This document shows positions 1-64,000 of a stretch of 64,000 nucleotides of DNA, one piece after another. Below the pieces are notes generated by a model. The model made no database searches, was not told the origin of the DNA, and saw only the letters and a list, made by a program, of their open reading frames with translations. Origin of the DNA: Acidobacteriota bacterium (GTDB taxonomy: Bacteria > Acidobacteriota > Blastocatellia > Pyrinomonadales > Pyrinomonadaceae); assembly GCA_025463135.1 (NCBI GenBank), contig JAOAPY010000030.1, positions 1 to 64,000 of the forward strand. Direction: 5' to 3'. A program made the translations under genes and the position numbers. The number at the start of each line of letters is the position of its first letter. Positions within the stretch are counted from its first letter, which is position 1.

Positions 1-340
1 TACTGACTTCATACTGCCGACGGTCACAGATCGCTCACGAGACCCGGTCGCTTACCGCTCCCGGTACTGACCTCATTACTCAACTCGCACCTCTTCGAAG
101 GTAATGAGGTCAGCACCACCACGCGGGTCGTGAGGAGTCCGTCGGATTGGCAGTATGAGGTCAGTACCACCACGCGGTAGCGGGTGGGTCTGCTCCAAAC
201 AAGATCGCTGGACACAACTAGATCCTCTCGGCGTTATAGCTGCTCCATCACTTACCCACCCGCTACCGCGAGGTGGTACTGACTTCATGACACGGTAGTC
301 GGAGTTTCCACACAGTCTCTACCGCTCCCGGTTCTGTATA
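1..340. repeat. Palindromic repeat cluster (dispersed-element mosaic)
   Basis: The stretch is built from repeated copies, in both orientations, of a short unit containing TACTGACTTCAT or TACTGACCTCAT and GGTAGCGGGTGGG. The clearest pair is 155-188 against 255-288, which are reverse complements over 34 nt with two mismatches. Further partial copies lie at 2-12, 63-79 and 101-126, and a TACCGCTCCCGGT piece occurs at about 53 and 320. No plausible protein is encoded here. It looks like a REP or MITE-type intergenic element cluster; function unknown. Confidence 0.7.
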
Positions 341-573
341 GCTATTGCATTTTCACTTTCCATTCAAACTCCACCAGTACCCGAAAGGCCGTCATTCAAT
401 TCGGGATGCCTCGAATGCGGGTCCGTAAACGGATCGAGTCCACATATTACATAGCGCGTCTCACTTCACCACGAAACTTTGACCTTACGTTCGGTAGTCA
501 TTGGTCTTGATTCCGTTTCGCGCGCTGCCTTTGTAAGAATCCTCTTCGCCAGGCCGACTTTGCACCATTGCGA

Positions 574-610
574 CTCTGCGGGAAATGTTTTGAAAACCGT
601 TCCCGCAGAG
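574..610. other. Hairpin upstream of tmRNA
   Basis: CTCTGCGGGAA at 574-584 is an exact reverse complement of TTCCCGCAGAG at 600-610, giving an 11-bp stem with a 15-nt loop. It has no T-tract. The rest of 341-573 shows no gene that can be supported. The hairpin could close transcription from upstream or be another dispersed palindrome. Confidence 0.45.
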
Positions 611-639
611 CCCCCAAGTCGCCAAGAAGCAGGGGCAAA

Positions 640-668
640 ATGACAGTTACCGCAGCATCGTTTATACT
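640..668 (+). promoter_or_regulatory. Sigma-70 type promoter of the tmRNA gene
   Basis: A -35 hexamer ATGACA at 640-645 (5 of 6 to consensus) and a -10 hexamer TATACT at 663-668 are separated by 17 nt. This predicts initiation near 675, about 10 nt before the mature tmRNA 5' end at 685, which fits the usual RNase P trimming. Confidence 0.65.
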
Positions 669-684
669 CGACCTGCTCACAAAT

Positions 685-1082
685 GGGGGCGACAGGCTTC
701 GACAGGAGATCCTGACGGCCGTTGTGATGCATGCCGGGCTACCTTATGCAGCTCGTTAAAAAGCGTAGGGAAAAAACAATTGCCAACTCTAACGAGTTAG
801 CTCTCGCTGCCTAATTAGCACCGAGCGTCTCGCCGCAAGTTGCTTATGCGCGCGGAGGGAGATGTCACTCAGATAAGCTGGCCCTCCCTTTCGGTCCGTG
901 AGGCAGGGTGAGACAAAGTCGGACTAGCTCTTGCCGAGGTCTTGTCACTTCACTTACTCGGCATTGAGCAAATTTTTGTCTGGCCTTGGAAACAAGTTCG
1001 GGCAAGCAAGAGAAGCGACTAAGCATGTAGATTCCACGGCGTCGGCTCTTGGATCCGAGTTCAATTCTCGGCGCCTCCACCA
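685..1082 (+). ncRNA. ssrA: tmRNA (transfer-messenger RNA), one-piece
   Basis: tmRNA rescues ribosomes stalled on broken messages and tags the nascent chain for proteolysis. The 5' end GGGGGCGAC and the 3' end GCGCCTCCACCA form the 7-bp acceptor stem with the CCA encoded. The T-arm with TTCAATTC lies just before the 3' acceptor strand. The tag reading frame runs from the GCC resume codon at 782 to TAA at 812-814 and encodes ANSNELALAA, ending in the LAA degron typical for ClpXP or Lon recognition. Total length is 398 nt, normal for a one-piece bacterial tmRNA. A lon gene is present in the same window at 20781. Confidence 0.96.
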
Positions 1083-1215
1083 GTTTAGAATTTCGGATTG
1101 CGAATTTCGGATTGCGGATTTGAAGGGCAAAGAGGGAAGGGCGAAGGGCAAAGGGAAAAGAGCGAAGGGCGAAGGGCAAAGGGCAAAGAGCGAAGGGCAA
1201 AGGGCGAAGTGCCAC
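1083..1215. repeat. Low-complexity AAGGGCAAAGAGC / GGATTGCGAATTTC repeats
   Basis: Directly after the tmRNA come two or three copies of a GGATTGCGAATTTC-like unit (1090-1120), then about 90 nt of purine-rich degenerate repeats of AAGGGCAAAGAGCG. The same two units recur at 1857-1970, and the first one recurs in reverse complement at 2000-2150. No coding function is supported. Confidence 0.75.
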
Positions 1216-1323
1216 TGTTAACGATGCTCGCTGTCAGGCTTAAGCGAGCGGGTAACGATACACACTTTTAGCGCGCTGCTCTTGCACTTAGCCCCTTGCG
1301 CTTTGCTCTTTTAGGAGGTTCAG

Positions 1324-1851
1324 ATGTCTCAATCGAAGTTTAGATTTTCCCTGGCAATCGGGATTCTGATCCTGGCGTCAACCGCCGGCGTCGCGCAATC
1401 CCGAATTCAACTCGCTCAAGGCAGACGTGCTATTCCGGACAAAGTAAGTTTTGTTGTCGATATCATCCGCGACAAACGTAGTGACCCTCGTAACGCTGAC
1501 GCTCCCGACGACATACAAATCTACTCGAGATTTTCTGACAAGGTTGCAACCGGAAGAGTGTACATAGACGGAAAGGCCATCGGCCGTTTTGATGAATCGG
1601 GGTCTTTCAACAGCAACCTGCTGGAGACTACTTATGGCCGTCATACGATAACCATCGTATTTGCGAGTCCAGCGATCTTGTTGGATCTTTATCTAACAGT
1701 TCGCGGCGGATTGGCGCGCGAAGTCTTTGATGAGCATGAATCAGTAGGTTCGGAGCCGCCCGGGCTGCAAAAGCGCATCGTCGAACTGGAACAAAGGGTT
1801 CAGGCACTTGAGGCTGAGATTGCCGGTCTAAAGAAGAAGCGAAACCACTAA
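1324..1851 (+). CDS. Secreted coiled-coil protein, unknown function
   Basis: The 175-residue product starts at an ATG with a strong AGGAGG at 1313-1318. A signal peptide spans about residues 1-25 (hydrophobic LAIGILILASTAGVA core, AQS cleavage site). The middle part is a beta-rich domain with no motif I recognise. The C-terminal 30 residues form a short coiled coil (LQKRIVELEQRVQALEAEI) ending in basic residues. It is likely periplasmic and may oligomerise through the coiled coil. It is isolated between repeat tracts, with no operon partner. Function is not known to me. Confidence 0.8.
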   Translation: MSQSKFRFSLAIGILILASTAGVAQSRIQLAQGRRAIPDKVSFVVDIIRDKRSDPRNADAPDDIQIYSRFSDKVATGRVYIDGKAIGRFDESGSFNSNLLETTYGRHTITIVFASPAILLDLYLTVRGGLAREVFDEHESVGSEPPGLQKRIVELEQRVQALEAEIAGLKKKRNH

Positions 1852-1856
1852 GAATT

Positions 1857-2150
1857 TGGGATTGCGAATTTCGGATTGCGGATTGAAGGGCAAAGAGCTA
1901 AGGGCAGAGAGCAAAGAATTTCGAATTAAGGGCAAAGAGCTAAGGGCAAAGAGCAAAGAGCAAAGAATTTGGAATTAGTTGTCCGTCATTCGAAGGTGTC
2001 TAATTCGCAATTCGCAATTCGCAATTCGCAATTCGCAATTCCTATTCGCACGTCGCAATCTGAAAATCCAATTTTTAAACTTGACTTCAATTCGCAATTC
2101 GCAATCCGAAATCCGAGATTCCAACCCGCAACCCGCAATCCGCAATTTCC
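1857..2150. repeat. Heptamer AATTCGC array and inverted GGATTGCGAATTTC units
   Basis: The segment 2002-2041 holds 5.7 perfect tandem copies of the heptamer AATTCGC. It is flanked upstream (1857-1970) by GGATTGCGAATTTC and AAGGGCAAAGAGC units and downstream (2088-2150) by degenerate AATCCGCAATCCGAAAT units in the opposite orientation. The two flanks could pair as a long imperfect stem. The array runs into the murI reading frame. Confidence 0.85.
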
Positions 2151-2992
2151 TACCAATCGGAATCTTTGACAGCGGCGTGGGTGGGCTGACAGTCTATCGC
2201 GCGTTGCATGAACGTCTGCCGAACGAACGGTTCGTTTACCTCGGCGATACGGCACGGGTGCCATATGGGACCAAGTCGCTGACCACGGTGGAACGCTATG
2301 CGATCGAAAATTCAAAGTTTCTTGAAGCGCATGGCATCAAGCTTTTGGTGGTCGCCTGTAATACTGCGTCAGCCCTGGCACTGCCTGCCATTCGTAACGC
2401 CGTCGGCGTTGAAGTCGTCGGCGTGATTGAGCCTGGCGCTCGCGCCGCGGTCCAATCCGCGTCCGGCAAAACAATCGGGATTATCGCGACGGAAGCAACG
2501 GTACATAGCAGGGCTTACGCCCGAGCGATCGGCGCTATCGATCCTAAGGTGACCGTGATCGAACGCGCCTGCCCCCTGTTCGTTTCACTTGCTGAAGAAG
2601 GTTGGGTGGAGACGGAAGTGACGCGCGGCGTAGCTGCTGAGTACCTGGGTGAGCTCGCCGGCGAAGGGTTGGGGGCGCTGGTGATGGGATGCACGCATTA
2701 TCCAATCCTGCGTAACGTGATTGGCGAGACAATTGGGACGGACGTACCGTTAATCGACTCAGGTGAAGCAACGGCCCGTGAGGTTGAGATCCTCTTGAAC
2801 CTTAAGGGCCTTTCCAGCAGCCCGCGAGAAAGTCTGGCGGACGAACGGAAACTATGCGACGATTTGGACCACTTTTACGTTACTGACGCGGCGGAACGAT
2901 TCGCAAAGGTGGCGGAAAGATTTTTAGGCAGCGCTCCTTCGGTTCTGGAGGCGGTTGAAGTTTGGGGACATGATGAATTACGCACGCACTGA
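2081..2992 (+). CDS. murI: Glutamate racemase
   Basis: MurI interconverts L- and D-glutamate for peptidoglycan synthesis in the cytoplasm. The conserved body starts at [11 protein letters not shown] (about 2153) and includes the catalytic-cysteine motifs [13 protein letters not shown] and MGCTHYPIL. It continues to 2992, about 279 residues, the usual family length. The start is doubtful. No ATG or GTG lies in frame before the conserved body, and the frame stays open upstream through the AATTCGC repeat, which translates as a periodic IRNSQFA. TTG codons at 2081 and 1979 are the nearest conventional options; 2081 is given, with low certainty. The gene overlaps rph by about 20 nt, indicating co-transcription. 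Confidence 0.9.
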
Positions 2993-3707
2993 TGGCCGCG
3001 CAGTCGACGAATTGCGGCAGGTCCGCATCACGCCGGACTATCTGCCGTACGCAGAAGGCTCGGTGTTGATCGAGATGGGCAACACAAAAGTAATTTGTGG
3101 CGCCTCGCTCGAAGATCGTGTGCCGCCATTCCTACGCAATTCGGGTAAGGGTTGGGTCACGGCCGAATATGCCATGCTGCCGCGCGCCACGCAGCAACGC
3201 ACGTCCAGAGAGCTTGGCCGCGGTGGTCCTTCCGGGCGAACGCATGAAATCCAGCGCCTGATTGGCCGCAGCTTGCGCGCGGTCGCCGATATGAATGTCC
3301 TGGGAGAGCGCACCCTGACTCTGGATTGCGACGTGTTGCAAGCCGATGGCGGCACGCGCACGGCTGCGATCACGGGCGCATATGTCGCGTTTGCACTGGC
3401 CAGCAGGCGAATGTTGCGCAGCGGTAAATTCAAAAGCAGCCTGATTGCCAACGAAGTGGCCGCAGTCAGTGTCGGCATAGTTGACGGCGTGCCTTTGCTT
3501 GATTTGAAATATGACGAGGACTCGCGGGCCGCGGTGGATATGAACATCATCTGCACCGGCGACGGGCGTTTCATCGAAGTCCAGGGGACAGCCGAGCGTG
3601 CACCGTTCACTGAAGAGCAGTTGAATCAGTTGCTGGCTCTGGCGCGAAAGGGAATTGAACAACTGATTACGGTTCAGAGGGCGACGCTGGCCAACTACAA
3701 AGCATAG
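2970..3707 (+). CDS. rph: Ribonuclease PH
   Basis: RNase PH is a phosphate-dependent 3'-5' exoribonuclease that trims tRNA precursors. The 245-residue product matches family length (about 240). Visible family motifs are [11 protein letters not shown] at the N terminus, [31 protein letters not shown], the [16 protein letters not shown] segment, and a C-terminal [12 protein letters not shown]. The ATG at 2970 (a second ATG follows at 2973) is preceded by GGGGA and lies inside the 3' end of murI in another frame, so the two are probably translationally coupled. Confidence 0.95.
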
Positions 3708-3708
3708 T

Positions 3709-3981
3709 GTGATGTCTCTAAAGTTCTTTTAGACAATGAATCTCTGAATCCAGTCGCTTGGCTTCAGTCCCGGAGGGGCGAAATGTTTATAGAAGTGAAT
3801 CCGAAAAAGTCGTCTACGGTCCAGGGGAGACAAGGTCCCCAATGATCAGGACATTTAGCTCCTCCGGAGCATTCAGGTTCCGTGTGTTACTGGGGTCTAT
3901 AAACATTTCGTCCCTCCGGAACTAAATCCCAAGCGACCGGATACTATAGATTCATCGTTGTGCGAACTTTAGAACACTAGC
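3709..3981. repeat. Large imperfect palindrome (MITE-like)
   Basis: About 84 nt at 3709-3792 are repeated in inverse orientation at 3897-3981. The best core is TCCCGGAGGGGCGAAATG followed by TTTATAG (3768-3792) against 3897-3920, with two mismatches in 24. Flanking blocks (TAAAGTTC, ATGAATCT, GTCGCTTGG) correspond in the same order. The roughly 104-nt centre encodes nothing recognisable. This fits a non-autonomous palindromic element. No target-site duplication could be assigned with confidence. Confidence 0.7.
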
Positions 3982-4016
3982 GTGGCTATGCCTCAGACCG
4001 ACAAGATTCCTTTGCG

Positions 4017-4081
4017 TGCTTTGCGTCTTTGCGGGAGGCACTTCAATGGCGACAAAGAATTTCCCGCGAAGGCGCAAAGCA
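4017..4081. repeat. Short inverted repeat TGCTTTGCGTCTTTGCGGGA
   Basis: The 20 nt at 4017-4036 are nearly reverse-complementary to 4062-4081, with a 25-nt spacer, and sit about 35 nt beyond the larger palindrome. The remainder of 3982-4269 shows no supportable gene. Confidence 0.55.
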
Positions 4082-4269
4082 AGTTCGATTCAAAACTTGA
4101 CTCACTTGCATCAAGTCTTGCGCTACAAGGATTCTAGAGGAGAGAGCAAGTGCCTTCTTAGACAACTTGCTCTGGTCGCCACTCATCTGAACAGGCGAGT
4201 TGATAGAGGAACCTAATTGGATCGAACAAAACCCCAATGCAGAAATCACAAGGAGTTGATACGAAGACA

Positions 4270-4782
4270 ATGCGCAGGCTGACAATATTTTCGTCGATGA
4301 TTTTCCTGGCCGCCTTCGCCTCTTCACTTAAGGCGCAGAGTCAGGTGTACACGACTGACAACCTGGAATACTCGCTGGAGCTCCCCTCGCCAACCTGGCG
4401 CGTGATTTCCACGCGCGATGCGGTGCATGAACATCCGGAATTCCTGAATGGCGACCGCCTGAATGGTTACCTGAAAGTGCGCAAGGAAGCTGTCGAGGCA
4501 AACACCACGATGTCCGATCTGGCGCGCCGTGATCTGGATCAGAAGCTGCGTTACCTGCCGGGATTTGTCGAAGGCAAAGAAGAGAAATTCAATGGCCGGC
4601 TGGACGGTGTGACGGTGTCTTATGAGTTCACGCAGTCGGGCAAGGCGATGGTGGGTCGCATCTACTTTCTACAAAGTGATCCGCGGAGCGCCTACGTTCT
4701 TTACTTTACGGGACTGCGTGACAGTATCGGACGTATTCGCAATCAAACCGATGCCATCGCGCGCAGCTTTAAGCTCAAGTAG
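4270..4782 (+). CDS. Secreted protein, unknown function
   Basis: The 170-residue product begins with a signal peptide (MRRLTIFSSMIFLAAFASSLKAQS). It continues as a small mixed domain containing YSLELPSPTWRV and a C-terminal FTGLRDSIGRIRNQTDAI segment, similar in layout to small acidobacterial lipid- or stress-related periplasmic domains, but I cannot name a family. The ATG at 4270 was chosen because it gives a clean signal peptide with AAGGAG upstream; an in-frame ATG at 4237 is possible. It is a single gene downstream of a palindromic element. Confidence 0.75.
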   Translation: MRRLTIFSSMIFLAAFASSLKAQSQVYTTDNLEYSLELPSPTWRVISTRDAVHEHPEFLNGDRLNGYLKVRKEAVEANTTMSDLARRDLDQKLRYLPGFVEGKEEKFNGRLDGVTVSYEFTQSGKAMVGRIYFLQSDPRSAYVLYFTGLRDSIGRIRNQTDAIARSFKLK

Positions 4783-4870
4783 GATCTATTTGAGTTTCAA
4801 AATCTGGCCGCCTGGTTTTGCGCCGGCGGCCAATTTAATGTCCGGCAAACTTTGGTTTGTAAGTAGGATC

Positions 4871-4957
4871 ACAGGCTGCCAGCCTGTCGTATATACGGTT
4901 TTCGACGCTTGGGATCAGATCTTCTGTGGGAGGATAACGACAAACTGAAGTTTGTCG
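4871..4957. repeat. Two dispersed palindromes upstream of the SET gene
   Basis: ACAGGCTGCCAGCCTGT at 4871-4887 and CGACAAACTGAAGTTTGTCG at 4938-4957 are near-perfect palindromes. The second belongs to a family seen again at 11284, 11344 and 42834, always between genes. Confidence 0.7.
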
Positions 4958-4978
4958 GACCGACGGCGAACTTTTCCG

Positions 4979-5404
4979 ATGAAACTCAAACTTGCTTCCG
5001 GTCTGGCGGTTGAGGAATCACCGATCAACGGCAAAGGATGTTTTGCTACCACCCATTTTGGGCGTTGGCGAAAAATTGCTCCTTATGCCGGCGAGAAAAT
5101 TTCCAACGCGGAAGCGAAACGCAGGGCGGGGCGCCGCATCCTTCGCATCTGCGGCATCGATCATCGCTGGAGTCTCGACGGCAGCCGCGGCGGCAACGGG
5201 ACGCACTACATTAATCACTCATGCACACCCAACGCCTTTACTCGCACTCTCTATGGCCAGCTGATTTTTTTTGCGCTGAAGGATATCTGTCCCGGCGAAG
5301 AAATAACGATCGACTACGGACACACTCTGCATCCCGATTCAAAGCGTTGCCGGTGCGGAGCAGCTTCCTGCCGCGGCACGATTAATAAGATCGGTGGGGC
5401 ATGA
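4979..5404 (+). CDS. SET-domain protein-lysine methyltransferase
   Basis: The 141-residue product is essentially a minimal SET domain, which transfers a methyl group from S-adenosylmethionine to a protein lysine. Visible motifs are GKGCFAT near residue 20, HYINHSCTPNAF (SAM and knot motif), CPGEEITIDYG (catalytic tyrosine region), and a post-SET zinc site CRCGAASCRG. The ATG at 4979 was preferred over an upstream in-frame TTG at 4952, which lies inside a palindrome. There is no signal peptide, so it is cytoplasmic. The substrate is unknown. It stands alone, flanked by palindromes. The pre-SET region typical of eukaryotic histone enzymes is absent. Confidence 0.88.
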   Translation: MKLKLASGLAVEESPINGKGCFATTHFGRWRKIAPYAGEKISNAEAKRRAGRRILRICGIDHRWSLDGSRGGNGTHYINHSCTPNAFTRTLYGQLIFFALKDICPGEEITIDYGHTLHPDSKRCRCGAASCRGTINKIGGA

Positions 5405-5442
5405 GCCGTGGAGTGCGAAGGGAAATCTAAGGTAATGCGTGG

Positions 5443-5581
5443 CACGAGCATCCTGCTCGTGTACCGTAGCCGGCACGATGCCGGGATGGAACTCGTATTT
5501 TGCGCGCAGTTGCAAATAAACTCCTTGATTCCGTAGTAAAGCTTCCCTATTCGTAGTGTTCGTACACGGGCGGGACGCCCG
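5443..5581. repeat. Cluster of three short palindromes
   Basis: CACGAGCATCCTGCTCGTG (5443-5461), CCGGCACGATGCCGG (5470-5484) and CGGGCGGGACGCCCG (5567-5581) lie in the convergent gap between the SET gene and the minus-strand gene that follows. They resemble the dispersed palindromes elsewhere in the window. They may also act as bidirectional hairpins between the convergent genes. Confidence 0.65.
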
Positions 5582-5589
5582 CGCCATTC

Positions 5590-6540
5590 TTAGCGGGAAT
5601 CCCGGACCATCTTGTCTATCTGCTCGGACATGTTCGGAGAGAGAACCACTCCTCCCGGACCGCTCCACATAATGCGTTGGGCTTCCCACCCAGTGCCCGT
5701 CCGAATCAAAGTGGCGGTGCCCCAATATACAGCCTGGCTATCGTTGACCACGACATCGAAAGAGCTCCGAGGAAAGTTTTTGGGTTTGTCCGGTGCGCGA
5801 TAAGAAGGATCGCGCTTATCAAAGGCCTGGCCGGTCTCGTTGGGCTTCCATTTCCAGGTGAATGAAACCCAGAATTCATCACCAGTTGGATGATTCTCGG
5901 GCATCGCCATCACCTGAATCACACGCCCAAATTGCCGCTCGCCGATGGGGACTTTCCATCCGAGCTTTCCGTCTCTTTTCACTTCGTAGGGTTCCCAGGT
6001 TGCGGATTGCGCCTGGCCGCTTTGAGTTATCTCGAGCTCAACGTGCTTATATTGCTGCGGCACTATCCCGGTCATCGGGTCGATCAGGAGGCCGCCGTCT
6101 TTGGCCCGTGTCATCGGCGCGTCGGAGTACATGCCGTTATGGACGTACAGCAGTCCGAGACTATTCAGGACGTACGCTTCAGGCGTCGCTTCCTGATCGA
6201 GCCTCCGTTCATCCTGATCATAATACTTGTACCGGCCGGCCTCGACGACTACGGGGACATTGAATTCCGCGGAAGCGCGTAGCGCGGCTTCCAAAGGTGC
6301 GTTCGGATTTGGTTTTTCCCTTCGACCGATAGATGTGTAAGCCACCGTACCGCCGACAATAACGAGCAGCCCGAGCAACACAATGCCAATAAGCAAAATC
6401 CGTTTTCGAGGATTGCGTCTAACCGCCGGCTGCGGCGCATGAAAGCCTTCGACTGTTTCCAAAGATGTAATGCAGCGTACGCACTGACGATGGGTTGACC
6501 AGTTGGATAGTCCGCATTTTGGACATTGAAGGTACGGCAT
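5590..6540 (-). CDS. Zinc-ribbon, single-pass membrane protein
   Basis: The 316-residue product has an N-terminal zinc ribbon (CPKC at residues 6-9 and CVRC about 12 residues later). A single transmembrane helix follows at roughly 48-70 (RILLIGIVLLGLLVIVGGTVAY), then a 240-residue extracytoplasmic domain rich in beta strands and tryptophan. The ATG at 6540 has AAGGAG 7 nt upstream. The cytoplasmic zinc ribbon and exported domain suggest a sensor or scaffold, but I do not recognise the large domain. It lies 53 nt downstream of the histidine kinase gene on the same strand, so co-transcription is likely. Confidence 0.78.
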   Translation of the reverse strand: MPYLQCPKCGLSNWSTHRQCVRCITSLETVEGFHAPQPAVRRNPRKRILLIGIVLLGLLVIVGGTVAYTSIGRREKPNPNAPLEAALRASAEFNVPVVVEAGRYKYYDQDERRLDQEATPEAYVLNSLGLLYVHNGMYSDAPMTRAKDGGLLIDPMTGIVPQQYKHVELEITQSGQAQSATWEPYEVKRDGKLGWKVPIGERQFGRVIQVMAMPENHPTGDEFWVSFTWKWKPNETGQAFDKRDPSYRAPDKPKNFPRSSFDVVVNDSQAVYWGTATLIRTGTGWEAQRIMWSGPGGVVLSPNMSEQIDKMVRDSR

Positions 6541-6593
6541 GGGGCTTCTCCTTGAGGTGATGAGAGTTGACCTTGCGACCACGATTCGCAGGC

Positions 6594-8684
6594 TTACAAC
6601 CGCGGCAAAGTGAAACTGAATTTTGAGCCGCGACCAGGTTCTGACTCGACCGTTACGTTGCCTCCGTGTTGTTCGACGACTTCACGCACGAACGACAGAC
6701 CCAGACCAGTTGATTCTTCGTCCTTGTCATGACCTTCGCGTTCGACGCGATAGAATTTTTCCCAGACTCGATCGACTGACTCAGGCGGGATGCCATAACC
6801 ACGATCTTCCACACAGACACGCACCGCTTCGGCTTCCAAAGCGGTGGATACGGTTACGGTAGTTCGTTCCGGACTGTAGGTGATCGCATTGTTGACCAGG
6901 TTCTTGACGACTTGCGTGATGAGACTGCGGTCGGCGGCCACGGGTGGAATACGGTCCGCAGGTTGTTCTACCAATCGGATTCGTTTCTTGCGGGCTGTCG
7001 TCTGCAAGGTGGCGACTATGTCGCGCACTACGTCGTTAAGTTTGAGAGGAATCTTCAGCACCTCCTGCTTGTCTTTCCTCTCCAGATGAGTGACGGCCAA
7101 AAACGTATTGATCATGCGCGACAGACGCTGAGCCTCGTTATTAATAATGGTCACGAATTCTTTCAGATGCTCGGGTACAGCCTCGTCCGCGGCGAGCAAT
7201 TCCGCAAATCCGTTAATGCTGGTGAGCGGTGTCCGCAATTCGTGAGACATCAGCGAGACCATGTCGCTCTTCAACTGCTCGTATTCCTTCCGCTGCGTCA
7301 AATCCCGGACACTAATTGCCAGGCAGAGTGGCTCGCGCACTCCTCCCCGGGCTTTTAGCAAATCGGTGCGCAAAGAGATTCGCAAACCAAGAGTTTGACT
7401 GCGATCGGAAAAATGTAATTCGCGTTCGTAGGCGTCGCCGGTTTGCAGCACGCGGCGCACGGCGATGGCAGGCTCGTCAAACATATCGCAGCGAAAACAA
7501 TCCAGCAGGCCAAAGACATCCAACTTGAGAGCCTCAACTTCCGTCACCTGAGCCGCGCCCAGGAGCTGAGAATTAACATGGGCCAGGGTGCCATCAAGAT
7601 AAGCAACCGCCAGACCATCAGAAGATTCAGATAGGCCCTGCGCTCCAAAACGCTCTTCCGTCAGCAGGCCGCTAAGCATGTAAGAGGACTCCAGCCGCTG
7701 CTGGGCGGCGCCGGCCGAGAGATAAGTGAACGGCCCGCGCCGCATTGATCCATTCAGCGTCTCTTCACGCTGCAGGTTGCGTGCGATCTGCGCTGCTACC
7801 GCCAGCAAAAGGGGACGGTCGACTTCTGAAAAGTTTTCGCGAAGCCGAATCAGCAGCGCACCCAGTAGGCGATCCTCGTGACGCAAAGGCAAAGCCACCA
7901 GTGGAGTTGAATCGTGGTCGTTGGCCTCTCGCAGGATCAACTGGCCGGAATCCATCGCTCGTTGCGAGAAAGACACCCCTTCGCGCCAGGTAGAGTTCCG
8001 ACTAGTAGTCAGTGGCCCACTTGTCGCGGACTGGAGCCGAGCGGCAGGAACGAGATGGTAGTTTTCATCGCGTACGAAAACTACGGCGTCCGAAACGTCG
8101 AGTACCGTATCCAAAAGTTTCAAACCACTCATCAGGCGCTGCTTGGAAGCCGTTTCGCTTGCTTGCGCTGTTTTGGTGGCGATGCTGTTCATCTGCGCTG
8201 TGAGGGCCAGATCCAATCTCCATAAGTGATGTGCCTGTACTACAAACACGGCGGACATGCCGGCGCAGGCCATGGGAACAAAAAGAATATCAATCCCGAG
8301 AAAGCGCGAGACCAGCAGACTAATGAGACTGAGGATAAGAAATCCGGCTCCGAGATAAGGAAACGAAGGGCGCGCTCCGGCTCTTGCCACGAGCAGCCCG
8401 GCCCCAACCGCCGTCGATAGAATCAGGAATGAAGCGAGCCGCAATTGCGGTGTGACCAGGATGAAGCCAGGGTCCGCGGGGAGCACAACAAAGGCTTGTT
8501 GCAAAGGGCCGAGGAATCCCTGAATCCAGAGCGCCCAAACGGGAAGACCCGCAGCCAGAGACAGTCCCAGCGCGATGATGATGGACCTAGAGAGAGAGTT
8601 TGAACTTTTCAAATGGGTCTTTAGCGAATACTGAAAGAAATACGGAGGAGGAGGTGGGCTTTTATCCACTCTGTCAGAAACCAA
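6594..8684 (-). CDS. Membrane sensor histidine kinase (GAF-PAS-HisKA-HATPase)
   Basis: The 696-residue kinase has about five or six membrane helices at residues 33-155. A GAF-like domain follows (about 185-300), then a PAS-like domain (about 330-450), then the transmitter. His481 in SHELRTPL is the autophosphorylation site. The ATP-binding domain has the N box around Asn595 (VKNLVNNAITYS), the G1 box EDRGYGIPP and the G2 box TGLGLSFV. No receiver domain is fused, and no response regulator gene is adjacent, so the partner lies elsewhere. The start is a TTG at 8684; a GTG five codons later is also possible. Confidence 0.92.
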   Translation of the reverse strand: MVSDRVDKSPPPPPYFFQYSLKTHLKSSNSLSRSIIIALGLSLAAGLPVWALWIQGFLGPLQQAFVVLPADPGFILVTPQLRLASFLILSTAVGAGLLVARAGARPSFPYLGAGFLILSLISLLVSRFLGIDILFVPMACAGMSAVFVVQAHHLWRLDLALTAQMNSIATKTAQASETASKQRLMSGLKLLDTVLDVSDAVVFVRDENYHLVPAARLQSATSGPLTTSRNSTWREGVSFSQRAMDSGQLILREANDHDSTPLVALPLRHEDRLLGALLIRLRENFSEVDRPLLLAVAAQIARNLQREETLNGSMRRGPFTYLSAGAAQQRLESSYMLSGLLTEERFGAQGLSESSDGLAVAYLDGTLAHVNSQLLGAAQVTEVEALKLDVFGLLDCFRCDMFDEPAIAVRRVLQTGDAYERELHFSDRSQTLGLRISLRTDLLKARGGVREPLCLAISVRDLTQRKEYEQLKSDMVSLMSHELRTPLTSINGFAELLAADEAVPEHLKEFVTIINNEAQRLSRMINTFLAVTHLERKDKQEVLKIPLKLNDVVRDIVATLQTTARKKRIRLVEQPADRIPPVAADRSLITQVVKNLVNNAITYSPERTTVTVSTALEAEAVRVCVEDRGYGIPPESVDRVWEKFYRVEREGHDKDEESTGLGLSFVREVVEQHGGNVTVESEPGRGSKFSFTLPRL

Positions 8685-8875
8685 CAGGATTGTACACTGA
8701 AGGACGGCGTTTAATCTACTGAAAAACTTAAGGAAATGAGTACTGGTTGGGTTTGATTCCAGAACTTTGGCGCTCTGAGATGTATTCAGCCGGGAAATTC
8801 CGGACGTAAATTACGTTTCTTGAAATCATTCATACCCGGTTCAACGGCAACATACCTACATGACGCATCGAGTGT

Positions 8876-10321
8876 TTATTTGGCGAGCTTGAGGAGGGTT
8901 GCGACGATCTGAGGCTCTTCATCAGGAGCAACCGTGCGAAGGTCGATGATTACTTTTCCCTCAGCAATGCGACAGACAATTGGAATTTGGGACCTGCGCA
9001 ATCCTGCGGCTAACTGATCCGCAGACCGTTTTTGATGGCTGATGGAGATGAGTGCAGTCTCTGGGTGAGTAGTCGCTCCCGCTCCGCCGCCAATCGCGGA
9101 TTCGCCGTCGCAAATTTCTAAAGTGAGGCTGGTGGAAACGGAGTCTTGCCGATACTTTTCGATTAACGTACCGGCTCTGGCGGCGATCTGGTCTTTGGTT
9201 AGAGCAAGCATTCTCAACACTGGAACTTCTTCCGAAGCCCTTTCCCGACGATGTGATTCGAGGGTCTTTTCCAGCACTGCGAGCGATAGTTTGTCCGCGC
9301 GCAAAGCTCGATACAGCGGATGTTTCCGTAAAAGGCTGACAATCTCGCGCCTGCCAACGATGAGGCCTGCCTGACAGGCACCGAGAAGCTTGTCCCCACT
9401 AAACGACACTACATCGGCGCCACTGCTCAGCGACACGCTAATGATCGGTTCGTCCGCTAATTTGTATTCACTGAGATCGCGAAGCACGCCGGATCCCGCG
9501 TCTTCATAGAGCGGAAGACCCGCCTCTTTTGCCAGACCGGACAGTTCAGCCACCGAAGGGGTGGCGGTAAATCCAACTATGCGATAGTTCGAAGGGTGAA
9601 CCCGCATGATGAGGCGCGTTTTTTCATTCAGGGCGCGGCGATAATCTTCGAGTTTGGTGCGATTGGTGGTTCCTACTTCCACCATGAGTGTGCCGGACGT
9701 GGCCATTACATCGGGTACGCGAAAATCACCGCCAATCTCGACCAACTCGCCTCTGGAAACAATCGTCTCTCCGTTGCCGGCAAGAACTGTCAGGATCAGT
9801 AAAGCCGCGGCAGCGCAATTGTTGACCACGAGGGCAGCTTCGGCGCCGGTGAGCTCCACGAGTAAGTCTTCAACCCGCCCGCCCCGACGACCACGCTCTC
9901 CAGTTGTCAGGTCATATTCGAGAGCACAGTAGCCGCGGGCCTGTTGGTTCAGCGCCTCACGTGCCGTTTCAGAAAGGGGTGCGCGACCCAAATTGGTGTG
10001 CAGGATCACTCCGGTCGCATTAATCACGCGGCCAACGCCTGTCACCTGGTCAGCCTCGCAGGCCTCTTTCAGCCGGCGCACAGCTTCGCTCAGAAGTGAA
10101 TCGCGCAAATCACCAGCGAGTGAATGATCACTCTCAAAGTTGTTTTGCAGTTCCAGTCTCAAGGCGGCCGTGATGCTGCGGGCAAGTGTGGTCAGACGCT
10201 GTGTTCCGACTGAGCGACGGAGTACCTGCGCCTCGTTTGAGCGCAGCAGTTCATCGACTGACGGCAGAGCCCGCAGGATTGAAGCATTCGTTTCAACAGA
10301 TTTGGATCGGGGTTGCGACAT
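8876..10321 (-). CDS. selA: L-seryl-tRNA(Sec) selenium transferase
   Basis: SelA is a PLP enzyme that converts Ser-tRNA(Sec) to Sec-tRNA(Sec) using selenophosphate, required for selenocysteine insertion in bacteria. The 481-residue product has family length. It shows RVINATGVILHTNLGRAPL near residue 90, NNCAAAALLIL, the EDAGSGVL segment, and the PLP-lysine motif SFSGDKLLGACQAG. The ATG at 10321 was chosen over the longer in-frame TTG/ATG set upstream because the protein then begins at the family's usual position. selB, selD and tRNA-Sec are not in this window. Confidence 0.95.
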   Translation of the reverse strand: MSQPRSKSVETNASILRALPSVDELLRSNEAQVLRRSVGTQRLTTLARSITAALRLELQNNFESDHSLAGDLRDSLLSEAVRRLKEACEADQVTGVGRVINATGVILHTNLGRAPLSETAREALNQQARGYCALEYDLTTGERGRRGGRVEDLLVELTGAEAALVVNNCAAAALLILTVLAGNGETIVSRGELVEIGGDFRVPDVMATSGTLMVEVGTTNRTKLEDYRRALNEKTRLIMRVHPSNYRIVGFTATPSVAELSGLAKEAGLPLYEDAGSGVLRDLSEYKLADEPIISVSLSSGADVVSFSGDKLLGACQAGLIVGRREIVSLLRKHPLYRALRADKLSLAVLEKTLESHRRERASEEVPVLRMLALTKDQIAARAGTLIEKYRQDSVSTSLTLEICDGESAIGGGAGATTHPETALISISHQKRSADQLAAGLRRSQIPIVCRIAEGKVIIDLRTVAPDEEPQIVATLLKLAK

Positions 10322-10642
10322 GGGCGTAAGAGTGGACAGAATATGCTCTTCACGACAACGAATCAAATGAATTGCCTTTCAGGTAGTGGCATGTTTTGGC
10401 AACAGGCGTTCAGAGTAGCCGACTTCAGTCGGGTTTTTCGCCCAGCCTAAAGCCCGCTGCGAAGGCGGTAATTTATACGCCTGTGAATCACCAGTACTAT
10501 TGTTCATCTCATGACTTGCGGTGCACAAACTTGTTGACACTTCGGTTTGCAACCACCTAGACTCAATTCTGGACGTGTCTTCTCACAGGCGCGAGCTGCC
10601 AGCCAGATTGATCCAGCCAGGTCATACCGCAGGAGGTCATCA
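10322..10642. other. Divergent intergenic region with palindrome
   Basis: This 320-nt gap separates selA (minus) from the next plus-strand gene and should hold both promoters. CCGACTTCAGTCGG at 10419-10432 is a palindrome followed by GTTTTT. A related CCGACTAAAGTCGG lies at 23303-23316. I see no coding sequence. Confidence 0.5.
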
Positions 10643-11278
10643 GTGGGGATTCGCGACAACAAGTTAGTCAGGACAAATCAAAGAGTCAAGAGCCAGTCAG
10701 TTTCGGACGATCAGCCGACTGTCGAAGAACAGCTATCGCGCCTTGAAGAGGATATTCGTCGTCTGAAAATTGAGTTTGATGTCTATTTCAATGGCTCATC
10801 AAAGCGACCGCCTTATGACACTAAGAACCGCGTAGAATCGATTATCAAACGAATGTTCGATGATCGCACGCTGACTTACGCCCAGCGCTTTCAGTATAAT
10901 TCGCTGGCCTCTCGGTATAACGCCTTTCGGGATCTCTGGCGACGGACGCTCAAAGGACGTGAGGAGGGACGCGATCCACAGGCTGCCGCCCGGGCTTCGT
11001 CAAAGCAGGGAGAGCTGGGACCGTTCGACCGGTCGACGTTTGTTTGTGCTGATGCTCACAAGGATGTGGGCACGGTCAAAGAACTCTATGACTCTTTGCT
11101 GGAAGCCAAACGGCGCTGTGGCGAATCGACAGTAGGTTTCTCGTTTCCGCGATTTCATCGTTTGATCGCGTCCAAAGCCGATACGCTGAAAAAGAAACTG
11201 GGTTGCGACAGCGTTCGTTTCTCTGTTGATGTCGAAAATGGACACGTGAGTTTTAAAGCAAAAGCTGAAGATGAATAA
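10643..11278 (+). CDS. MXAN_5187-like protein, unknown function
   Basis: The 211-residue protein starts at a GTG preceded by AGGAGG at 10631-10636, six bases away. It is highly charged. Residues about 25-55 form a coiled coil (VEEQLSRLEEDIRRLKIEF), followed by a conserved-looking block (FNGSSKRPPYDTKNR, YAQRFQYNSLASRYN, LWRRTLKGREEG) that resembles the C-terminal domain of the Myxococcus MXAN_5187 family. That assignment is from memory. A second segment (GFSFPRFHRLIASKADTLKKK) follows. There is no signal peptide, so it is cytoplasmic. The gene is monocistronic and ends at a strong terminator. Confidence 0.8.
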   Translation: MGIRDNKLVRTNQRVKSQSVSDDQPTVEEQLSRLEEDIRRLKIEFDVYFNGSSKRPPYDTKNRVESIIKRMFDDRTLTYAQRFQYNSLASRYNAFRDLWRRTLKGREEGRDPQAAARASSKQGELGPFDRSTFVCADAHKDVGTVKELYDSLLEAKRRCGESTVGFSFPRFHRLIASKADTLKKKLGCDSVRFSVDVENGHVSFKAKAEDE

Positions 11279-11283
11279 AAGTC

Positions 11284-11363
11284 CGACAAACTTCAGTTTG
11301 TCGTTGATGAGCACATCACCAGAGATGGGTGTTAATAGAGAGTCGACAAACTGAAGTTTGTCG
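11284..11363. repeat. Pair of CGACAAACT(N)AGTTTGTCG palindromes
   Basis: CGACAAACTTCAGTTTGTCG (11284-11303) and CGACAAACTGAAGTTTGTCG (11344-11363) lie 40 nt apart. Each is self-complementary, and they differ only at the centre. Together they could also pair with each other to form a larger stem. Confidence 0.8.
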
Positions 11364-11380
11364 GACTATTTCATCAAAGG

Positions 11381-11412
11381 AAAAGGCGACCACGGAGGGT
11401 CGCCTTTTCTTT
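11381..11412 (+). terminator. Rho-independent terminator
   Basis: AAAAGGCGACC (11381-11391), a six-base loop, and GGTCGCCTTTT (11398-11408) form an 11-bp stem ending in a T-tract (TTTTCTTT). It terminates the plus-strand gene 10643-11278 and, being symmetrical with flanking A and T tracts, could also serve the minus strand. Confidence 0.85.
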
Positions 11413-11479
11413 GCCGCGCTTACCGGGTTTGAGTACCGGAAGCGGTCAGTGGCTTTGCTAAAGCAAGCCGGGGAGACGA

Positions 11480-11686
11480 TCACATCTTGGTCACATTCTC
11501 GGCCTGAGGTCCCTTCGGGCCCTGCGTCACTTCAAACTCGACTTCCTGGCCCTCTTCAAGGGTTTTGAAGCCTTCGCCTTGAATCGCGCTGTAGTGAACA
11601 AAGATGTCTGAAGAGCCTGGCTGTTCAATAAAACCATAGCCCTTCGAGTTGTTAAACCACTTGACCTTACCGGTTATTCTAGACAT
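11480..11686 (-). CDS. Cold-shock domain protein
   Basis: The 68-residue protein is a single cold-shock (S1-like OB-fold) domain that binds single-stranded RNA or DNA. It has the RNP1 motif KGYGFIEQ and RNP2 motif DIFVHYSAI and ends at the usual GPQAENV segment. AGGAGG lies 11 nt upstream of the ATG. The 400-nt region upstream holds no credible gene and may include a long 5' leader, as is common in the family, but I could not identify a cold-shock box. CspA-type; the exact paralogue is unknown. Confidence 0.96.
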
Positions 11687-12094
11687 AACAAACGAATCCT
11701 CCTAACGATTCGGTAAAACGGGCACTAATAGCCAGATCTTTCAGTCTATGATTCCATCAGACCGAAGGGGGCTGCTACTTTGCGCCGACCAGGTTAATGC
11801 TTGTGAGCCGGACGCCTGTAGAAAGGAGGCGCAGCACGGAAACACAGAGCTAAAAAAACTGCATGACGAAAAGCGCACATCGCGCAAATCACCATGCAGA
11901 CACTTACGGGAGAAAGCTGTACTACTCATTACTGTGGAGCTTGCAGATCGAGTTAACGGGACTAACCTAAAGGAAACCCTGCATTGGAACGAGGGCGCAT
12001 ACTAAGCGAAAGTAAATGGGCTGTCAAGCAATAAAACCGGGGCTTTCGGGCGCTTTTATGTGCCCAAAGACACCCGGAGCCACCACCTGAGTCT
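11687..12094. other. Non-coding interval
   Basis: About 400 nt between the cold-shock gene and the S46 peptidase gene. It should contain the promoter and leader of the cold-shock gene at its left end. A short plus-strand reading frame at 11748-12005 has no ribosome-binding site and no recognisable domain. I see nothing else definite. Confidence 0.4.
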
Positions 12095-14326
12095 TCAGTG
12101 GCGGCTTTTTCCGGCTCCGGCCGCGCGTTGTTTGGGAACTCCTACAAGGCGCAACTCCTTGAGCAGGTATCCCGCACCGCCCAACTTATCGGCAATAAAC
12201 AAAACGTAACGGATATCGACGGAGATGGAACGCCCCTTTTCTTCATTGTAGAAAAAGTCGTTGCCGAGACCTTCATAATTGCCGTCAAAGATGATTCCGA
12301 CCTGCTCGCCCTGTCCGTTCATGATCGGGCTGCCTGAGTTACCGCCAATGATGTCGGTATCTGACAGGAAATCCACCGGTACGTCTGAGCCATTCCCGGT
12401 AGCATAGGGGCCGAAGTCATGAGCGCTATAGAGCTGCTTCAGCTTCTCGGGCGCGTCAAACGGCTCGCGGCCCGTGTCCTTTTCAATGACGCCCGACAGA
12501 TGAGAGAAGGGCTCATAAATGGCAGCATCATGGGGCACATAACCCTTCACTGCGCCATAAGTGAAACGCAGCGTGCGGTTGGCATCGGGATAGAGCATGG
12601 CGCCGTTCATTTCGCTCATGCCCCGGACCAGGAGCGGTCGCCAGCGTCCCACCGAAGCGTTGAAAACGCGCGTGCGAATTTGTTCCTGAACTAGAAGTGG
12701 AGTTAGCTCCGCAGCGAAATCAAGATACGGCTCATGCAATTCGCGAATCTGGGTTAACGACAAATCGAAGAGTCGACCCACTGTCTCTGCTGTGACGAAG
12801 TTCTTGCTATCGACGATAGCTCTGGCGAAGTCCTCTTCCGCGCGTCGCCGCGCGTCTCCCTTAAGCATGCCAAACCGTTTTTCCACTGCTTCAATCTTTT
12901 GTCCCTCGGGGAGATCCGCGGCCCTGCGCAACAGGTAAGTCAATAGCTCGCGTTCGACTGTAAGGTTGCGATCAGCGAGGGCGACTTTGGCACGCTCGCG
13001 GGCGCTCACCACGGCCGCCGCCAGCGCCGGCGCCGACTCACCGCCGGGGCTCTCCTTCGCTGAGGCAATGTCCTGCACACCGAAGGCCATCGTTAACAAC
13101 TCACTCGACTGCAATAGCTGGAGCACCAACTGGTCCCGTAACGCTGTGGCATTGAGCTCCTGATAGGCCTTGCTTAGATTGGGAAGGACCTGGCCGTATT
13201 TACTCTTGCGCGCAGCATCGGCTTCCAGCCAGCGAGTAAAGGCCATTTCCTGGTTTTGCTTGCGTCCCACAATATCGGCGCGTCGCATTGCCACGACCGA
13301 CCCTTCGTCGGCCTTTAGCGAGTTGGCGAGGTCAAAGATAGTTCCCTGTAATTTGAGACGAAGGGCCGGATCGTTTTTTCCGGCTTCCTGTAGCGCCTCA
13401 ATTTGCTTAGTGAAAATATCTATCGTTAAGGGCAGCAAGGTGTCCTGGTTATAAGCCACGGAGTAACTTTCGCGATAACGACGTGTCGTTCCGGGATAAC
13501 CCATCACCATCATGAAGTCGCCTTTTTTTACTCCGGCAAGCGAGAGCGACAGGAACTTCTTTGGCTTAAAGGGGACGTTTGCGGTTGAGTAGGCCGCCGG
13601 CTTTCCGTCGGGTCCCACATAGGCACGCATGAAAGTAAAATCCCCGCAGTGCCGCGGCCATTCGAAATTATCCGGGTCACCGCCGAAGAAGCCGATATTC
13701 TTTGGCGGCGCATAGACAATTCGCACGTCGCTGAGCAACAGATAGGTGAACTTGTAAAAAGAAAGTCCTTCGTTCATTGGGAGGACGCGCACACTGATAC
13801 CCACTGCCTCGTTACTGCCAGCGAGCTCCAGCTGCTCTTCGTTCCTGCCTATGGTGCGTTCGCGATCAGCGGGTGACGTGCTGTCGGTTATACCCTTTAG
13901 TATTTCGCTGGTGACGTCCTTCAGGTCTTGCGTGATCGTGACGGTGTAGTCTTTGGCCGGTAGTTCATCAGCACGCGAGTTGGCTTTGAAGCCGTTTGTT
14001 GCGTAATCCCTGGTCGTGTCAGATGCAGATACGAGCGCATCGAATCCGACGTGATGATTGGTAAGCAGCAGGCCATTGGGTGACACGAATTCGCCGGTGC
14101 CGCCATCGACAATCACTACGGCGTCCTTGATGCTGACGCCGGTCGGGTTGTAGATCTCAGTCAGTGGAATCTTAAGACCGCGCCGTTTGAGCCTGGGCTG
14201 TGAAAGCCGCCCCAAAGTGTCAGGCAAAAACATGCCCTCATCACCAAGGGCGCGAAAAGGAATTGCCGTTACGCACAGCGCGGCGGCCAACCCGGTGGCA
14301 GCCAGGCGAAATAGTCTCAAGCTCAT
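12095..14326 (-). CDS. S46 family dipeptidyl-peptidase (DPP7-like)
   Basis: S46 enzymes are periplasmic serine exopeptidases that remove N-terminal dipeptides. The 743-residue product has a signal peptide (residues 1-28). The chymotrypsin-like triad is visible: histidine in LLLTNHHVGF (91-92), aspartate in WPRHCGDFTFMRAY, and Ser664 in GGNSGSP. The helical exopeptidase insert lies between. The residue 18 beyond the catalytic serine, which sets P1 preference in this family (Gly in DPP7, Arg in DPP11), is Gly682 (FDGNYEG), so hydrophobic P1 preference is inferred. The ATG at 14326 gives a clean signal peptide. It is 137 nt downstream of the M23 gene on the same strand. Confidence 0.95.
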   Translation of the reverse strand: MSLRLFRLAATGLAAALCVTAIPFRALGDEGMFLPDTLGRLSQPRLKRRGLKIPLTEIYNPTGVSIKDAVVIVDGGTGEFVSPNGLLLTNHHVGFDALVSASDTTRDYATNGFKANSRADELPAKDYTVTITQDLKDVTSEILKGITDSTSPADRERTIGRNEEQLELAGSNEAVGISVRVLPMNEGLSFYKFTYLLLSDVRIVYAPPKNIGFFGGDPDNFEWPRHCGDFTFMRAYVGPDGKPAAYSTANVPFKPKKFLSLSLAGVKKGDFMMVMGYPGTTRRYRESYSVAYNQDTLLPLTIDIFTKQIEALQEAGKNDPALRLKLQGTIFDLANSLKADEGSVVAMRRADIVGRKQNQEMAFTRWLEADAARKSKYGQVLPNLSKAYQELNATALRDQLVLQLLQSSELLTMAFGVQDIASAKESPGGESAPALAAAVVSARERAKVALADRNLTVERELLTYLLRRAADLPEGQKIEAVEKRFGMLKGDARRRAEEDFARAIVDSKNFVTAETVGRLFDLSLTQIRELHEPYLDFAAELTPLLVQEQIRTRVFNASVGRWRPLLVRGMSEMNGAMLYPDANRTLRFTYGAVKGYVPHDAAIYEPFSHLSGVIEKDTGREPFDAPEKLKQLYSAHDFGPYATGNGSDVPVDFLSDTDIIGGNSGSPIMNGQGEQVGIIFDGNYEGLGNDFFYNEEKGRSISVDIRYVLFIADKLGGAGYLLKELRLVGVPKQRAAGAGKSRH

Positions 14327-14463
14327 AAGTTGGTTGTTCCCCTGATACTGTCCGATTGAATTGACAACCGATAGTATCAGACCGCGGTTGCGTTGGGGAA
14401 AATGAGCGTCGCGCTGGAGGATTTTGATTTGGAGTGCGTCACCGCACCCCAAATACGAGTGCG

Positions 14464-15321
14464 CTATTGTTTCGCGCTGGTCAGCAAATACTGCAGGGGG
14501 TTAACTGGATTGTCGTTGATTCTCACTTCGTAGTGCAGATGTGGTCCGGTAGAGCGTCCCGTCGAGCCCACCCGCCCGATAAATTCCCCGCGAGCGACTT
14601 CCTGATCCTGCTCTACATCGAATTCCGAAAGATGACCATAGCGAGTTGTCAGGCCGCCACCGTGATCGATTACCACCAGACGACCGTAGCCGTGTTGCCA
14701 GCCTACGAATGTGACCGTGCCTTTTGCACCGGCAACGACCGGTGTGCCGGACGGAACCACGATGTCCTGGCCGTCATGGAACTCATACGAACTGCCGCCG
14801 AATGGATTGCGCCGGCCACCGAACCCGCTCTCGAGCTTTCCGTCTACCGGCCAGATCGAAGGTGTAAAACCGTGCTCGCGCAGGACAAGTTCGTGGGCAC
14901 TCATTTCCAGCTCAACACGACTCATCTTTGCTTCCAGTGCTGCTAAACCGGCTGCGTTTAGAGGTATGGCTGGTCCACCAGCGCCATGCAAACTGGAATC
15001 GTCGTTGTTGATCACACCTGACTTTTCAGCCAACTTTCGAGAAGTGTCTTCCACCGCCTCAACCCGCTGATTCAATTGATTCAATTCCCGGCGCTGGCGA
15101 TCGGTTTCGGCCCGCAGACGTTCGTTTTCCCTCTCAATCCGCATGTGGGCGGCTTGCTGTGTGAGGCCATAAAAACCATAAACCGCACTCGCCATTACGA
15201 GAAACGCGAGCACGGCCGAGACCTTCAGCCATTTTTTATGGAGGCAAATCCGGCGAATCTGAGAACGCGAGCGAGAGGTATAGGAAATTATGAAAGCATA
15301 GAGTCTTTCGTCTCGAACCAT
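14464..15321 (-). CDS. M23 (LytM-type) peptidoglycan endopeptidase
   Basis: The 285-residue envelope protein has an N-terminal cytoplasmic basic stretch and one membrane helix (about 33-52). A coiled coil (about 60-100) follows, then a C-terminal M23 domain. Zinc ligands are visible: His182 and Asp186 in FHDGQDI, and His263 in HLHYE, with catalytic His230 (YGH) and His261. All catalytic residues are kept, so it is probably an active peptide cross-link hydrolase rather than an EnvC/NlpD-type activator. The ATG at 15321 has AAGGAG at 9 nt. Confidence 0.93.
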   Translation of the reverse strand: MVRDERLYAFIISYTSRSRSQIRRICLHKKWLKVSAVLAFLVMASAVYGFYGLTQQAAHMRIERENERLRAETDRQRRELNQLNQRVEAVEDTSRKLAEKSGVINNDDSSLHGAGGPAIPLNAAGLAALEAKMSRVELEMSAHELVLREHGFTPSIWPVDGKLESGFGGRRNPFGGSSYEFHDGQDIVVPSGTPVVAGAKGTVTFVGWQHGYGRLVVIDHGGGLTTRYGHLSEFDVEQDQEVARGEFIGRVGSTGRSTGPHLHYEVRINDNPVNPLQYLLTSAKQ

Positions 15322-15648
15322 TATTGACACTCCTTGGTCGGGTTTGCGCAAACGAAAGGCGGCGCAAGCGACGGCAAAGGCACAGTCTGCTGCGGGGGTA
15401 ACTGACTGATGCGGATTAACGTTTTACGAGGTCTTACGAACTTAATACCCTGCTTGGAGATTGCAGCGAACGGGTTGAAGCCTCGCAAGTTTTGAGGCTG
15501 ATAACCCTATTCGGCCGGTGCTGCAAGAAGGCGCACCCTACCATACGAAAATGGCCATTGCAACCGACGGCTGAGTTGGTTTTCGGGCCAATTAGGCAGG
15601 CAAAGGGCTAACGGCAAGCAGGTAAAGTAGTTACGGCGGGCAACTTTT
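15322..15648. other. Intergenic region upstream of the M23 gene
   Basis: About 330 nt between two minus-strand genes, presumably holding the promoter of the M23 gene. No convincing gene, repeat or terminator was recognised. Confidence 0.4.
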
Positions 15649-15867
15649 TTAGAGACCCTGCTCTTCGCGGCGGCGGCGAGTTCGGTCGCTCCAGATGGCC
15701 AGGACAATCATCACTACGACCAGCACAAATGCCATGATGATCGCGAATTTGACGAGCGCCAGCAGGAAACCGAACATGACGACAAGCTGCTTTAGCAAGG
15801 CGACGATGAGCAGAATAGCAGCGACGATACTTCCCAGACCAAATGCTCTAACCATGAAGGCTGTCAT
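15649..15867 (-). CDS. Small two-helix membrane protein
   Basis: The 72-residue protein consists of two hydrophobic helices (about 8-24 and 30-60) and a basic tail (SDRTRRRREEQGL), predicting an inner-membrane hairpin with cytoplasmic ends. AGGA lies upstream of the ATG. I do not recognise a family. It is 50 nt downstream of the B-box-like membrane protein gene and is likely in the same operon. Confidence 0.7.
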   Translation of the reverse strand: MTAFMVRAFGLGSIVAAILLIVALLKQLVVMFGFLLALVKFAIIMAFVLVVVMIVLAIWSDRTRRRREEQGL

Positions 15868-15917
15868 ATTTGCGTTCCTAATTCCAACTACGACGTATGT
15901 TCAATTGAATCAATTCA

Positions 15918-16685
15918 TCAGCGTCGCTCGAAAGGTAACGATCCCAGCTCGTGACCTGTCGAGTGTGCGGCCATTTCTCCGCCGCGAAATCCGTGCGAGT
16001 CGAAAGTCCGCACCGAGACGGCCGAGGGTGGTGGTTGTCTTGTTTCAAAACGAACCACGCGCTCAGAACCCTTACGCCGCCGAAGATAATCGAAAAGCAT
16101 GTAAGCTCCCAGCGCTACCAGCGCCACGGGTAGCAACTTCTTAATGGGAAGCTGCAGCCCGAGTAGGGTATGCAGCAGAAAGACGGTCCCAATAATAATC
16201 AGCGTCACACCCCAGGCAAGGGGATTTCCGTAAAGCCTGCGAGCAATGACGTCCTCTTCGGTGTCGGCTGCAAGTCCGGCGCGCATTAATTGCGCTGTGC
16301 GGCAGGCATCGACCGCGGCAAATAGCCAGGTTCCCAACACCCCCAAAACGAAGAAGTGAACTCCCTGTGTAAGAACGGCCATTTGAAAGAAGCTTGCAAA
16401 GATCGCGAAGTGTACGATGGCCTTTGATGTCTGTCCGTTGTAAGCGGCTCCGAGACCCGGGACAAAGGACAAAAGAGTCGCTACAAAAGGTGAGTTGCGG
16501 CGTCGCATTTCGTGCGGCGCCGGCGACTGCGCTTGTTGGCGCAGCATCTCGACGCCCGCAACAATACAGTCCTGACAAAAAGGAAAGCCACGTATCCGAT
16601 GATCGCACGCCGCGCAGAGCGGTCGAGCGCACTGATTGCACTGGACCACCGCCGGGTTCTTCGAATGATATGAACAGTACATCAT
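15918..16685 (-). CDS. B-box-type zinc finger multi-pass membrane protein
   Basis: The 255-residue protein begins with a compact zinc-binding module (CSYHSKNPAVVQCNQC, CAACDHRI, FCQDC), laid out like the B-box zinc fingers found at the start of many bacterial membrane proteins. A helical region with about four transmembrane segments follows (residues 65-200), including a GAAYNGQ segment typical of TM2-like domains, then a basic cytoplasmic tail. The ATG at 16685 is used; an in-frame TTG at 16715 would overlap the anti-sigma gene. It lies 26 nt downstream of the anti-sigma factor gene, so it is probably co-transcribed with sigma and anti-sigma. Confidence 0.8.
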   Translation of the reverse strand: MMYCSYHSKNPAVVQCNQCARPLCAACDHRIRGFPFCQDCIVAGVEMLRQQAQSPAPHEMRRRNSPFVATLLSFVPGLGAAYNGQTSKAIVHFAIFASFFQMAVLTQGVHFFVLGVLGTWLFAAVDACRTAQLMRAGLAADTEEDVIARRLYGNPLAWGVTLIIIGTVFLLHTLLGLQLPIKKLLPVALVALGAYMLFDYLRRRKGSERVVRFETRQPPPSAVSVRTFDSHGFRGGEMAAHSTGHELGSLPFERR

Positions 16686-16711
16686 CGGATGATCACCTTG
16701 CAGGCTCTGGA

Positions 16712-17572
16712 TCAACGCTTACGTGGGCTGCTCTTTGGAGAATTCTCCGGTTTGCGGACGGTGCCCTCGGTCTTCTGTATCGCGTTATTGGTCCCGGTAT
16801 CCGGCGCCGTTTGCCCCTCGGCGCTCGGCGCGGGCGCGCTTTGATCCGTTCCACCCACGAAGAATTTCTTCACTCCATCGGAAATCCCAGTACCGCTGAC
16901 ATCCTTACTTTTGGAATAACTCTGTTCGGCCAATCTCAGGCTGGCGCTGTACATGCCGCGGATCGAACCATCTGCCGAGACAGTGCTGGTAAGCACAAAG
17001 ACTGCTACCAGCAACATTGTCGCCACAGTAGCCAATTGCGGAGACATGATCGGATCCAACCAGAGACGCAACCACGAAGCGAAACGAGCCATGAGCGGAG
17101 CGCGCACTTCGGCAGGAACAACGTTACCCAGCGTCGCCGCCAGGATTCGTTCATTCAAACCAACAGGTACGGCGAGCTCATCGCCTTTGTAGGTATAACA
17201 AGCGCCGATTGACCGAACCACTTCGCCGGGAAGTTTGGTGCAATGTGCGCACAAAGCGGCATGCCGTTCCCAGCGATGAAACAAAGGAGCGGGCAAAAAG
17301 CCGTCGAGATAGTCTGTCAGGGATTCTTCGAATTCTTCGCAGCTCATCGCCGCTTCCGGCATGGTTCTGAGCAGAATTCGCGCCTCGAGTTCGTTGCTTG
17401 CCGGCGGCACATAGGCTGTACGACAAGTTTGGATGGAGTTTTTAACCTGGCTTAAAGTTTCGTGACAAACCGGACATCGCAGAGCGTGCTCCGCGAATAG
17501 ACGATGAGTCTCGGCTTCAAGCAAGCCGTCGAGATAATCACTTAACCGTTCTTCAAAATCTGAACAAAGCAT
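16712..17572 (-). CDS. Anti-sigma factor with two zf-HC2 domains
   Basis: The 286-residue membrane protein carries two tandem zinc-binding anti-sigma modules. Each has a CxxFEExLxDYLDG start and an HxxxCxxC site (HALRCPVC, then HAALCAHC). A single transmembrane helix (LATVATMLLVAVFVLTSTV) follows, then a low-complexity Pro/Ser/Lys-rich exported tail. It should hold the adjacent sigma factor inactive at the membrane. The start ATG at 17572 places the first module at the N terminus. A second in-frame ATG at 17647 overlaps the sigma stop codon (ATGA) and would add 25 residues; both are plausible. The doubled module is unusual. Confidence 0.85.
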   Translation of the reverse strand: MLCSDFEERLSDYLDGLLEAETHRLFAEHALRCPVCHETLSQVKNSIQTCRTAYVPPASNELEARILLRTMPEAAMSCEEFEESLTDYLDGFLPAPLFHRWERHAALCAHCTKLPGEVVRSIGACYTYKGDELAVPVGLNERILAATLGNVVPAEVRAPLMARFASWLRLWLDPIMSPQLATVATMLLVAVFVLTSTVSADGSIRGMYSASLRLAEQSYSKSKDVSGTGISDGVKKFFVGGTDQSAPAPSAEGQTAPDTGTNNAIQKTEGTVRKPENSPKSSPRKR

Positions 17573-17643
17573 GTTGCTACCTGTTTCTGCCCCCTGGGTT
17601 CTTTGCTGCTGTTCGGCGACCCGCGTGAAGCCGAACAAGAAAA

Positions 17644-18267
17644 TCATACTTCACTTACAGCTACGACCTTCATTCGTCTCAAAATCTTTGCCAACTCAAT
17701 TCGCCCTCGATTGATCCTCGATTTTACCGTGCCCTCGGGTATTCTCAGCAGGTCGACAATTTCCTGATAACTCAATTCCTCAATATCCCGCAATATCACA
17801 CAAGTCCGCAAATCCGCTGAAAGTTTGTCGATACCGGACTGCACCTGCGCGCCGAGTTCGCGTCTTTCCATTTCGCGCTGTACCGAGCTGCTGCCGGCCC
17901 GCAGATGATAGGTATGATCCGCCAGGTCTTCGGCATGGCTGTCGTGCGGCGTTCGCTGTCGTTTCCGGTAGTCATCGATAATCAAATTACGAGCGAGTCG
18001 CATCAACCAGTTTTGCAGGTCACCCTGCTTCGGATCGTACTGTTCCAAAGATCTATAAATACGAATGAATACGTCCTGCGTCAGGTCCTCGGCAGCGTCC
18101 GCTCGAGAAGTGAACCGGTAGGCGAGATTGTAAATGCGCCGCGAATAAGTCTGCACAATCTCTTCCCAGGCCGCCCCGTCTCCAGAGCGACAACGCCTGA
18201 CCAATTCGGCTCCTTCGCTGGCAGCCAAAGACCTTACAGCCCCCACCTGATGCTTCTCCAGCTCCAA
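17644..18267 (-). CDS. ECF-type RNA polymerase sigma factor
   Basis: The 207-residue protein has region 2 (IYNLAYRFTSRADAAEDLTQDVFIRIYRSL) and region 4 (LRTCVILRDIEELSYQEI, then LLRIPEGTVKSRINRGR), and lacks regions 1 and 3, as expected for extracytoplasmic-function sigma factors. It directs transcription of envelope or stress genes once released by the anti-sigma factor encoded immediately downstream, with which it overlaps or nearly overlaps. Promoter specificity cannot be read from the sequence. The first ATG at 18267 is used. Confidence 0.94.
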   Translation of the reverse strand: MELEKHQVGAVRSLAASEGAELVRRCRSGDGAAWEEIVQTYSRRIYNLAYRFTSRADAAEDLTQDVFIRIYRSLEQYDPKQGDLQNWLMRLARNLIIDDYRKRQRTPHDSHAEDLADHTYHLRAGSSSVQREMERRELGAQVQSGIDKLSADLRTCVILRDIEELSYQEIVDLLRIPEGTVKSRINRGRIELAKILRRMKVVAVSEV

Positions 18268-18558
18268 ATCTAATACGAATTCCGAAACGCGTTTGCCAGG
18301 GCCCGCACCCTTGACTGAGGCGATTTACGATCTGCAGGAAGCTAAAGTTCCAGACTGATCGAGTAAGTTGTTCACTTGCGTCCGCAACTCCTTCGAAGCT
18401 ACTACCTTGAGCGACTTGTTGCGCCTCATAGACAATTATTGTAGCCTTGCGTGGCCACCCAATATCTTGTGGTTGAGGTCGTGAGGTAGTCAAGCCTTAG
18501 CTGACTGCGGCCTTCAGCGTCTGGGACCGAAACGTCAAATCCAAACGAATAAACTGTC

Positions 18559-19677
18559 TTGAAAGAGGGCCGAAAATACATCGAGTTTGGCGCGCTGGTT
18601 CTGCTGGCGGCAGGGCTTATCTGGTGGTTTGGCCGGCGTTTGGATTGGGCCCAGGTAAAAGAAGCTCTGCAGCGGGCGGACTGGCGTTGGATCGCCCTGG
18701 CCTGCGTAATTATCGCGGTTGCGTATTTGTTTCGCGCTCTTCGTTGGCGCGCCTTCCTGGCGCCGCTGACCAAAGCAAGCCTTTATGAAATCTGGATTGC
18801 CACTACGGTCGGCTTCGCGGCGGTGCTACTGGTTGGGCGTATGGGTGAGGTCGTGCGCCCCGTTGTACTGCCGATGCGCGACCGTCGAGTGCGACCGGCA
18901 GCTTCATTTGTCACCATCATGGTCGAGCGTATCTATGATTCGATGACGGTGGTGTTTATCTTCGCGCTGAACCTTTTGTGGTTTCGTCCTTCATCGGGGA
19001 ACGCTGACGCTTTTCGCCATGTCAGGCAAGTTGGTCTCGTGTTGGTGGTAATGGGAATCATTGGCCTGGTCGCTTTGGTTTTGTTTCGAATCAAGTCTCC
19101 GGCCGTAATTGGCTGGGTGGAAGCGGTCTTTAAGAAATGGCCGCGTGTACCCGCCAGAGCAAAGACTGCGGTGCTTAGTTTGTTGGATCAACTGGCCCGC
19201 GCACTCAAGGTTTTGTCGCATCCTCGTGATTTGGCAGTGACAGTTGGCTGGTCGTTTTTATTGTGGGGCTCGGTTGTGGTCGGGAACTTGTGCGTCTTTC
19301 GCGCCTTTCATCTGCACGTCGGCGGGAAGCCATTCGGACTGACCGAGTCGATGTTTATCCTGGGTTGGTCGATGTTGGGTTCAGCCGTTCCCACACCCGG
19401 CGGCGCGGCCGGCGCGTTTCACGCTGCCACCGGGGCCGGTCTGTTATTTGTAGGGGTCGAGATACAGCAGGCAGCCGCCGTAGCAATCGTGTTGCACCTG
19501 GTTGATTTTGGCCCGGCGGCCCTTTGCGGGTTGTTCTATTTCCTGCGCGGCGACATCAACCTTGCGAACCTGCGGAATCTGTCGAAGTCCGAAGCCATTG
19601 AACACGCGGTCGAGGACGAAAAGATCGCGCCTGATACAGTCGAACTTGGTGCCGTCAGCAGCGGCGACACCTTCTAG
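18559..19677 (+). CDS. UPF0104 / AglD-MprF-type flippase-like membrane protein
   Basis: The 372-residue protein has about eight transmembrane helices and the family hallmark pattern of the lysylphosphatidylglycerol-synthase membrane domain: [10 protein letters not shown] near residue 56, [10 protein letters not shown], a conserved ERIYD motif, and the [13 protein letters not shown] segment. MprF relatives flip lipids, but this protein lacks the cytoplasmic aminoacyl-transferase domain, so lipid or polyprenyl-linked substrate translocation is only inferred. It starts at TTG 18559, divergent from the sigma gene across a 290-nt region. The short acidic C-terminal tail is cytoplasmic. nrdR follows 43 nt downstream. 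Confidence 0.85.
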
Positions 19678-19720
19678 TTTTTGCACGGTCTTTCAAACCC
19701 CTTTCCTCTTTGAGGTCCAT

Positions 19721-20203
19721 ATGAAGTGTCCATTCTGTGCTTTTCTTGAAGATAAGGTTGTTGACTCGCGCGAGTCGCGCGAAGGTGATGCCATTCGTCG
19801 TCGCCGGGAATGCCTGCGTTGTGAACGACGCTTCACTTCGTACGAGCGGATTGACGAAATCCCTTACATGGTGATCAAGAAGGACGGCCGGCGCGAGACC
19901 TTCGACCGGAACAAGGTGATGGCGGGCTTGTTGCGTGCTTGCGAAAAGCGCCCGGTGCCTTCTTCGAAACTGGACTCGATCGTTAATGGGATCGAAAAGT
20001 ATGTTCAGGAATCGCCGGAGCGAGAACGACCCACCAGTAAGATCGGCGAAATGATCATGCGCCGTTTGAAAGAACTCGACAAAGTTGCTTACGTTCGATT
20101 CGCCTCGGTCTATCTCGAGTTTGAAGATGTCTCAGAATTCATGAACGAGTTAAAGCACCTGGTCAGGGCGCGTGCCAACGCCTCGACTACGCGAAAAAGT
20201 TAG
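19721..20203 (+). CDS. nrdR: Transcriptional repressor NrdR
   Basis: NrdR is an ATP/dATP-sensing repressor of ribonucleotide reductase genes. The 160-residue protein has the N-terminal zinc ribbon (Cys3, Cys6, Cys31, Cys34) followed by an ATP-cone domain ([22 protein letters not shown]). The ATG at 19721 is preceded by GAGGT. An in-frame upstream extension exists but lies inside the previous gene in a different frame and is not coding. Length and composition match the family exactly. Confidence 0.97.
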
Positions 20204-20231
20204 CAATCATATTCACCGAACAGCAGGATAA

Positions 20232-20705
20232 ATGATTAAACACGTGCGAGCTGCGGGCCTCGAGCGTTTGGAGATACAGCGACTGCGTGACCGCGTCGGG
20301 CGTCTGTTTGCAGCTTTACAGGAAGCCGCCGAAATTGACGGACCCCTGGTTTCGGGAACGTGGGCGCCTCCCGTCGACCTTTGCGAGTCGGAAACGGAGA
20401 TTATTATCCGGGTCGAGCTGCCGGGAGTTGCCGCGGACCAAATCAAAATAGGTTTGACAAATTCTCAGTTGCGCATTTGGGGCGAGAAGAAGCGACGCGT
20501 ACCGCGTAATCGAATCACTTCGCATCTATGTTCAGAGCGCAATTACGGGCGCTTTACCAGAATCGTCCCGCTCCGCTGGACCATCAACGTGCGCGAGGCG
20601 TCGGCGGAACTTGCAAACGGGGTACTGTTTCTGCGCTTGCCGAAAGCTCAGGATCGACGGGGAAAAGAGTTCAAAGTTGTGGTTAAGGACACCCAGTCGC
20701 TTTGA
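20232..20705 (+). CDS. Hsp20 (alpha-crystallin) small heat-shock chaperone
   Basis: The 157-residue protein is an ATP-independent holdase that binds unfolding proteins in the cytoplasm. The alpha-crystallin domain spans about residues 45-150: WAPPVDLCESETEIIIRVEL, then IKIGLTNSQLRIWGEKKR, then FTRIVPLRW and ANGVLFLRLPKAQ. The C-terminal IxI-type tail is weak. It follows nrdR by 28 nt and precedes lon by 75 nt, a stress-response cluster. Confidence 0.93.
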   Translation: MIKHVRAAGLERLEIQRLRDRVGRLFAALQEAAEIDGPLVSGTWAPPVDLCESETEIIIRVELPGVAADQIKIGLTNSQLRIWGEKKRRVPRNRITSHLCSERNYGRFTRIVPLRWTINVREASAELANGVLFLRLPKAQDRRGKEFKVVVKDTQSL

Positions 20706-20780
20706 CGTTTACGAGCGAAGCAACTTGAGCTTAAGTGGCCCCAGGAAACATTTAGGCAGGACCTGCGGTAGAATCAATTT

Positions 20781-23243
20781 ATGGCAATTGTAAACGAAGA
20801 CGAAATTACGACAGGACTTGAGCCGGCGGATAGTGAGCAGCAGTTGCAAATTCCCAACGAGCTGCCCGTGCTGCCGCTGCGAGACATTGTTATTTATCCT
20901 TTCATGATCGTTCCTTTGTTTGTGTCGCGTGAGAAATCAATCCGCGCCGTAGACGAAGCCCTGGGCGAAAATCGCATGATTCTGCTCGCTTCGCAAAAGG
21001 ATCTCGATAAAGAGGAACCCGGTGCGGACGATCTTTATAAAGTGGGCACTGCCGCTGTGATCATGCGTATGCTCAAACTGCCCGACGGCCGGATACGCAT
21101 CCTGGTGCAGGGATTGGCGCGCGCAGAGGTGGAATCGGTTGAGACCTCGGCCGAGTACATCAGGGCGCATCTGCACGTGGTGCAGGAAGTTTTGCCACCT
21201 GAAAGGTCGCTCGAGGTTGAGGCCCTTGTTAGAAATGTGCGCGCGTCGATGGAAAAGGCCATCAACCTCGGCAAGAACATCTCACCCGAAGTAATGGCAA
21301 TCATCGCGAACCTGGATGACGCAGGTAGGCTGGCCGACCTTTCCGCTTCAAATCTGGAATTGAAAGTGGAGGACGCGCAGTCAGTTTTGGAGATTGCGGA
21401 CACCACGGCGCGACTGCGGCGGGTAAACGATCTGCTGAACAAAGAGATCGAGGTGTTGACGGTTCAGCAGGAAATCAACACCCAGGCGCGTGCGGATATT
21501 GATCGATCGCAACGCGAGTTCTATCTGCGACAGCAGATGAAAGCCATACAGTCGGAGTTGGGTGAGGGTAACGAACTGGCTGAAGAGATCGCCCAGTTCA
21601 GAGAAAAGATCGAAGCTTCGAATATGCCCAAGGTGGCCGAGGAAGAGGCGCTTCGCCAACTGAAAAAACTCGAACGGATGCATCCGGACTCAGCGGAAAC
21701 AGCCACGCTGCGCAACTGGATGGAAATCATGACGGAACTGCCCTGGTCCAAAGCTTCGGTCGATAATCTCGATCTGATCAAGGCAGAGCAAATCCTCAAC
21801 GAGGATCATTACGGACTCGAGAAAATCAAGGATCGTATTATCGAAGCTCTCGCTGTGCGCAAACTAAAGGAAAAACCGAAAGGCCCGATTCTTTGTCTGG
21901 TCGGCCCGCCGGGTGTGGGGAAGACTTCATTAGGCCGCTCGATTGCCCGTGCCCTTGACCGAAAGTTCGTGCGTCTTTCACTGGGTGGCGTACACGACGA
22001 AGCCGAAGTTCGTGGTCATCGACGAACCTACGTGGGAGCAATGCCTGGCCGCGTTATCCAGGCAATTCAGCAAGCAGGGACCAACAATCCCCTAATCATG
22101 CTCGACGAAATCGATAAGGTGGGCGCTGATTTTCGTGGCGACCCGTCCTCGGCTTTGCTCGAGGTGCTTGATCCGGAACAGAACAACAGTTTTCGGGATA
22201 ACTATCTCGGCGTAACTTTTGATCTGTCGAATGTCATCTTCATGACAACCGCAAATATTCTGGACACGATCCAGCCGCCTTTGCGTGATCGCATGGAGAT
22301 CATTCGTCTGGCCGGTTATACCGAAGAAGAGAAGCGGGAAATCGCGCGTCGGCATTTGCTGCCGAAGCAGATGGAAGAAAATGGCATCAGTGCGCGGGAC
22401 GTGCACATTTCGAACACAGCGCTTACCGGCATAATTCAGCAGTACACCCAGGAAGCGGGACTGCGTCAGTTGGAGCGCGAGATCGGAACGATCTGTCGCA
22501 AGGTCGCGCGCCGCATGGCCGAAGGGCACAAGACCGCGATTCGCGTTTCCACCAAGAACCTGCATGAGTTTCTCGGTGCTCCGAAGATCATTCCCGAGGA
22601 AGTCTTAAAGAAAGATCAGGTGGGAATCGCCACGGGTCTGGCTTGGACCGCGGCGGGCGGGGACGTACTTTTCATCGAGGCGCTGCGTATGAAGGGCAAG
22701 GGAAACCTGGTCTTGACCGGTCAATTGGGAGAGGTCATGCGAGAGTCTGCTCAGGCGGCTTACTCGTACGCCAAGTCGCGTGCTAAAGAGTTGGAAATAG
22801 ACGAAGAAGACTTTAACAACTACGACTTGCATATACACATTCCGGAAGGTGCGATTCCCAAGGACGGACCGTCCGCGGGCATCACTCTCGCTACGGCGAT
22901 GGTTTCCGCGTTGTCCTTGCGGCCGATCAGAAAGGACGTCGCCATGACCGGCGAAATCACTCTTAGAGGGAATGTCCTGCCGGTTGGCGGAGTCAAAGAG
23001 AAGGTTCTGGCGGCCCGTCGCGCCAGGGTTTCAACCATCATCCTTCCGGCTTTGAACAAACGTGACATGGATGAGGTGCCTAAGGAGCCATTCAAAGATA
23101 TCCGCTTTGTCTTTGTGGACCATATGAGGCAGGTTTTTCGGGAAGCGCTGAAGGAAAAAGTTGCGCCCACGGCGCCGGCCAGTCCGCGCCCGCAACGCGT
23201 ACCTCAGGCAGCCTCGGGACGGGTAGCGCAGGCAAAGCTCTAG
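20781..23243 (+). CDS. lon: ATP-dependent protease Lon
   Basis: Lon degrades misfolded and regulatory proteins, including tmRNA-tagged ones. The 820-residue product shows the N-terminal substrate domain (LPVLPLRDIVIYPFMIVPLF), the AAA+ module with Walker A GPPGVGKTS and Walker B PLIMLDEIDK, and the C-terminal protease with catalytic Ser698 (KDGPSAGIT) and Lys741 (GGVKEKVL). It is full length. The last 20 residues are a Pro/Ala/Arg-rich tail. The upstream hsp20 gene suggests shared heat-stress control, but I could not identify a CIRCE or sigma-32-like site. Confidence 0.98.
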   Translation: MAIVNEDEITTGLEPADSEQQLQIPNELPVLPLRDIVIYPFMIVPLFVSREKSIRAVDEALGENRMILLASQKDLDKEEPGADDLYKVGTAAVIMRMLKLPDGRIRILVQGLARAEVESVETSAEYIRAHLHVVQEVLPPERSLEVEALVRNVRASMEKAINLGKNISPEVMAIIANLDDAGRLADLSASNLELKVEDAQSVLEIADTTARLRRVNDLLNKEIEVLTVQQEINTQARADIDRSQREFYLRQQMKAIQSELGEGNELAEEIAQFREKIEASNMPKVAEEEALRQLKKLERMHPDSAETATLRNWMEIMTELPWSKASVDNLDLIKAEQILNEDHYGLEKIKDRIIEALAVRKLKEKPKGPILCLVGPPGVGKTSLGRSIARALDRKFVRLSLGGVHDEAEVRGHRRTYVGAMPGRVIQAIQQAGTNNPLIMLDEIDKVGADFRGDPSSALLEVLDPEQNNSFRDNYLGVTFDLSNVIFMTTANILDTIQPPLRDRMEIIRLAGYTEEEKREIARRHLLPKQMEENGISARDVHISNTALTGIIQQYTQEAGLRQLEREIGTICRKVARRMAEGHKTAIRVSTKNLHEFLGAPKIIPEEVLKKDQVGIATGLAWTAAGGDVLFIEALRMKGKGNLVLTGQLGEVMRESAQAAYSYAKSRAKELEIDEEDFNNYDLHIHIPEGAIPKDGPSAGITLATAMVSALSLRPIRKDVAMTGEITLRGNVLPVGGVKEKVLAARRARVSTIILPALNKRDMDEVPKEPFKDIRFVFVDHMRQVFREALKEKVAPTAPASPRPQRVPQAASGRVAQAKL

Positions 23244-23253
23244 CCGCGGAACA

Positions 23254-23329
23254 GGCGCTTAGAGTGCCGCCTTCAAGCGGGCGTTTTCGTGATTCGAACC
23301 ACCCGACTAAAGTCGGTACTCTAAGCGCC
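23254..23329. repeat. Inverted repeat GGCGCTTAGAGT ... ACTCTAAGCGCC
   Basis: Right after lon, GGCGCTTAGAGTGCCG at 23254-23269 pairs with 23314-23329. An inner palindrome CCGACTAAAGTCGG (23303-23316) is related to the one at 10419. It is possibly a terminator-like dispersed element, but without a T-tract. Confidence 0.65.
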
Positions 23330-23650
23330 ACGGGGCCAGACAGTAAATCCTTTGCTCCATGCATCTCTTGGACTACGGGAACAATCGGCAACTCGGAGCG
23401 TTAGATTGGCTGGAAAAGTGCGGCGTTTTACGGTTTCATAATACCAGAGGATTGTTTGACACCCTCTAAAACCGTGTGATAGCCTCTGGACACCGGTTCG
23501 ACACATCTTTTGGCTGTACCAAGGTGTCGAATCCCCAGAAACAGGGCCTAAAATTACCTCGCGCTTGTAAGTGCCATCGAATGCGTTTGGCCTAACTCGA
23601 AAGTGGCTGAGCGTGTACAGGGAAAATTGGTTAAGGAGAACGAGAAATAA
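23330..23650. other. Intergenic region before the MltD-like gene
   Basis: About 320 nt with no gene that can be supported. A short ACACC-GGTTCGACAC / GGTGTCGAAT inverted motif lies around 23490-23535. The AAGGAG at 23632-23637 is the ribosome-binding site for the next gene. Confidence 0.4.
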
Positions 23651-25405
23651 ATGGTAGCGAACCTCCGTTTGATAGTTTGCGCGGCAGTGTTGACAAGCCT
23701 CCTTGGCGCGATGACCGGCGCCTCAGCGCAAATTCCTACGGGTTCGTCCGCGCGATCGATTCAAACTGAAGTTGAAAGGACCAACGGCCAGGTTTCCCAG
23801 CTAATCGCTCGCGCCGAGGATCACTTTCGCAAAGGCAAGCTGAATCTTGACGATAACAAGCGGGACGCCGCTCGGGACGAATTCGACCAGGCAGTCGACA
23901 CCTTGCTGGAATCAGGGCTGGACGTGCGAGCTAACCAGCGCTTACAGACTTTCTACCTCGAACTAGTTGAGCGCATCTATCGCGAGGAAGTTCCGATTGG
24001 TCACGGATTGTCGCATGTCACTGCAACCCTGGTGGCCCAGAATGGCCAGGTCCCCGTTTCCGGACAAGAGCCGGCGCAGGGCGCGAAGACTCAGCCGGTC
24101 CAGGTGGGCTTTCGCGAGCAGAAGTTCGACCCTTCGCCACTCGACGAGTTGAGCAAACTCGTACTCACCGCTGAGGAGCAGAATGTTTCCGAGGCTGACG
24201 TCAACGCACTGGAACTGGCCAAGAACAACGTCGATTTCGCGTTCACTATCAACCCGCTGATTCAGCAATACATTAATTACTATCAGGGCCGTGGACGTTC
24301 GACGATGGAATCCGGCTTGCGCCACTCGGGCAGATACATGGCGCTGGCCCGTCGAATCTTTAGAGAAGAAGGCGTGCCGGTGGACATTACCTGGCTGGGC
24401 CAGGTTGAAAGCGCCTGGCGTCCGGGTGCGCTGTCCCACGCAGCCGCTTCTGGTTTGTGGCAATTCGTTCCCGCAACCGGTCGCCAATATGGTTTGCGCC
24501 AATCCGCTTGGATTGATGAGCGAAACAGCTTTGAGCAGGCGACGCGAGCCTCTGCCCGCTATTTGAAGGATCTCGCCAGGCGTTACAACGGCAATTGGGA
24601 ACTGGCAATGGCTGGTTACAATACCGGCGCCGGCAACATCGATCGTGGTATCGCGCGAGCCGGCACTGCAAACTTCTGGACCATCTATCCATACCTTTAC
24701 CAGGAAACGCGAAACTACGTTCCCAATATCCTGGCGACGATTTTGATTGCCAAAAATCCTGAGAAGTATGGGTTCGCAGGTATTCGTCCCGAGGCGCCCT
24801 TGTCCTACGACGTAGTGCAGTTGCCGACGACTACCAGCCTGCAACTGATCGCTGATGCCACCGACTCCAGTGTGGATTTTCTGCGCAGCATCAACCCCGA
24901 ACTTCGTCGTGACATCACACCACGCGATGGTATTTACAACGTGAGAGTGCCGGCAGGGCGCTCAAAACAGTTGGTGGCGCTGCTGAAAAGAATCCCCGGA
25001 GATCGGCGTGACACAGCGCGCGTAATCTCAGTTGTACCCGGTGAAGATATTCAATCAGTCGCGAACCGCACCGGCGTTTCGGTGGCTCAGTTGCAAGCGT
25101 TCAATAACGGCGTAGACCTGAAGGCAACTTCAAAACTGATTGTCCCCAGCGGCGGCATTCGGCTTACAAATTGGAAACGCACCAAGACGATAGCGGAGGA
25201 GACTCCGGCTGCGACTTTGACAAAAATTCGCGCTCGTAAGGGCGATAGCATTTCCAAAATCGCGGAAAGCCATCATGTCTCGGCAAGTGACGTCGCTCGC
25301 CTTAATGGTTTGCCGCTGAACGCCGAGTTGCAGGCGGGCCAGGAGATTAAATTGCCGGCCGCGGCAATCACCGCTCCGACGCCAACGCCTCGCCGTCGCC
25401 GATAA
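23651..25405 (+). CDS. MltD-like membrane-bound lytic transglycosylase with LysM repeats
   Basis: The 584-residue protein has a signal peptide (cleavage after ASA, about residue 27), a helical N-terminal region, and an SLT transglycosylase domain at about 230-360 that cleaves peptidoglycan glycan strands by forming 1,6-anhydromuramic ends. The catalytic glutamate is Glu253 (QVESAW), followed by SHAAASGLWQFVPATG and MAGYNTGAGN. Two LysM-type peptidoglycan-binding repeats follow (about 455-500 and 520-570). There is no lipobox, so it is probably periplasmic rather than a lipoprotein like E. coli MltD. AAGGAG lies upstream. Confidence 0.95.
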   Translation: MVANLRLIVCAAVLTSLLGAMTGASAQIPTGSSARSIQTEVERTNGQVSQLIARAEDHFRKGKLNLDDNKRDAARDEFDQAVDTLLESGLDVRANQRLQTFYLELVERIYREEVPIGHGLSHVTATLVAQNGQVPVSGQEPAQGAKTQPVQVGFREQKFDPSPLDELSKLVLTAEEQNVSEADVNALELAKNNVDFAFTINPLIQQYINYYQGRGRSTMESGLRHSGRYMALARRIFREEGVPVDITWLGQVESAWRPGALSHAAASGLWQFVPATGRQYGLRQSAWIDERNSFEQATRASARYLKDLARRYNGNWELAMAGYNTGAGNIDRGIARAGTANFWTIYPYLYQETRNYVPNILATILIAKNPEKYGFAGIRPEAPLSYDVVQLPTTTSLQLIADATDSSVDFLRSINPELRRDITPRDGIYNVRVPAGRSKQLVALLKRIPGDRRDTARVISVVPGEDIQSVANRTGVSVAQLQAFNNGVDLKATSKLIVPSGGIRLTNWKRTKTIAEETPAATLTKIRARKGDSISKIAESHHVSASDVARLNGLPLNAELQAGQEIKLPAAAITAPTPTPRRRR

Positions 25406-25451
25406 TTTCCACTGCTTCCGGTCTCTGGTTCCGGGCAAGCATTAGTACCAA

Positions 25452-25490
25452 GGCGCGCCCTCGAGCTTCGAGTGGCGCGCTTTGTTTTTT
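25452..25490 (+). terminator. Rho-independent terminator after the transglycosylase gene
   Basis: GGCGCGCCCTCGA and TCGAGTGGCGCGC form a GC-rich 12-bp stem with one bulge, followed by TTTGTTTTTT. Confidence 0.8.
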
Positions 25491-25555
25491 CAGTCTAACG
25501 TTCTAGCCGCTTTTCACGACCACCTCATGAATAGTTGCTGCTATTGGGGGGTCGT

Positions 25556-27121
25556 ATGCTCTTTCGCACACTTTCAGCGGCGGTCTATGGGATCGACGCC
25601 GACCTGGTCGACATTGAAGTTGACCTGACGCCGGTTCGCGGCGAAGCCGATCAATCTTCGTCAGTGATCATCGTTGGTCTGCCGGATGCCGCCGTACGCG
25701 AATCGCGCGAACGTATTCGCGCCGCCATCAGTAACTGCGGATTCTTTTTCCCTTTTCAAAAGACGACCATCAACCTGGCGCCGGCCGATGTGCGCAAGGA
25801 AGGGGCGAGTTTCGACTTGCCCATTGCGCTGGGAATTCTCGGCGCCAACGGCGATCTGGCCGAAGGCTCCGGCTTAACCGACCTCGTATCGGTCGGCGAG
25901 CTTTCGCTTGACGGTCGCGTGCGACCCATCAAAGGGGCTTTGCCAATTGCCATTCTGGCTCGCGAAGCGCTGATCAAAAATCTGTTTGTCCCCGAAGAGA
26001 ACGCGAGCGAAGCCGCCGTCGTGTCGGGCGTGAACATTTATCCCGTCGCCAATTTGCGCGGCGCGGTTGAATTAATTGCCGCCTTGCGATCGGCAGATCC
26101 GCCGGAACCACTTAAGATCGACCCTGCCGAAATTCTGAATCACACGGATCGCTATACTGTTGACTTTCGCGAAGTGCGCGGCCAGCAGGCAGCCAAGCGC
26201 GCCTTGGAAGTGGCCAGCGCCGGCTCGCATAACATCCTGCTTATTGGTCCACCCGGATCGGGCAAGACGATGTTGGCCAAGCGCCTGCCGACTATCCTAC
26301 CTTCATTGGAGTTTGAAGCTGCGTTGGAACTGACCAAGATCCATTCCGTTGCCGGGCTCACCGGACGATCAGGCTTGGTAACAGAGAGGCCATTCCGTTC
26401 GCCGCACCATACGATCAGCGACGCCGGTTTGATTGGCGGTGGCGCAGTACCGCGACCCGGAGAAGTTTCCCTGGCGCATCAAGGCGTGCTCTTTCTGGAT
26501 GAGCTGCCGGAATTCGATCGCAGCGTGCTGGAGGTCTTGCGACAGCCGCTCGAAGATCAAAGGGTAACCATCAGTCGCGCTTCAATGTCCCTGACCTTTC
26601 CTGCTTCTTTTATGTTGGCGGCAGCAATGAATCCGTGTCCCTGCGGTTTCTGGAATGACCCCACGCGCGAGTGTCGTTGCACGCCGCTGCAGATTCAACG
26701 TTACGTTGGCCGCATCTCAGGTCCGCTACTCGATCGCATTGACATCCACATCGATGTGCCGGCGGTGAGGTTTCGTGACTTGACCGGCGACCCAGCTCCC
26801 GGCACCGAAGGCTCAACCGAGATTCGCGATCGAGTAATTCAGGCGCGCGAGAACCAACGCGCCCGCTTCGCCGGAGAAAAGATTTTCTCTAATGCGGCCA
26901 TGTCGCCGCGCATGATTCGCAACTATTGCCGGATTGATGTCGAGAGCGAACAAATGCTCGAGCGGGCCATGACTCGCCTTGGCCTCTCTGCCCGCGCTTA
27001 CGACCGGATCCTGAAAGTCAGCCGCACCATTGCCGACCTCGAGGGCTCCGAAAACATTCGTTCACCACACGTCGCCGAAGCAGTCGGTTACCGTTCGCTC
27101 GATCGCACCTACTGGACATGA
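25556..27121 (+). CDS. YifB/ComM-family magnesium-chelatase-like AAA+ ATPase
   Basis: The 521-residue protein has an N-terminal Lon-protease-like fold (residues 20-160, [15 protein letters not shown]). A chelatase AAA+ module follows with Walker A GPPGSGKT, Walker [11 protein letters not shown] and sensor motifs (NPCPCGF), then the C-terminal domain with [13 protein letters not shown]. Family members include ComM, a helicase aiding branch migration in natural transformation. The ATG at 25556 has a GGGGGG ribosome-binding site and gives the canonical start. No other competence gene is adjacent. Confidence 0.94.
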
Positions 27122-27193
27122 TGTTCGAATGCGTCCGACAGATAGGGGGGCGGTAAATTGAGGAATTGCTTGCGACCTGGTGGGGTTTTTGAT

Positions 27194-28159
27194 ATGACAA
27201 CAGCATACCGAATGGAAGCACAAAAACAAACCACGCTCCGATCACTGACTCTCGATTATCGTTCCGAGTTGATTGGCAAGTCTTACATCCTACATGCCGA
27301 CGCTTTTGAATGGCTGAGCCGCATCCCTGAGAATAGCATACACGCGATAGTCACTGACCCGCCTTATGGCGTCAAGGAATATAACCTTGATCAAATTGCA
27401 AAGCGTGAGAATGGCAACGGTGGTATCTGGCGCATTCCACCATCATTCGATGGTAGTACGCGCGCACCGTTGCCACGGTTTACAGCCTTAAATCCCAAAG
27501 AGCGTGATCAGATAAGGGAGTTCTTTGTACAGTGGGCAAGAGTCTCGCTGCACGCACTCAGACCCGGAGCGCATGTATTTATCGCCAGCAATTCTTTCCT
27601 TTCACAGTTAGTCTTTTCCGCCTTGGTTACTGGTGGCTTTGAATTTCGCGGAGAACTGATTCGACTCGTGCAGACGCTACGCGGTGGGGATCGGCCAAAG
27701 AACGCCGAGACACAGTACCCCGACGTTTGTTCTATGGCGCGTGGCTCTTATGAGCCGTGGGGCATCCTTAGAAAGCCATTGCCACCTGGTATGAAAGTCA
27801 GTGACTGCTTACGTGAGTTTCAGACAGGCGGACTCCGCAGAATCGGGCCTGACAGACCTTTCAACGATGTGATAGTCAGTGGGAGGACGCCAGAACGCGA
27901 ACGGAAGATTGCTAATCATCCGAGTCTGAAACCGCAAGCCCTGCTTCGCCAGATTGTCTATGCCTCGCTTCCACTAGGCATAGGCATTATTGCCGATCCA
28001 TTCATGGGATCTGGATCAACCATCGCCGCAGCCGAAGCCAAGGGCTTGACCGCAATCGGGACGGAGCGTTATTTGGAGTATTACGAATTGAGCCGGAAAG
28101 CGATCCCGCTCCTGGTTAAAGTGCCGGCTTCGATTTTCCAGGATTCTTTTGAGTTTTGA
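27194..28159 (+). CDS. DNA methyltransferase, N4/N6 type, beta-class motif order
   Basis: The 321-residue enzyme has the catalytic motif DPPYG (about residue 55) near the N terminus and the SAM-binding motif FMGSGST near the C terminus. That order is typical of beta-class N6-adenine or N4-cytosine DNA methyltransferases. Between them are a variable target-recognition region (about 95-230) and an HPSLKPQALLRQI motif. The ATG at 27194 has GGTGGGG upstream. It converges with, and overlaps by 44 nt, the minus-strand gene at 28116-28838, which looks like its cognate endonuclease. It is probably a type II modification enzyme. Specificity cannot be predicted. Confidence 0.93.
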   Translation: MTTAYRMEAQKQTTLRSLTLDYRSELIGKSYILHADAFEWLSRIPENSIHAIVTDPPYGVKEYNLDQIAKRENGNGGIWRIPPSFDGSTRAPLPRFTALNPKERDQIREFFVQWARVSLHALRPGAHVFIASNSFLSQLVFSALVTGGFEFRGELIRLVQTLRGGDRPKNAETQYPDVCSMARGSYEPWGILRKPLPPGMKVSDCLREFQTGGLRRIGPDRPFNDVIVSGRTPERERKIANHPSLKPQALLRQIVYASLPLGIGIIADPFMGSGSTIAAAEAKGLTAIGTERYLEYYELSRKAIPLLVKVPASIFQDSFEF

Positions 28160-28838
28160 GGCCGGGTACTTTGTAAATCCAGTTTGCCGCCATCTTCGCG
28201 TAACCGCTGGGCTTCACACTTGCCGTTATTGTTCTCCGGCTTGTGTCAGACCGACCAGAGAAAAGCCAATCATTCTTAATCAGCCGCTCGCCTACTACAC
28301 CCAAAAACTGAAACGGTTTTGGGTTTGCCTCATAGTCGGTCGTGCGGTTACTTTCATAGATGAAAACCATTAGCCAGGTATCCTCTGCGTTGTGGCCTTG
28401 CCAGCCTTTGTCGTACCGGGAGGCTTTGATTTCTATTCCTTCCGTCGCGTGTTGCGCCTTGTCGTTGGGGAACATTCCAGCCGGGATCATATCGGGGTGG
28501 CCGTTGAAGTGTTTGTTCTTAACCAGAGTCTTGCAGAACTTGGGAATCCCTGCATTCATGAACTCACCGACAAGGCTACTAAAGTTTGCTGACATCATGA
28601 TAGATTCCAAGCGCGGTATCTTCTCTGCATGTAGGCGAGTATTTACGAGGCGCAGGAAATTGAGAAAGTCCGTCATAGCTCCAGCAATATGCGCTGTCGT
28701 AAGTCCATAGGGCATGACAACGGCCGGATTGAACCCATTAGGATCGAGGGGTTTTGGTGCACAGGCGACGGTCTCAGGATTGCGAACTCTCACGCTCCTG
28801 GACTTTATCTGATCTTTATTCACACCAGCAACCCACAA
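28116..28838 (-). CDS. Probable type II restriction endonuclease
   Basis: The 240-residue protein has a PD-(D/E)xK-like arrangement: HPDMIPAGMF followed about 20 residues later by EGIEIKASRYDKGWQGHN, in which EIK is the likely catalytic core. The convergent, 44-nt overlapping gene encodes a DNA methyltransferase, the usual partner. Candidate starts are TTG at 28838 and GTG at 28823. No ATG is well placed and no clear ribosome-binding site is seen, so an N-terminal truncation cannot be excluded. Assignment rests on motif and context, not on family recognition. Confidence 0.7.
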   Translation of the reverse strand: MWVAGVNKDQIKSRSVRVRNPETVACAPKPLDPNGFNPAVVMPYGLTTAHIAGAMTDFLNFLRLVNTRLHAEKIPRLESIMMSANFSSLVGEFMNAGIPKFCKTLVKNKHFNGHPDMIPAGMFPNDKAQHATEGIEIKASRYDKGWQGHNAEDTWLMVFIYESNRTTDYEANPKPFQFLGVVGERLIKNDWLFSGRSDTSRRTITASVKPSGYAKMAANWIYKVPGLKTQKNPGKSKPAL

Positions 28839-28861
28839 AGACCCTGCGCGAGATATTCTGA

Positions 28862-29152
28862 AGGCTTGTCAGTGCGCGCGGTTCACCGTATCTTAAGGAA
28901 GCCGCAAAGTAGGAAACGCGACGGTTTGGTGGCCCTTTCCCGGACGATGAGGGCATTACTGTCAGGACTGTTGACAACCTCGTCGCCAATCGACGTGGCG
29001 TTCCGATTAGAGGCCAGCCGACCGACGGAATCGTGGGCCTGTCGGATGCGATCAAAAACACCAAAGTATTGATGCGGCCGGAGAAAATGGTAACTTTCGA
29101 GTCGGGGCAAGGCAACGACGACAGCAAAGCGCCGCATCACACCCGCGTTTGA
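28862..29152 (+). pseudogene. C-terminal remnant of a broken gene with internal stop
   Basis: A plus-strand frame with coding-like codon usage runs from 28862 to the TGA at 29150-29152, interrupted only by a TAG at 28910-28912. The translation reads GSPYLKEAAK, stop, then ETRRFGGPFPDDEGITVRTV and on through SDAIKNTKVLMRPEKM to APHHTRV. It has no start codon near its left edge and abuts the R-M pair. I infer the tail of a host gene cut when the R-M cassette arrived. The protein family is not recognised. Confidence 0.4.
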
Positions 29153-29260
29153 GGGTACCTGAAAACCTCGCACCAACTACCCACATTTTGTGGGGTCAGA
29201 GGAAAACGGGTAGCGCTCGGTTGAAAATTGCGGACGCGTTAACATCGAGGCGAACGAGGT

Positions 29261-29890
29261 ATGAACATCCTCGCCACCGCTGGCGTTGTTGTTTGCCGGA
29301 ACAGACCACACGTGACCGCAGCTGAAACCGGGACAGCGCCGACAACAGATTACGCCCTGGCTCAAAAGGCCTCGGAAGGCGATATGGCTGCCTTCGAGGA
29401 ACTCTACCAGCGTCATAACCGGAGAGTTTATTCTCTTTGCCTGCGTATGACGGGGAATGTCTCAGAGGCCGAAGACCTGGCACAAGAGGTCTTCATCCAG
29501 CTCTTTCGAAAAATCGGCAGCTTCCGAGGCGAGTCGGCTTTCACGACCTGGCTGCACCGCATGACCGTCAACCAGGTCCTTATGCACTTTCGCAAGCGTG
29601 GCGTGCGAATGGAGCAGACGACTGAGGACGGCGAAACGCCCATTCAGATCGTTAAGGGGACCGAGAACCCAAACGCCATGCCAGTGGTCGACCGGATCGC
29701 CCTGGATAAAGCCATTGCGCAATTGCCCCCAGGTTATAAAATGGTCTTTACCCTTCATGATATTGAGGGGCACGAGCACGAAGAAATTGCCAGAATGCTG
29801 GGCTGTTCAGTGGGCACTTCCAAATCGCAACTACACAAGGCAAGAATGAAGTTGCGTGGATTGCTCAGGCAACAGAATGTGAAGAAGTAG
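29261..29890 (+). CDS. ECF-type RNA polymerase sigma factor
   Basis: The 209-residue protein has region 2 ([37 protein letters not shown]) and region 4 ([40 protein letters not shown]). It is the second ECF sigma in the window. Its anti-sigma partner follows on the same strand after 198 nt, and two secreted DUF4097 proteins follow that, suggesting an envelope-stress regulon. The first ATG at 29261 has a nearby GAGG. The first 30 residues are poorly conserved in type, so a later start is possible. Confidence 0.93.
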
Positions 29891-30088
29891 CTTCCAAAAG
29901 CTGCCAGCCAGGGTTTCACCAGTCCTCCCGGAAATCGCCGGCAGCAACGAAGAGTACGAGGTTTTCAGAAAAGTTTCGCCCGACACGACGGGCTTTTAAC
30001 GCAGTCTCCCCTTGATTGCTCTGAAACCAAATCGATCGTCACGCGGAAGTCTCCAATAAGGTCCAGGGCGTGACAAGTTAAAGGTTGT

Positions 30089-30790
30089 ATGACAATGAAC
30101 TGCGAAAGATGTCAGGAATTAATCAGCGATTTAGTGGACGGTAGTCTCAGTCGCGAAGATGCCACGGCACTTAATCTTCATTTTGGAGAGTGCCTTGGCT
30201 GTATGGATGTGCGCAACGATCTCGAAGCAGTAGTGAGCTTCTGCCGCACTAATCGTGGACAATACGAGGCTCCTCCGAATGAGCGAGCTTTGTGGCTGCG
30301 GATTCGAAATACGATTGAAGTTGCGGACAACGCCAACGTCAAATCCACCCAGGAGAAGCGTGCAGGTGGTTTATCCGGGTTTCTTGGTCGTAGTTGGCAA
30401 CTCTCGTTTCCACAACTTGCGGCTTCAGTGGCAGCCATAGTGCTGATTGTTTCATTAGGCACCGTGGTTGGGCTGCGCCGGATTGATAGTCGCGGCGTGG
30501 AAAATACGACACCTACAGTTTCCCAGGCGAAATTCAATCTCAACGATCGCAAGTGGCAGCAGCAACAGACGATCAGTTATTGGAATACGCGCGTTGCCAC
30601 CAACCGGGCGCGCTGGAGCCCGCAAATGCGCGATACTTTCGATCGCAATCTGAACGTGATTGATCAGGCCCTCAACGATTCGTTGAACGAGCTCAATAAG
30701 AACCCTCACGATGAAGTGTCGGAAGAAATGCTTAATGCGGCGATGAATGAAAAGATCGCGCTGCTAAAGGAATTTTCCGAGCTGGAGTAG
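30089..30790 (+). CDS. Membrane anti-sigma factor (zf-HC2)
   Basis: The 233-residue protein has an N-terminal zinc-binding anti-sigma domain (MNCERCQELISDLVDGSLSRE, then HFGECLGC), a transmembrane helix at about 110-130 (LAASVAAIVLIVSLGTVVGL), and an exported helical domain (about 150-233) rich in Asn, Glu and Arg with the RWSPQMRDTFDRNLNVIDQA segment. It should bind the sigma factor encoded 198 nt upstream. The start ATG at 30089 is followed by a second ATG two codons later. Confidence 0.92.
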   Translation: MTMNCERCQELISDLVDGSLSREDATALNLHFGECLGCMDVRNDLEAVVSFCRTNRGQYEAPPNERALWLRIRNTIEVADNANVKSTQEKRAGGLSGFLGRSWQLSFPQLAASVAAIVLIVSLGTVVGLRRIDSRGVENTTPTVSQAKFNLNDRKWQQQQTISYWNTRVATNRARWSPQMRDTFDRNLNVIDQALNDSLNELNKNPHDEVSEEMLNAAMNEKIALLKEFSELE

Positions 30791-30859
30791 TCAGGGCCTG
30801 ATCGGAATACAGTCTGAGTCTATTCAATACGGATCACGAATTTGAAGAGCCCCTCTGAA

Positions 30860-31633
30860 ATGAAAATAAGTTTGTTTGGCGCCGGCGCCCCACGCCGGCG
30901 CGGCAGCGCCCGCTTAATGCTCGCTGTCCTCCTGGTGTTTTGCTGTACAAGCATTGCCACTGTCTACTCCCAACAACATGTCTCAAAAAGATATCCCACC
31001 GGTAAGAATGTTCGGCTCGAATTGAAAAACATTCAGGGCACGATCACTGTCGAGTCATGGGACCGGGATGAGATCAAGGTTTCGGCAACCATGGAGTCAC
31101 CTTCAGCCCACTTTACGCCGCGTTTGGTAGGTGGCGGTCTAAGCATCGATGTGATGAGCGATAATCGCGGCCGTGGTGACGTTGGCGATGTGAACTTCAC
31201 GATCCAGGTGCCGGTCACTACTTCGGTTGATGTTGAGACCAGACGCGGCGACATTCATGTCTCGAACATTCGCTCCGGCTCTGTTCGAGCGCGAGTTTCA
31301 TCTGACGGCGATATCGATTTGACGGGAATCAGCGCTTCACAAGTCAGCGCCTCAAACACCAGCGGCGACATTCTTTTTGACGGTGACTTCGCTCGCGGTG
31401 GTACTTATGAATTCAGCTCCGGCCACGGCGCCATCAATATCCGCATTCCCGGTGATTCCGCCTTTCGACTGGTAGCGGCAACCACCAGCAAGAAGATCGC
31501 TCTGGGCCACTTTTGGAACAATAGCTTTCAGTCCTTCGGCGGCGGCCGCAAGTATGTCGGCGATGTGGGCGACGGCAGATCTTCGGTTTCAGTCACGACA
31601 CTGAGCGGCAGCATCTCATTTATCAGAAGATAG
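30860..31633 (+). CDS. DUF4097-type secreted beta-repeat protein
   Basis: The 257-residue exported protein has a signal peptide (about residues 20-40, LAVLLVFCCTSIATVYS) and a beta-helix-like body of short repeats around GDIHVSNIRSGSVRA, GDIDLTGISASQVS, SGDILFDGDF and SVTTLSGSISF, the pattern of DUF4097/adhesin-like proteins. In related genomes these sit beside sigma/anti-sigma pairs, as here. The role is unknown; a cell-surface or periplasmic location is likely. The start could also be TTG at 30842. Confidence 0.82.
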   Translation: MKISLFGAGAPRRRGSARLMLAVLLVFCCTSIATVYSQQHVSKRYPTGKNVRLELKNIQGTITVESWDRDEIKVSATMESPSAHFTPRLVGGGLSIDVMSDNRGRGDVGDVNFTIQVPVTTSVDVETRRGDIHVSNIRSGSVRARVSSDGDIDLTGISASQVSASNTSGDILFDGDFARGGTYEFSSGHGAINIRIPGDSAFRLVAATTSKKIALGHFWNNSFQSFGGGRKYVGDVGDGRSSVSVTTLSGSISFIRR

Positions 31634-31847
31634 AAAAGTCTGGTTTCGAGTTTAGCAGCGACGCTGTTTGATCTCTCGATTGGACAGCGTCTTTTGTTTG
31701 CCCCTGCCAACTTGCTCTTTCGACTCCCATACAGCAAGCTTGAGGCTGCGTTTTGCTGCCTCTTCCCTATTCCAGCGGCTTAACATTCAACATCCGATCG
31801 TCCATGCTTGGACATGAACTTCCGAATAATCCAATCGACAAAAAGCA

Positions 31848-32753
31848 ATGACTCTTAACTATTCAAACTCCGATAGCATGTTGACGAGACTGGTTCTAAT
31901 CGCCGTTGCCATGGTCTTGCTCGGCGCTAATTCATCTTCACTGGCGCAAAAGAACAAGAAAGGACCGCCCGTACCGGTCGGCCCGCTGCTGACCCGCACA
32001 GTCTCGAGACACGAAGTCCGGCGTTTTGGTTATGGCGGTACTGTAACCGTGGTGGGGGCCCCGCACGGGTCAATCACCATCGAAGGCTGGGCCAAAAACG
32101 AAATCGACATCACTGCGGAAATCGAAGTACAAGCAGCTAACGAAGAAGATTTGGCGCGGCTGGCGGCGATCAATGGTTTTTTTCTCGATGACCAACTTAA
32201 TCACCTGAGCGTGCTGACGACCGGAATGCACGACAGGTCATACATGCGCAAGCACGGAAAAAACTTCCCAAAACAATTATTGGGCTTACCCTGGAAAATT
32301 GATTATCGTCTTCGTGTTCCGATTGCCACACAGTTGGACATCAACGGCGGGATCGGGGCTATCAATCTGAGCGGTGTCGAAGGCGCAGTCAGGTTGGGCG
32401 CACCGCAAACCGAAGCAATGCTGACGTTGATTGGTGGAGTTGTGGATGGGACCTTCGGCGCTGGAACGGTCAACGTTCGCATTCCGACGCGGAGTTGGCG
32501 CGGCGGAGGTTTACAGATTCAATTAGCTACCGGCGACCTCAACGTGGAACTGCCGGCAGCTTTTAGTGGAGACATCGACGCCGACATTCTGCGGACCGGA
32601 AAGATTGAGAACACTTTTCCCGGCCTTGAAGTCCGCGAACGTACTCCTTTTACAGAGAAGTCGATCCAAGGTCGCGCCGGGGCCGGCGGCGCATACCTGA
32701 AATTCAGTGTGGGCGCCGGAACGATACGCCTTACTAAATCGTCGCGGGACTGA
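31848..32753 (+). CDS. Second DUF4097-like secreted protein
   Basis: The 301-residue exported protein has a signal peptide (LTRLVLIAVAMVLLGANSSSLA, cleavage near residue 34) and a beta-rich body with the same GxITIEGWAKNEIDI opening as its neighbour (which has GTITVESWDRDEIKV). A later LATGDLNVELPAAFSGDIDA repeat and a SVGAGTIRL end follow. The matching opening motif indicates paralogy with 30860-31633. A 214-nt gap separates the two. Function is unknown. An alternative start is ATG at 31878. Confidence 0.8.
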   Translation: MTLNYSNSDSMLTRLVLIAVAMVLLGANSSSLAQKNKKGPPVPVGPLLTRTVSRHEVRRFGYGGTVTVVGAPHGSITIEGWAKNEIDITAEIEVQAANEEDLARLAAINGFFLDDQLNHLSVLTTGMHDRSYMRKHGKNFPKQLLGLPWKIDYRLRVPIATQLDINGGIGAINLSGVEGAVRLGAPQTEAMLTLIGGVVDGTFGAGTVNVRIPTRSWRGGGLQIQLATGDLNVELPAAFSGDIDADILRTGKIENTFPGLEVRERTPFTEKSIQGRAGAGGAYLKFSVGAGTIRLTKSSRD

Positions 32754-32783
32754 GAATACCGAAAAAGTGATCCGTCTTCTTAA

Positions 32784-34487
32784 CTAGCGCTCTCGCTTCG
32801 GCTTTCGTCCTCTCCTGGAAGGAAGGACTTCACCTTCCCTCAAATAACGTCCCACGGTTGTATCGCTGATGTTCCTTTCCTCGCCAATTCGGTCGCGGTC
32901 GTTTGTATTCAGGCGCAGAGCGGTTTGCAATAGGTCACGGCGACGGTATTTCCTGACCAGGTCTTTTTCCTGGTCCTTGATGGGAAGTTGCCGCTCCTCT
33001 ATGTAAACAAACGGCGCATCCCTGAAGTCATCCAATCGCGCTTTCATTTCCGCGGCTTTTTCATGCAGCCATTTCGGTTCGACTTCGTCCAGTGCCCGCA
33101 ATCTAATAAAATAACCGGCAGCCTCGACATAGTTGTCTAACTGCAGCGAACTATCCATCAGGTTTAGATAGGCCCAACCGAGCGTTTTCTGATTCAGCTC
33201 GACAAAAGATCCGTCGGCGCGTCCCTTCTTTAGAATCTTCACCGCGGCACGAAAAGAGGTTTCGGCATTTTCATAATGCTGCTTGCGATTGCCGCCCATG
33301 CCTGCCAGCACCTCACCTTTGATGATCAGACACTCTGCTCTTTGGTCCGGCGAAATATTTTCGGGTGCGTCCTGTAATAGAGATTCCGCTGCCGCGAGTG
33401 ACTCGGCGGCCAGGTTGCGCTGACCCATCTTTAGTTGCGTCCGCGCTTGCAGTAACAGGCCATTCCATTGCCAGCGAATGTTTTTTGTCTTCGCCGCATG
33501 ACGACTCACCTTTCTGGCAGCGGCTTCGGCTTGCGCAAGGTCACCGCTGTAATAATGAATTAGTCCGATCAGGAAGGTAGCGTTGTATACCAGGCGCTGA
33601 TGCCTGGTGGCCTTGAACACCACCAGGGCCTGCCGAGCGACGCGCATCGCCTCGCCAAGCTTTTTCTTGTCGGTACCGGCCAATGTGCGAACGATGTCCG
33701 CATAGATCAGGTCAAGGTGAGCGCGATTCAAGTGCCAGGGCGTTAAGCGGAGTTTCGTGCGCGCCGCCTGCACGAACGCCTGCGCTTCCATGCTTTTGCC
33801 GCGACGCGCTTTCGAACGCGCCAGTCCTCCCAACGCCAACGCGTTCTTTTGTTCCGCTAACAATCGGCCTTCCTCACTTTGCCTTGACTCGGCCGACTCG
33901 GCATAACAACAGCTCGCTTCGGCGAACAGGTACTCGCACTCACGATAGTAGCCCTGCTGTCGCTTAATCTTCGCGCGAATATATTTGAGTCCTCCCGCCA
34001 CCGATGGAGACGAGATGTTGTGTTCTTTCAATCCATCTTCTCCTATTCCCAGCCAGGTCAGGGCCTTCTCATATTGTCCGCGTCGATAAAGCCCATTGGC
34101 GTAGACGCTGATTAATCTAATCCTTTCTTTCAACAAGGCAGGATCGATCTTGCGCGGTCGCTGAAGTTCTTTGGACAGCAGCTTCATTTCATTCTCGAGC
34201 CACAGATCCCTGGCTACGGATTCTGCGGCGCCCCAGTAATCGTAAAACTCATAAACGAGACAAGACGATTTGAAGAACAGAGGATTGCTGCGCAGCGAGC
34301 TGTTGTGTCGTTGAGAATTCAGGAAATCTATCAACCGGTGCAGCTTCCTTTGCGGCGAAGCGGGTTCGCTGGTGGCGCCGCCATGATCGAGATCTTCCGG
34401 TCGAAAGTCACCCAGCGCTTTGGTATTCATTGCCTTGCGGCAATCCTGGTAAAGGATCTTCAGTTCTGTGTTGAGGTCTTTAATCAC
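32784..34487 (-). CDS. TPR-repeat protein with C-terminal helix-turn-helix
   Basis: The 567-residue cytoplasmic protein is almost entirely alpha-helical, with TPR-like repeats visible from about residue 140 to 470 (for example YRRGQYEKALTWLGI, ALGGLARSKARRGKSMEAQA, HYYSGDLAQAEAAARKV, YENAETSFRAAVKILKK). The last 60 residues form a probable DNA-binding helix-turn-helix (RDRIGEERNISDTTVGRYL) ending in a basic GRKPKRER tail. The GTG at 34487 has GGAGGG 8 nt upstream and is preferred to the TTG at 34535. It may be a regulator; ligand and targets are unknown. It is divergent from the VirD4-like gene. Confidence 0.78.
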   Translation of the reverse strand: MIKDLNTELKILYQDCRKAMNTKALGDFRPEDLDHGGATSEPASPQRKLHRLIDFLNSQRHNSSLRSNPLFFKSSCLVYEFYDYWGAAESVARDLWLENEMKLLSKELQRPRKIDPALLKERIRLISVYANGLYRRGQYEKALTWLGIGEDGLKEHNISSPSVAGGLKYIRAKIKRQQGYYRECEYLFAEASCCYAESAESRQSEEGRLLAEQKNALALGGLARSKARRGKSMEAQAFVQAARTKLRLTPWHLNRAHLDLIYADIVRTLAGTDKKKLGEAMRVARQALVVFKATRHQRLVYNATFLIGLIHYYSGDLAQAEAAARKVSRHAAKTKNIRWQWNGLLLQARTQLKMGQRNLAAESLAAAESLLQDAPENISPDQRAECLIIKGEVLAGMGGNRKQHYENAETSFRAAVKILKKGRADGSFVELNQKTLGWAYLNLMDSSLQLDNYVEAAGYFIRLRALDEVEPKWLHEKAAEMKARLDDFRDAPFVYIEERQLPIKDQEKDLVRKYRRRDLLQTALRLNTNDRDRIGEERNISDTTVGRYLREGEVLPSRRGRKPKRER

Positions 34488-34718
34488 GTTACATCCCTCC
34501 GTTTCTAATTTATCCCGTTGAAAAAGATGTGCCAACCGGAATCCGCGATCTGGGAACGTTTGACGAATTTTTCATTCAAAACCTGGAGACAATTAGAAGT
34601 CTAAATCGCAGTCCTCCAATCACGAGTACAGTGACACGTCTCCAAATGAACAATGTCGAGCGGGTGCAGGATTTGAATTTCCGTACTCACTCTCGGATAA
34701 CAAGTGAAAGGTACTACC

Positions 34719-36098
34719 ATGAAATCAGCAGCCGCCAGCCGCGAAAAAGAGTCACCACAGCTCGGGTGGTCGAGTGTTTCCCCACAAAGAAGCGCCCGCT
34801 CGCGACATCGTTTCCGCTACGACGTTTTGCTCGGGCGCAGTGTTGAATCTTCGCACCGCGTCGGCTTTTGCAGCGAACAATCGGCTTCGACCGGCAATGC
34901 GCTGATTACTCATTCTTCTGAAGGAAACCTCGTGACTATCGGCAAGACTGGGAGCGGCAAGGGTCGATCAGCTTTGATTCCCAACCTGGTAACCTATCGC
35001 GGTTCGACGATTGTTTTGGATCTGAAGGGCGAGTTGTATCGCACCACCTTTCGGGCGCGTCGTGAAATGGGCCAGCGAGTTTTCCTTCTCGATCCTTTCA
35101 ATCAGATATCAGCCGATCCCGATCGTCTCAATTTCTTTGACTTGTTGACACTCACAGGCAATGAAGAGATTGACACCGAAGCCCAGAGTCTGGCCCACAT
35201 CTTTGGCCGTGAGAATAGCGTCAAAGATCCCTTCTGGGATATCGAGGGGACCGGGCTGCTTGCCGGATGCATTTCCGCCGTTGCGACAATGAATCCGCCG
35301 GAACTCCAAAACTTTCGCGCCCTTATTGGAATGTTCATGGCGGACGACATTGTCTACTCTCTGGCCACCATAATGGATAAGCGCAGCAGGGAGATGACGC
35401 CTATGGCGCGGCACGAGATTGGCTCTTTCCTGAGTCTCGCCGACGTCACGCGCAGCGGCGTTCTCGCTACGGCCACCAGCTATCTGAAAACCTACACCAG
35501 TGAACAAATAATTCGTAGCTTGTGCGATTCAACCATCAGCCTGCCGGAACTCATCGCCGGCAAAACTCCGTTCACCATTTATGTCGTGATCCCACCGGCA
35601 TACATCAGATCCCATTTCAACATCGTGAAAGCGTGGGTGCATACATTGATGAAGGCATTGATGACTCGGAAGGAAATTCCGGAGACACCGACCCTATTCT
35701 TTCTAGACGAAATCGCGCAGGGAACTCTTCCTATATTGGAAAATATCATGACCATCGGACGCGGTTATGGAATCAAGTGTTGGCTTTTCCTCCAAAATAT
35801 CAATCAGCTCAAGGCCCGCTACCAGACTGGCTGGGCGACCATGTTGGGGAATTGTGACGTGTGGCAAATTTTCGCCGCCAATGATCATTTGACGGCTAAG
35901 GAGTTGTCTGAAGTTACAGGAATAGCACCAGCGAGCTTTTTAACGATGCAGCGAAACGAGCAGTATCTGGTGATCAATGGTCTGATACAAAAAGGCCGGA
36001 AGCTCGATTACTTAACCGATCCAATGTTCGCGGGACTCTTTGACGACAACCCCTACTACAAGATGCTACGGCGCCGTAGGAATCGCGGTAACACTTAA
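34719..36098 (+). CDS. Orphan VirD4/TraG-type coupling-protein ATPase
   Basis: The 459-residue protein has the T4CP core: Walker A in [18 protein letters not shown], followed by the family-typical [13 protein letters not shown]. Walker B is [10 protein letters not shown], and sensor-like segments are [10 protein letters not shown] and [12 protein letters not shown]. VirD4-family proteins pump DNA or protein substrates into type IV secretion channels. This one lacks the usual N-terminal membrane helices and is about 150-200 residues short of VirD4. No relaxase or T4SS gene is in the window. It is followed at 101 nt by dcd. The ATG at 34719 has AAAGG upstream. Confidence 0.85.
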
Positions 36099-36198
36099 CT
36101 CTGCGCTGACATTGATAATGTACTTTTGCCTCCGTTCTTTGTATTCTGGCCGCTCAATAAAATCTCGTTCTCATAATTTTAATTGGTCGGAATTCATC

Positions 36199-36765
36199 AT
36201 GGCAGTCAAAGCAGATAAGTGGATTCGAAGAATGGCCCTCGAACACGGGATGATCGATCCCTTCGAACCCGGCCAGGTAAAGGAGTTTGATGGCCGGCGC
36301 ATCGTCTCGTACGGCACCTCCAGCTATGGTTACGACATCCGCTGTGCCGACGAGTTCAAGTTGTTCACAAACATCAACAGCACCATCGTCGATCCCAAAG
36401 AGTTCGATGAGAAGAATTTTGTGGACGTCAAAGCTGATTTCGTGATCATTCCACCGAACAGTTTTGCGCTCGCGCGCACGGTTGAATACTTTCGCATACC
36501 CAGAAACGTATTGACGATTTGTCTGGGGAAGAGCACCTACGCCCGTTGCGGCATTCTGGTAAACGTGACCCCATTCGAACCCGAGTGGGAGGGCTACGTC
36601 ACCCTGGAGTTCTCCAATACCACTCCACTGCCCGCGAAAATTTACGCCAACGAGGGCGTGGCCCAGGTGGTCTTTTTTGAATCCGACGAAGTCTGCGAAA
36701 CCTCCTACAAAGATCGCGGCGGCAAATACCAGGGCCAGCGCGGCGTCACTCTGCCCAAGATGTGA
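36199..36765 (+). CDS. dcd: dCTP deaminase
   Basis: Dcd deaminates dCTP to dUTP, feeding the Dut reaction to dUMP for thymidylate synthesis. The 188-residue product has exact family length and shows [32 protein letters not shown] (catalytic Glu in the FEPEWEG segment), [10 protein letters not shown] and FFESDEVCE. The ATG at 36199 was selected because an in-frame upstream extension overlaps the previous gene. dut lies 2 kb downstream, with a peptide-modification operon inserted between. Confidence 0.97.
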
Positions 36766-36932
36766 GGATGTCGGTTCTCATAGTAAACGAAAGTCATTTA
36801 TCCAAAACAGGTCTATTCAAATAATCGGGTTGTGGTGTATGCTGTTTGTACTTTGAAGTGTGAAAGGTAACCCTTACTTTTTCAAACACCCGACGATTTT
36901 CAAATCACCCTACAGGAGAGAGAGAGACGAAA

Positions 36933-37178
36933 ATGCCTAAATCAACAACGGCTGAGGTTCGCTTAAAAAAGGTGGGGCCAAATGGCATCCCGCTCGCTGA
37001 AATTCTGATCGATAACAGTGTCTCCGCAACTCAGTTGGGCGCGATTGTGCAACGCGTCACGCGAGACAAGGATCTTCTGAAGAAGCTGGGATTGAAGGCC
37101 TGCGCGGGATGCAAGTCCGGTTTCGACATCAACATTCGCGACCGCTTTGAGCACGTCCTAACGGTCGACGTACACTAA
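36933..37178 (+). CDS. Putative RiPP precursor peptide of an MNIO operon
   Basis: The 81-residue protein starts at an ATG with a good AGGAGAGAG ribosome-binding site. The N-terminal ~50 residues look like a leader (AEILIDNSVSATQLGAIVQR, helical and acidic/basic). The C-terminal ~25 residues hold the only two cysteines, Cys57 and Cys60, in KACAGCKSGF, then DINIRDRFEHV and LTVDVH. Four bases after its stop begins a DUF692/MNIO gene. A leader plus Cys-containing core upstream of an MNIO enzyme is the layout of copper-binding and bufferin-type RiPPs. The modification is unknown, and no match to a named precursor family could be made. Confidence 0.72.
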   Translation: MPKSTTAEVRLKKVGPNGIPLAEILIDNSVSATQLGAIVQRVTRDKDLLKKLGLKACAGCKSGFDINIRDRFEHVLTVDVH

Positions 37179-37182
37179 ATCG

Positions 37183-38094
37183 GTGGCCAGTAGAAATACT
37201 CCACCACAACCGGGGGTTGGTGTACTTTTCAATCCCAGCATGGATCGTTTTGTCGAACGGTCGCTTGACCAACTCGACTATCTCGCGGTAAGCCCGGACC
37301 GGGCCTGGATCGATAACGGTTTAGGATCTGCAAACAGGTTCGAACCTTTGCCTTTGATGGCCGCCTTACTCGATGAGGCGGCCCGCGAGTTACCGATTGT
37401 GCTGCACGGCGTGGGACTCTCGATCTGCAGTGCTGAAATTTTTGACAAAGAATACGCTCAGAACTTAATCGACTGGGCCAACCGTTTAGGTTCACCGTGG
37501 ATTAGCGAACATTTATCGTTTTCTCGCATTGGCCTGGGGCACGAAGTTAACTCCGCCGTTGCCCTGCCGGTTCCCTACGACGAAGAAAGTCTGAATCTAT
37601 TGATTCCACGCGTCCGGTTCCTGACGGACACCCTCAGCTGTCCCTTCTTACTCGAGAACAACGTTTACTATTTCAATTATTTAGAGCAGACATTTTCTGA
37701 AGGAGCTTTTTTGAATGAGCTCTGCCGGCAGACAGGGTGTAGTGTGTTACTCGATCTGCACAACCTCTATACGAATGCCGTCAACCACAGCTTCGACGCC
37801 CTTGAATATATCAACGAGTTGAATCTTGAAAACGTGCGCGAGATTCACGTAGCGGGCGGTGTGCGCATGATGGGATTTCACACGGACTCGCACACCGGTC
37901 CCGTGCTCGACAGCGTGTGGGAGTTGCTCGAACACACCGTACCGCTCACGCCTAATCTTCAAGGCGTTACTTTTGAGTTTCACGAGTCATCCTTCGGCCG
38001 GCTGGGTGAAGAAGGCATCCTCGAACAAGTGGAGCACGCTCGGTCCATTGTGAATAATCATGTCACTGCAAGCCTTTCAGCGAGCTCTCGTTGA
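37183..38094 (+). CDS. DUF692 / multinuclear non-heme iron oxidase (MNIO) peptide-modifying enzyme
   Basis: MNIOs (MbnB, BufB, TglH relatives) use two or three iron ions to oxidise residues, often cysteine, in ribosomal peptides. The 303-residue TIM-barrel protein shows the family ligand pattern: His75 (LHGVGLS), Glu109-His110 (ISEHLSF), Glu158 (LLENN), Asp191-His193-Asn194 (LLDLHNLYTNAVNH), His222 (IHVAGG), Asp235 and His237 (TDSHTGPV), Glu265 (FEFHES). The start is GTG at 37183, 4 nt after the precursor stop. It overlaps the partner gene by 35 nt. Family assignment is strong; the reaction is inferred. Confidence 0.88.
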   Translation: MASRNTPPQPGVGVLFNPSMDRFVERSLDQLDYLAVSPDRAWIDNGLGSANRFEPLPLMAALLDEAARELPIVLHGVGLSICSAEIFDKEYAQNLIDWANRLGSPWISEHLSFSRIGLGHEVNSAVALPVPYDEESLNLLIPRVRFLTDTLSCPFLLENNVYYFNYLEQTFSEGAFLNELCRQTGCSVLLDLHNLYTNAVNHSFDALEYINELNLENVREIHVAGGVRMMGFHTDSHTGPVLDSVWELLEHTVPLTPNLQGVTFEFHESSFGRLGEEGILEQVEHARSIVNNHVTASLSASSR

Positions 38095-38692
38095 CCTCAC
38101 CCTCGCTCCGCGTCAAACCCGCCGCTTGATTTGCGGCGACTTGACCATACTTGAGCCCTACGATCTGGATGAGCGCGAATTGCGGCGGCTGTTGGATGTG
38201 GTGCAACAGCCGGGCATGTCTCTTAATTGCACCATCGCTCGCGGAAACCGTTTTGATGCAATTGGGGAAATCTTTCCCATGACCTGCGTGCTGCTCGAGC
38301 CGGTGTTGCGCGATCTTCTGGACGAATTGTGGGAGAGTCATCGTCCCACGAATTATCAATTTGCCGGAGAAGAAGAGGCCTTTGCCGGCATCGTACGGCG
38401 GAAGCTTGAAAGTGGTGAAGTTTCGATTCCGTATCTCGATGAAATCTTCGCTTACGAATGTCTCTGCTGGGAGCTGGCCCAGCACATGCGCAACCAAGCC
38501 GAAACCGACATCGAGGTTTCGGCCATAATTGAATTTCAACACCCGCCGGACTTATTGCTACCGCCCTTGAGCGAATTGACAGCACCGCCGCCGGGATTAC
38601 CAGAAGGCGTCTATCGCTCTCGTCTGACTTTGCGCGGAACGCGTTTTCACGTGGAAACGCTCTCCGGCGAAGAGGCAGATCCCGCAATCTGA
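38060..38692 (+). CDS. MNIO partner protein (DUF2063/MbnC-like position)
   Basis: The 210-residue protein begins 35 nt inside the end of the MNIO gene. The N-terminal third is helical (SLQAFQRALVDLTLAPRQTRR), then LDERELRRLLDVV and RFDAIGEIFPMTCVLLEP, then a Glu-rich C-terminal part with PPDLLLPPLSEL and GVYRSRLTLRG. Partner proteins of this size (MbnC, BufC, DUF2063) bind the precursor leader and assist the MNIO. The assignment is mainly by context, because sequence-level identity to a named family is not something I can verify here. Overlap implies translational coupling. Confidence 0.65.
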   Translation: MSLQAFQRALVDLTLAPRQTRRLICGDLTILEPYDLDERELRRLLDVVQQPGMSLNCTIARGNRFDAIGEIFPMTCVLLEPVLRDLLDELWESHRPTNYQFAGEEEAFAGIVRRKLESGEVSIPYLDEIFAYECLCWELAQHMRNQAETDIEVSAIIEFQHPPDLLLPPLSELTAPPPGLPEGVYRSRLTLRGTRFHVETLSGEEADPAI

Positions 38693-38737
38693 GCGAATGC
38701 GCCGCGAAACGGCGGAGCACAGCAACAGCCCAGTTTC

Positions 38738-39172
38738 ATGGACACTGAAACAGAAACACTGGAATTCCAAAGACTCGACCCAGAGGCAGTGCTGCCGACA
38801 CGCGGCAGTGCCGCCGCGGCCGGACTGGATCTTTACTCCATTGAGCCGGTGAGGTTGGAACCAGGAGATAGAGTTTTGGTGCGCACGGGTTTAGCGGTGG
38901 CTATCCCGGAGGGTTTCTATGGCCGGGTCGCGCCACGTTCCGGCCTGGCCACGAAAAATGGACTGGATGTGCTAGCAGGTGTTATCGACGCTGATTATCG
39001 CGGCGAGATTCGTTGTCTCATTTACAACACCGGCAAGGAACCCATCGAGCTAACCGCCCAAACAAAAATCTGCCAATTAATTGTTGAGAGAATTGTTACT
39101 CCTCGCGCCGTATGGGCTGAGGAACTCCGCGAAACTGAGCGGGGCGCAGGCGGGTTCGGATCAACTGGATAA
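38738..39172 (+). CDS. dut: dUTP diphosphatase
   Basis: Dut hydrolyses dUTP to dUMP, keeping uracil out of DNA and supplying thymidylate synthase. The 144-residue trimeric enzyme shows the five motifs: AAGLDLYS (motif I), PRSGLATKNGLDVLAGVIDADYRGE (II-III, described by its key residues Ser, Gly, Asp and Tyr), TKICQLIVERI (IV) and RGAGGFGSTG (V). The ATG is used. It completes the dcd-dut pair around the MNIO operon. Confidence 0.97.
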   Translation: MDTETETLEFQRLDPEAVLPTRGSAAAAGLDLYSIEPVRLEPGDRVLVRTGLAVAIPEGFYGRVAPRSGLATKNGLDVLAGVIDADYRGEIRCLIYNTGKEPIELTAQTKICQLIVERIVTPRAVWAEELRETERGAGGFGSTG

Positions 39173-39575
39173 GTGGCCGACTCATTGCTTCGACCCAGCC
39201 GCCGCGGCGTTATTCTTCCGCTTTTGTGTCCATGCAGCGTTATGCAGGTTTTATCCTTGTTAATCATCGCTCTCATCGCGTATAGTAAGTGACGGAAAGT
39301 AGAGTCGAAAAGCTCTGACCTTCTGTCTGGCCGGCCCCTTTTAACTCCACTCAGAATTCGACAACTTAATGTGGTCTCAAACTGGTACTGAATTATCCTT
39401 GCAGCGCAGTGATCTAATTTGGTTGTAACGCAAAGCTCTTAGCTTGCGGGCGCGTTGGAATGCCATTCGATCTTCGCAAACTAACAGTTTGCGATACTAA
39501 TTAGGCCACACTTCTTGCGGACTACCGACCGTCAGCTAACCGCATAACTCTTATTGATTCCAGAACAAAAAAGCA
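39173..39575. other. Intergenic region with palindromes, upstream of the kinase gene
   Basis: About 400 nt without a gene that I can support. Two palindromes are visible: CGCAAAGCTCTTAGCTTGCG (39430-39449) and TCGCAAACTAACAGTTTGCGA (39474-39494). The second recurs as GCAAACTAACAGTTTGC at 51419-51435. The kinase promoter is presumably near the right end. Confidence 0.6.
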
Positions 39576-41234
39576 TTGTTACCTTTCTCTAAAACTGAAT
39601 CGAGTTCTCACTCGGCGTTGTTGTCACCCGGCGACCTTCTCCAGGACCGTTACCGCGTGGTCCGCACTTTGGGCAAGGGCGGCATGGGAGCGGTTTATGA
39701 AGCAGTGGATGAGCGGCTCGACGCGACCGTTGCGTTGAAGGAAACGTTTTCAGTAGACCATCGGCTGCGAAAGCAGTTTGAGCAGGAAGCCCGGCTACTG
39801 GCGCAGCTGAATCATCCGGCTCTGCCCCGGGTAAGTGACTACTTTACGGAGGACGACCGCGCATTTCTGGTGATGCAATTTATTTCGGGTGTTGACCTGG
39901 CTGAAATTATCGCGAAACAGCCGGGACCGTTTCCACGCAATCAGGTGGTGGCCTGGGCGGATCAACTCCTGGACGCCCTTATTTACCTGCATACGCGTGA
40001 CCGCCAGATAATCCATCGCGATATCAAGCCGCACAATCTCAAACTGAGTTCCACCGGCAAGATAGCGCTGCTCGACTTTGGCTTGGCAAAAGCGCAGTCT
40101 GCTGATCGATCTGGCGGCGATACCTCCAACAGTATTTTTGGCTATACGCGTCGCTATGCACCACTGGAACAAATACAAGATCAGGGGACATCACCTCAAA
40201 GCGACATCTACGCCCTGGGCGCGACGCTTTATCATTTGCTTACCGGCATAAAGCCCGCGGATGCGCTAATCCGGGCGGCCGCCACCGGCGGTTCAATGCC
40301 CGACCCTCTCAGGCCGGCTAACGAAATTCACCCTGCGGTTGGTCCGGAGCTGGCTGCTATCCTGTGCCGGGCCATGGCGCAGGATCCTGAAGATCGTTAC
40401 TCCAGCGCCACCGCGTTTCGTGAGGCCCTTTGGCAAATCGGACGCAGCGAAGGCGAAAGGGGCGACTCAAATCAATCTGCTACTGGTCAAGCACCTGTTA
40501 GTTCAGCTCCCGTTATTGAAATTGCGCCGGTTCGATCGAGCGAAGCAATACCCAGGCCGACACGCCTACGAGCCGGCGATCCTTTTGATAGTTACTCCAT
40601 TCTGAAACCCCAAGAGGCGTCCTGGTTCACGCCGCCGCCAACTCGCAATCCGAACGGGGTCGTGGCGGGCGTGTTGTTTCTCCTCCTGATAGGTCTAATC
40701 GGCACGCTCTATGGGTATCGTCGTTGGATCGAAACGCCGGACGCTGCTTCAAAGAGTGTAAAGACCAGTCCCAGCCAGCGCTTTGCCGACTCAGCGGGAC
40801 AACCGAACAAGACCGATAAGCTGCGCCTTAACCCCACTTCGCTTACAGGCTTGAAAGTTGCACCGTCAACGGAGCCCGGCCGCAAAATAAGTGAAGCTGA
40901 TCGCCAGAGCACCACTCCGGCACGCAGAACATTTGTCTTCGACAGTGCGAGCCTGAATGCCGAGACGCTTGCCTCGCCGCTGCCGCGAGAACGGCGCGCT
41001 GAAGTAAATCCCAGGGTAAACATTCCTGAGGCCCGTCTGCCAAAAGCGGAACTCAGGGCAAACGATCCAGCGCCGGCGGTTCGCGGACTGCCGGCTTTTG
41101 GTCAGCCTGAGCCTGTAGTGGAAAGACAAGTTCTGCGTACTCCTGACGGCACTCAGGTCGTAAAGTTTTCTGACGGTACCACCAGAGTCTTTCGACCGGG
41201 TGAAAAGAGCACAGCGGGAATTTCCCCTAAATGA
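39576..41234 (+). CDS. Membrane Ser/Thr protein kinase (Hanks type)
   Basis: The 552-residue protein has an N-terminal kinase domain (about 25-290): glycine loop GKGGMGAVYEA, ATP lysine in VALKET, catalytic loop HRDIKPHNL and DFGLA. A single transmembrane helix lies at about 365-385 (GVVAGVLFLLLIGLIGTLYGY). The extracytoplasmic part is Pro/Arg/Ala-rich and ends in a short repeat-like LRTPDGTQVVKFSDGTTRVF segment that may sense cell-wall or other signals. It starts at TTG 39576; no strong ribosome-binding site was found and a later start is possible. All kinase catalytic residues are intact. Confidence 0.93.
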   Translation: MLPFSKTESSSHSALLSPGDLLQDRYRVVRTLGKGGMGAVYEAVDERLDATVALKETFSVDHRLRKQFEQEARLLAQLNHPALPRVSDYFTEDDRAFLVMQFISGVDLAEIIAKQPGPFPRNQVVAWADQLLDALIYLHTRDRQIIHRDIKPHNLKLSSTGKIALLDFGLAKAQSADRSGGDTSNSIFGYTRRYAPLEQIQDQGTSPQSDIYALGATLYHLLTGIKPADALIRAAATGGSMPDPLRPANEIHPAVGPELAAILCRAMAQDPEDRYSSATAFREALWQIGRSEGERGDSNQSATGQAPVSSAPVIEIAPVRSSEAIPRPTRLRAGDPFDSYSILKPQEASWFTPPPTRNPNGVVAGVLFLLLIGLIGTLYGYRRWIETPDAASKSVKTSPSQRFADSAGQPNKTDKLRLNPTSLTGLKVAPSTEPGRKISEADRQSTTPARRTFVFDSASLNAETLASPLPRERRAEVNPRVNIPEARLPKAELRANDPAPAVRGLPAFGQPEPVVERQVLRTPDGTQVVKFSDGTTRVFRPGEKSTAGISPK

Positions 41235-41372
41235 TTTGTCCTTCCGGCCAGAATCATTCTGGTCGCCCTGCCGTCTAACAAAGTCTTCCATCGTGAAGGG
41301 CGGAATGCCACACGCGGCCGGCAGACACATAGTTCCGCCCTACTCTAAACCGATAATCGAAATCCTCAAGCC

Positions 41373-42029
41373 ATGATCACTTTCTATCGTTCATTTCTAA
41401 TCGTCGCCGTCCTGGTCCTGACGTTCCCATGCAAGAATCTATCAGCGCGTACCACCGGCGCGGTCAACGACGCCGAAGTTGTCGGACCTTCAGCGTTATC
41501 ATGGAACATGACAAATCATGAAGCGCCCTTTCAGCGTCTGCTGGACGGCACGCATTCAGAATTTGCCGGCCAGATCGTTTACCCAAGCGGTGACTTTGCT
41601 TTCCCGCTCTTACAATCCCTGTCCTACTATTCGGAGTGTAACTGCTACAGTTTGATGGTCAGCACTCGCGAGCAGAGTCCCCTGGAGATGGTTCACTTTT
41701 GGCGCGCTCGCTCAGGTTTTTATCGCACAGCCAACGGGCCGTATCTTGAACTCGAAAATTTTGATTCGTTAAAAGCGGTTACGGCCCTGAACGGTACGCG
41801 CTTTCTTTTCGCGCAGGTAGGCGATGGCGCGTGGCACTGTGTTTCGATCCATGATCCGGCGGGAAGTTATCTGTTGATCGATTACCGCGCAGATGGTTTG
41901 ATTGAGCGCCTGCGCGACTCGTTTTCGCGGACCGCGATGCTTGAGTACAAGGAAGGACGCATGGTCTCTCTCACGCAAACCTGGACCACTCCTGCAGGCG
42001 CCTCGCGAAAGACAGTTATCGGCAAGTGA
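41373..42029 (+). CDS. Secreted protein, unknown function
   Basis: The 218-residue protein has a signal peptide (FLIVAVLVLTFPCKNLSA, cleavage near residue 25) and a beta-rich globular domain with CNCYSLMVSTREQ, HFWRARSGFYRTANGPYL and LIDYRADGLIERLR segments. No family recognised. It is 138 nt after the kinase gene on the same strand and convergent with the minus-strand lipoprotein gene. Confidence 0.72.
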   Translation: MITFYRSFLIVAVLVLTFPCKNLSARTTGAVNDAEVVGPSALSWNMTNHEAPFQRLLDGTHSEFAGQIVYPSGDFAFPLLQSLSYYSECNCYSLMVSTREQSPLEMVHFWRARSGFYRTANGPYLELENFDSLKAVTALNGTRFLFAQVGDGAWHCVSIHDPAGSYLLIDYRADGLIERLRDSFSRTAMLEYKEGRMVSLTQTWTTPAGASRKTVIGK

Positions 42030-42121
42030 CGGTACGACGTTTGGTACGGGTGCAAATGCACCAGCATCACCGGTTTTCCTGACCTTTCCTCTCAGGCAGC
42101 TTGTCTGCCTAATGAGAAGAT

Positions 42122-42736
42122 CTAGTTGAGGTGCACTTCCAGTGGCTGGGGCAGGCCGATAACGGAAAGTACCAGGGCATTGGGGCTGCGTACCGGCCCT
42201 TTATCGGGTGTTTGGAAGAACAGAAATCCCTGACGGCGGCTTTCCGCGGTTGTCAGGGGAGTCTTAAGTTCGATTCCATAGGCAGCAAACTCTGATTCGA
42301 ACTGTTTGCGTGAATGCGGGTTGTAAAGGTAGACGTCGTTGGCTTTGAGTATGCGCACGACGGCCTGATTGGTTGGCAACAGCTTCCACTCATGACCGCC
42401 AGCGTCCTGTAAATGGAATCGTGCGCGCTTGAGATCAAGAGGCACACCGCCGGTTTCATAGGTAAGCTCAACGCGCACTGGTAAAACACCGCTCAAGGGC
42501 AGGTTCGCTTCAAACAAGTCCTGACTTTCTTCGTCACTCAACAAAGGTGCGGTGCGTAGCACAATGCCGCCCGCGTTGGCGCTCCTGGCGGTTACGGGCA
42601 AGGCTGGTAATTCAACAGCAGGCTTTACTTTGAATAAAGAGCCGCCGCACGAGATAAACGACGACATGAGCAGCGCCAAGGCAACGCATCCGGCAGTCTT
42701 TGTACGGCGATAGTGTTTATCGTTCACGCAGCGCAA
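42122..42736 (-). CDS. Putative lipoprotein, unknown function
   Basis: The 204-residue protein begins with a hydrophobic segment ending in a lipobox-like FISCGG (about residue 30), so it is probably anchored to a membrane by lipidation. The remainder is beta-rich (LDLKRARFHLQDAGGHEWKLLP, FESEFAAYGIELKTPL) with no motif I can assign. It lies in a convergent arrangement with the previous gene. Confidence 0.72.
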   Translation of the reverse strand: MRCVNDKHYRRTKTAGCVALALLMSSFISCGGSLFKVKPAVELPALPVTARSANAGGIVLRTAPLLSDEESQDLFEANLPLSGVLPVRVELTYETGGVPLDLKRARFHLQDAGGHEWKLLPTNQAVVRILKANDVYLYNPHSRKQFESEFAAYGIELKTPLTTAESRRQGFLFFQTPDKGPVRSPNALVLSVIGLPQPLEVHLN

Positions 42737-42781
42737 TCTCTCATGCCGGTCTTACCCGTGTCAATCATCTCGACTCTTTGG

Positions 42782-42881
42782 GTAGTGGGTCAGTTTGATC
42801 TCCGATAAGCTTTATTAGCTTGTCGTAACGCCGCGACAAACTAAAGTTTGTCGGACATTTGCCGCGAAACTGACCCACTAC
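42782..42881. repeat. Composite inverted repeat with embedded CGACAAACT palindrome
   Basis: GTAGTGGGTCAGTTT (42782-42796) is an exact reverse complement of 42867-42881, and the central region holds CGACAAACTAAAGTTTGTCG at 42834-42853. The flanking CGACTCTTTGGGTAGTG also occurs as a direct repeat, at 42771-42787 and 42882-42898. Confidence 0.8.
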
Positions 42882-43027
42882 CGACTCTTTGGGTAGTGCT
42901 TCGTTAGGAATGATGCTGGCACAAAAGATACAGGGCGGCCACCTAATTGAAACTAAGACTCATTACATCGCGGTCTACTGCGCTGACTGCTTGAAGATGT
43001 GTTTTAGACTTAGCGCCTTGAACAAGG

Positions 43028-43070
43028 AAACGCCGCGCTCTGGTCTATCAAGGGCGCGGCGTTCGGTTTT
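43028..43070. terminator. Strong hairpin terminator
   Basis: AACGCCGCGC (43029-43038) pairs perfectly with GCGCGGCGTT (43054-43063). The plus strand continues into CGGTTTTTAG. It lies just beyond the stop of the minus-strand secreted protein gene at 43082. The T-tract favours the plus direction, but the stem is strong on both strands. Confidence 0.7.
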
Positions 43071-43081
43071 TAGTGGCGTCT

Positions 43082-43582
43082 TTAGTGTGGTCTACATTGG
43101 TTACCGCCCGGTTGCGGAATACAACTGCCAATCGCCGGCACAACAACACATATGGTCACCGAATTGTCGGAAGTGTTGGGGTCGCTCGCAGTTCCGGAGG
43201 TTCCCGCGCTAAAGCCACAGAAAGTTATGTCCGGATGCGGCGAGCCAAAGTTTGGTAGCGTACCTGTGACCGACACCGAAACGCTTGCGCCAGCCGCGAG
43301 AGTGCCGACATCGCAGCTGAAACTATTGCCGCTGAAGGTGCAACTTCCCTGGCTCGTAGTCACGGAAGTTATCGTTATCCCTGTGCTGCCGCCGACCGTC
43401 ACTCCGTCCGTTGAGTCCGGGCCATTGTTCACAACACCGACGTTGTAAAACGCGGTCGACTGGTAGGTTGAGCCGGATCCGGAAATGTGCAGATCAGCGA
43501 CTTGAGCCTGCGCTGAACTATGGATCAATGTAACACCAGCAAAAAAAACCAGTGCGAAAACAATACCGATTGATCTTCTCAT
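43082..43582 (-). CDS. Secreted DUF11-type beta-sandwich protein
   Basis: The 166-residue protein starts at an ATG preceded by AAAGGAGC. A signal peptide (IGIVFALVFFAGVTLIHSSAQA) is followed by one DUF11/Ig-like domain (NVGVVNNGPDSTDGVTVGG, SCDVGTLAAGASVSVSVTGT) and a short cysteine-rich tail (CVVVPAIGSCIPQPGGNQC). Family members are extracellular or cell-wall adhesion-type domains. It has a single gene context and is bounded downstream by a strong terminator. Confidence 0.85.
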   Translation of the reverse strand: MRRSIGIVFALVFFAGVTLIHSSAQAQVADLHISGSGSTYQSTAFYNVGVVNNGPDSTDGVTVGGSTGITITSVTTSQGSCTFSGNSFSCDVGTLAAGASVSVSVTGTLPNFGSPHPDITFCGFSAGTSGTASDPNTSDNSVTICVVVPAIGSCIPQPGGNQCRPH

Positions 43583-44000
43583 CTTTGCTCCTTTGAAGGT
43601 TGGCACTTTTGCGTTAGATGGCAAGGGGGGCGACACCGGTTCCTAGTGGACATCTCAACGTGAAGAGAGAATCCCCTCTGCAAAAGGTCAGAGGCGTTAA
43701 TTCTCGCCGGGTGTTCGCACTATTAGACTGGCGGCTGAACTCTATAGCTCTATGGTGATGAAGTCTGTGCGCTAACGCACAAAAGGGGAGAATCTGTATT
43801 TATGTGAGACTCTTGCGCGTAATGTTGTGACTTCAACAACATTTCTAATAGACCCACTTTTCGGCCGGTGGTGTCTTATTAGTGTTGCTGACTCATGAGA
43901 AATTTTACGTGCTCGATTTGAAAACATCCCGATGCGTCGGGGCTCCGTTCCAACCCCGGCGGCGTACCTATGCAATGGTGCTGACGCGCTTCACCATGTC
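43583..44000. other. Intergenic interval between two minus-strand genes
   Basis: About 420 nt. It must contain the promoter of the DUF11 gene at its left end. A short palindrome GTGCGCTAACGCAC lies at about 43767-43780. Nothing else is supported. Confidence 0.4.
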
Positions 44001-44768
44001 CTATCCTGCCAGGGTCACGACTTGTCCGACACGAAGCTCGCCCGTCCTGACCACCGAGCCGTAGACGCCGGCGTAATTCTCGTTCAAACGAACAACAGTC
44101 TTCATCACTTCAGAATCTCGTTCGGCTGTGTCTGGGTCAAGGTTAACCATGACACATCGCTCGTCCCTCATAGTAACCCCGATGGCGGGCATCGAGGCTG
44201 CACTGCTTTTCCCTTCACCAAACATCAATGTCCGGCCCACCCATCTGTCTTCCGCAAAGGGCTCAGCGTTATTCGTTTCGATCACAACGTTTGGTCGAAA
44301 TCTGCGAAGGTCGCAAAGGTCCAGGCCTCGGCCTGATTCCCGCGCGACCGAGTGCACTGTGCCGAGGCTGATTATCGAAATACAGGCTTCGTCGAAGATG
44401 CCATGTTTGAGATTCATCAGTTCGACATCACCGCCATACCGGCTCGAAATATCTTTCCGTAGTTCGTCGCTTTGGAGTTCGTACTCTTTCCCGTCCGGCG
44501 TACATACATGCGTTGGAAGCAGCTCGCCATTCTTACTGTTGGCGTTGCTGTCGAGCCCGAATGGTTTATAGAGGAGCAACTGCGGTAACTTGCTTGCTGT
44601 CAGCCATGGCAACCCACTTTTGTCACCGAGTCGCCGAAAAGCTAACCTCCGATCACGCTCAATGCCATGCCAACCTAGCTTTGCAACTTCTAGCAACTGA
44701 CCGGCCATTGACTTAACTGGGTAACGAAAGATGGCACTAATTCGTCCTAGTTCCATATGACTCTCCAT
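44001..44768 (-). CDS. MOSC-domain protein (MOSC N-terminal beta-barrel plus MOSC)
   Basis: The 255-residue cytoplasmic protein has the N-terminal beta-barrel (ISAIFRYPVKSMAGQLLEVAKL, HGIERDRRLAFRRL) and the C-terminal MOSC domain (DLRRFRPNVVIETNNAEPF, EDRWVGRTLMFGEG) found in molybdenum-cofactor sulfurase C termini and YcbX/YiiM-type reductases of N-hydroxylated compounds. A conserved cysteine lies in MRDERCVMVNLDPDTA. The substrate is unknown. ATG 44768 is used; ATG 44756 has the better GGAGAG ribosome-binding site and may be correct. Confidence 0.9.
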   Translation of the reverse strand: MESHMELGRISAIFRYPVKSMAGQLLEVAKLGWHGIERDRRLAFRRLGDKSGLPWLTASKLPQLLLYKPFGLDSNANSKNGELLPTHVCTPDGKEYELQSDELRKDISSRYGGDVELMNLKHGIFDEACISIISLGTVHSVARESGRGLDLCDLRRFRPNVVIETNNAEPFAEDRWVGRTLMFGEGKSSAASMPAIGVTMRDERCVMVNLDPDTAERDSEVMKTVVRLNENYAGVYGSVVRTGELRVGQVVTLAG

Positions 44769-44959
44769 ATCACTCCAACTCTATGCTGTGACAATCGGTG
44801 GACGCCGTTTGAGTTGACCGGGCGCGCGATTATAAGTCGGTTCCTGCCGTCAGTAAATCTTTCAACGTCCAAACATGCTTAACGATTCCGGCTGTCATAG
44901 CCGGCGTACAGCGGATCGCTTATGAGTAGTAAAACTTTTATTGCTCTTTAGACTGCGCA

Positions 44960-44993
44960 CAAAAAAAGCAGCGAGTGTTCAAGACTCGCTGCT
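44960..44993 (-). terminator. Rho-independent terminator of the VWA gene
   Basis: On the minus strand AGCAGCGAGT, a seven-base loop and ACTCGCTGCT form a perfect 10-bp stem followed by seven T. It lies about 27 nt past the stop of 45020-46243. Confidence 0.9.
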
Positions 44994-45019
44994 TTCAGAC
45001 TTCCATAATCTTAGAGTTA

Positions 45020-46243
45020 TTACTCCTTGGGTGCGTTGTAGAAAGTTCGCGCTTGAACCGTGAACTCTTTGTCGTCATAGACTCCGTCACCGTTAACATC
45101 CACCTTCACCACAATCTTGTGTTGCTTGCCGTCACGGACGTCGCTGGGCTTGAAGCCGAGACTGTACTGGTTGCGCAATAGAGTGTTGATGGATGACAAG
45201 ACGCTTGGTAACTCACCTTCGAAGGTAACCGGGTAGTACATGCCACCGGTTTCGCTGGCAAAGGTTTTGAGTGTGTTCTGCGCCTGCAGGAATGTCATAC
45301 GTCCGGGTGAACCGGTGATGCTGTCCTCGGGTCGCATGCGATCTTCATATTTTTTGAAGTAGAGGTTCCCGGTGCCGATGATGTAAATAGGCACGCCGGC
45401 GTTCTGCGCCACCTTGCGAGCCTGTCCATAGTTGATCTTGCTGAACGTATCGATGCCGGAAGCAATCAGGATGAGGGCTTTGCGCCGGCCCTGCACGCTG
45501 GCCAGTCCCGTGTACTCTGACTTTTCCGCTTTGGAATCCTCCAGCACAACCGAATCGCCGCGCCCGCCGATCAGTGTGAATTTCAAGGCATCAAAGAGAT
45601 TGCTTTCACGGAAAGCCGGAGAATTTCTCAACAGCAGATTGACGACTTGATTGATGCGAGTCGGATCGTTTGTGAAATCCGTCAATGGCGTAGGACGAAT
45701 GTCATATGCCACAACGGAAACGTAATCATCGGGTGGCTTAATGAATTGTGTCAGGAACATCGCCGCCGGCCGAATGACCTCGTAAGTGCCGGGATCGAAA
45801 CCGCCGCTTCCGGCGTAGCCGAACGCCTCTGACCATTTGCTGTACTCGAGCACCATTACTATGGTAATGGGCGCTTCCGGAGTGGCAAAGTTGGTGATGG
45901 GCATTGGTTGTCCATCAACAAAAATGGCGAAGTTACCCTGTTTCAGGCCGGGCACAATCTGGCCGCTCTTCTTGTGATAGACGACCGCGTCGACGTTTAC
46001 CACGGCAGTGGAAACACTGATCTTTTCAGCTTCCTGAGGGTGATTTATCACATCAGGCGGCACCGGATCCTGCTGTTTCTCGTCCGGTTTTGAGGGGTCA
46101 GGCCGTTTGTTCTTTTTTTCATTGGTAACCGGCGGTTGGCGGCGTGATTGTGCGAAAATATTCAACGTGCTCGTAGTGGTCAGCACCAGAACGAAGATCA
46201 CCAGCAGAACGAGTGAGCGGCGTATCAAGGCAAGGTCTTTCAT
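45020..46243 (-). CDS. VWFA-related domain protein (acidobacterial type)
   Basis: The 407-residue exported protein has a signal peptide or membrane anchor (LVLLVIFVLVLTTTSTLNIFA), a Pro/Lys-rich linker, and a von Willebrand factor A domain (about 125-345, beginning ITIVMVLEYSKWSEAF). The MIDAS pattern is altered: the usual DxSxS is replaced by EYSKW, so metal binding may be lost. The rest matches the VWA-related domain common in Acidobacteria, with YSLGFKPSDVRDGKQHKIVV at the end. Role unknown. A perfect terminator follows. Confidence 0.88.
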   Translation of the reverse strand: MKDLALIRRSLVLLVIFVLVLTTTSTLNIFAQSRRQPPVTNEKKNKRPDPSKPDEKQQDPVPPDVINHPQEAEKISVSTAVVNVDAVVYHKKSGQIVPGLKQGNFAIFVDGQPMPITNFATPEAPITIVMVLEYSKWSEAFGYAGSGGFDPGTYEVIRPAAMFLTQFIKPPDDYVSVVAYDIRPTPLTDFTNDPTRINQVVNLLLRNSPAFRESNLFDALKFTLIGGRGDSVVLEDSKAEKSEYTGLASVQGRRKALILIASGIDTFSKINYGQARKVAQNAGVPIYIIGTGNLYFKKYEDRMRPEDSITGSPGRMTFLQAQNTLKTFASETGGMYYPVTFEGELPSVLSSINTLLRNQYSLGFKPSDVRDGKQHKIVVKVDVNGDGVYDDKEFTVQARTFYNAPKE

Positions 46244-46435
46244 AAAAAATTATCCTAAGCTTGCACGAAAATGGAGGGGAAAACGATTGTTTGCTTTGTC
46301 CCGTCCACTATAGGTCCGGAATTCCGGCAGGGTCAAATTTGTGACTGCGGTGCTGTGATGCGTCTGACGCCGACCCCGTTTGCTTTTTCGACTGGCTCCG
46401 ACGCTGCCCTAAAATAAGCACTACCCGACACGGGT

Positions 46436-47161
46436 TCACCGAGGGCTGCCTGCTTCGGCTTCAATCACTACATCATAAGAGCCACGGTTGTCCGTTAGAT
46501 CACCTTCATTTACGCCCAGGAATAGAACGCCATCACGTTGGGCGACGAACTCGTGTTTGGCGCCTATGAAGACGAAATCGTCATTGTCATCGCCGATGAC
46601 GCCAATCAATCCGCCGGTGGGTTCGGTCCTCATCAGCCGCTCGTTATCGTTGGCCATGGGAACGCCGGTCGGTGTGGAAAAGCCTCGGCGTCCGAGGTCG
46701 ACACGTCCCGAAGAAGTAATACGCAAGCGCTGACCGCGGCGCACAACCAGACCGCTGTTGGTCCAACCATTATTGGTATTGTCCGCGCGCACGCTGACCT
46801 TGATGGTGAAAAAGGTAGGCGCCGGAGCAGCCTGAGTGTTGGTTTCGACAGGCTCTGGTGTGGCAGTTGGGCGGCTTGGAGGATTAGCTGATTCCGAGGT
46901 GTTAATATCGCTGTTGCCGGCCACGTTGGCTCCCGAGGAGTCAAACTCAATGGAATCGATGTCTTCAACATAGACGAGTGTACGACCGCGCCGCCCCTTG
47001 GCGCCGGCGCCGATCAATATAGTGAACTGCCCGTCCTTGAACCCAATGACCTGTCCGTGAATTACGCTTCCGTCCTTTAGCTTGATTGTATCGGCAAAAG
47101 TGGGAACCACCAGCGCCAATATCAGTGCCAGCGCAAACATTGAAGGCCTTAAAGTTTTCAT
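46436..47161 (-). CDS. PA-IL (LecA)-like lectin-domain protein
   Basis: The 241-residue exported protein has a signal peptide (MFALALILALVVPTFA), a short beta domain with IKLKDGSVIHGQVIGFKDG, a Ser/Pro/Thr linker, and a C-terminal PA-IL-like beta-sandwich (VSVRADNTNNGWTNSGLVVR, RGQRLRITSSGRVDLGRRG, IGDDNDDFVFIGA, LFLGVNEGDLTDN). The PA-IL galactose site uses Ca2+ with Asp and Asn. The VNEGDLTDNRG loop keeps that type of residue, but binding activity is inferred. It is 190 nt from the VWA gene. Confidence 0.85.
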   Translation of the reverse strand: MKTLRPSMFALALILALVVPTFADTIKLKDGSVIHGQVIGFKDGQFTILIGAGAKGRRGRTLVYVEDIDSIEFDSSGANVAGNSDINTSESANPPSRPTATPEPVETNTQAAPAPTFFTIKVSVRADNTNNGWTNSGLVVRRGQRLRITSSGRVDLGRRGFSTPTGVPMANDNERLMRTEPTGGLIGVIGDDNDDFVFIGAKHEFVAQRDGVLFLGVNEGDLTDNRGSYDVVIEAEAGSPR

Positions 47162-47648
47162 GTTTTTTCTCCGGGACGTAATGCGTTTTCAACAACGAGG
47201 TTTAGCAAGACTCGAATGCTTTTGCAAGCGGGAGAGGTCGGTGCGTGGAAATGGATGCCGCGATATGCGAAAAGGTTGCGATTTCAAGGGAATAGCGCAA
47301 GTTGGTAGTGCGATATTTTTTGGGCAATAACATACTTGACTCATGCGCCAAGTTTGCTCGAACTACCGTTGTTTTGCCCCGACGGGGCAAAGCAAAGTCA
47401 GGTGGAGAGTAATATTTTTGTAACTCTCAAGCATCTGTATTTGAACCTGCGGTCGCCGGACTTGTTTGCTGTTGTTGCAGCCAGATTCTAAGCACGGGAC
47501 CTTGCAACCCAGAACCCGATCTGCGAATCTTAGTTACGACTAATCGTTCGCGACCCGCCCGTGAGCAACAGTCAACCCCCGACCCGATTCACAAATAAAT
47601 ATAAAAACTGTTAGTCTACCCTTTGATTCTTTGAGGATGTTTTTGCTT
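47162..47648. other. Divergent intergenic region
   Basis: About 490 nt between the PA-IL-like gene and the phosphatase gene. It should hold both promoters. A short hairpin TTTGCCCCGACGGGGCAAA lies at about 47373-47391. GAGG at 47633-47636 is the only ribosome-binding-site candidate for the next gene. No further gene is supported. Confidence 0.5.
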
Positions 47649-48263
47649 ATGAATAAGAATTCGAAAAAAAGTACCCCTTTCCTCCACGTTTTTGCGATCT
47701 TAACCCTGATTGTTGGCATGTCCGCAATCGCTTTTGCCCAGGAACAAAACAGTAACTCTCAATCCAGCAAAATAAAGAATTTCGGACGCATGGACGAGCG
47801 GTTTTATCGCGGTGCGCAACCGAAAGAAGGGGACTATCAGTCCCTGGCCTCGTTGGGAATCAAGACTGTAATTGACCTCCGCGACGACCCCGAATCATAT
47901 GAAAAGAGGGACGTCGAAGCTCTGGGAATGCGCTATGTGAACATCCCCATGAGCGACAAGGATTATCCCCGCGCCGAGCAGATCACCAGCTTTCTCAAGC
48001 TAACGGGAGAGCCTGCGACAGGAAAGTTTTTCGTCCACTGCGCCGGCGGCCGCCATCGCACAGGGGTCATGGGAGCCGTCTACCGGTTTACGCATGACCA
48101 CTGGAATTACGATCAGGTTTACGCGGAGATGAAGACCTATGATTTCTACACGCGCTTTGGGCATGGCGCCATGAAGAAATACGTCGAGGACTACTGGCAG
48201 CAGTTGCAAACCGCGTCGCCTGGCGCCTCTGCGGTTAAGGCAGTGACAAGCCAGGACCAGTAA
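47649..48263 (+). CDS. Secreted dual-specificity/tyrosine phosphatase
   Basis: The 204-residue protein has a signal peptide (FLHVFAILTLIVGMSAIAFA) and a cysteine-dependent phosphatase domain. The signature HCAGGRHRTG supplies the nucleophile Cys and the P-loop Arg, and the upstream Asp in the NIPMSDKDYPRAE segment is the likely general acid. It is periplasmic, so it may dephosphorylate phosphoproteins, phospholipids or inositol phosphates; the substrate is unknown. The ATG at 47649 was chosen for the signal peptide. It ends at a hairpin terminator. Confidence 0.9.
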   Translation: MNKNSKKSTPFLHVFAILTLIVGMSAIAFAQEQNSNSQSSKIKNFGRMDERFYRGAQPKEGDYQSLASLGIKTVIDLRDDPESYEKRDVEALGMRYVNIPMSDKDYPRAEQITSFLKLTGEPATGKFFVHCAGGRHRTGVMGAVYRFTHDHWNYDQVYAEMKTYDFYTRFGHGAMKKYVEDYWQQLQTASPGASAVKAVTSQDQ

Positions 48264-48300
48264 AGGATCCAGGTAAGGGATCAAGAAATCAAGCACAATG

Positions 48301-48336
48301 AAGGTCGGGAAGGGCATTAGCCTTTCTCGACCTTTT
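48301..48336 (+). terminator. Terminator after the phosphatase gene
   Basis: AAGGTCGGGAAGG and CCTTTCTCGACCTT form a stem with minor mismatches around a six-base loop, followed by TTACTATTT. Confidence 0.7.
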
Positions 48337-48347
48337 ACTATTTAGGT

Positions 48348-48425
48348 GGAAGCTCTCAACCCGCGAAGCGGGCTGACACCCGCTATGCGGGTTAAGAAAA
48401 TTCTCGTAACTTGATGAGAGCTTCC
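48348..48425. repeat. Inverted repeat element between convergent genes
   Basis: GGAAGCTCTCAA (48348-48359) pairs with TTGATGAGAGCTTCC (48411-48425), and two CCCGC-NNN-GCGGG hairpins (48360-48394) lie inside. It is another dispersed palindromic unit, possibly also terminating the ABC gene on the minus strand. Confidence 0.65.
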
Positions 48426-48455
48426 TAAACATTCTTCATGAAGTAGCCGAAACGG

Positions 48456-50258
48456 TTACGCAGTCAGCGCCGTAACCTTTTCTTCACCGCGAAATTGAAT
48501 CTCATGCAACTCAGCGTAGAGTCCGCCGCGGGCGAGCAACTCTTTATGCGTGCCCTGCTGCACAATCTTTCCGTCGTCAAGGACAAATATCACGTCGGCT
48601 CGCTGCACTGTCGCCAGCCGATGCGCAATGACAATCGAGGTCTTGCCTTTCATAAGCCGTTCCAGCGCATCAAAGACCAGTTCTTCGGAAGCTGCGTCCA
48701 GCCCTGAAGTCGGTTCATCAAGAATCAGTATCGGAGCGTTGCGAACAATTGCACGCGCGATAGCAATACGCTGTCGCTGACCGCCTGACAGAGTTACTCC
48801 CCGCTCGCCCACCATCGTGTCATATCCTTCCGGCAATTTGACGATGAATTCATCCGCGTTGGCCTGCCGCGCGGCCTCGATGATCTCATCGCGCGTCGCC
48901 TCTGGCCGTCCGTAGGCGATGTTCTGCCACAGCGGTGCGCGAAAAAGAAGATTCTCCTGCAAGACAAAACTGATCTGGCGACGCAGCGAAGGAATCTTGT
49001 AGCGCCGGACGTCCTGGCCATCGATCTTCACTGAGCCATCAAGTGGATCGTAAAAACGCGCCACCAGGCTGGCGACAGTCGTCTTGCCGGCGCCGGTTGG
49101 TCCTACCAGCGCTGCCGTCATGCCTGGTTCGATTTTCAAACTAACATCGTCGAGGATGAGGCGGTCTGGCGTGTAACCGAAACGAACATGGCTGAATTCA
49201 ATTGCGCCTTTAAAGTTGGGCGCCGGTCTGGCGCCTCGCAAGTTGCGCACTTCGCGTTCGGTCTCCAGCACTTCACGTATTCGTTCGTAGCCAATGGCAG
49301 TCTTTGAGATGGTGTCAGTCATCTTTGAAAGCTCGCGCATCGGCTTATACATTTTGCCGAGGTAGATGAGGAAGACAAGCAGCGAACCCGGCGAAATGGT
49401 TCCGGCCATCACGAGCCGGACGCCATACCACATCACCAGACACGTCCCCGCCGCCACGATCACTTCTACAATCGGAGCCAGTTTTGCTTTCAAGCCTCGG
49501 GCGCGCAATGCCGTTTCCACGGTTGCGAGGCTTTGTTTCTCAAAGCGTTCCTGTTCGTAGTCCTCGCGCGAAAAGGCTTTTACCACGCGAATCGAAGACA
49601 ACACCTCCTGAACGACGGAGGCAATCTCACCTTCCTTTTTGCGCACAGCGCGGGAAGCCTGCTTGATGCGACGAGTAAAACTGTAAACAACTATAAATAG
49701 TGCCGGCGCGACCGAGAGGGCGATCAAAGTAAAACGCCAATCCAAATAGAACATCACCGCCAGCATGCCTAATAATGTCAGCACGTTTACCAACAGGCCC
49801 AGCAATGCCTGTGAGACGAAGTCCTGTACCGACTCGATATCGCTGGTGACCCGACTGATCAGATCGCCGGTGCGCTTGTTGTCGTGATACGACAATGAAA
49901 GGCGTTGAATATGATGATAGAGGGTGCGGCGCAGATCGTGACCCACCCACTGGGCCACGGATGTGGTCAGATATTTCTGCACATAACTGCTGAGGGCGCC
50001 GAATACAGCGATCACCAGGACGGCCGCTGCCACGAATCCCAAAATCGCGAGTTTGTCACGGCCGATGGTGGAGTTGACGAGACTCGCCAGCCACGGCGAC
50101 ATCTTTTTATTGCCAAGAATGTTGTCGAAGACGATCTTCAGCGGCCACGGCTCGAGAAGATCGGTTACCGTTTCTCCCAACACTGCTACGAACGCGATGG
50201 TCAGCGACTTCCAGTGCGGTCGGAGCAGGTAGGTGAACTGGACGTGCTTCTTTTTCAT
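48456..50258 (-). CDS. ABC exporter, fused permease-ATPase (MsbA-like)
   Basis: The 600-residue half-transporter has six membrane helices (about 15-330) and an ATPase domain with Walker A GPTGAGKTT, signature LSGGQRQRIA, Walker B ILILDEPTS and the switch histidine in IVIAHRL. It forms homodimers that flip lipids, lipid A, drugs or peptides. Lipid A-core export (MsbA) is plausible for a diderm but not proven. It is full length. The neighbours on the same strand are an atypical kinase-like gene and ppk1, about 110 nt or more away. Confidence 0.95.
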   Translation of the reverse strand: MKKKHVQFTYLLRPHWKSLTIAFVAVLGETVTDLLEPWPLKIVFDNILGNKKMSPWLASLVNSTIGRDKLAILGFVAAAVLVIAVFGALSSYVQKYLTTSVAQWVGHDLRRTLYHHIQRLSLSYHDNKRTGDLISRVTSDIESVQDFVSQALLGLLVNVLTLLGMLAVMFYLDWRFTLIALSVAPALFIVVYSFTRRIKQASRAVRKKEGEIASVVQEVLSSIRVVKAFSREDYEQERFEKQSLATVETALRARGLKAKLAPIVEVIVAAGTCLVMWYGVRLVMAGTISPGSLLVFLIYLGKMYKPMRELSKMTDTISKTAIGYERIREVLETEREVRNLRGARPAPNFKGAIEFSHVRFGYTPDRLILDDVSLKIEPGMTAALVGPTGAGKTTVASLVARFYDPLDGSVKIDGQDVRRYKIPSLRRQISFVLQENLLFRAPLWQNIAYGRPEATRDEIIEAARQANADEFIVKLPEGYDTMVGERGVTLSGGQRQRIAIARAIVRNAPILILDEPTSGLDAASEELVFDALERLMKGKTSIVIAHRLATVQRADVIFVLDDGKIVQQGTHKELLARGGLYAELHEIQFRGEEKVTALTA

Positions 50259-50369
50259 GTCAGGGGAAAAGGGTGTCGCAGCGGCGGGTGATGGTCGGGT
50301 TCAACAAGTCGAAATCACACACCGACACCAAATTTTTACACCCACTCCTCGCCCTACCTCCTCGTCCCG

Positions 50370-51353
50370 TCATTGACGCGCCAGCTGAGAACTACGGGGC
50401 AGATTGTTTAGTTCTTTGATTCGCTCTCGGACCGCCCGCGACATCTGCCGAACTTGTTCAGGTGAGTAGTTCGCAGCGCGAAACGCGTCCTCAATTTGCT
50501 GTGGACTCAAGCGCGAGAGCACCTGGCCCATCCAGCGCGCGTCCTCTACACGGACGTCCTTGAGCACCTTACGATTTTTCGACCAGTAATTCAGACGAAC
50601 CGTATCCCCGCGCGCGTCATTCACCAACCTGGCTTGGGCGTAGCCTTTGGGATTGTTTCGATCGCGCTTGAAAAGGAGGTTCCGTTCAAACCAATTCATC
50701 TTTTTGCCAAAGGAAGCACCGACATCGTGAACTACATAGCGCTCTTCCTTCTGCCCATCTTTGTTCTGCGAAACGACGATCCTGTTGTTTGCGTCTTTGG
50801 TGTCCCAATTATTCAGCAGCGCCATCATTACCTTGAGTCCCTGGAATTCACGCTTGCCAACAAAGGGATTAGTCTTCCACTTCCAACCATCGCTCCGTTT
50901 CTCGTCTTTTGGCCGGGCCCCGAATCTGACATTCGTCAGGGTCTTATTCAAACCTTCGACGCGCACGCTGGGCACAAGATAATCAACGTCCGTGTAGTAG
51001 CCGCTACCCCACAGCAGACGTGTTGCCGCGGTTTCGGATTGAGCTTCTTTGCCGACCTTTGCCACCCACTCGCGACCCGAAGCATCCATCACGCGATATT
51101 TCCTGGAATAGCCGGTCTTTGGTTCTTCCTTGATAAGCGTAACCCGGCGCAGGTCGGGTCGCATGGCCTCTCCGCCTGGTCCAAGATAGAGATTTCGGCG
51201 CCGGAGATCATTAGGCTCGCTCCACAAGACCGCGCGCCGCGCGGGATGCCCGTGCTTCGCTTTATGTCTCCTGGCAACGCCAAAGGAGACGCCGATGATC
51301 GTGAGCAGGACCACGATCGTGCATGTCGCGGTGACGGTTTTTTTCTTAAACAT
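50370..51353 (-). CDS. Membrane-anchored kinase-fold candidate
   Basis: The 327-residue protein has an N-terminal signal anchor (residues 7-27, VTATCTIVVLLTIIGVSFGV), then a domain whose motif spacing matches atypical kinases: Lys99 in EWVAKVGKE, Glu107, a catalytic-loop-like LLNNWDTKDANN (Asn182, Asp184, Lys186, Asn190) and a DxG-like YVVHDVGASFG (Asp210, Gly212). A helical C-terminal tail follows. I do not recognise a named family; HipA, Fam20 and PI4-kinase-like folds have similar sets. The domain would lie outside the cytoplasm, where ATP is scarce, so activity is uncertain. ppk1 lies 70 nt upstream on the same strand. Confidence 0.7.
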   Translation of the reverse strand: MFKKKTVTATCTIVVLLTIIGVSFGVARRHKAKHGHPARRAVLWSEPNDLRRRNLYLGPGGEAMRPDLRRVTLIKEEPKTGYSRKYRVMDASGREWVAKVGKEAQSETAATRLLWGSGYYTDVDYLVPSVRVEGLNKTLTNVRFGARPKDEKRSDGWKWKTNPFVGKREFQGLKVMMALLNNWDTKDANNRIVVSQNKDGQKEERYVVHDVGASFGKKMNWFERNLLFKRDRNNPKGYAQARLVNDARGDTVRLNYWSKNRKVLKDVRVEDARWMGQVLSRLSPQQIEDAFRAANYSPEQVRQMSRAVRERIKELNNLPRSSQLARQ

Positions 51354-51418
51354 GACTCCCCCCAGTTCTCATGTAACGCAAAATGTTGCGCCAGTCGCCA
51401 ATAGGCTCAACCTCGGAG

Positions 51419-51435
51419 GCAAACTAACAGTTTGC
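51419..51435. repeat. GCAAACTAACAGTTTGC palindrome
   Basis: This perfect palindrome around a 3-nt centre lies at the ppk1 stop end and matches the one at 39474-39494. It is a member of a dispersed intergenic family and overlaps the ppk1 stop region. Confidence 0.65.
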
Positions 51436-53568
51436 TTTACGTCGCTCCTGTGACTTTTCGACAAAATATTTCTGCACATCAAACGGCTCTTCCCCTGCCG
51501 CAATTTCCACCCGTTCGTAAGTTCCCACCGGCGAAAGCTTGTGCGCCTTTGTGTTATCGCGCAGGTAAGCATCCAGAATAACTTCCTTCAAGTGCAGCTT
51601 GAGTTCTTCATCTCTAACGGGCGCAATTACTTCAACGCGATTGGAGAGATTGCGATGCATCCAGTCGGCGCTGCCGATAAAGACTTCTTCCTCGCCCCCG
51701 TTCTCAAAGTAAAAAATGCGGCTATGTTCCAGAAAGCGGCCGACGATATTTCTTACCCTAATGGTTTCAGATAGACCGACGATGCCGGGGCGCAGCATGC
51801 AAACGCCGCGAACGATCAGGTCGATTGGCACACCTGCCTGAGACGCGTCGTAGAGTTTGCGAATTATGCCGGTGTCCGCGAGCCGGTTAATCTTGACGAT
51901 GATGCGGGCTGGTCGTCCGGCCCTTTGATGTTCGATCTCGCGATCGATCAGAGCGGTCATGCGCTCGCGCAGGTTAACCGGCGCAACCATCAACTGCCGG
52001 TATTCAGTTTGTTGGGAACAACCGGTCAGGTAGTTGAAGAGCTCGCTGGCATCGGCCCCAATCTCTTCATTCGCGGTCAGCAAGCCCACGTCGGTGTACG
52101 TAGTGGACGTGGTGGGATTGTAATTTCCGGACGCGATGTGCACATAGCGCTTGAGTGCATCGCCCTCGCGCCGCACGACCAGCGTCAGTTTGCCGTGGGT
52201 TTTAAGGCCAATCATTCCGTAAACAACGTGCACGCCTGCTAAATCCAGGCGCCTGGCCCATTCGATATTGTGTTCCTCGTCAAAGCGGGCCTTGATTTCG
52301 ATCAGGGCGGTCACTTGTTTGCCCTGCTCGCAGGCGCGTATCAGGGCCGGCGGAATGGGTGAATCCGGTCCGGTGCGATACAAACAAATTTTTATCGCGA
52401 CGACGTCCTCATCCTCCACCGAGGCTTCGACGAAATCGGTCACCGAAGAATATGAATCAAAAGGATGGTGCAGCAGGACATCGCCTTCCTTGAGCGCATC
52501 GAAAACCGAAGTTTTTGAGGTGTAGCACTGCGGCGCCACCGGCTCAAACGGCTCGTCTTTCAGTTCCGGCCGATCGAGCTCGTAGAGTTGGAGCAGACCC
52601 TGAGGTATGAGCAGACCCTCAATGCGATAAACGTCATCCGCGGATAGTTCCAGTGATTCCGTCAGATATTCGATCATCTCAACCGGCATCGACGAAGATA
52701 CTTCCAGCCGCACCGGCGTGCCGAAGCGACGCTTGCGCAGCTCGAGTTGCATCACACGCAACAAGTCATCAGCTTCTTCTTCGCGCAGGCTGAGATCGGC
52801 ATCGCGGGTCACTCGAAACATGTAACAGGGCCCCGGCTTCGTTCCGGGAAACAGCGAACGAACGTTGGCGATGATTAGATCCTCAGCCAGGACGAATTTG
52901 GCCGCGGCGCCGCCGATGGGAATCAAGCGCGGCACCAGCGAGGGTACCTTGATGCGCACAAAGCGGGTTTCAACTGTCGACTTTTCTTTTCCGGGAATGC
53001 CAGGCGTCTCCACCAGCAGACCGATATTAAGGCTCGAAGGAGAGATGTAAGGGAATGGATGGCTCGGATCCACGGCCAGTGGCGTCAGGACGGGAAACAC
53101 TTTTTCCGTAAAATAGGAATCGAGCACGTGGGTTTCGAGCTGAGTCAGCGAATCATACGATGCTATTTCGATCCCCTCTGTTTTTAACTGCGGCAGGATT
53201 TCCAGATTCAGGCAATCTGTTTGCGCCGCAATCATCGGCAATAGACGTTCGCGGATGCGGTCCAGTTGCGCTTGTGGAGTCAGACCATCAGGGGAAAGCT
53301 CCGTTATGTCCTCATCCAATTCCTCCTTCAAAGCAGAGAGGCGGATCATAAAGAACTCGTCGATGTTCGATGCAAAGATGCCAAGAAATTTCAATCGCTC
53401 AAGCAGGGGCGTGGTTTCGTCGCGCGCCTCTTCCAGCACGCGCCGATGAAACTCGAGCAGACTCAATTCCCGATTCAACAAGAGCGAGTCAGGCACCTCA
53501 AAGGTATGTTTGCTTGTCGCTTTAGTGACTGCAACGGGCTCATGGAAACTTTCTCTTCGTGCAACCAT
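51424..53568 (-). CDS. ppk1: Polyphosphate kinase 1
   Basis: Ppk1 makes polyphosphate from ATP. The 714-residue protein has the N-terminal domain (LLNRELSLLEFHRRVLEEA), the head domain and two PLD-like catalytic domains. The phosphohistidine is in GLKTHGKLTLVVRR, with the second catalytic histidine region in GSADWMHRNLSNRVEVIAP. Length is usual. The ATG at 53568 was chosen because the preceding in-frame residues are uncharacteristic. The gene precedes the kinase-like gene and the ABC exporter in the same orientation. Polyphosphate, phosphatase and kinase-like functions cluster here. Confidence 0.97.
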   Translation of the reverse strand: MVARRESFHEPVAVTKATSKHTFEVPDSLLLNRELSLLEFHRRVLEEARDETTPLLERLKFLGIFASNIDEFFMIRLSALKEELDEDITELSPDGLTPQAQLDRIRERLLPMIAAQTDCLNLEILPQLKTEGIEIASYDSLTQLETHVLDSYFTEKVFPVLTPLAVDPSHPFPYISPSSLNIGLLVETPGIPGKEKSTVETRFVRIKVPSLVPRLIPIGGAAAKFVLAEDLIIANVRSLFPGTKPGPCYMFRVTRDADLSLREEEADDLLRVMQLELRKRRFGTPVRLEVSSSMPVEMIEYLTESLELSADDVYRIEGLLIPQGLLQLYELDRPELKDEPFEPVAPQCYTSKTSVFDALKEGDVLLHHPFDSYSSVTDFVEASVEDEDVVAIKICLYRTGPDSPIPPALIRACEQGKQVTALIEIKARFDEEHNIEWARRLDLAGVHVVYGMIGLKTHGKLTLVVRREGDALKRYVHIASGNYNPTTSTTYTDVGLLTANEEIGADASELFNYLTGCSQQTEYRQLMVAPVNLRERMTALIDREIEHQRAGRPARIIVKINRLADTGIIRKLYDASQAGVPIDLIVRGVCMLRPGIVGLSETIRVRNIVGRFLEHSRIFYFENGGEEEVFIGSADWMHRNLSNRVEVIAPVRDEELKLHLKEVILDAYLRDNTKAHKLSPVGTYERVEIAAGEEPFDVQKYFVEKSQERRKANC

Positions 53569-53841
53569 TGATGTTATTTCTCTCTCCTTAGCCGTACTTC
53601 GAATGTTCTGGAAATATAGTGCGGGGGAAAGCGAGCGCACGAAGTAGATTCGAAGCGGCAATTCGACAACTAGTTTGTCGTAACGCGGCGCCATGCGAGT
53701 ACCATCCTGCCTAATGCAAATTTAGCAGGATGGATCCTTGAGCGCACCGTTCGGACTAGAAGGTAGCAAGCGGCATTCCCAACCGGGGAAACATAGATAC
53801 GGAGATAACCAGCTCTTTTACTGAGGATTTTTGCGGTTTAG

Positions 53842-54690
53842 TTACAATACCGGTCGTCCCGCATGTATTGATTTGGTGCTTCCAGGAGAGAGAGGCTTTG
53901 GATTCGTACGCTGGTCTGCGGCGGGCAATTCGGCGGTCACGGGCCGACTTGTAAACGCCCGGGAACCCTTTCGATAAATGGAGCGCGCGGGCACGCTAAC
54001 CAGTTGGTCCGTCTCGACCATGTAAGCGGTGAGGCGATTACCATAAACACAGCCAGTGTCGAGCCCAATTGCGTGCGGAGCATTTCTGGGTTCCATCGCG
54101 GGCCAGTGTCCGAACAATACGGTCTGTTCACCAGCATAGACTTCATACCATGGAATGCCTTTGCGGCTGGTACGTTTCTTTCTTCCCAGCGTCCGTAGTT
54201 CCAACAGGTCGTCAGCTTCCTGCTGAAGAACGGGTATGCCAGGGCGTAGACCGGCATGCACCACGAGGTGAGAACCGAGATCAATCGACAGCGGAAGTGA
54301 GCTCAGATAAGAAAAATATTTTCCACGATCGAACTCCAATTCGCGCGCCGCCTCTTGCTGTGCTTTTGTAAACTTGAGATTTTCACCGGCCCATAATTGC
54401 AGTAAGTCGCGATCGTGATTCCCAAGAACAGACGAGAACCGGCGGTCGGAAATGAAGAGATCCAACACCTCCCGATTCTTTGGTCCTTTGACGATGAGGT
54501 CGCCGACTGCTACAACGCGGTCTTGCAAACCAAAATCCAGCTTTACCAGCAGATCGATTAATTCGTCATAACAACCATGGAGATCGCCAACAACGATGGT
54601 GCGTTGGACGGAGCCGTCCAAATTTTGGCTGTCCAACTCCTGGTCGCCCGACTCCAGGCCGACTCCTCTTTTCCAATCTTCCACTATCAT
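53842..54690 (-). CDS. Calcineurin-type metallophosphoesterase (PrpE/ApaH-like)
   Basis: The 282-residue cytoplasmic enzyme has the di-metal motifs GDLHGC, VAVGDLIVKGP, LGNHDRD, HAGLRPG and GHWP. These match bacterial Ser/Thr or diadenosine-tetraphosphate phosphatases. The ATG at 54690 is used and lies inside the first copy of a 20-bp tandem duplication that also supplies the stop of the upstream gene. The C-terminal 40 residues are low-complexity Pro/Ser/Arg-rich. The exact substrate cannot be told. Confidence 0.92.
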   Translation of the reverse strand: MIVEDWKRGVGLESGDQELDSQNLDGSVQRTIVVGDLHGCYDELIDLLVKLDFGLQDRVVAVGDLIVKGPKNREVLDLFISDRRFSSVLGNHDRDLLQLWAGENLKFTKAQQEAARELEFDRGKYFSYLSSLPLSIDLGSHLVVHAGLRPGIPVLQQEADDLLELRTLGRKKRTSRKGIPWYEVYAGEQTVLFGHWPAMEPRNAPHAIGLDTGCVYGNRLTAYMVETDQLVSVPARSIYRKGSRAFTSRPVTAELPAADQRTNPKPLSPGSTKSIHAGRPVL

Positions 54691-54724
54691 GCTTAGGGCG
54701 CGCGTATCATGCTTAGGGCGCGCG
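54685..54724. repeat. Perfect 20-bp tandem duplication at a gene junction
   Basis: TATCATGCTTAGGGCGCGCG occurs twice in direct tandem (54685-54704 and 54705-54724). On the minus strand each copy contains both CGCGCCCTAAG, which carries the stop of the upstream membrane protein gene, and CATGATA, which carries a candidate ATG for the phosphatase gene. Confidence 0.9.
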
Positions 54725-55120
54725 CGAGCGGCGCAGGATTCGAAGACTCCCGCTCACCACAATTCCGATCGCCGCAATCAGACCGAACCAGAACCACCCG
54801 GTCAACCGAGCAGAAATCAATCCCGATGAATCTTCAAACTTCACCCGCTGATGGTTCATCAGGTAAATGCTGACCAGGCCGCTAAGTAAAGCTATTACTC
54901 CAAAGATTCGTTGGTTGATACGAAGGATGCGCAAGCCGCAAAGAATCAAAACCACTGTCAGCAGCGGGATTAACCAGAGTCCGCCCTCGCCGTCGCGCGC
55001 GAGATCCAGTCCGGTCGCGGTGTCATGACTGGCACCGCAACTCACCTGCACCCAGGGCAGGAAAAAACATATCAACAGAATTATCCCGAAGCTGACTGTC
55101 GCTTTGCTGACTTTCTCCAT
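54713..55120 (-). CDS. Small multi-pass membrane protein
   Basis: The 135-residue protein has about four membrane helices (7-27, 47-65, 70-87, 105-125), with a Cys-containing PWVQVSCGASHDTATGLD loop after the first helix. The C-terminal RILRRSRAP is basic and cytoplasmic. GGAG precedes the ATG. Family unknown. It lies directly upstream of the phosphatase gene on the same strand, joined by the 20-bp duplication, so the two were probably one operon. Confidence 0.78.
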   Translation of the reverse strand: MEKVSKATVSFGIILLICFFLPWVQVSCGASHDTATGLDLARDGEGGLWLIPLLTVVLILCGLRILRINQRIFGVIALLSGLVSIYLMNHQRVKFEDSSGLISARLTGWFWFGLIAAIGIVVSGSLRILRRSRAP

Positions 55121-55210
55121 TCGGCTCCAACCTTTGGGTATAGAGGGAAGGTGTGGGGTGTAGGAGAGACATCGCTATTTTCCATACCCTACATCTCAAC
55201 CGCTATACCC

Positions 55211-55360
55211 TTATTTCGGCGCCGAAATGTTCACATCAACTTTCTTGTTGCCGCCAAAGATGCGGCCGCCAAAAACCAGTAACCCGGCCAGGACTATTAC
55301 AATGAAAATCACCAGCACGGCCACCACACCCGCACTACCTCCACCTCCATTGTCACCCAT
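55211..55360 (-). CDS. Very small single-helix membrane protein
   Basis: The 49-residue protein starts [13 protein letters not shown], has one hydrophobic helix ([18 protein letters not shown]), and ends in a short basic/polar tail. AGGAGG lies upstream of the ATG at 55360. Longer in-frame reading upstream lacks a good start. Function unknown; possibly an envelope-stress microprotein. Confidence 0.65.
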
Positions 55361-55450
55361 CTGATTTTTCCTCCTTGTAATTAGACTCGGCTCTAAGCAG
55401 CGGTTGTGTCCCCGCCCACCGAACGTTCTCGCCACGAATTGAATCGTTAA

Positions 55451-55693
55451 TTACTTTTTCTTGCTGCTCTTTTTTGCTGCTTTCTTGCCGCCTTTTTTAG
55501 AGGCAGACTTACTCGCCTTTTGGCCGCGTCCCGAACCACTCTTTTTCCCGCCACCCGATTCTTTATTCACCGTGGCCCAGGCGCGCGATTCAGCTTCCTT
55601 CTTCGAAACGCCCTTGTCTTCATAGCCTTCTTCAATGTGTTCGGCTTGTCGCTTTTGCTTATCGGTGTAAGCCCCCTTATCACCTCTCGGCAT
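55451..55693 (-). CDS. Lysine-rich small protein, plasmid-stabilisation/KGG-like
   Basis: The 80-residue protein has an N-terminal MPRGDKGAYTDKQKRQAEHI segment followed by ESRAWATVNKESGGG, and a C-terminal tail of Lys/Ser/Ala repeats (KASKSASKKGGKKAAKKSSK). The head resembles small stress proteins often called plasmid stabilisation proteins. The tail resembles histone H1-like and is likely to bind DNA. Its ATG overlaps the stop of the upstream gene by one base (TAATG), with GGAGGG as ribosome-binding site. Confidence 0.8.
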   Translation of the reverse strand: MPRGDKGAYTDKQKRQAEHIEEGYEDKGVSKKEAESRAWATVNKESGGGKKSGSGRGQKASKSASKKGGKKAAKKSSKKK

Positions 55694-55911
55694 TAGTCCA
55701 CCCTCCCTGATAGCTTCACTTCAAGACTGCGTTCACTGCCGCCCCACCTGGTCCAGGCCATAACGTTGCGGCCAATGGTTTCGATTAATAGCGCGCGCTC
55801 AAGGTCGCTGGAAGCAGCAAGAGCATTGGGAATTGAATCGACAAGTTCTGTCTGACGATGTGTTATCGGAATCGAAATCGCCATCATCGGCTGTGCTGCA
55901 GCAACACTCAT
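55693..55911 (-). CDS. Small protein, unknown function
   Basis: The 72-residue protein starts at ATG 55911 with GGGGGG about 8 nt upstream. It contains SIPNALAASSDLERALLIET and WTRWGGSERSLEVKLSG. No membrane segment and no recognised motif. It is coupled to the Lys-rich protein gene (one-base overlap), so the two probably act in the same response. Confidence 0.6.
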   Translation of the reverse strand: MSVAAAQPMMAISIPITHRQTELVDSIPNALAASSDLERALLIETIGRNVMAWTRWGGSERSLEVKLSGRVD

Positions 55912-56265
55912 GTTCGAAACCCCCCTTAGTCCAAAACTCATTAAGCGCGAACTGTTCCGTGTGATCACATCTTATGCAAATGCCGCTCCGCAGCGGCTCT
56001 TTGAAATATTTCCTCTGATCTGAAGTTGCTCTGCAGTTTGCGTTTGGCCAAATCTACGTCCAAGGGATCAATCTAATGCCGAAGCGGATCTAGTCGATGA
56101 CGCAGTAATAGCCCGAGGTTTTATCGCTGGCATTGAGGTTGCGGATAGCTCTCGAGAACGACGAAAGATGCTCCGTAAGCAAGCGGAGTGTTTGGAATTA
56201 AGCATCACCGTCCAAGGGTATGTACCGGACGAATACACAAGTAACAATAGAACCAGGAGGGATTC
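55912..56265. other. Divergent intergenic interval
   Basis: About 350 nt between the divergent small-gene clusters. A plus-strand frame at 56024-56290 is open for 88 codons and reads like protein (RGFIAGIEVADSSRERRKML, ITVQGYVPDEY). It has no start codon until ATG 56168 and is probably chance or a remnant. The promoter of the 56266 gene, and possibly others, should lie here. Confidence 0.4.
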
Positions 56266-56454
56266 ATGGCTGAGCAAAAGCGAGAATTAATCGACACTGG
56301 GAAGAATAAGAGCTACGTCCGCCGTAATGACAAAGGTCAGTTTGATGAAGTTTCAGATGTTGGGCGATCATTGGCCCAGGATCGCAGGCAAAGCGCCAAA
56401 ACAAAGGTTCCGGCGGGGCAAGGTGATCGAGGAGATCAGAAACGATCGAAATAA
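56266..56454 (+). CDS. Small hydrophilic protein, unknown function
   Basis: The 62-residue protein starts MAEQKRELIDTGKNKSYVRR with AGGAGGG at good distance. It is highly charged and disordered-looking, with no signal peptide. It resembles the small stress-associated proteins of unknown function seen in soil bacteria. It ends near a GTCCCCTC/GAGGGGAC hairpin (56461-56489). Confidence 0.65.
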   Translation: MAEQKRELIDTGKNKSYVRRNDKGQFDEVSDVGRSLAQDRRQSAKTKVPAGQGDRGDQKRSK

Positions 56455-56460
56455 AGTTTT

Positions 56461-56489
56461 GTCCCCTCTCGGCTTGCGGGGGAGGGGAC
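56461..56489. terminator. Hairpin between convergent small genes
   Basis: GTCCCCTC (56461-56468) pairs with GAGGGGAC (56482-56489). An AAAACTTT flank lies on the minus-strand side. It is weak in T content and could serve both converging genes. Confidence 0.5.
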
Positions 56490-56504
56490 AACACATTCTT
56501 AGTT

Positions 56505-56693
56505 CTATCGTCGTCGCAGAACTTGCGGCTGACGAAAATAAGTATTCAAATCGCGAGCGAGACAAATCACGCAAATACGGCGAGCGTCTTTTTTGTCGGC
56601 GGTAATAATCCCGCCGCATTTTAAGCAAGTCATATTTGTCGGTTGACCGTCGTGGTGGCGACGAAAGGCCCTTCTGAATTGATCCCTGGACAT
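56505..56693 (-). CDS. Small zinc-ribbon protein
   Basis: The 62-residue candidate starts at ATG 56693 with AAGGGATAT upstream. It contains a four-cysteine zinc ribbon, CLKC about 16 residues before CVIC, with an Arg/His-rich N terminus (MSRDQFRRAFRRHHDG). It may bind nucleic acid. It converges with the 56266 gene. The start and the reality of the gene are both uncertain. Confidence 0.45.
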   Translation of the reverse strand: MSRDQFRRAFRRHHDGQPTNMTCLKCGGIITADKKDARRICVICLARDLNTYFRQPQVLRRR

Positions 56694-56982
56694 ATATCCC
56701 TTCCGTAAAATTCCCCACCGGTTAAGGTTGAGGATGTTTTTAGCTGACACCGCATCGGGAATTTTTCTAACAGACCGTTCTAAAGATGAACGTTTCGGGC
56801 TTGCCATCCTCAGCAATAACAATTCCCGTTCCGCAGTAACCCTTCCAGTGGGGAGGTGAGCCCAAGCAGATTCGGGCACTACAAAGCTTTGAACCTGCTG
56901 GCATCGTGTTTGCAAACCGCAAACAAGCTAAGGGAACGCTGTCCCATTGGCATGCATAGTCAACTAAAGGAGACCAACTACC

Positions 56983-57435
56983 ATGAATGCTTTTACTCTA
57001 CTGAAGACTGATCACAAGAAAGTGGCCGGCATTTTTGAGAAGCTCGAGCCCACCACCGAACGCGGCGTGAAGACCCGCGAAGACTTGTTTGCGCAACTCA
57101 AAAACGAACTGGATATCCACGCGCGGATCGAAGAAGAGATTTTCTATCCGGCCTTGAAAGATGCTGACGCAACGCATGACATCATCCTCGAGGGGTATGA
57201 GGAGCATGCCGTCGTCAAGACTCTGCTGGCTGAACTGGACGAGCTGGCGAAAGACGACGAGACCTGGGGTGCGAAGCTCAAAGTACTCCAGGAAAACGTA
57301 GAGCATCACGTGGAAGAAGAAGAGGGAGAAATGTTCCCCAAGGCCAAAGAGGTCCTCAGCGCGGAGGAGGTCGAAGCATTGGGTGAACGCCTTCAAGCGG
57401 CCAAGGCCGAGGGCAAGGCTGTGTCCGCAGGTTAG
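56983..57435 (+). CDS. Hemerythrin HHE domain protein
   Basis: The 150-residue four-helix protein has ligand-type residues for a di-iron site: His11 (TDHKKV), His in DIHARIEEEIFYP, His in EEHAVVK, and His/Glu in ENVEHHVEEEEGEMFP. Family members sense or carry oxygen, nitric oxide or iron in the cytoplasm. AAAGGAG lies upstream of the ATG. It is a single gene. Confidence 0.94.
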   Translation: MNAFTLLKTDHKKVAGIFEKLEPTTERGVKTREDLFAQLKNELDIHARIEEEIFYPALKDADATHDIILEGYEEHAVVKTLLAELDELAKDDETWGAKLKVLQENVEHHVEEEEGEMFPKAKEVLSAEEVEALGERLQAAKAEGKAVSAG

Positions 57436-57567
57436 AACTTTTCAGCTGAAGGCCAGGCTGCAGATAGAATTAACCATGCGGAAGTGACCCTCGAGGGCAC
57501 TGACCCTTCAGAGCCTGAGCCGGCGGCGACTCGTCGCGGCCCTAACCAAAACAGCTCACAGCAGGCA

Positions 57568-57592
57568 CCCCAACCGGACAGCCCGGTTGGGG
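57568..57592 (+). terminator. Hairpin after the hemerythrin gene
   Basis: CCCCAACCGG (57568-57577) pairs perfectly with CCGGTTGGGG (57583-57592), followed by TTGCTTGT. It is a probable intrinsic terminator about 130 nt after the hemerythrin stop. Confidence 0.7.
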
Positions 57593-57640
57593 TTGCTTGT
57601 CGGCTCAGCGTATTCCCAAAACGACTTAACGAAGAGTCAG

Positions 57641-57770
57641 CACAGATGGACACTGATAAGAACGGATCTGAATAAGACTGAAACCGCAGATCCGAATCAG
57701 ACTGAAAGGTACGAGATGGAACTGTCTTTCGGTGCCGGCTCTGATCCGTGATTATCAGTGTAAATCTGTG
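57641..57770. repeat. Imperfect inverted repeat CACAGAT...CACTGATAA
   Basis: The 30 nt at 57641-57670 match the reverse complement of 57741-57770 with about eight mismatches (CACAGAT, CACTGATAA and CGGATC blocks kept in order). The rest of 57436-57918 holds no other gene that can be supported. Confidence 0.6.
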
Positions 57771-57918
57771 ACTGAGTTAACCGGCTAACTAACAATCAGC
57801 GGGATCGAGTATTATTCTCCCTGCCAGCACTAAACACTCTCGCAAAGTTACTCCCCCCGTGTGACGTAGCCAGAACTGCGTTGGCGGCGGGGGCCTCGCA
57901 AATCCCCAGCGAATTTTT

Positions 57919-60900
57919 ATGGCTGAACTATTCCGATCACGATCCGGAAAATCGCAACCTGCGCTTTACGGCGAGGGAGAGCCGATTCGCGGCGAGCTTT
58001 TCAGTGTCGAGCGACTGGAGCAATTTGCCGTCGCTCTTGCGCCTGAACATTACATCGTCATGAAAAAAGGCCGGGCGCGTTTGCTGCCCCGGCTTGAAGA
58101 TAATGGTCGCAAACTTGTAGCTGCTTATCGAACACTCGTCGAAGCGGTGCGTCAGGGAGATTCTATTTCGCCCGCCGCCGAGTGGCTGTTGGATAACTTT
58201 CACATAGTTGAAGAGCAGCTCCGGGAAATTCGCGAGGACCTGCCCAAAGGTTACTACCACGAGTTGCCGAAGCTTGCAGCCGGAGAGCTCGCTGACTACC
58301 CGCGCATCTATGCGGTTGCGCTCGCCTTGATTGCCCACACCGATAGTCGACTGGATCCGTTAACTCTCAGGCGATTCATCGCCGCTTATCAAACAGTTTC
58401 TCCACTGAGCATCGGAGAACTTTGGGCAGTAGCCATCAGCTTGCGTTTGGCTTTGGTTGAGAACCTGCGACGTCTGGCCACGCAAATTGTTCGCTGGCGC
58501 GATGAGCGAGCACAGGCGGACAAATTTGCCGACAAACTGCTTGAGCTCGCTGCTTCGCAACCGGAAGATTTGGTGGCGCTGGTCGCGGATCGCTTTGCGA
58601 AGCGAGATAAAGTGCCGCGTGCTTTTATTGTCGAGTTAATGCAGCGCCTGCGCGAGCAAGACACAGCCGTCACGCCTGTCTTTAATTGGATCGAAAAACA
58701 GCTGCGCGCCCAGGCCACCAGCATCGAGCAGGTGATGCAAAGCGAACACCAAAGACAGGCCGCGGCGCAGGTCACGGTCGGCAACATCATCACCAGCATG
58801 CGGCTGTTGTCGACTCTGGATTGGCGCGACTTCTTTGAGAGTGTCAGTTTGATCGAGCCGATCCTGGGTCAGGATCCGGCGGGCGCTTATTTGCAGATGG
58901 AATTTGCCAGTCGCGATCGCTATCGTCACGTTATAGAAAGAATCAGCAAGCGTACAAATTCCAGTGAGGTAGAAATCTCTCGCACGGCGGTCGACCTTGC
59001 GCGCAAGGCCTCGGAAGCCGGCGCCCCGAAAGGCGTTGATGATTTCAAGTCTCACGTTGGTTTCTATCTGAGCGATGACGGTCTGCCGCTGGTAGAGGAA
59101 GCATTTAAGTATCGGCCGGGACTCGTCGAGAGACTTCGCCGCTGCGTTTTGCGTCATCCAACCTTTGCTTATCTGGGCACCCTCATTCTTTTGACCAGCG
59201 TGATTGTCGCGTTGCTCGGCTTTGGGCTGTATCGGGCAGGCGGCACGTTGCCGCTGATCATGGTGATGGCCCTTTTGGCGATCCTGCCGGCCAGCGACCT
59301 GGCGCTGAGCGTCCTGAACTTTGACATAACAAACTTCTTCGAGCCACATGTGTTGTCACGGATGAATACCTCACAGGGTGTGCCCGACAATGCGCGCACG
59401 ATGGTGGTCGTACCCACGATCTTTTCCAGTGTCGAGGTGGTTGACAACCTGGTGGAGAAACTCGAAGTGCTGTTTCTCGCCAATGAAGACGACTGTATTC
59501 ACTTTGCCCTGCTGGGTGACTTTGCAGACGCTCCCGCCGCGGAGATGCCTGACGACGTAGCGCTGCTCGAGGCGGCGCTTGCGGGTATCGAACGTCTTAA
59601 TGACAGGTACGGTAAAGAGGGCCAGGGCGAGCGGCCCCGATTCTATCTCTTTCATCGACGCCGGCTTTGGAATCCCTCTGAAGAGAAATGGATGGGATGG
59701 GAGCGCAAGCGTGGCAAGCTGCGCGAGTTGAATCGGCTGCTGCGTGGCGCACGCGACACCAGTTTCATCGTGCAAACGGGTGAACAGCATCAGCTCGCGG
59801 ACTTTCGTTATGTGATCACTCTCGATGCCGACACTCAGTTGCCGCGTGACGTGGCGCGCCGGCTGATTGGCACCGCCATTCACCCGTTGAATCGTCCGCT
59901 GATCGATCCTCGTTTTAATCGCGTAACGCGAGGCTACGGCATCCTGCAGCCGCGCGTGAGCGTTTCCCTCGTAAGCTCCTGCGAATCGCGATTTGCCGGC
60001 ATATTCTCAGGCAACACGGGAATTGATCCCTACACCACGGCCGTATCGGATGTGTACCAGGATCTTTTTGGTGAAGGAAACTATACCGGTAAGGGCCTAT
60101 ACGACGTCGATGCATTTGAACAGACGCTGGGCGGGCGCGTTCCGGAAAACACGCTGTTGAGCCACGATTTGTTTGAGTCCCTGTTTGCTCGCGCCGCGTT
60201 GGTCACCGACATTGAGCTGCTTGACGATTACCCGACTCACTATGACACCTATGCCAAGCGCCAGCATCGCTGGATTCGAGGCGATTGGCAGGTAGCACCA
60301 TGGCTTTTTCAACACGCCAGGGATGAAAGCGGCCGCCCGGTGCGCAACAACCTGCCCTGGATTTCCCGCTGGAAGATTTTCGATAATCTGCGTCGCAGTC
60401 TGACCGCACCCGCAATCGTGTTGTGGTTATTGGCTTCATGGACCATCCTGCCCGGCTCGCCCTGGTTGTGGAGTCTGTTTGTCGTGATCACGATGGCCTT
60501 TCCGGTCTACATGCACGTGACCACCAGCGTGATGACTCACCCACGCGGCGTTCCCTGGACCAGTCACTTTTGGAGTGTGTGGGGAGACCTGCGTACAAAC
60601 ACGGCGCAGTTCGCACTTACTTTTATCTTTGTGGGCCATCAGGCGTGTCTGTCGACTGACGCCATCCTGCGCACGCTTTATCGCCAATTCATTTCACATA
60701 AGCACCTGCTCGAGTGGGTAACCGCGGCGGATACCGAAAGAGCGAGCAAACACGATCTGAAGTCCTTCCTCCGTTACATGTGGGCAGTCGGTCCGCTGGC
60801 GCTCGAGGCTCTAAGCGCAATACTGCTGTCGCGAACTGTGGCGCTGTGGGAAGCGGCCCCCTTCATATTCAGCTGGCTTGTCTCGCCCTTTGTTGCCTGG

Positions 60901-63900
60901 TGGGTGAGCCGCCGAATAGTTCCGGAGAATCGGGAGTTAGCCGGTGAAGACTTGATTTTTGCGCGCTTGATCGCGCGCCGCACCTGGCGCTTCTTTGAAA
61001 CTTTTGTGGGAGCTGAAGATAACTGGCTGCCTCCGGATAATTATCAGGAGGATCCGGTTCCCGTCATCGCGCATCGCACTTCACCAACCAACATCGGGTT
61101 CCTGTTGATATCAACAGCCGCGGCGCACGACCTCGGATATATCGGCGCGCTCGAGCTTACAGAACGCGAAGAGCTGACCTTTGCAACGCTCGCCAGGCTC
61201 CCGCGGTTTCACGGTCATTTCTTCAATTGGTATGACACGCGCACTCTCGATCCCTTGTTGCCGCAGTACATCTCAACCGTGGATAGCGGCAATCTCGCCG
61301 GTCACTTCATTGCCCTCAAACAGTTCTGTATCGAGTTACAGGAAGGGCCGGTGTTTGGCGAGCGCACGAGGCTTGGACTGGCGGACACGATTGCGTTGAT
61401 TAGCGAAGAGGCCGGCAGACTGGGAACCATTCGGCAGCGCACTGAAGTCATTACCATCAAACACCTGCGCGAAGAAATCGAAGCGTGCCAGCGCCTGGTA
61501 GGTACCACTACTCCGGACACGCTGTTCGCCTGGGCCACCCTGTTTGATTCGCTCAGTCGCCGGGCCGCGATCATTGAGGACATCGTTGGAGCACTGACGC
61601 TCGAGCATGGGCAGGAAAGCTTCGCGGACTTAAGCTGGTGGATTAGTGCACTGCGGCATCAACTGCGCGGGTTGCGGCGCGATACTACCGGACTGGTCCC
61701 CTGGGCAGATATTCGGACCACTGAGATCGAGGCATTTATCAACGGCGCCGCCGCCCCGATACGCGAACGCTGGGACGCGGTCAAAGAACTGTGCAATCAG
61801 ATACCGGCGCTCGCGGAAATCCCGGAGCGATGCGATCAGGTCATTGTTGAACTGGCCGTGCTGCAGGCCCAGGTGAGCGAAACCGACAGCAACTCGATCG
61901 TGCAAACCAGCGCGGTCGGAAATTTGAAAGAGCTGGCCGGTAAACTCGAAAGTGCAGTGGGCTCGGCCAAAGATTTTCTGGCGCGTTTGCGTCGCCTCGC
62001 ACAGAACTGTGAAAGCTTCTTTCACGAGATGGATTTTTCTTTCCTGCTGGATAAAGACCGCGAACTGTTCACGATTGGCTACAACGTCGGTGAGTTGCGA
62101 CCTGACAATTCCTACTATGATTTGTTGGCGTCCGAGGCGCGCGTGGCGAGCTTTGTGGGTATCGCGAAGGGTGACGTCCCGCAGGATCATTGGTTTCGAC
62201 TTGGCCGGCAACTGACCCTCGTTCATCGCGCCCGGGCACTCATTTCCTGGACGGGAACGATGTTCGAATACCTGATGCCGCTGCTTATCATGCGCAGTTA
62301 TCCAGAGACGCTGCTGGAGCAAACTTTTCGCGCCGTAGTCACGCGCCAAATCGAATATGGTGAAGAACGGGGCGTGCCCTGGGGTATTTCCGAGTCAGCC
62401 TACAACGCGCGCGACTTGCATTTGAATTATCAATACGCGCCGTTCGGTGTTCCGGGGTTGGGGTTAAAACGCGGTCTGGTTCAGGACCTGGTGGTGGCGC
62501 CTTATGCGACTATGCTCGCGGCGTCTATTGATTCCACCGCCGCGATGGCTAATCTCGTTAAGCTGCGACAGGAAGGGGCGCTGGCGCGCTACGGTTTCTA
62601 CGAGGCGATCGACTACACACCTGAACGCTTGCCCCAGAACCAAAGGCTGGTTTTGATCCGCGCTTTCATGGCTCATCATCAGGGCATGAGTCTGGTGGCC
62701 CTCGACAATGCCTTGAATAACGGCCTCATGGAATCGCGTTTCCACGCGGACCCTCTGGTGCGGGCGACCGATCTCCTGTTGCAGGAACGAATTCCGCAAG
62801 GTGTGCCCGCGACCCGCCCGCGCGCCGAAGAAGTGCTGATTGGGCGTGTGGCCCGCAGTATCCAGGGAAACGTTACGCGCGTCTATCGCAGCGCGGATCA
62901 ATCCACACCGCGAACGCAGTTGCTTTCCAACGGCAACTACATGGTGATGATGACGGCCGCCGGTTCCGGATACTCGCAGTGTGGCGAACGGGCTGTAACT
63001 CGCTGGCGCGAAGATGCGACGCGCGATGACTGGGGTACGTTTATATATTTGCGCGAGGTTTTTAGCGGGACCGTGTGGTCCGCCGGACACCAACCGGTGC
63101 GGCGCCCGCCTCAGTCTTACGAAGTGTCCTTTGCCGAAGACAAGGCCGAATTCTGGCGCGCTGATTCCGGTATCGTCACGCATACGGAAATAGTTGTATC
63201 GCCGGAAGAAAATGCTGAAGTGCGTCAGGTGTCGCTGACCAACAATTCCACTCGCACCAGTGAAATCGAGTTGACCAGTTATGCCGAGATCGTACTGGCG
63301 CCCGCCCGCGCTGACGCCGCGCATCCGGCCTTTGGCAACTTGTTCATTGAAACGGAATTCTCTCCGGCTCAAAATGCGTTGTTGGCTCACCGTCGGCAAT
63401 ATTCAAGTGACGACACTCCGGTCTGGGGCGTGCACGTGGTCCTGGCCGAAGGTGCGATGATCGGCGGCGTGCAGTACGAAACTGATCGCGGTCGTTTTCT
63501 CGGTCGCGGTCATACCGTGTCGAATCCGGTTGCCGTGATGGAAGAACGTCCGTTATCAAATACAGTCGGCGCGGTACTTGATCCGGTCTTCAGCCTGCGC
63601 TGTCGAGTGCGCCTGCGACCGAACGAAACCGCACGCGTTACTTTCACCACGGCGGTGGCGAGTTCGCGAGAAGAAGCCCTGACCCTCGCTGATAAATATC
63701 ACGACCCCAATACCTTCGAACGCCAGTCGCGACTGGCCTGGACCAGGGCGCAGGTTGAGATGACCCATCTGAGCATTGGCCCGGAAGATGCGCACCTGTT
63801 TCAGAAACTCGCCGGCCGAGTGATGTACTGCGATGCCGCTTTGCGGCCCCGGCCCTACGTGCTGGCGCTAAATACGAAGGGCCAGTCTGGTCTTTGGCCC

Positions 63901-64000
63901 TACGGCATCAGCGGGGACTTGCCGATTATTCTGGTGCGCGTTGGTAGCGAAGAGGGGTTGCGCTCAGTGCGGCAGATTCTGCACGGCCACGAATATCTGC
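57919..64000 (+). CDS. Cyclic beta-1,2-glucan synthase (partial, open at window end)
   Basis: An ATG at 57919 opens a frame with no stop for 2027 codons, up to the window end. It matches NdvB/Cgs-type synthases, which build and cyclise beta-1,2-glucans in the inner membrane. In order: an N-terminal helical region; a first membrane segment at about residues 410-455 (TFAYLGTLILLTSVIVALL); the GT84 transferase at about 480-790 with ITLDADTQLPRD (634) and RQHRWIRGD (779); further helices at about 830-1000; a glucoamylase-like domain around 1450-1500 (WTGTMFEYLMPLL, then ISESAYNARD); and the beginning of a GH94 phosphorylase-like domain (NNSTRTSEIELTSYAE, about 1775). The C-terminal GH94 catalytic part is cut off by the window edge. 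Confidence 0.9.
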   Translation, partial: MAELFRSRSGKSQPALYGEGEPIRGELFSVERLEQFAVALAPEHYIVMKKGRARLLPRLEDNGRKLVAAYRTLVEAVRQGDSISPAAEWLLDNFHIVEEQLREIREDLPKGYYHELPKLAAGELADYPRIYAVALALIAHTDSRLDPLTLRRFIAAYQTVSPLSIGELWAVAISLRLALVENLRRLATQIVRWRDERAQADKFADKLLELAASQPEDLVALVADRFAKRDKVPRAFIVELMQRLREQDTAVTPVFNWIEKQLRAQATSIEQVMQSEHQRQAAAQVTVGNIITSMRLLSTLDWRDFFESVSLIEPILGQDPAGAYLQMEFASRDRYRHVIERISKRTNSSEVEISRTAVDLARKASEAGAPKGVDDFKSHVGFYLSDDGLPLVEEAFKYRPGLVERLRRCVLRHPTFAYLGTLILLTSVIVALLGFGLYRAGGTLPLIMVMALLAILPASDLALSVLNFDITNFFEPHVLSRMNTSQGVPDNARTMVVVPTIFSSVEVVDNLVEKLEVLFLANEDDCIHFALLGDFADAPAAEMPDDVALLEAALAGIERLNDRYGKEGQGERPRFYLFHRRRLWNPSEEKWMGWERKRGKLRELNRLLRGARDTSFIVQTGEQHQLADFRYVITLDADTQLPRDVARRLIGTAIHPLNRPLIDPRFNRVTRGYGILQPRVSVSLVSSCESRFAGIFSGNTGIDPYTTAVSDVYQDLFGEGNYTGKGLYDVDAFEQTLGGRVPENTLLSHDLFESLFARAALVTDIELLDDYPTHYDTYAKRQHRWIRGDWQVAPWLFQHARDESGRPVRNNLPWISRWKIFDNLRRSLTAPAIVLWLLASWTILPGSPWLWSLFVVITMAFPVYMHVTTSVMTHPRGVPWTSHFWSVWGDLRTNTAQFALTFIFVGHQACLSTDAILRTLYRQFISHKHLLEWVTAADTERASKHDLKSFLRYMWAVGPLALEALSAILLSRTVALWEAAPFIFSWLVSPFVAWWVSRRIVPENRELAGEDLIFARLIARRTWRFFETFVGAEDNWLPPDNYQEDPVPVIAHRTSPTNIGFLLISTAAAHDLGYIGALELTEREELTFATLARLPRFHGHFFNWYDTRTLDPLLPQYISTVDSGNLAGHFIALKQFCIELQEGPVFGERTRLGLADTIALISEEAGRLGTIRQRTEVITIKHLREEIEACQRLVGTTTPDTLFAWATLFDSLSRRAAIIEDIVGALTLEHGQESFADLSWWISALRHQLRGLRRDTTGLVPWADIRTTEIEAFINGAAAPIRERWDAVKELCNQIPALAEIPERCDQVIVELAVLQAQVSETDSNSIVQTSAVGNLKELAGKLESAVGSAKDFLARLRRLAQNCESFFHEMDFSFLLDKDRELFTIGYNVGELRPDNSYYDLLASEARVASFVGIAKGDVPQDHWFRLGRQLTLVHRARALISWTGTMFEYLMPLLIMRSYPETLLEQTFRAVVTRQIEYGEERGVPWGISESAYNARDLHLNYQYAPFGVPGLGLKRGLVQDLVVAPYATMLAASIDSTAAMANLVKLRQEGALARYGFYEAIDYTPERLPQNQRLVLIRAFMAHHQGMSLVALDNALNNGLMESRFHADPLVRATDLLLQERIPQGVPATRPRAEEVLIGRVARSIQGNVTRVYRSADQSTPRTQLLSNGNYMVMMTAAGSGYSQCGERAVTRWREDATRDDWGTFIYLREVFSGTVWSAGHQPVRRPPQSYEVSFAEDKAEFWRADSGIVTHTEIVVSPEENAEVRQVSLTNNSTRTSEIELTSYAEIVLAPARADAAHPAFGNLFIETEFSPAQNALLAHRRQYSSDDTPVWGVHVVLAEGAMIGGVQYETDRGRFLGRGHTVSNPVAVMEERPLSNTVGAVLDPVFSLRCRVRLRPNETARVTFTTAVASSREEALTLADKYHDPNTFERQSRLAWTRAQVEMTHLSIGPEDAHLFQKLAGRVMYCDAALRPRPYVLALNTKGQSGLWPYGISGDLPIILVRVGSEEGLRSVRQILHGHEYL

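Follow-up and report, generated by a model that had tools for sequence, protein, structure and literature searches.

A candidate minimal three-gene MNIO cassette with a CxxCxSG precursor in an acidobacterial genome

MNIO enzymes use iron to perform unusual reactions on peptides, and to our knowledge the branches of the family that have been characterised cover only part of it. The iron ligands of the pearlin enzyme TglH are His71, His107, Glu151, Asp184, Asn187, His216, Asp229, His231 and Glu258 (PMC10880893). By homology, the substrate coordinates Fe1 through a cysteine, and activation of O2 takes place at that iron (PMC8888699, PMC10880893). In the methanobactin enzyme MbnB the aspartate two residues after the last glutamate ligand, Asp240, is the proposed general base. 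The closest described precursors are those designated adjamnio-7 by Antoine et al. (2025, PMC12452194), who list them in silico as CxxC proteins without a signal peptide that accompany MNIO cluster #7, with an example from Novilysobacter. Within the literature searched the term adjamnio-7 is confined to that paper, and no chemistry was found reported for it.

The locus described here lies in the window, the whole 64,000-nucleotide stretch of acidobacterial DNA that was analysed. Its open reading frames place a putative precursor gene, an MNIO gene and the gene of a partner protein, in that order, between dcd and dut. The coordinates in the earlier note on this DNA have been confirmed: an 81-residue peptide with its only two cysteines, C57 and C60, in KACAGCKSGF is followed by a 303-residue MNIO that starts 4 nt past the precursor stop and by a 210-residue partner whose frame overlaps that of the MNIO by 35 nt. 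The features, with what each rests on, are:

36199..36765, + strand: dcd (dCTP deaminase), left neighbour, outside the system (Pfam, relatives' loci)
36914..36918, + strand: AGGAG, possible ribosome-binding site of the precursor gene (by eye)
36933..37178, + strand: putative precursor gene, 81 aa (ORF, alignment, AlphaFold pLDDT 72, dN/dS)
37101..37121, + strand: codons of the CAGCKSG core, C57 to G63 (34-member alignment)
37183..38094, + strand: MNIO (DUF692, PF05114) modification enzyme, 303 aa, GTG start (Pfam, alignments, tree)
38060..38692, + strand: MNIO partner protein, 210 aa (predicted fold, no Pfam match)
38738..39172, + strand: dut (dUTPase), right neighbour, outside the system (Pfam, relatives' loci)
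Predicted parts of the precursor, in residues: leader ~8-51, CxxCxSG core 57-63, follower strand 65-81

The MNIO is the only one in its source genome, and the GC content of the cassette is unremarkable. A gene for a TraG/VirD4-type conjugative coupling protein (window 34704-36098) stands directly upstream of dcd; in two other genomes, G009 and G002, it does not adjoin dcd.

The reading preferred here, to which we assign a probability of roughly 0.78 on the strength of sequence comparison, is that these genes constitute a minimal MNIO RiPP cassette in which the 81-residue protein would be the substrate, oxidised at the cysteines of its core. The N-terminal two-thirds of the precursor would be recognised by the complex of MNIO and partner, and one or both of the CxxCxSG cysteines would reach Fe1 and undergo oxidation with O2.

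Sixty related genomes, together with a sample of 396 genomes from the phylum, yielded a few close enzymes; one, 63% identical, lies in the same three-gene order. A scan of a genome collection with a profile built from four enzyme sequences retrieved 67 loci. The best matches (64-70% identity) come from Bryobacterales, Solibacteraceae and other Acidobacteriota, with Archangium at 56%; then follow Bradyrhizobium, Nostoc, Brasilonema, Taibaiella, Lysobacter, Sphingomonas, Hydrogenophaga, an actinomycete and a planctomycete. In a maximum-likelihood tree, the backbone of which is not fully resolved between subclades and which puts L117 and L079 on long branches, the window enzyme belongs to a 40-member clade from seven phyla (support 96/96) and, nested in it, to a nine-member subclade of Acidobacteriota and Archangium (100/98). 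The order precursor-MNIO-partner is the same in relatives from all seven phyla, among which the cassette is scattered. Scanning viral contigs with the MNIO turned up no relatives. Matches on plasmids were rejected as relatives: their identity stays under 60%, and both of the annotated ones examined proved to be bufferin operons.

Several groups in the scan differ in their precursors. A sister MNIO clade (L088, L091, L092, L105, L106) has CxxCGR for CxxCxSG in the upstream peptides of L088, L091 and L092 and CTTCGL in that of L106; at L105 no such upstream peptide was seen. A group from Corallococcus and Citreicoccus (L093, L095-L103) has a partner gene at most loci and no recognisable CxxC precursor directly upstream. 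At L024 (1146-1310), in a relative from the same family, a 54-aa peptide ending CGGCSGCALPGCSTCSVDGD precedes a different MNIO and itself follows a gene resembling that of a zinc-metalloprotease membrane protein.

An upstream frame encoding CxxCxSG is present in 39 of the 40 clade members, with CxCxSG in the 40th (L117); the strict count is 37, to which L066 and L082, masked by over-long calls of the enzyme frame, have been added. These frames were found even though the precursor formed no part of the query, and the controls yielded 7 in 2000 shuffled upstream sequences, 1 in 40 antisense and 0 in 40 downstream. Pairwise dN/dS for the precursor is ~0.2-0.25 in most pairs of homologues (0.43 in one cyanobacterial pair, very close and differing by few changes), as under purifying selection. 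Taken together with the shuffled controls, these ratios argue that the precursor is a real, constrained gene. The earlier note had singled out the CxxC as the core, and the alignment of 34 precursors bears this out, for its only invariant columns are Met1, C57, C60, S62 and G63. Within the near group, the commonest residue at a position has a mean frequency of 0.81 over residues 55-64 and of 0.62-0.67 over leader and follower (0.62-0.66 for the leader), so the core is better conserved than the leader. Nor do homologues occur away from an MNIO: a precursor profile, which misses divergent members such as that of G402, found no orphan in 396 genomes of the phylum, its strong matches being confined to G000 and G266, where in each case the enzyme is adjacent. 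Four further weak matches were dismissed as chance frames. Orphan homologues and a core no better conserved than the leader were the outcomes that, by the earlier note, would count against its reading; in these comparisons neither was observed.

The claim that the precursor lacks a signal sequence also stands, on a hydropathy test rather than SignalP: there is no N-terminal hydrophobic segment, and the highest mean hydropathy over any 10 residues of the N-terminal part is 1.39. The precursor does not match DUF2282; a match to the Nif11 leader (E 0.23) was discarded as insignificant. An AlphaFold model of moderate confidence (pLDDT 72) predicts a strand-strand-helix leader, then the core, then a follower strand; a fold search with this model gave no significant match, and a PDB profile search with the sequence gave none. 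In the acidobacterial/Archangium branch the core reads [AG]CxxCxSG[FL][DN], with a leader of its own and a conserved follower strand.

The window enzyme belongs to PF05114 (MbnB_TglH_ChrH; E 2.7e-57, 194.5 bits against a cut-off of 25). The counterparts of the TglH ligands are H75, H110, E158, D191, N194, H222, D235, H237 and E265; eight of the nine were aligned directly (TglH, 3BWW), while TglH Glu258 falls outside the aligned TglH stretch, its counterpart E265 being conserved in every MNIO compared. An iron cluster would be expected to form. The earlier assertion of a full set of metal ligands holds for these nine; Glu109 and His193, which it also counted, are conserved neighbours that are not ligands in TglH. 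The position of MbnB Asp240 is occupied by His267. It is Asp in 21 of 21 reference MNIOs compared, and in the clade it is His in 14 members, Phe in 19 and Asp in only three, those of Taibaiella. TglH likewise has no equivalent of the MbnB-type Asp. The DLHN motif is kept in the window enzyme; since the searches used DLHN as one of their patterns, its conservation across the clade is by construction, whereas the replacement of the Asp is not. Next to the first histidine ligand the enzyme reads H75-G-V-G, so that the essential Asn73 of TglH is absent.

Without the catalytic Asp of MbnB, the clade cannot be assumed to carry out the thiooxazole/oxazolone chemistry known from bufferins and methanobactins; with Asn73 missing as well, neither of the described cysteine chemistries is simply transferable, and the chemistry of the clade may differ from that of MbnB. 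A rival reading is that the small protein buffers copper in the cytosol in the manner of a bufferin, both of its cysteines being converted to thiooxazole or oxazolone-thioamide groups that bind Cu(I). Bufferins and methanobactins do use a paired-cysteine core modified by an MNIO (PMC12452194), and the iron ligands are kept. We nevertheless consider this unlikely: the precursor has no signal peptide; DUF2282 and DUF2063 go unmatched; the enzyme scores 174 bits on the BufB equivalog (cut-off 310) and 22 bits on that of MbnB (cut-off 325), far under the BufB, HvfB and MbnB cut-offs; the catalytic Asp has become His; and no metal genes recur nearby.

The partner protein has no Pfam match, DUF2063 included, and a PDB profile search found none. 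Its predicted fold, from a confident AlphaFold model (pLDDT 91), has as its five best solved matches TglI (Z 11.6 and 11.1), NGO1945 (9.2) and MbnC (6.7 and 6.4), well above unrelated entries in the fold search. A predicted DUF2063/TglI-like fold without the DUF2063 signature, encoded after the MNIO, fits PME-type 2, partners which Antoine et al. (PMC12452194) link to precursors lacking signal peptides. The proposal that precursor, MNIO and partner form one system is upheld by this fold and by the recurring gene order. A related group (L094, L104, L107-L112) encodes MNIO and partner region as a single fusion protein, 466-502 aa long; precursors of that group have LGCxACCSG-type cores, most with a second, ACATG-like motif.

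That TglI is the nearest match to the partner's fold would also suit a pearlin-like reaction, in which the MNIO excises the cysteine beta-carbon or frees a small cysteine-derived product from a carrier peptide, as TglHI does, and so would the retained DLHN (among the search patterns though it was) and the absence, as in TglH, of the MbnB Asp. Yet the cysteines are internal, genome-encoded and succeeded by a conserved follower, the cassette has no PEARL ligase, Asn73 is absent and TglH stands on a separate long branch of the tree; such a reaction is distinctly improbable.

The strongest argument that CxxCxSG is the modified core is that leaders vary while the core stays constant. In Nostoc and Brasilonema the core is preceded by a double-glycine leader, weakly matching CTB-family bacteriocin and ComC models; Lysobacter-type precursors stop shortly past GCRPCLSGLDRF; and Taibaiella has another, unrelated leader, with tandem copies of the precursor at two of three loci. 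The tandem precursors upstream of the MNIO at L072 and L090 carry CCPGCRSGANN and CCPACLSGANN/CCPACLSGVNN. The CxxC could be the ordinary metal or redox site of an unmodified protein, but that the small protein is a metal-delivery or redox accessory of the MNIO rather than its substrate is very improbable, for although the predicted, partly folded strand-strand-helix-CxxC-strand structure and the confinement of invariance, Met1 apart, to CxxCxSG would accord with it, its N-terminal part is wholly replaced in cyanobacteria and in Taibaiella and tandem copies occur, and leader replacement and tandem copies are typical of substrates.

If the 81-residue protein is the substrate of an oxidising MNIO cassette, as we prefer to read it, the nature of the product is a separate matter. 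We lean slightly toward a cysteine-centred oxidation other than the MbnB/bufferin-type heterocycle (thiooxazole or oxazolone-thioamide); that heterocycle is rather doubtful, and a target other than cysteine is improbable. The role most likely, though we hold it loosely, is that of a putative intracellular or locally released small protein handling thiols or metal.

The earlier note also saw meaning in the location between dcd and dut, and this has had to be given up. In G009 and G002, whose dcd genes are 93% and 84% identical to that of the window, the cassette is absent from between dcd and dut, and the gap measures 73 nt and about 225 nt, respectively, as compared with 1,972 nt in the window. 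The adjacency of the pair in those genomes indicates that the cassette was inserted into it or, less probably, lost from it. Neither gene is near the cassette in the eight closest relatives, with flanks inspected to about 4 kb. Judged by these comparisons the setting is incidental; a link to dUTP metabolism was rejected, given the cassette-free pairs and the relatives that lack dcd and dut nearby. Across the nine nearest loci no flanking gene recurs, save for a weak match of a large ORF between L053 and L056, and no exporter, protease or metal gene is common to them; the larger neighbours at other loci are unrelated. The closest enzymes are mostly those of Bryobacterales/Solibacteraceae (Terriglobia), not of the window's own family, which in the genomes sampled has only distant MNIOs. 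Along with the insertion, this suggests that the cassette was acquired horizontally.

The whole seven-phylum clade has one invariant four-residue signature and a very small gene set, and it differs from the bufferin and methanobactin enzymes at a residue important for their proposed mechanism. A further-reaching proposition can be put forward only tentatively: a distinct, multi-phylum, Asp-less MNIO clade would install an undescribed cysteine modification on the CxxCxSG core, which in the acidobacterial branch would be carried by a small folded protein that also has a conserved follower, and the cassette would move as a bare three-gene unit. With three genes and a soluble substrate of 81 aa, expression should be easy, which makes the chemistry of the clade directly testable.

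How the locus stands to the known systems can be stated compactly. With methanobactin (MbnA/MbnB/MbnC) it shares a precursor without signal peptide, paired cysteines and related folds of enzyme and partner; it differs in its MbnB score, in the replacement of Asp240 and in a cassette without transporter genes. Bufferins (BufA/BufB/BufC, the captophorins) have the same order of precursor, MNIO and partner and a cysteine motif as the likely target; the window system differs from them in having no signal peptide, no DUF2282, a partner without the DUF2063 signature of PME-type 1, His for the catalytic Asp, and no DoxX, sigma factor or metal genes. In the pearlin system (TglA/TglH/TglI), too, an MNIO that has the iron ligands and lacks the MbnB-type Asp is paired with a partner whose fold is shared (Z 11.6), but its cysteine is appended at the C-terminus by PEARL, in contrast to an internal, encoded CxxC, and Asn73 is missing here. 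Adjamnio-7 (PMC12452194) resembles the window system in its CxxC precursor without signal peptide adjoining an MNIO, so that the word undescribed in the earlier note fails for the in silico description; it stands for the chemistry, none being reported in the literature searched. Since Lysobacteraceae members with CxxCxSG precursors (L073, L081, L083) fall within the clade of the window enzyme, and the adjamnio-7 example is from Novilysobacter, the two are probably of the same broad family, by comparison of descriptions rather than by alignment, the acidobacterial/Archangium branch being set apart by its own leader, core and follower strand. As far as has been checked, the new elements are that branch, the occurrence of CxxCxSG as a signature in seven phyla, the cyanobacterial leader swap, the absence of the Asp and a dcd-dut site without the cassette.
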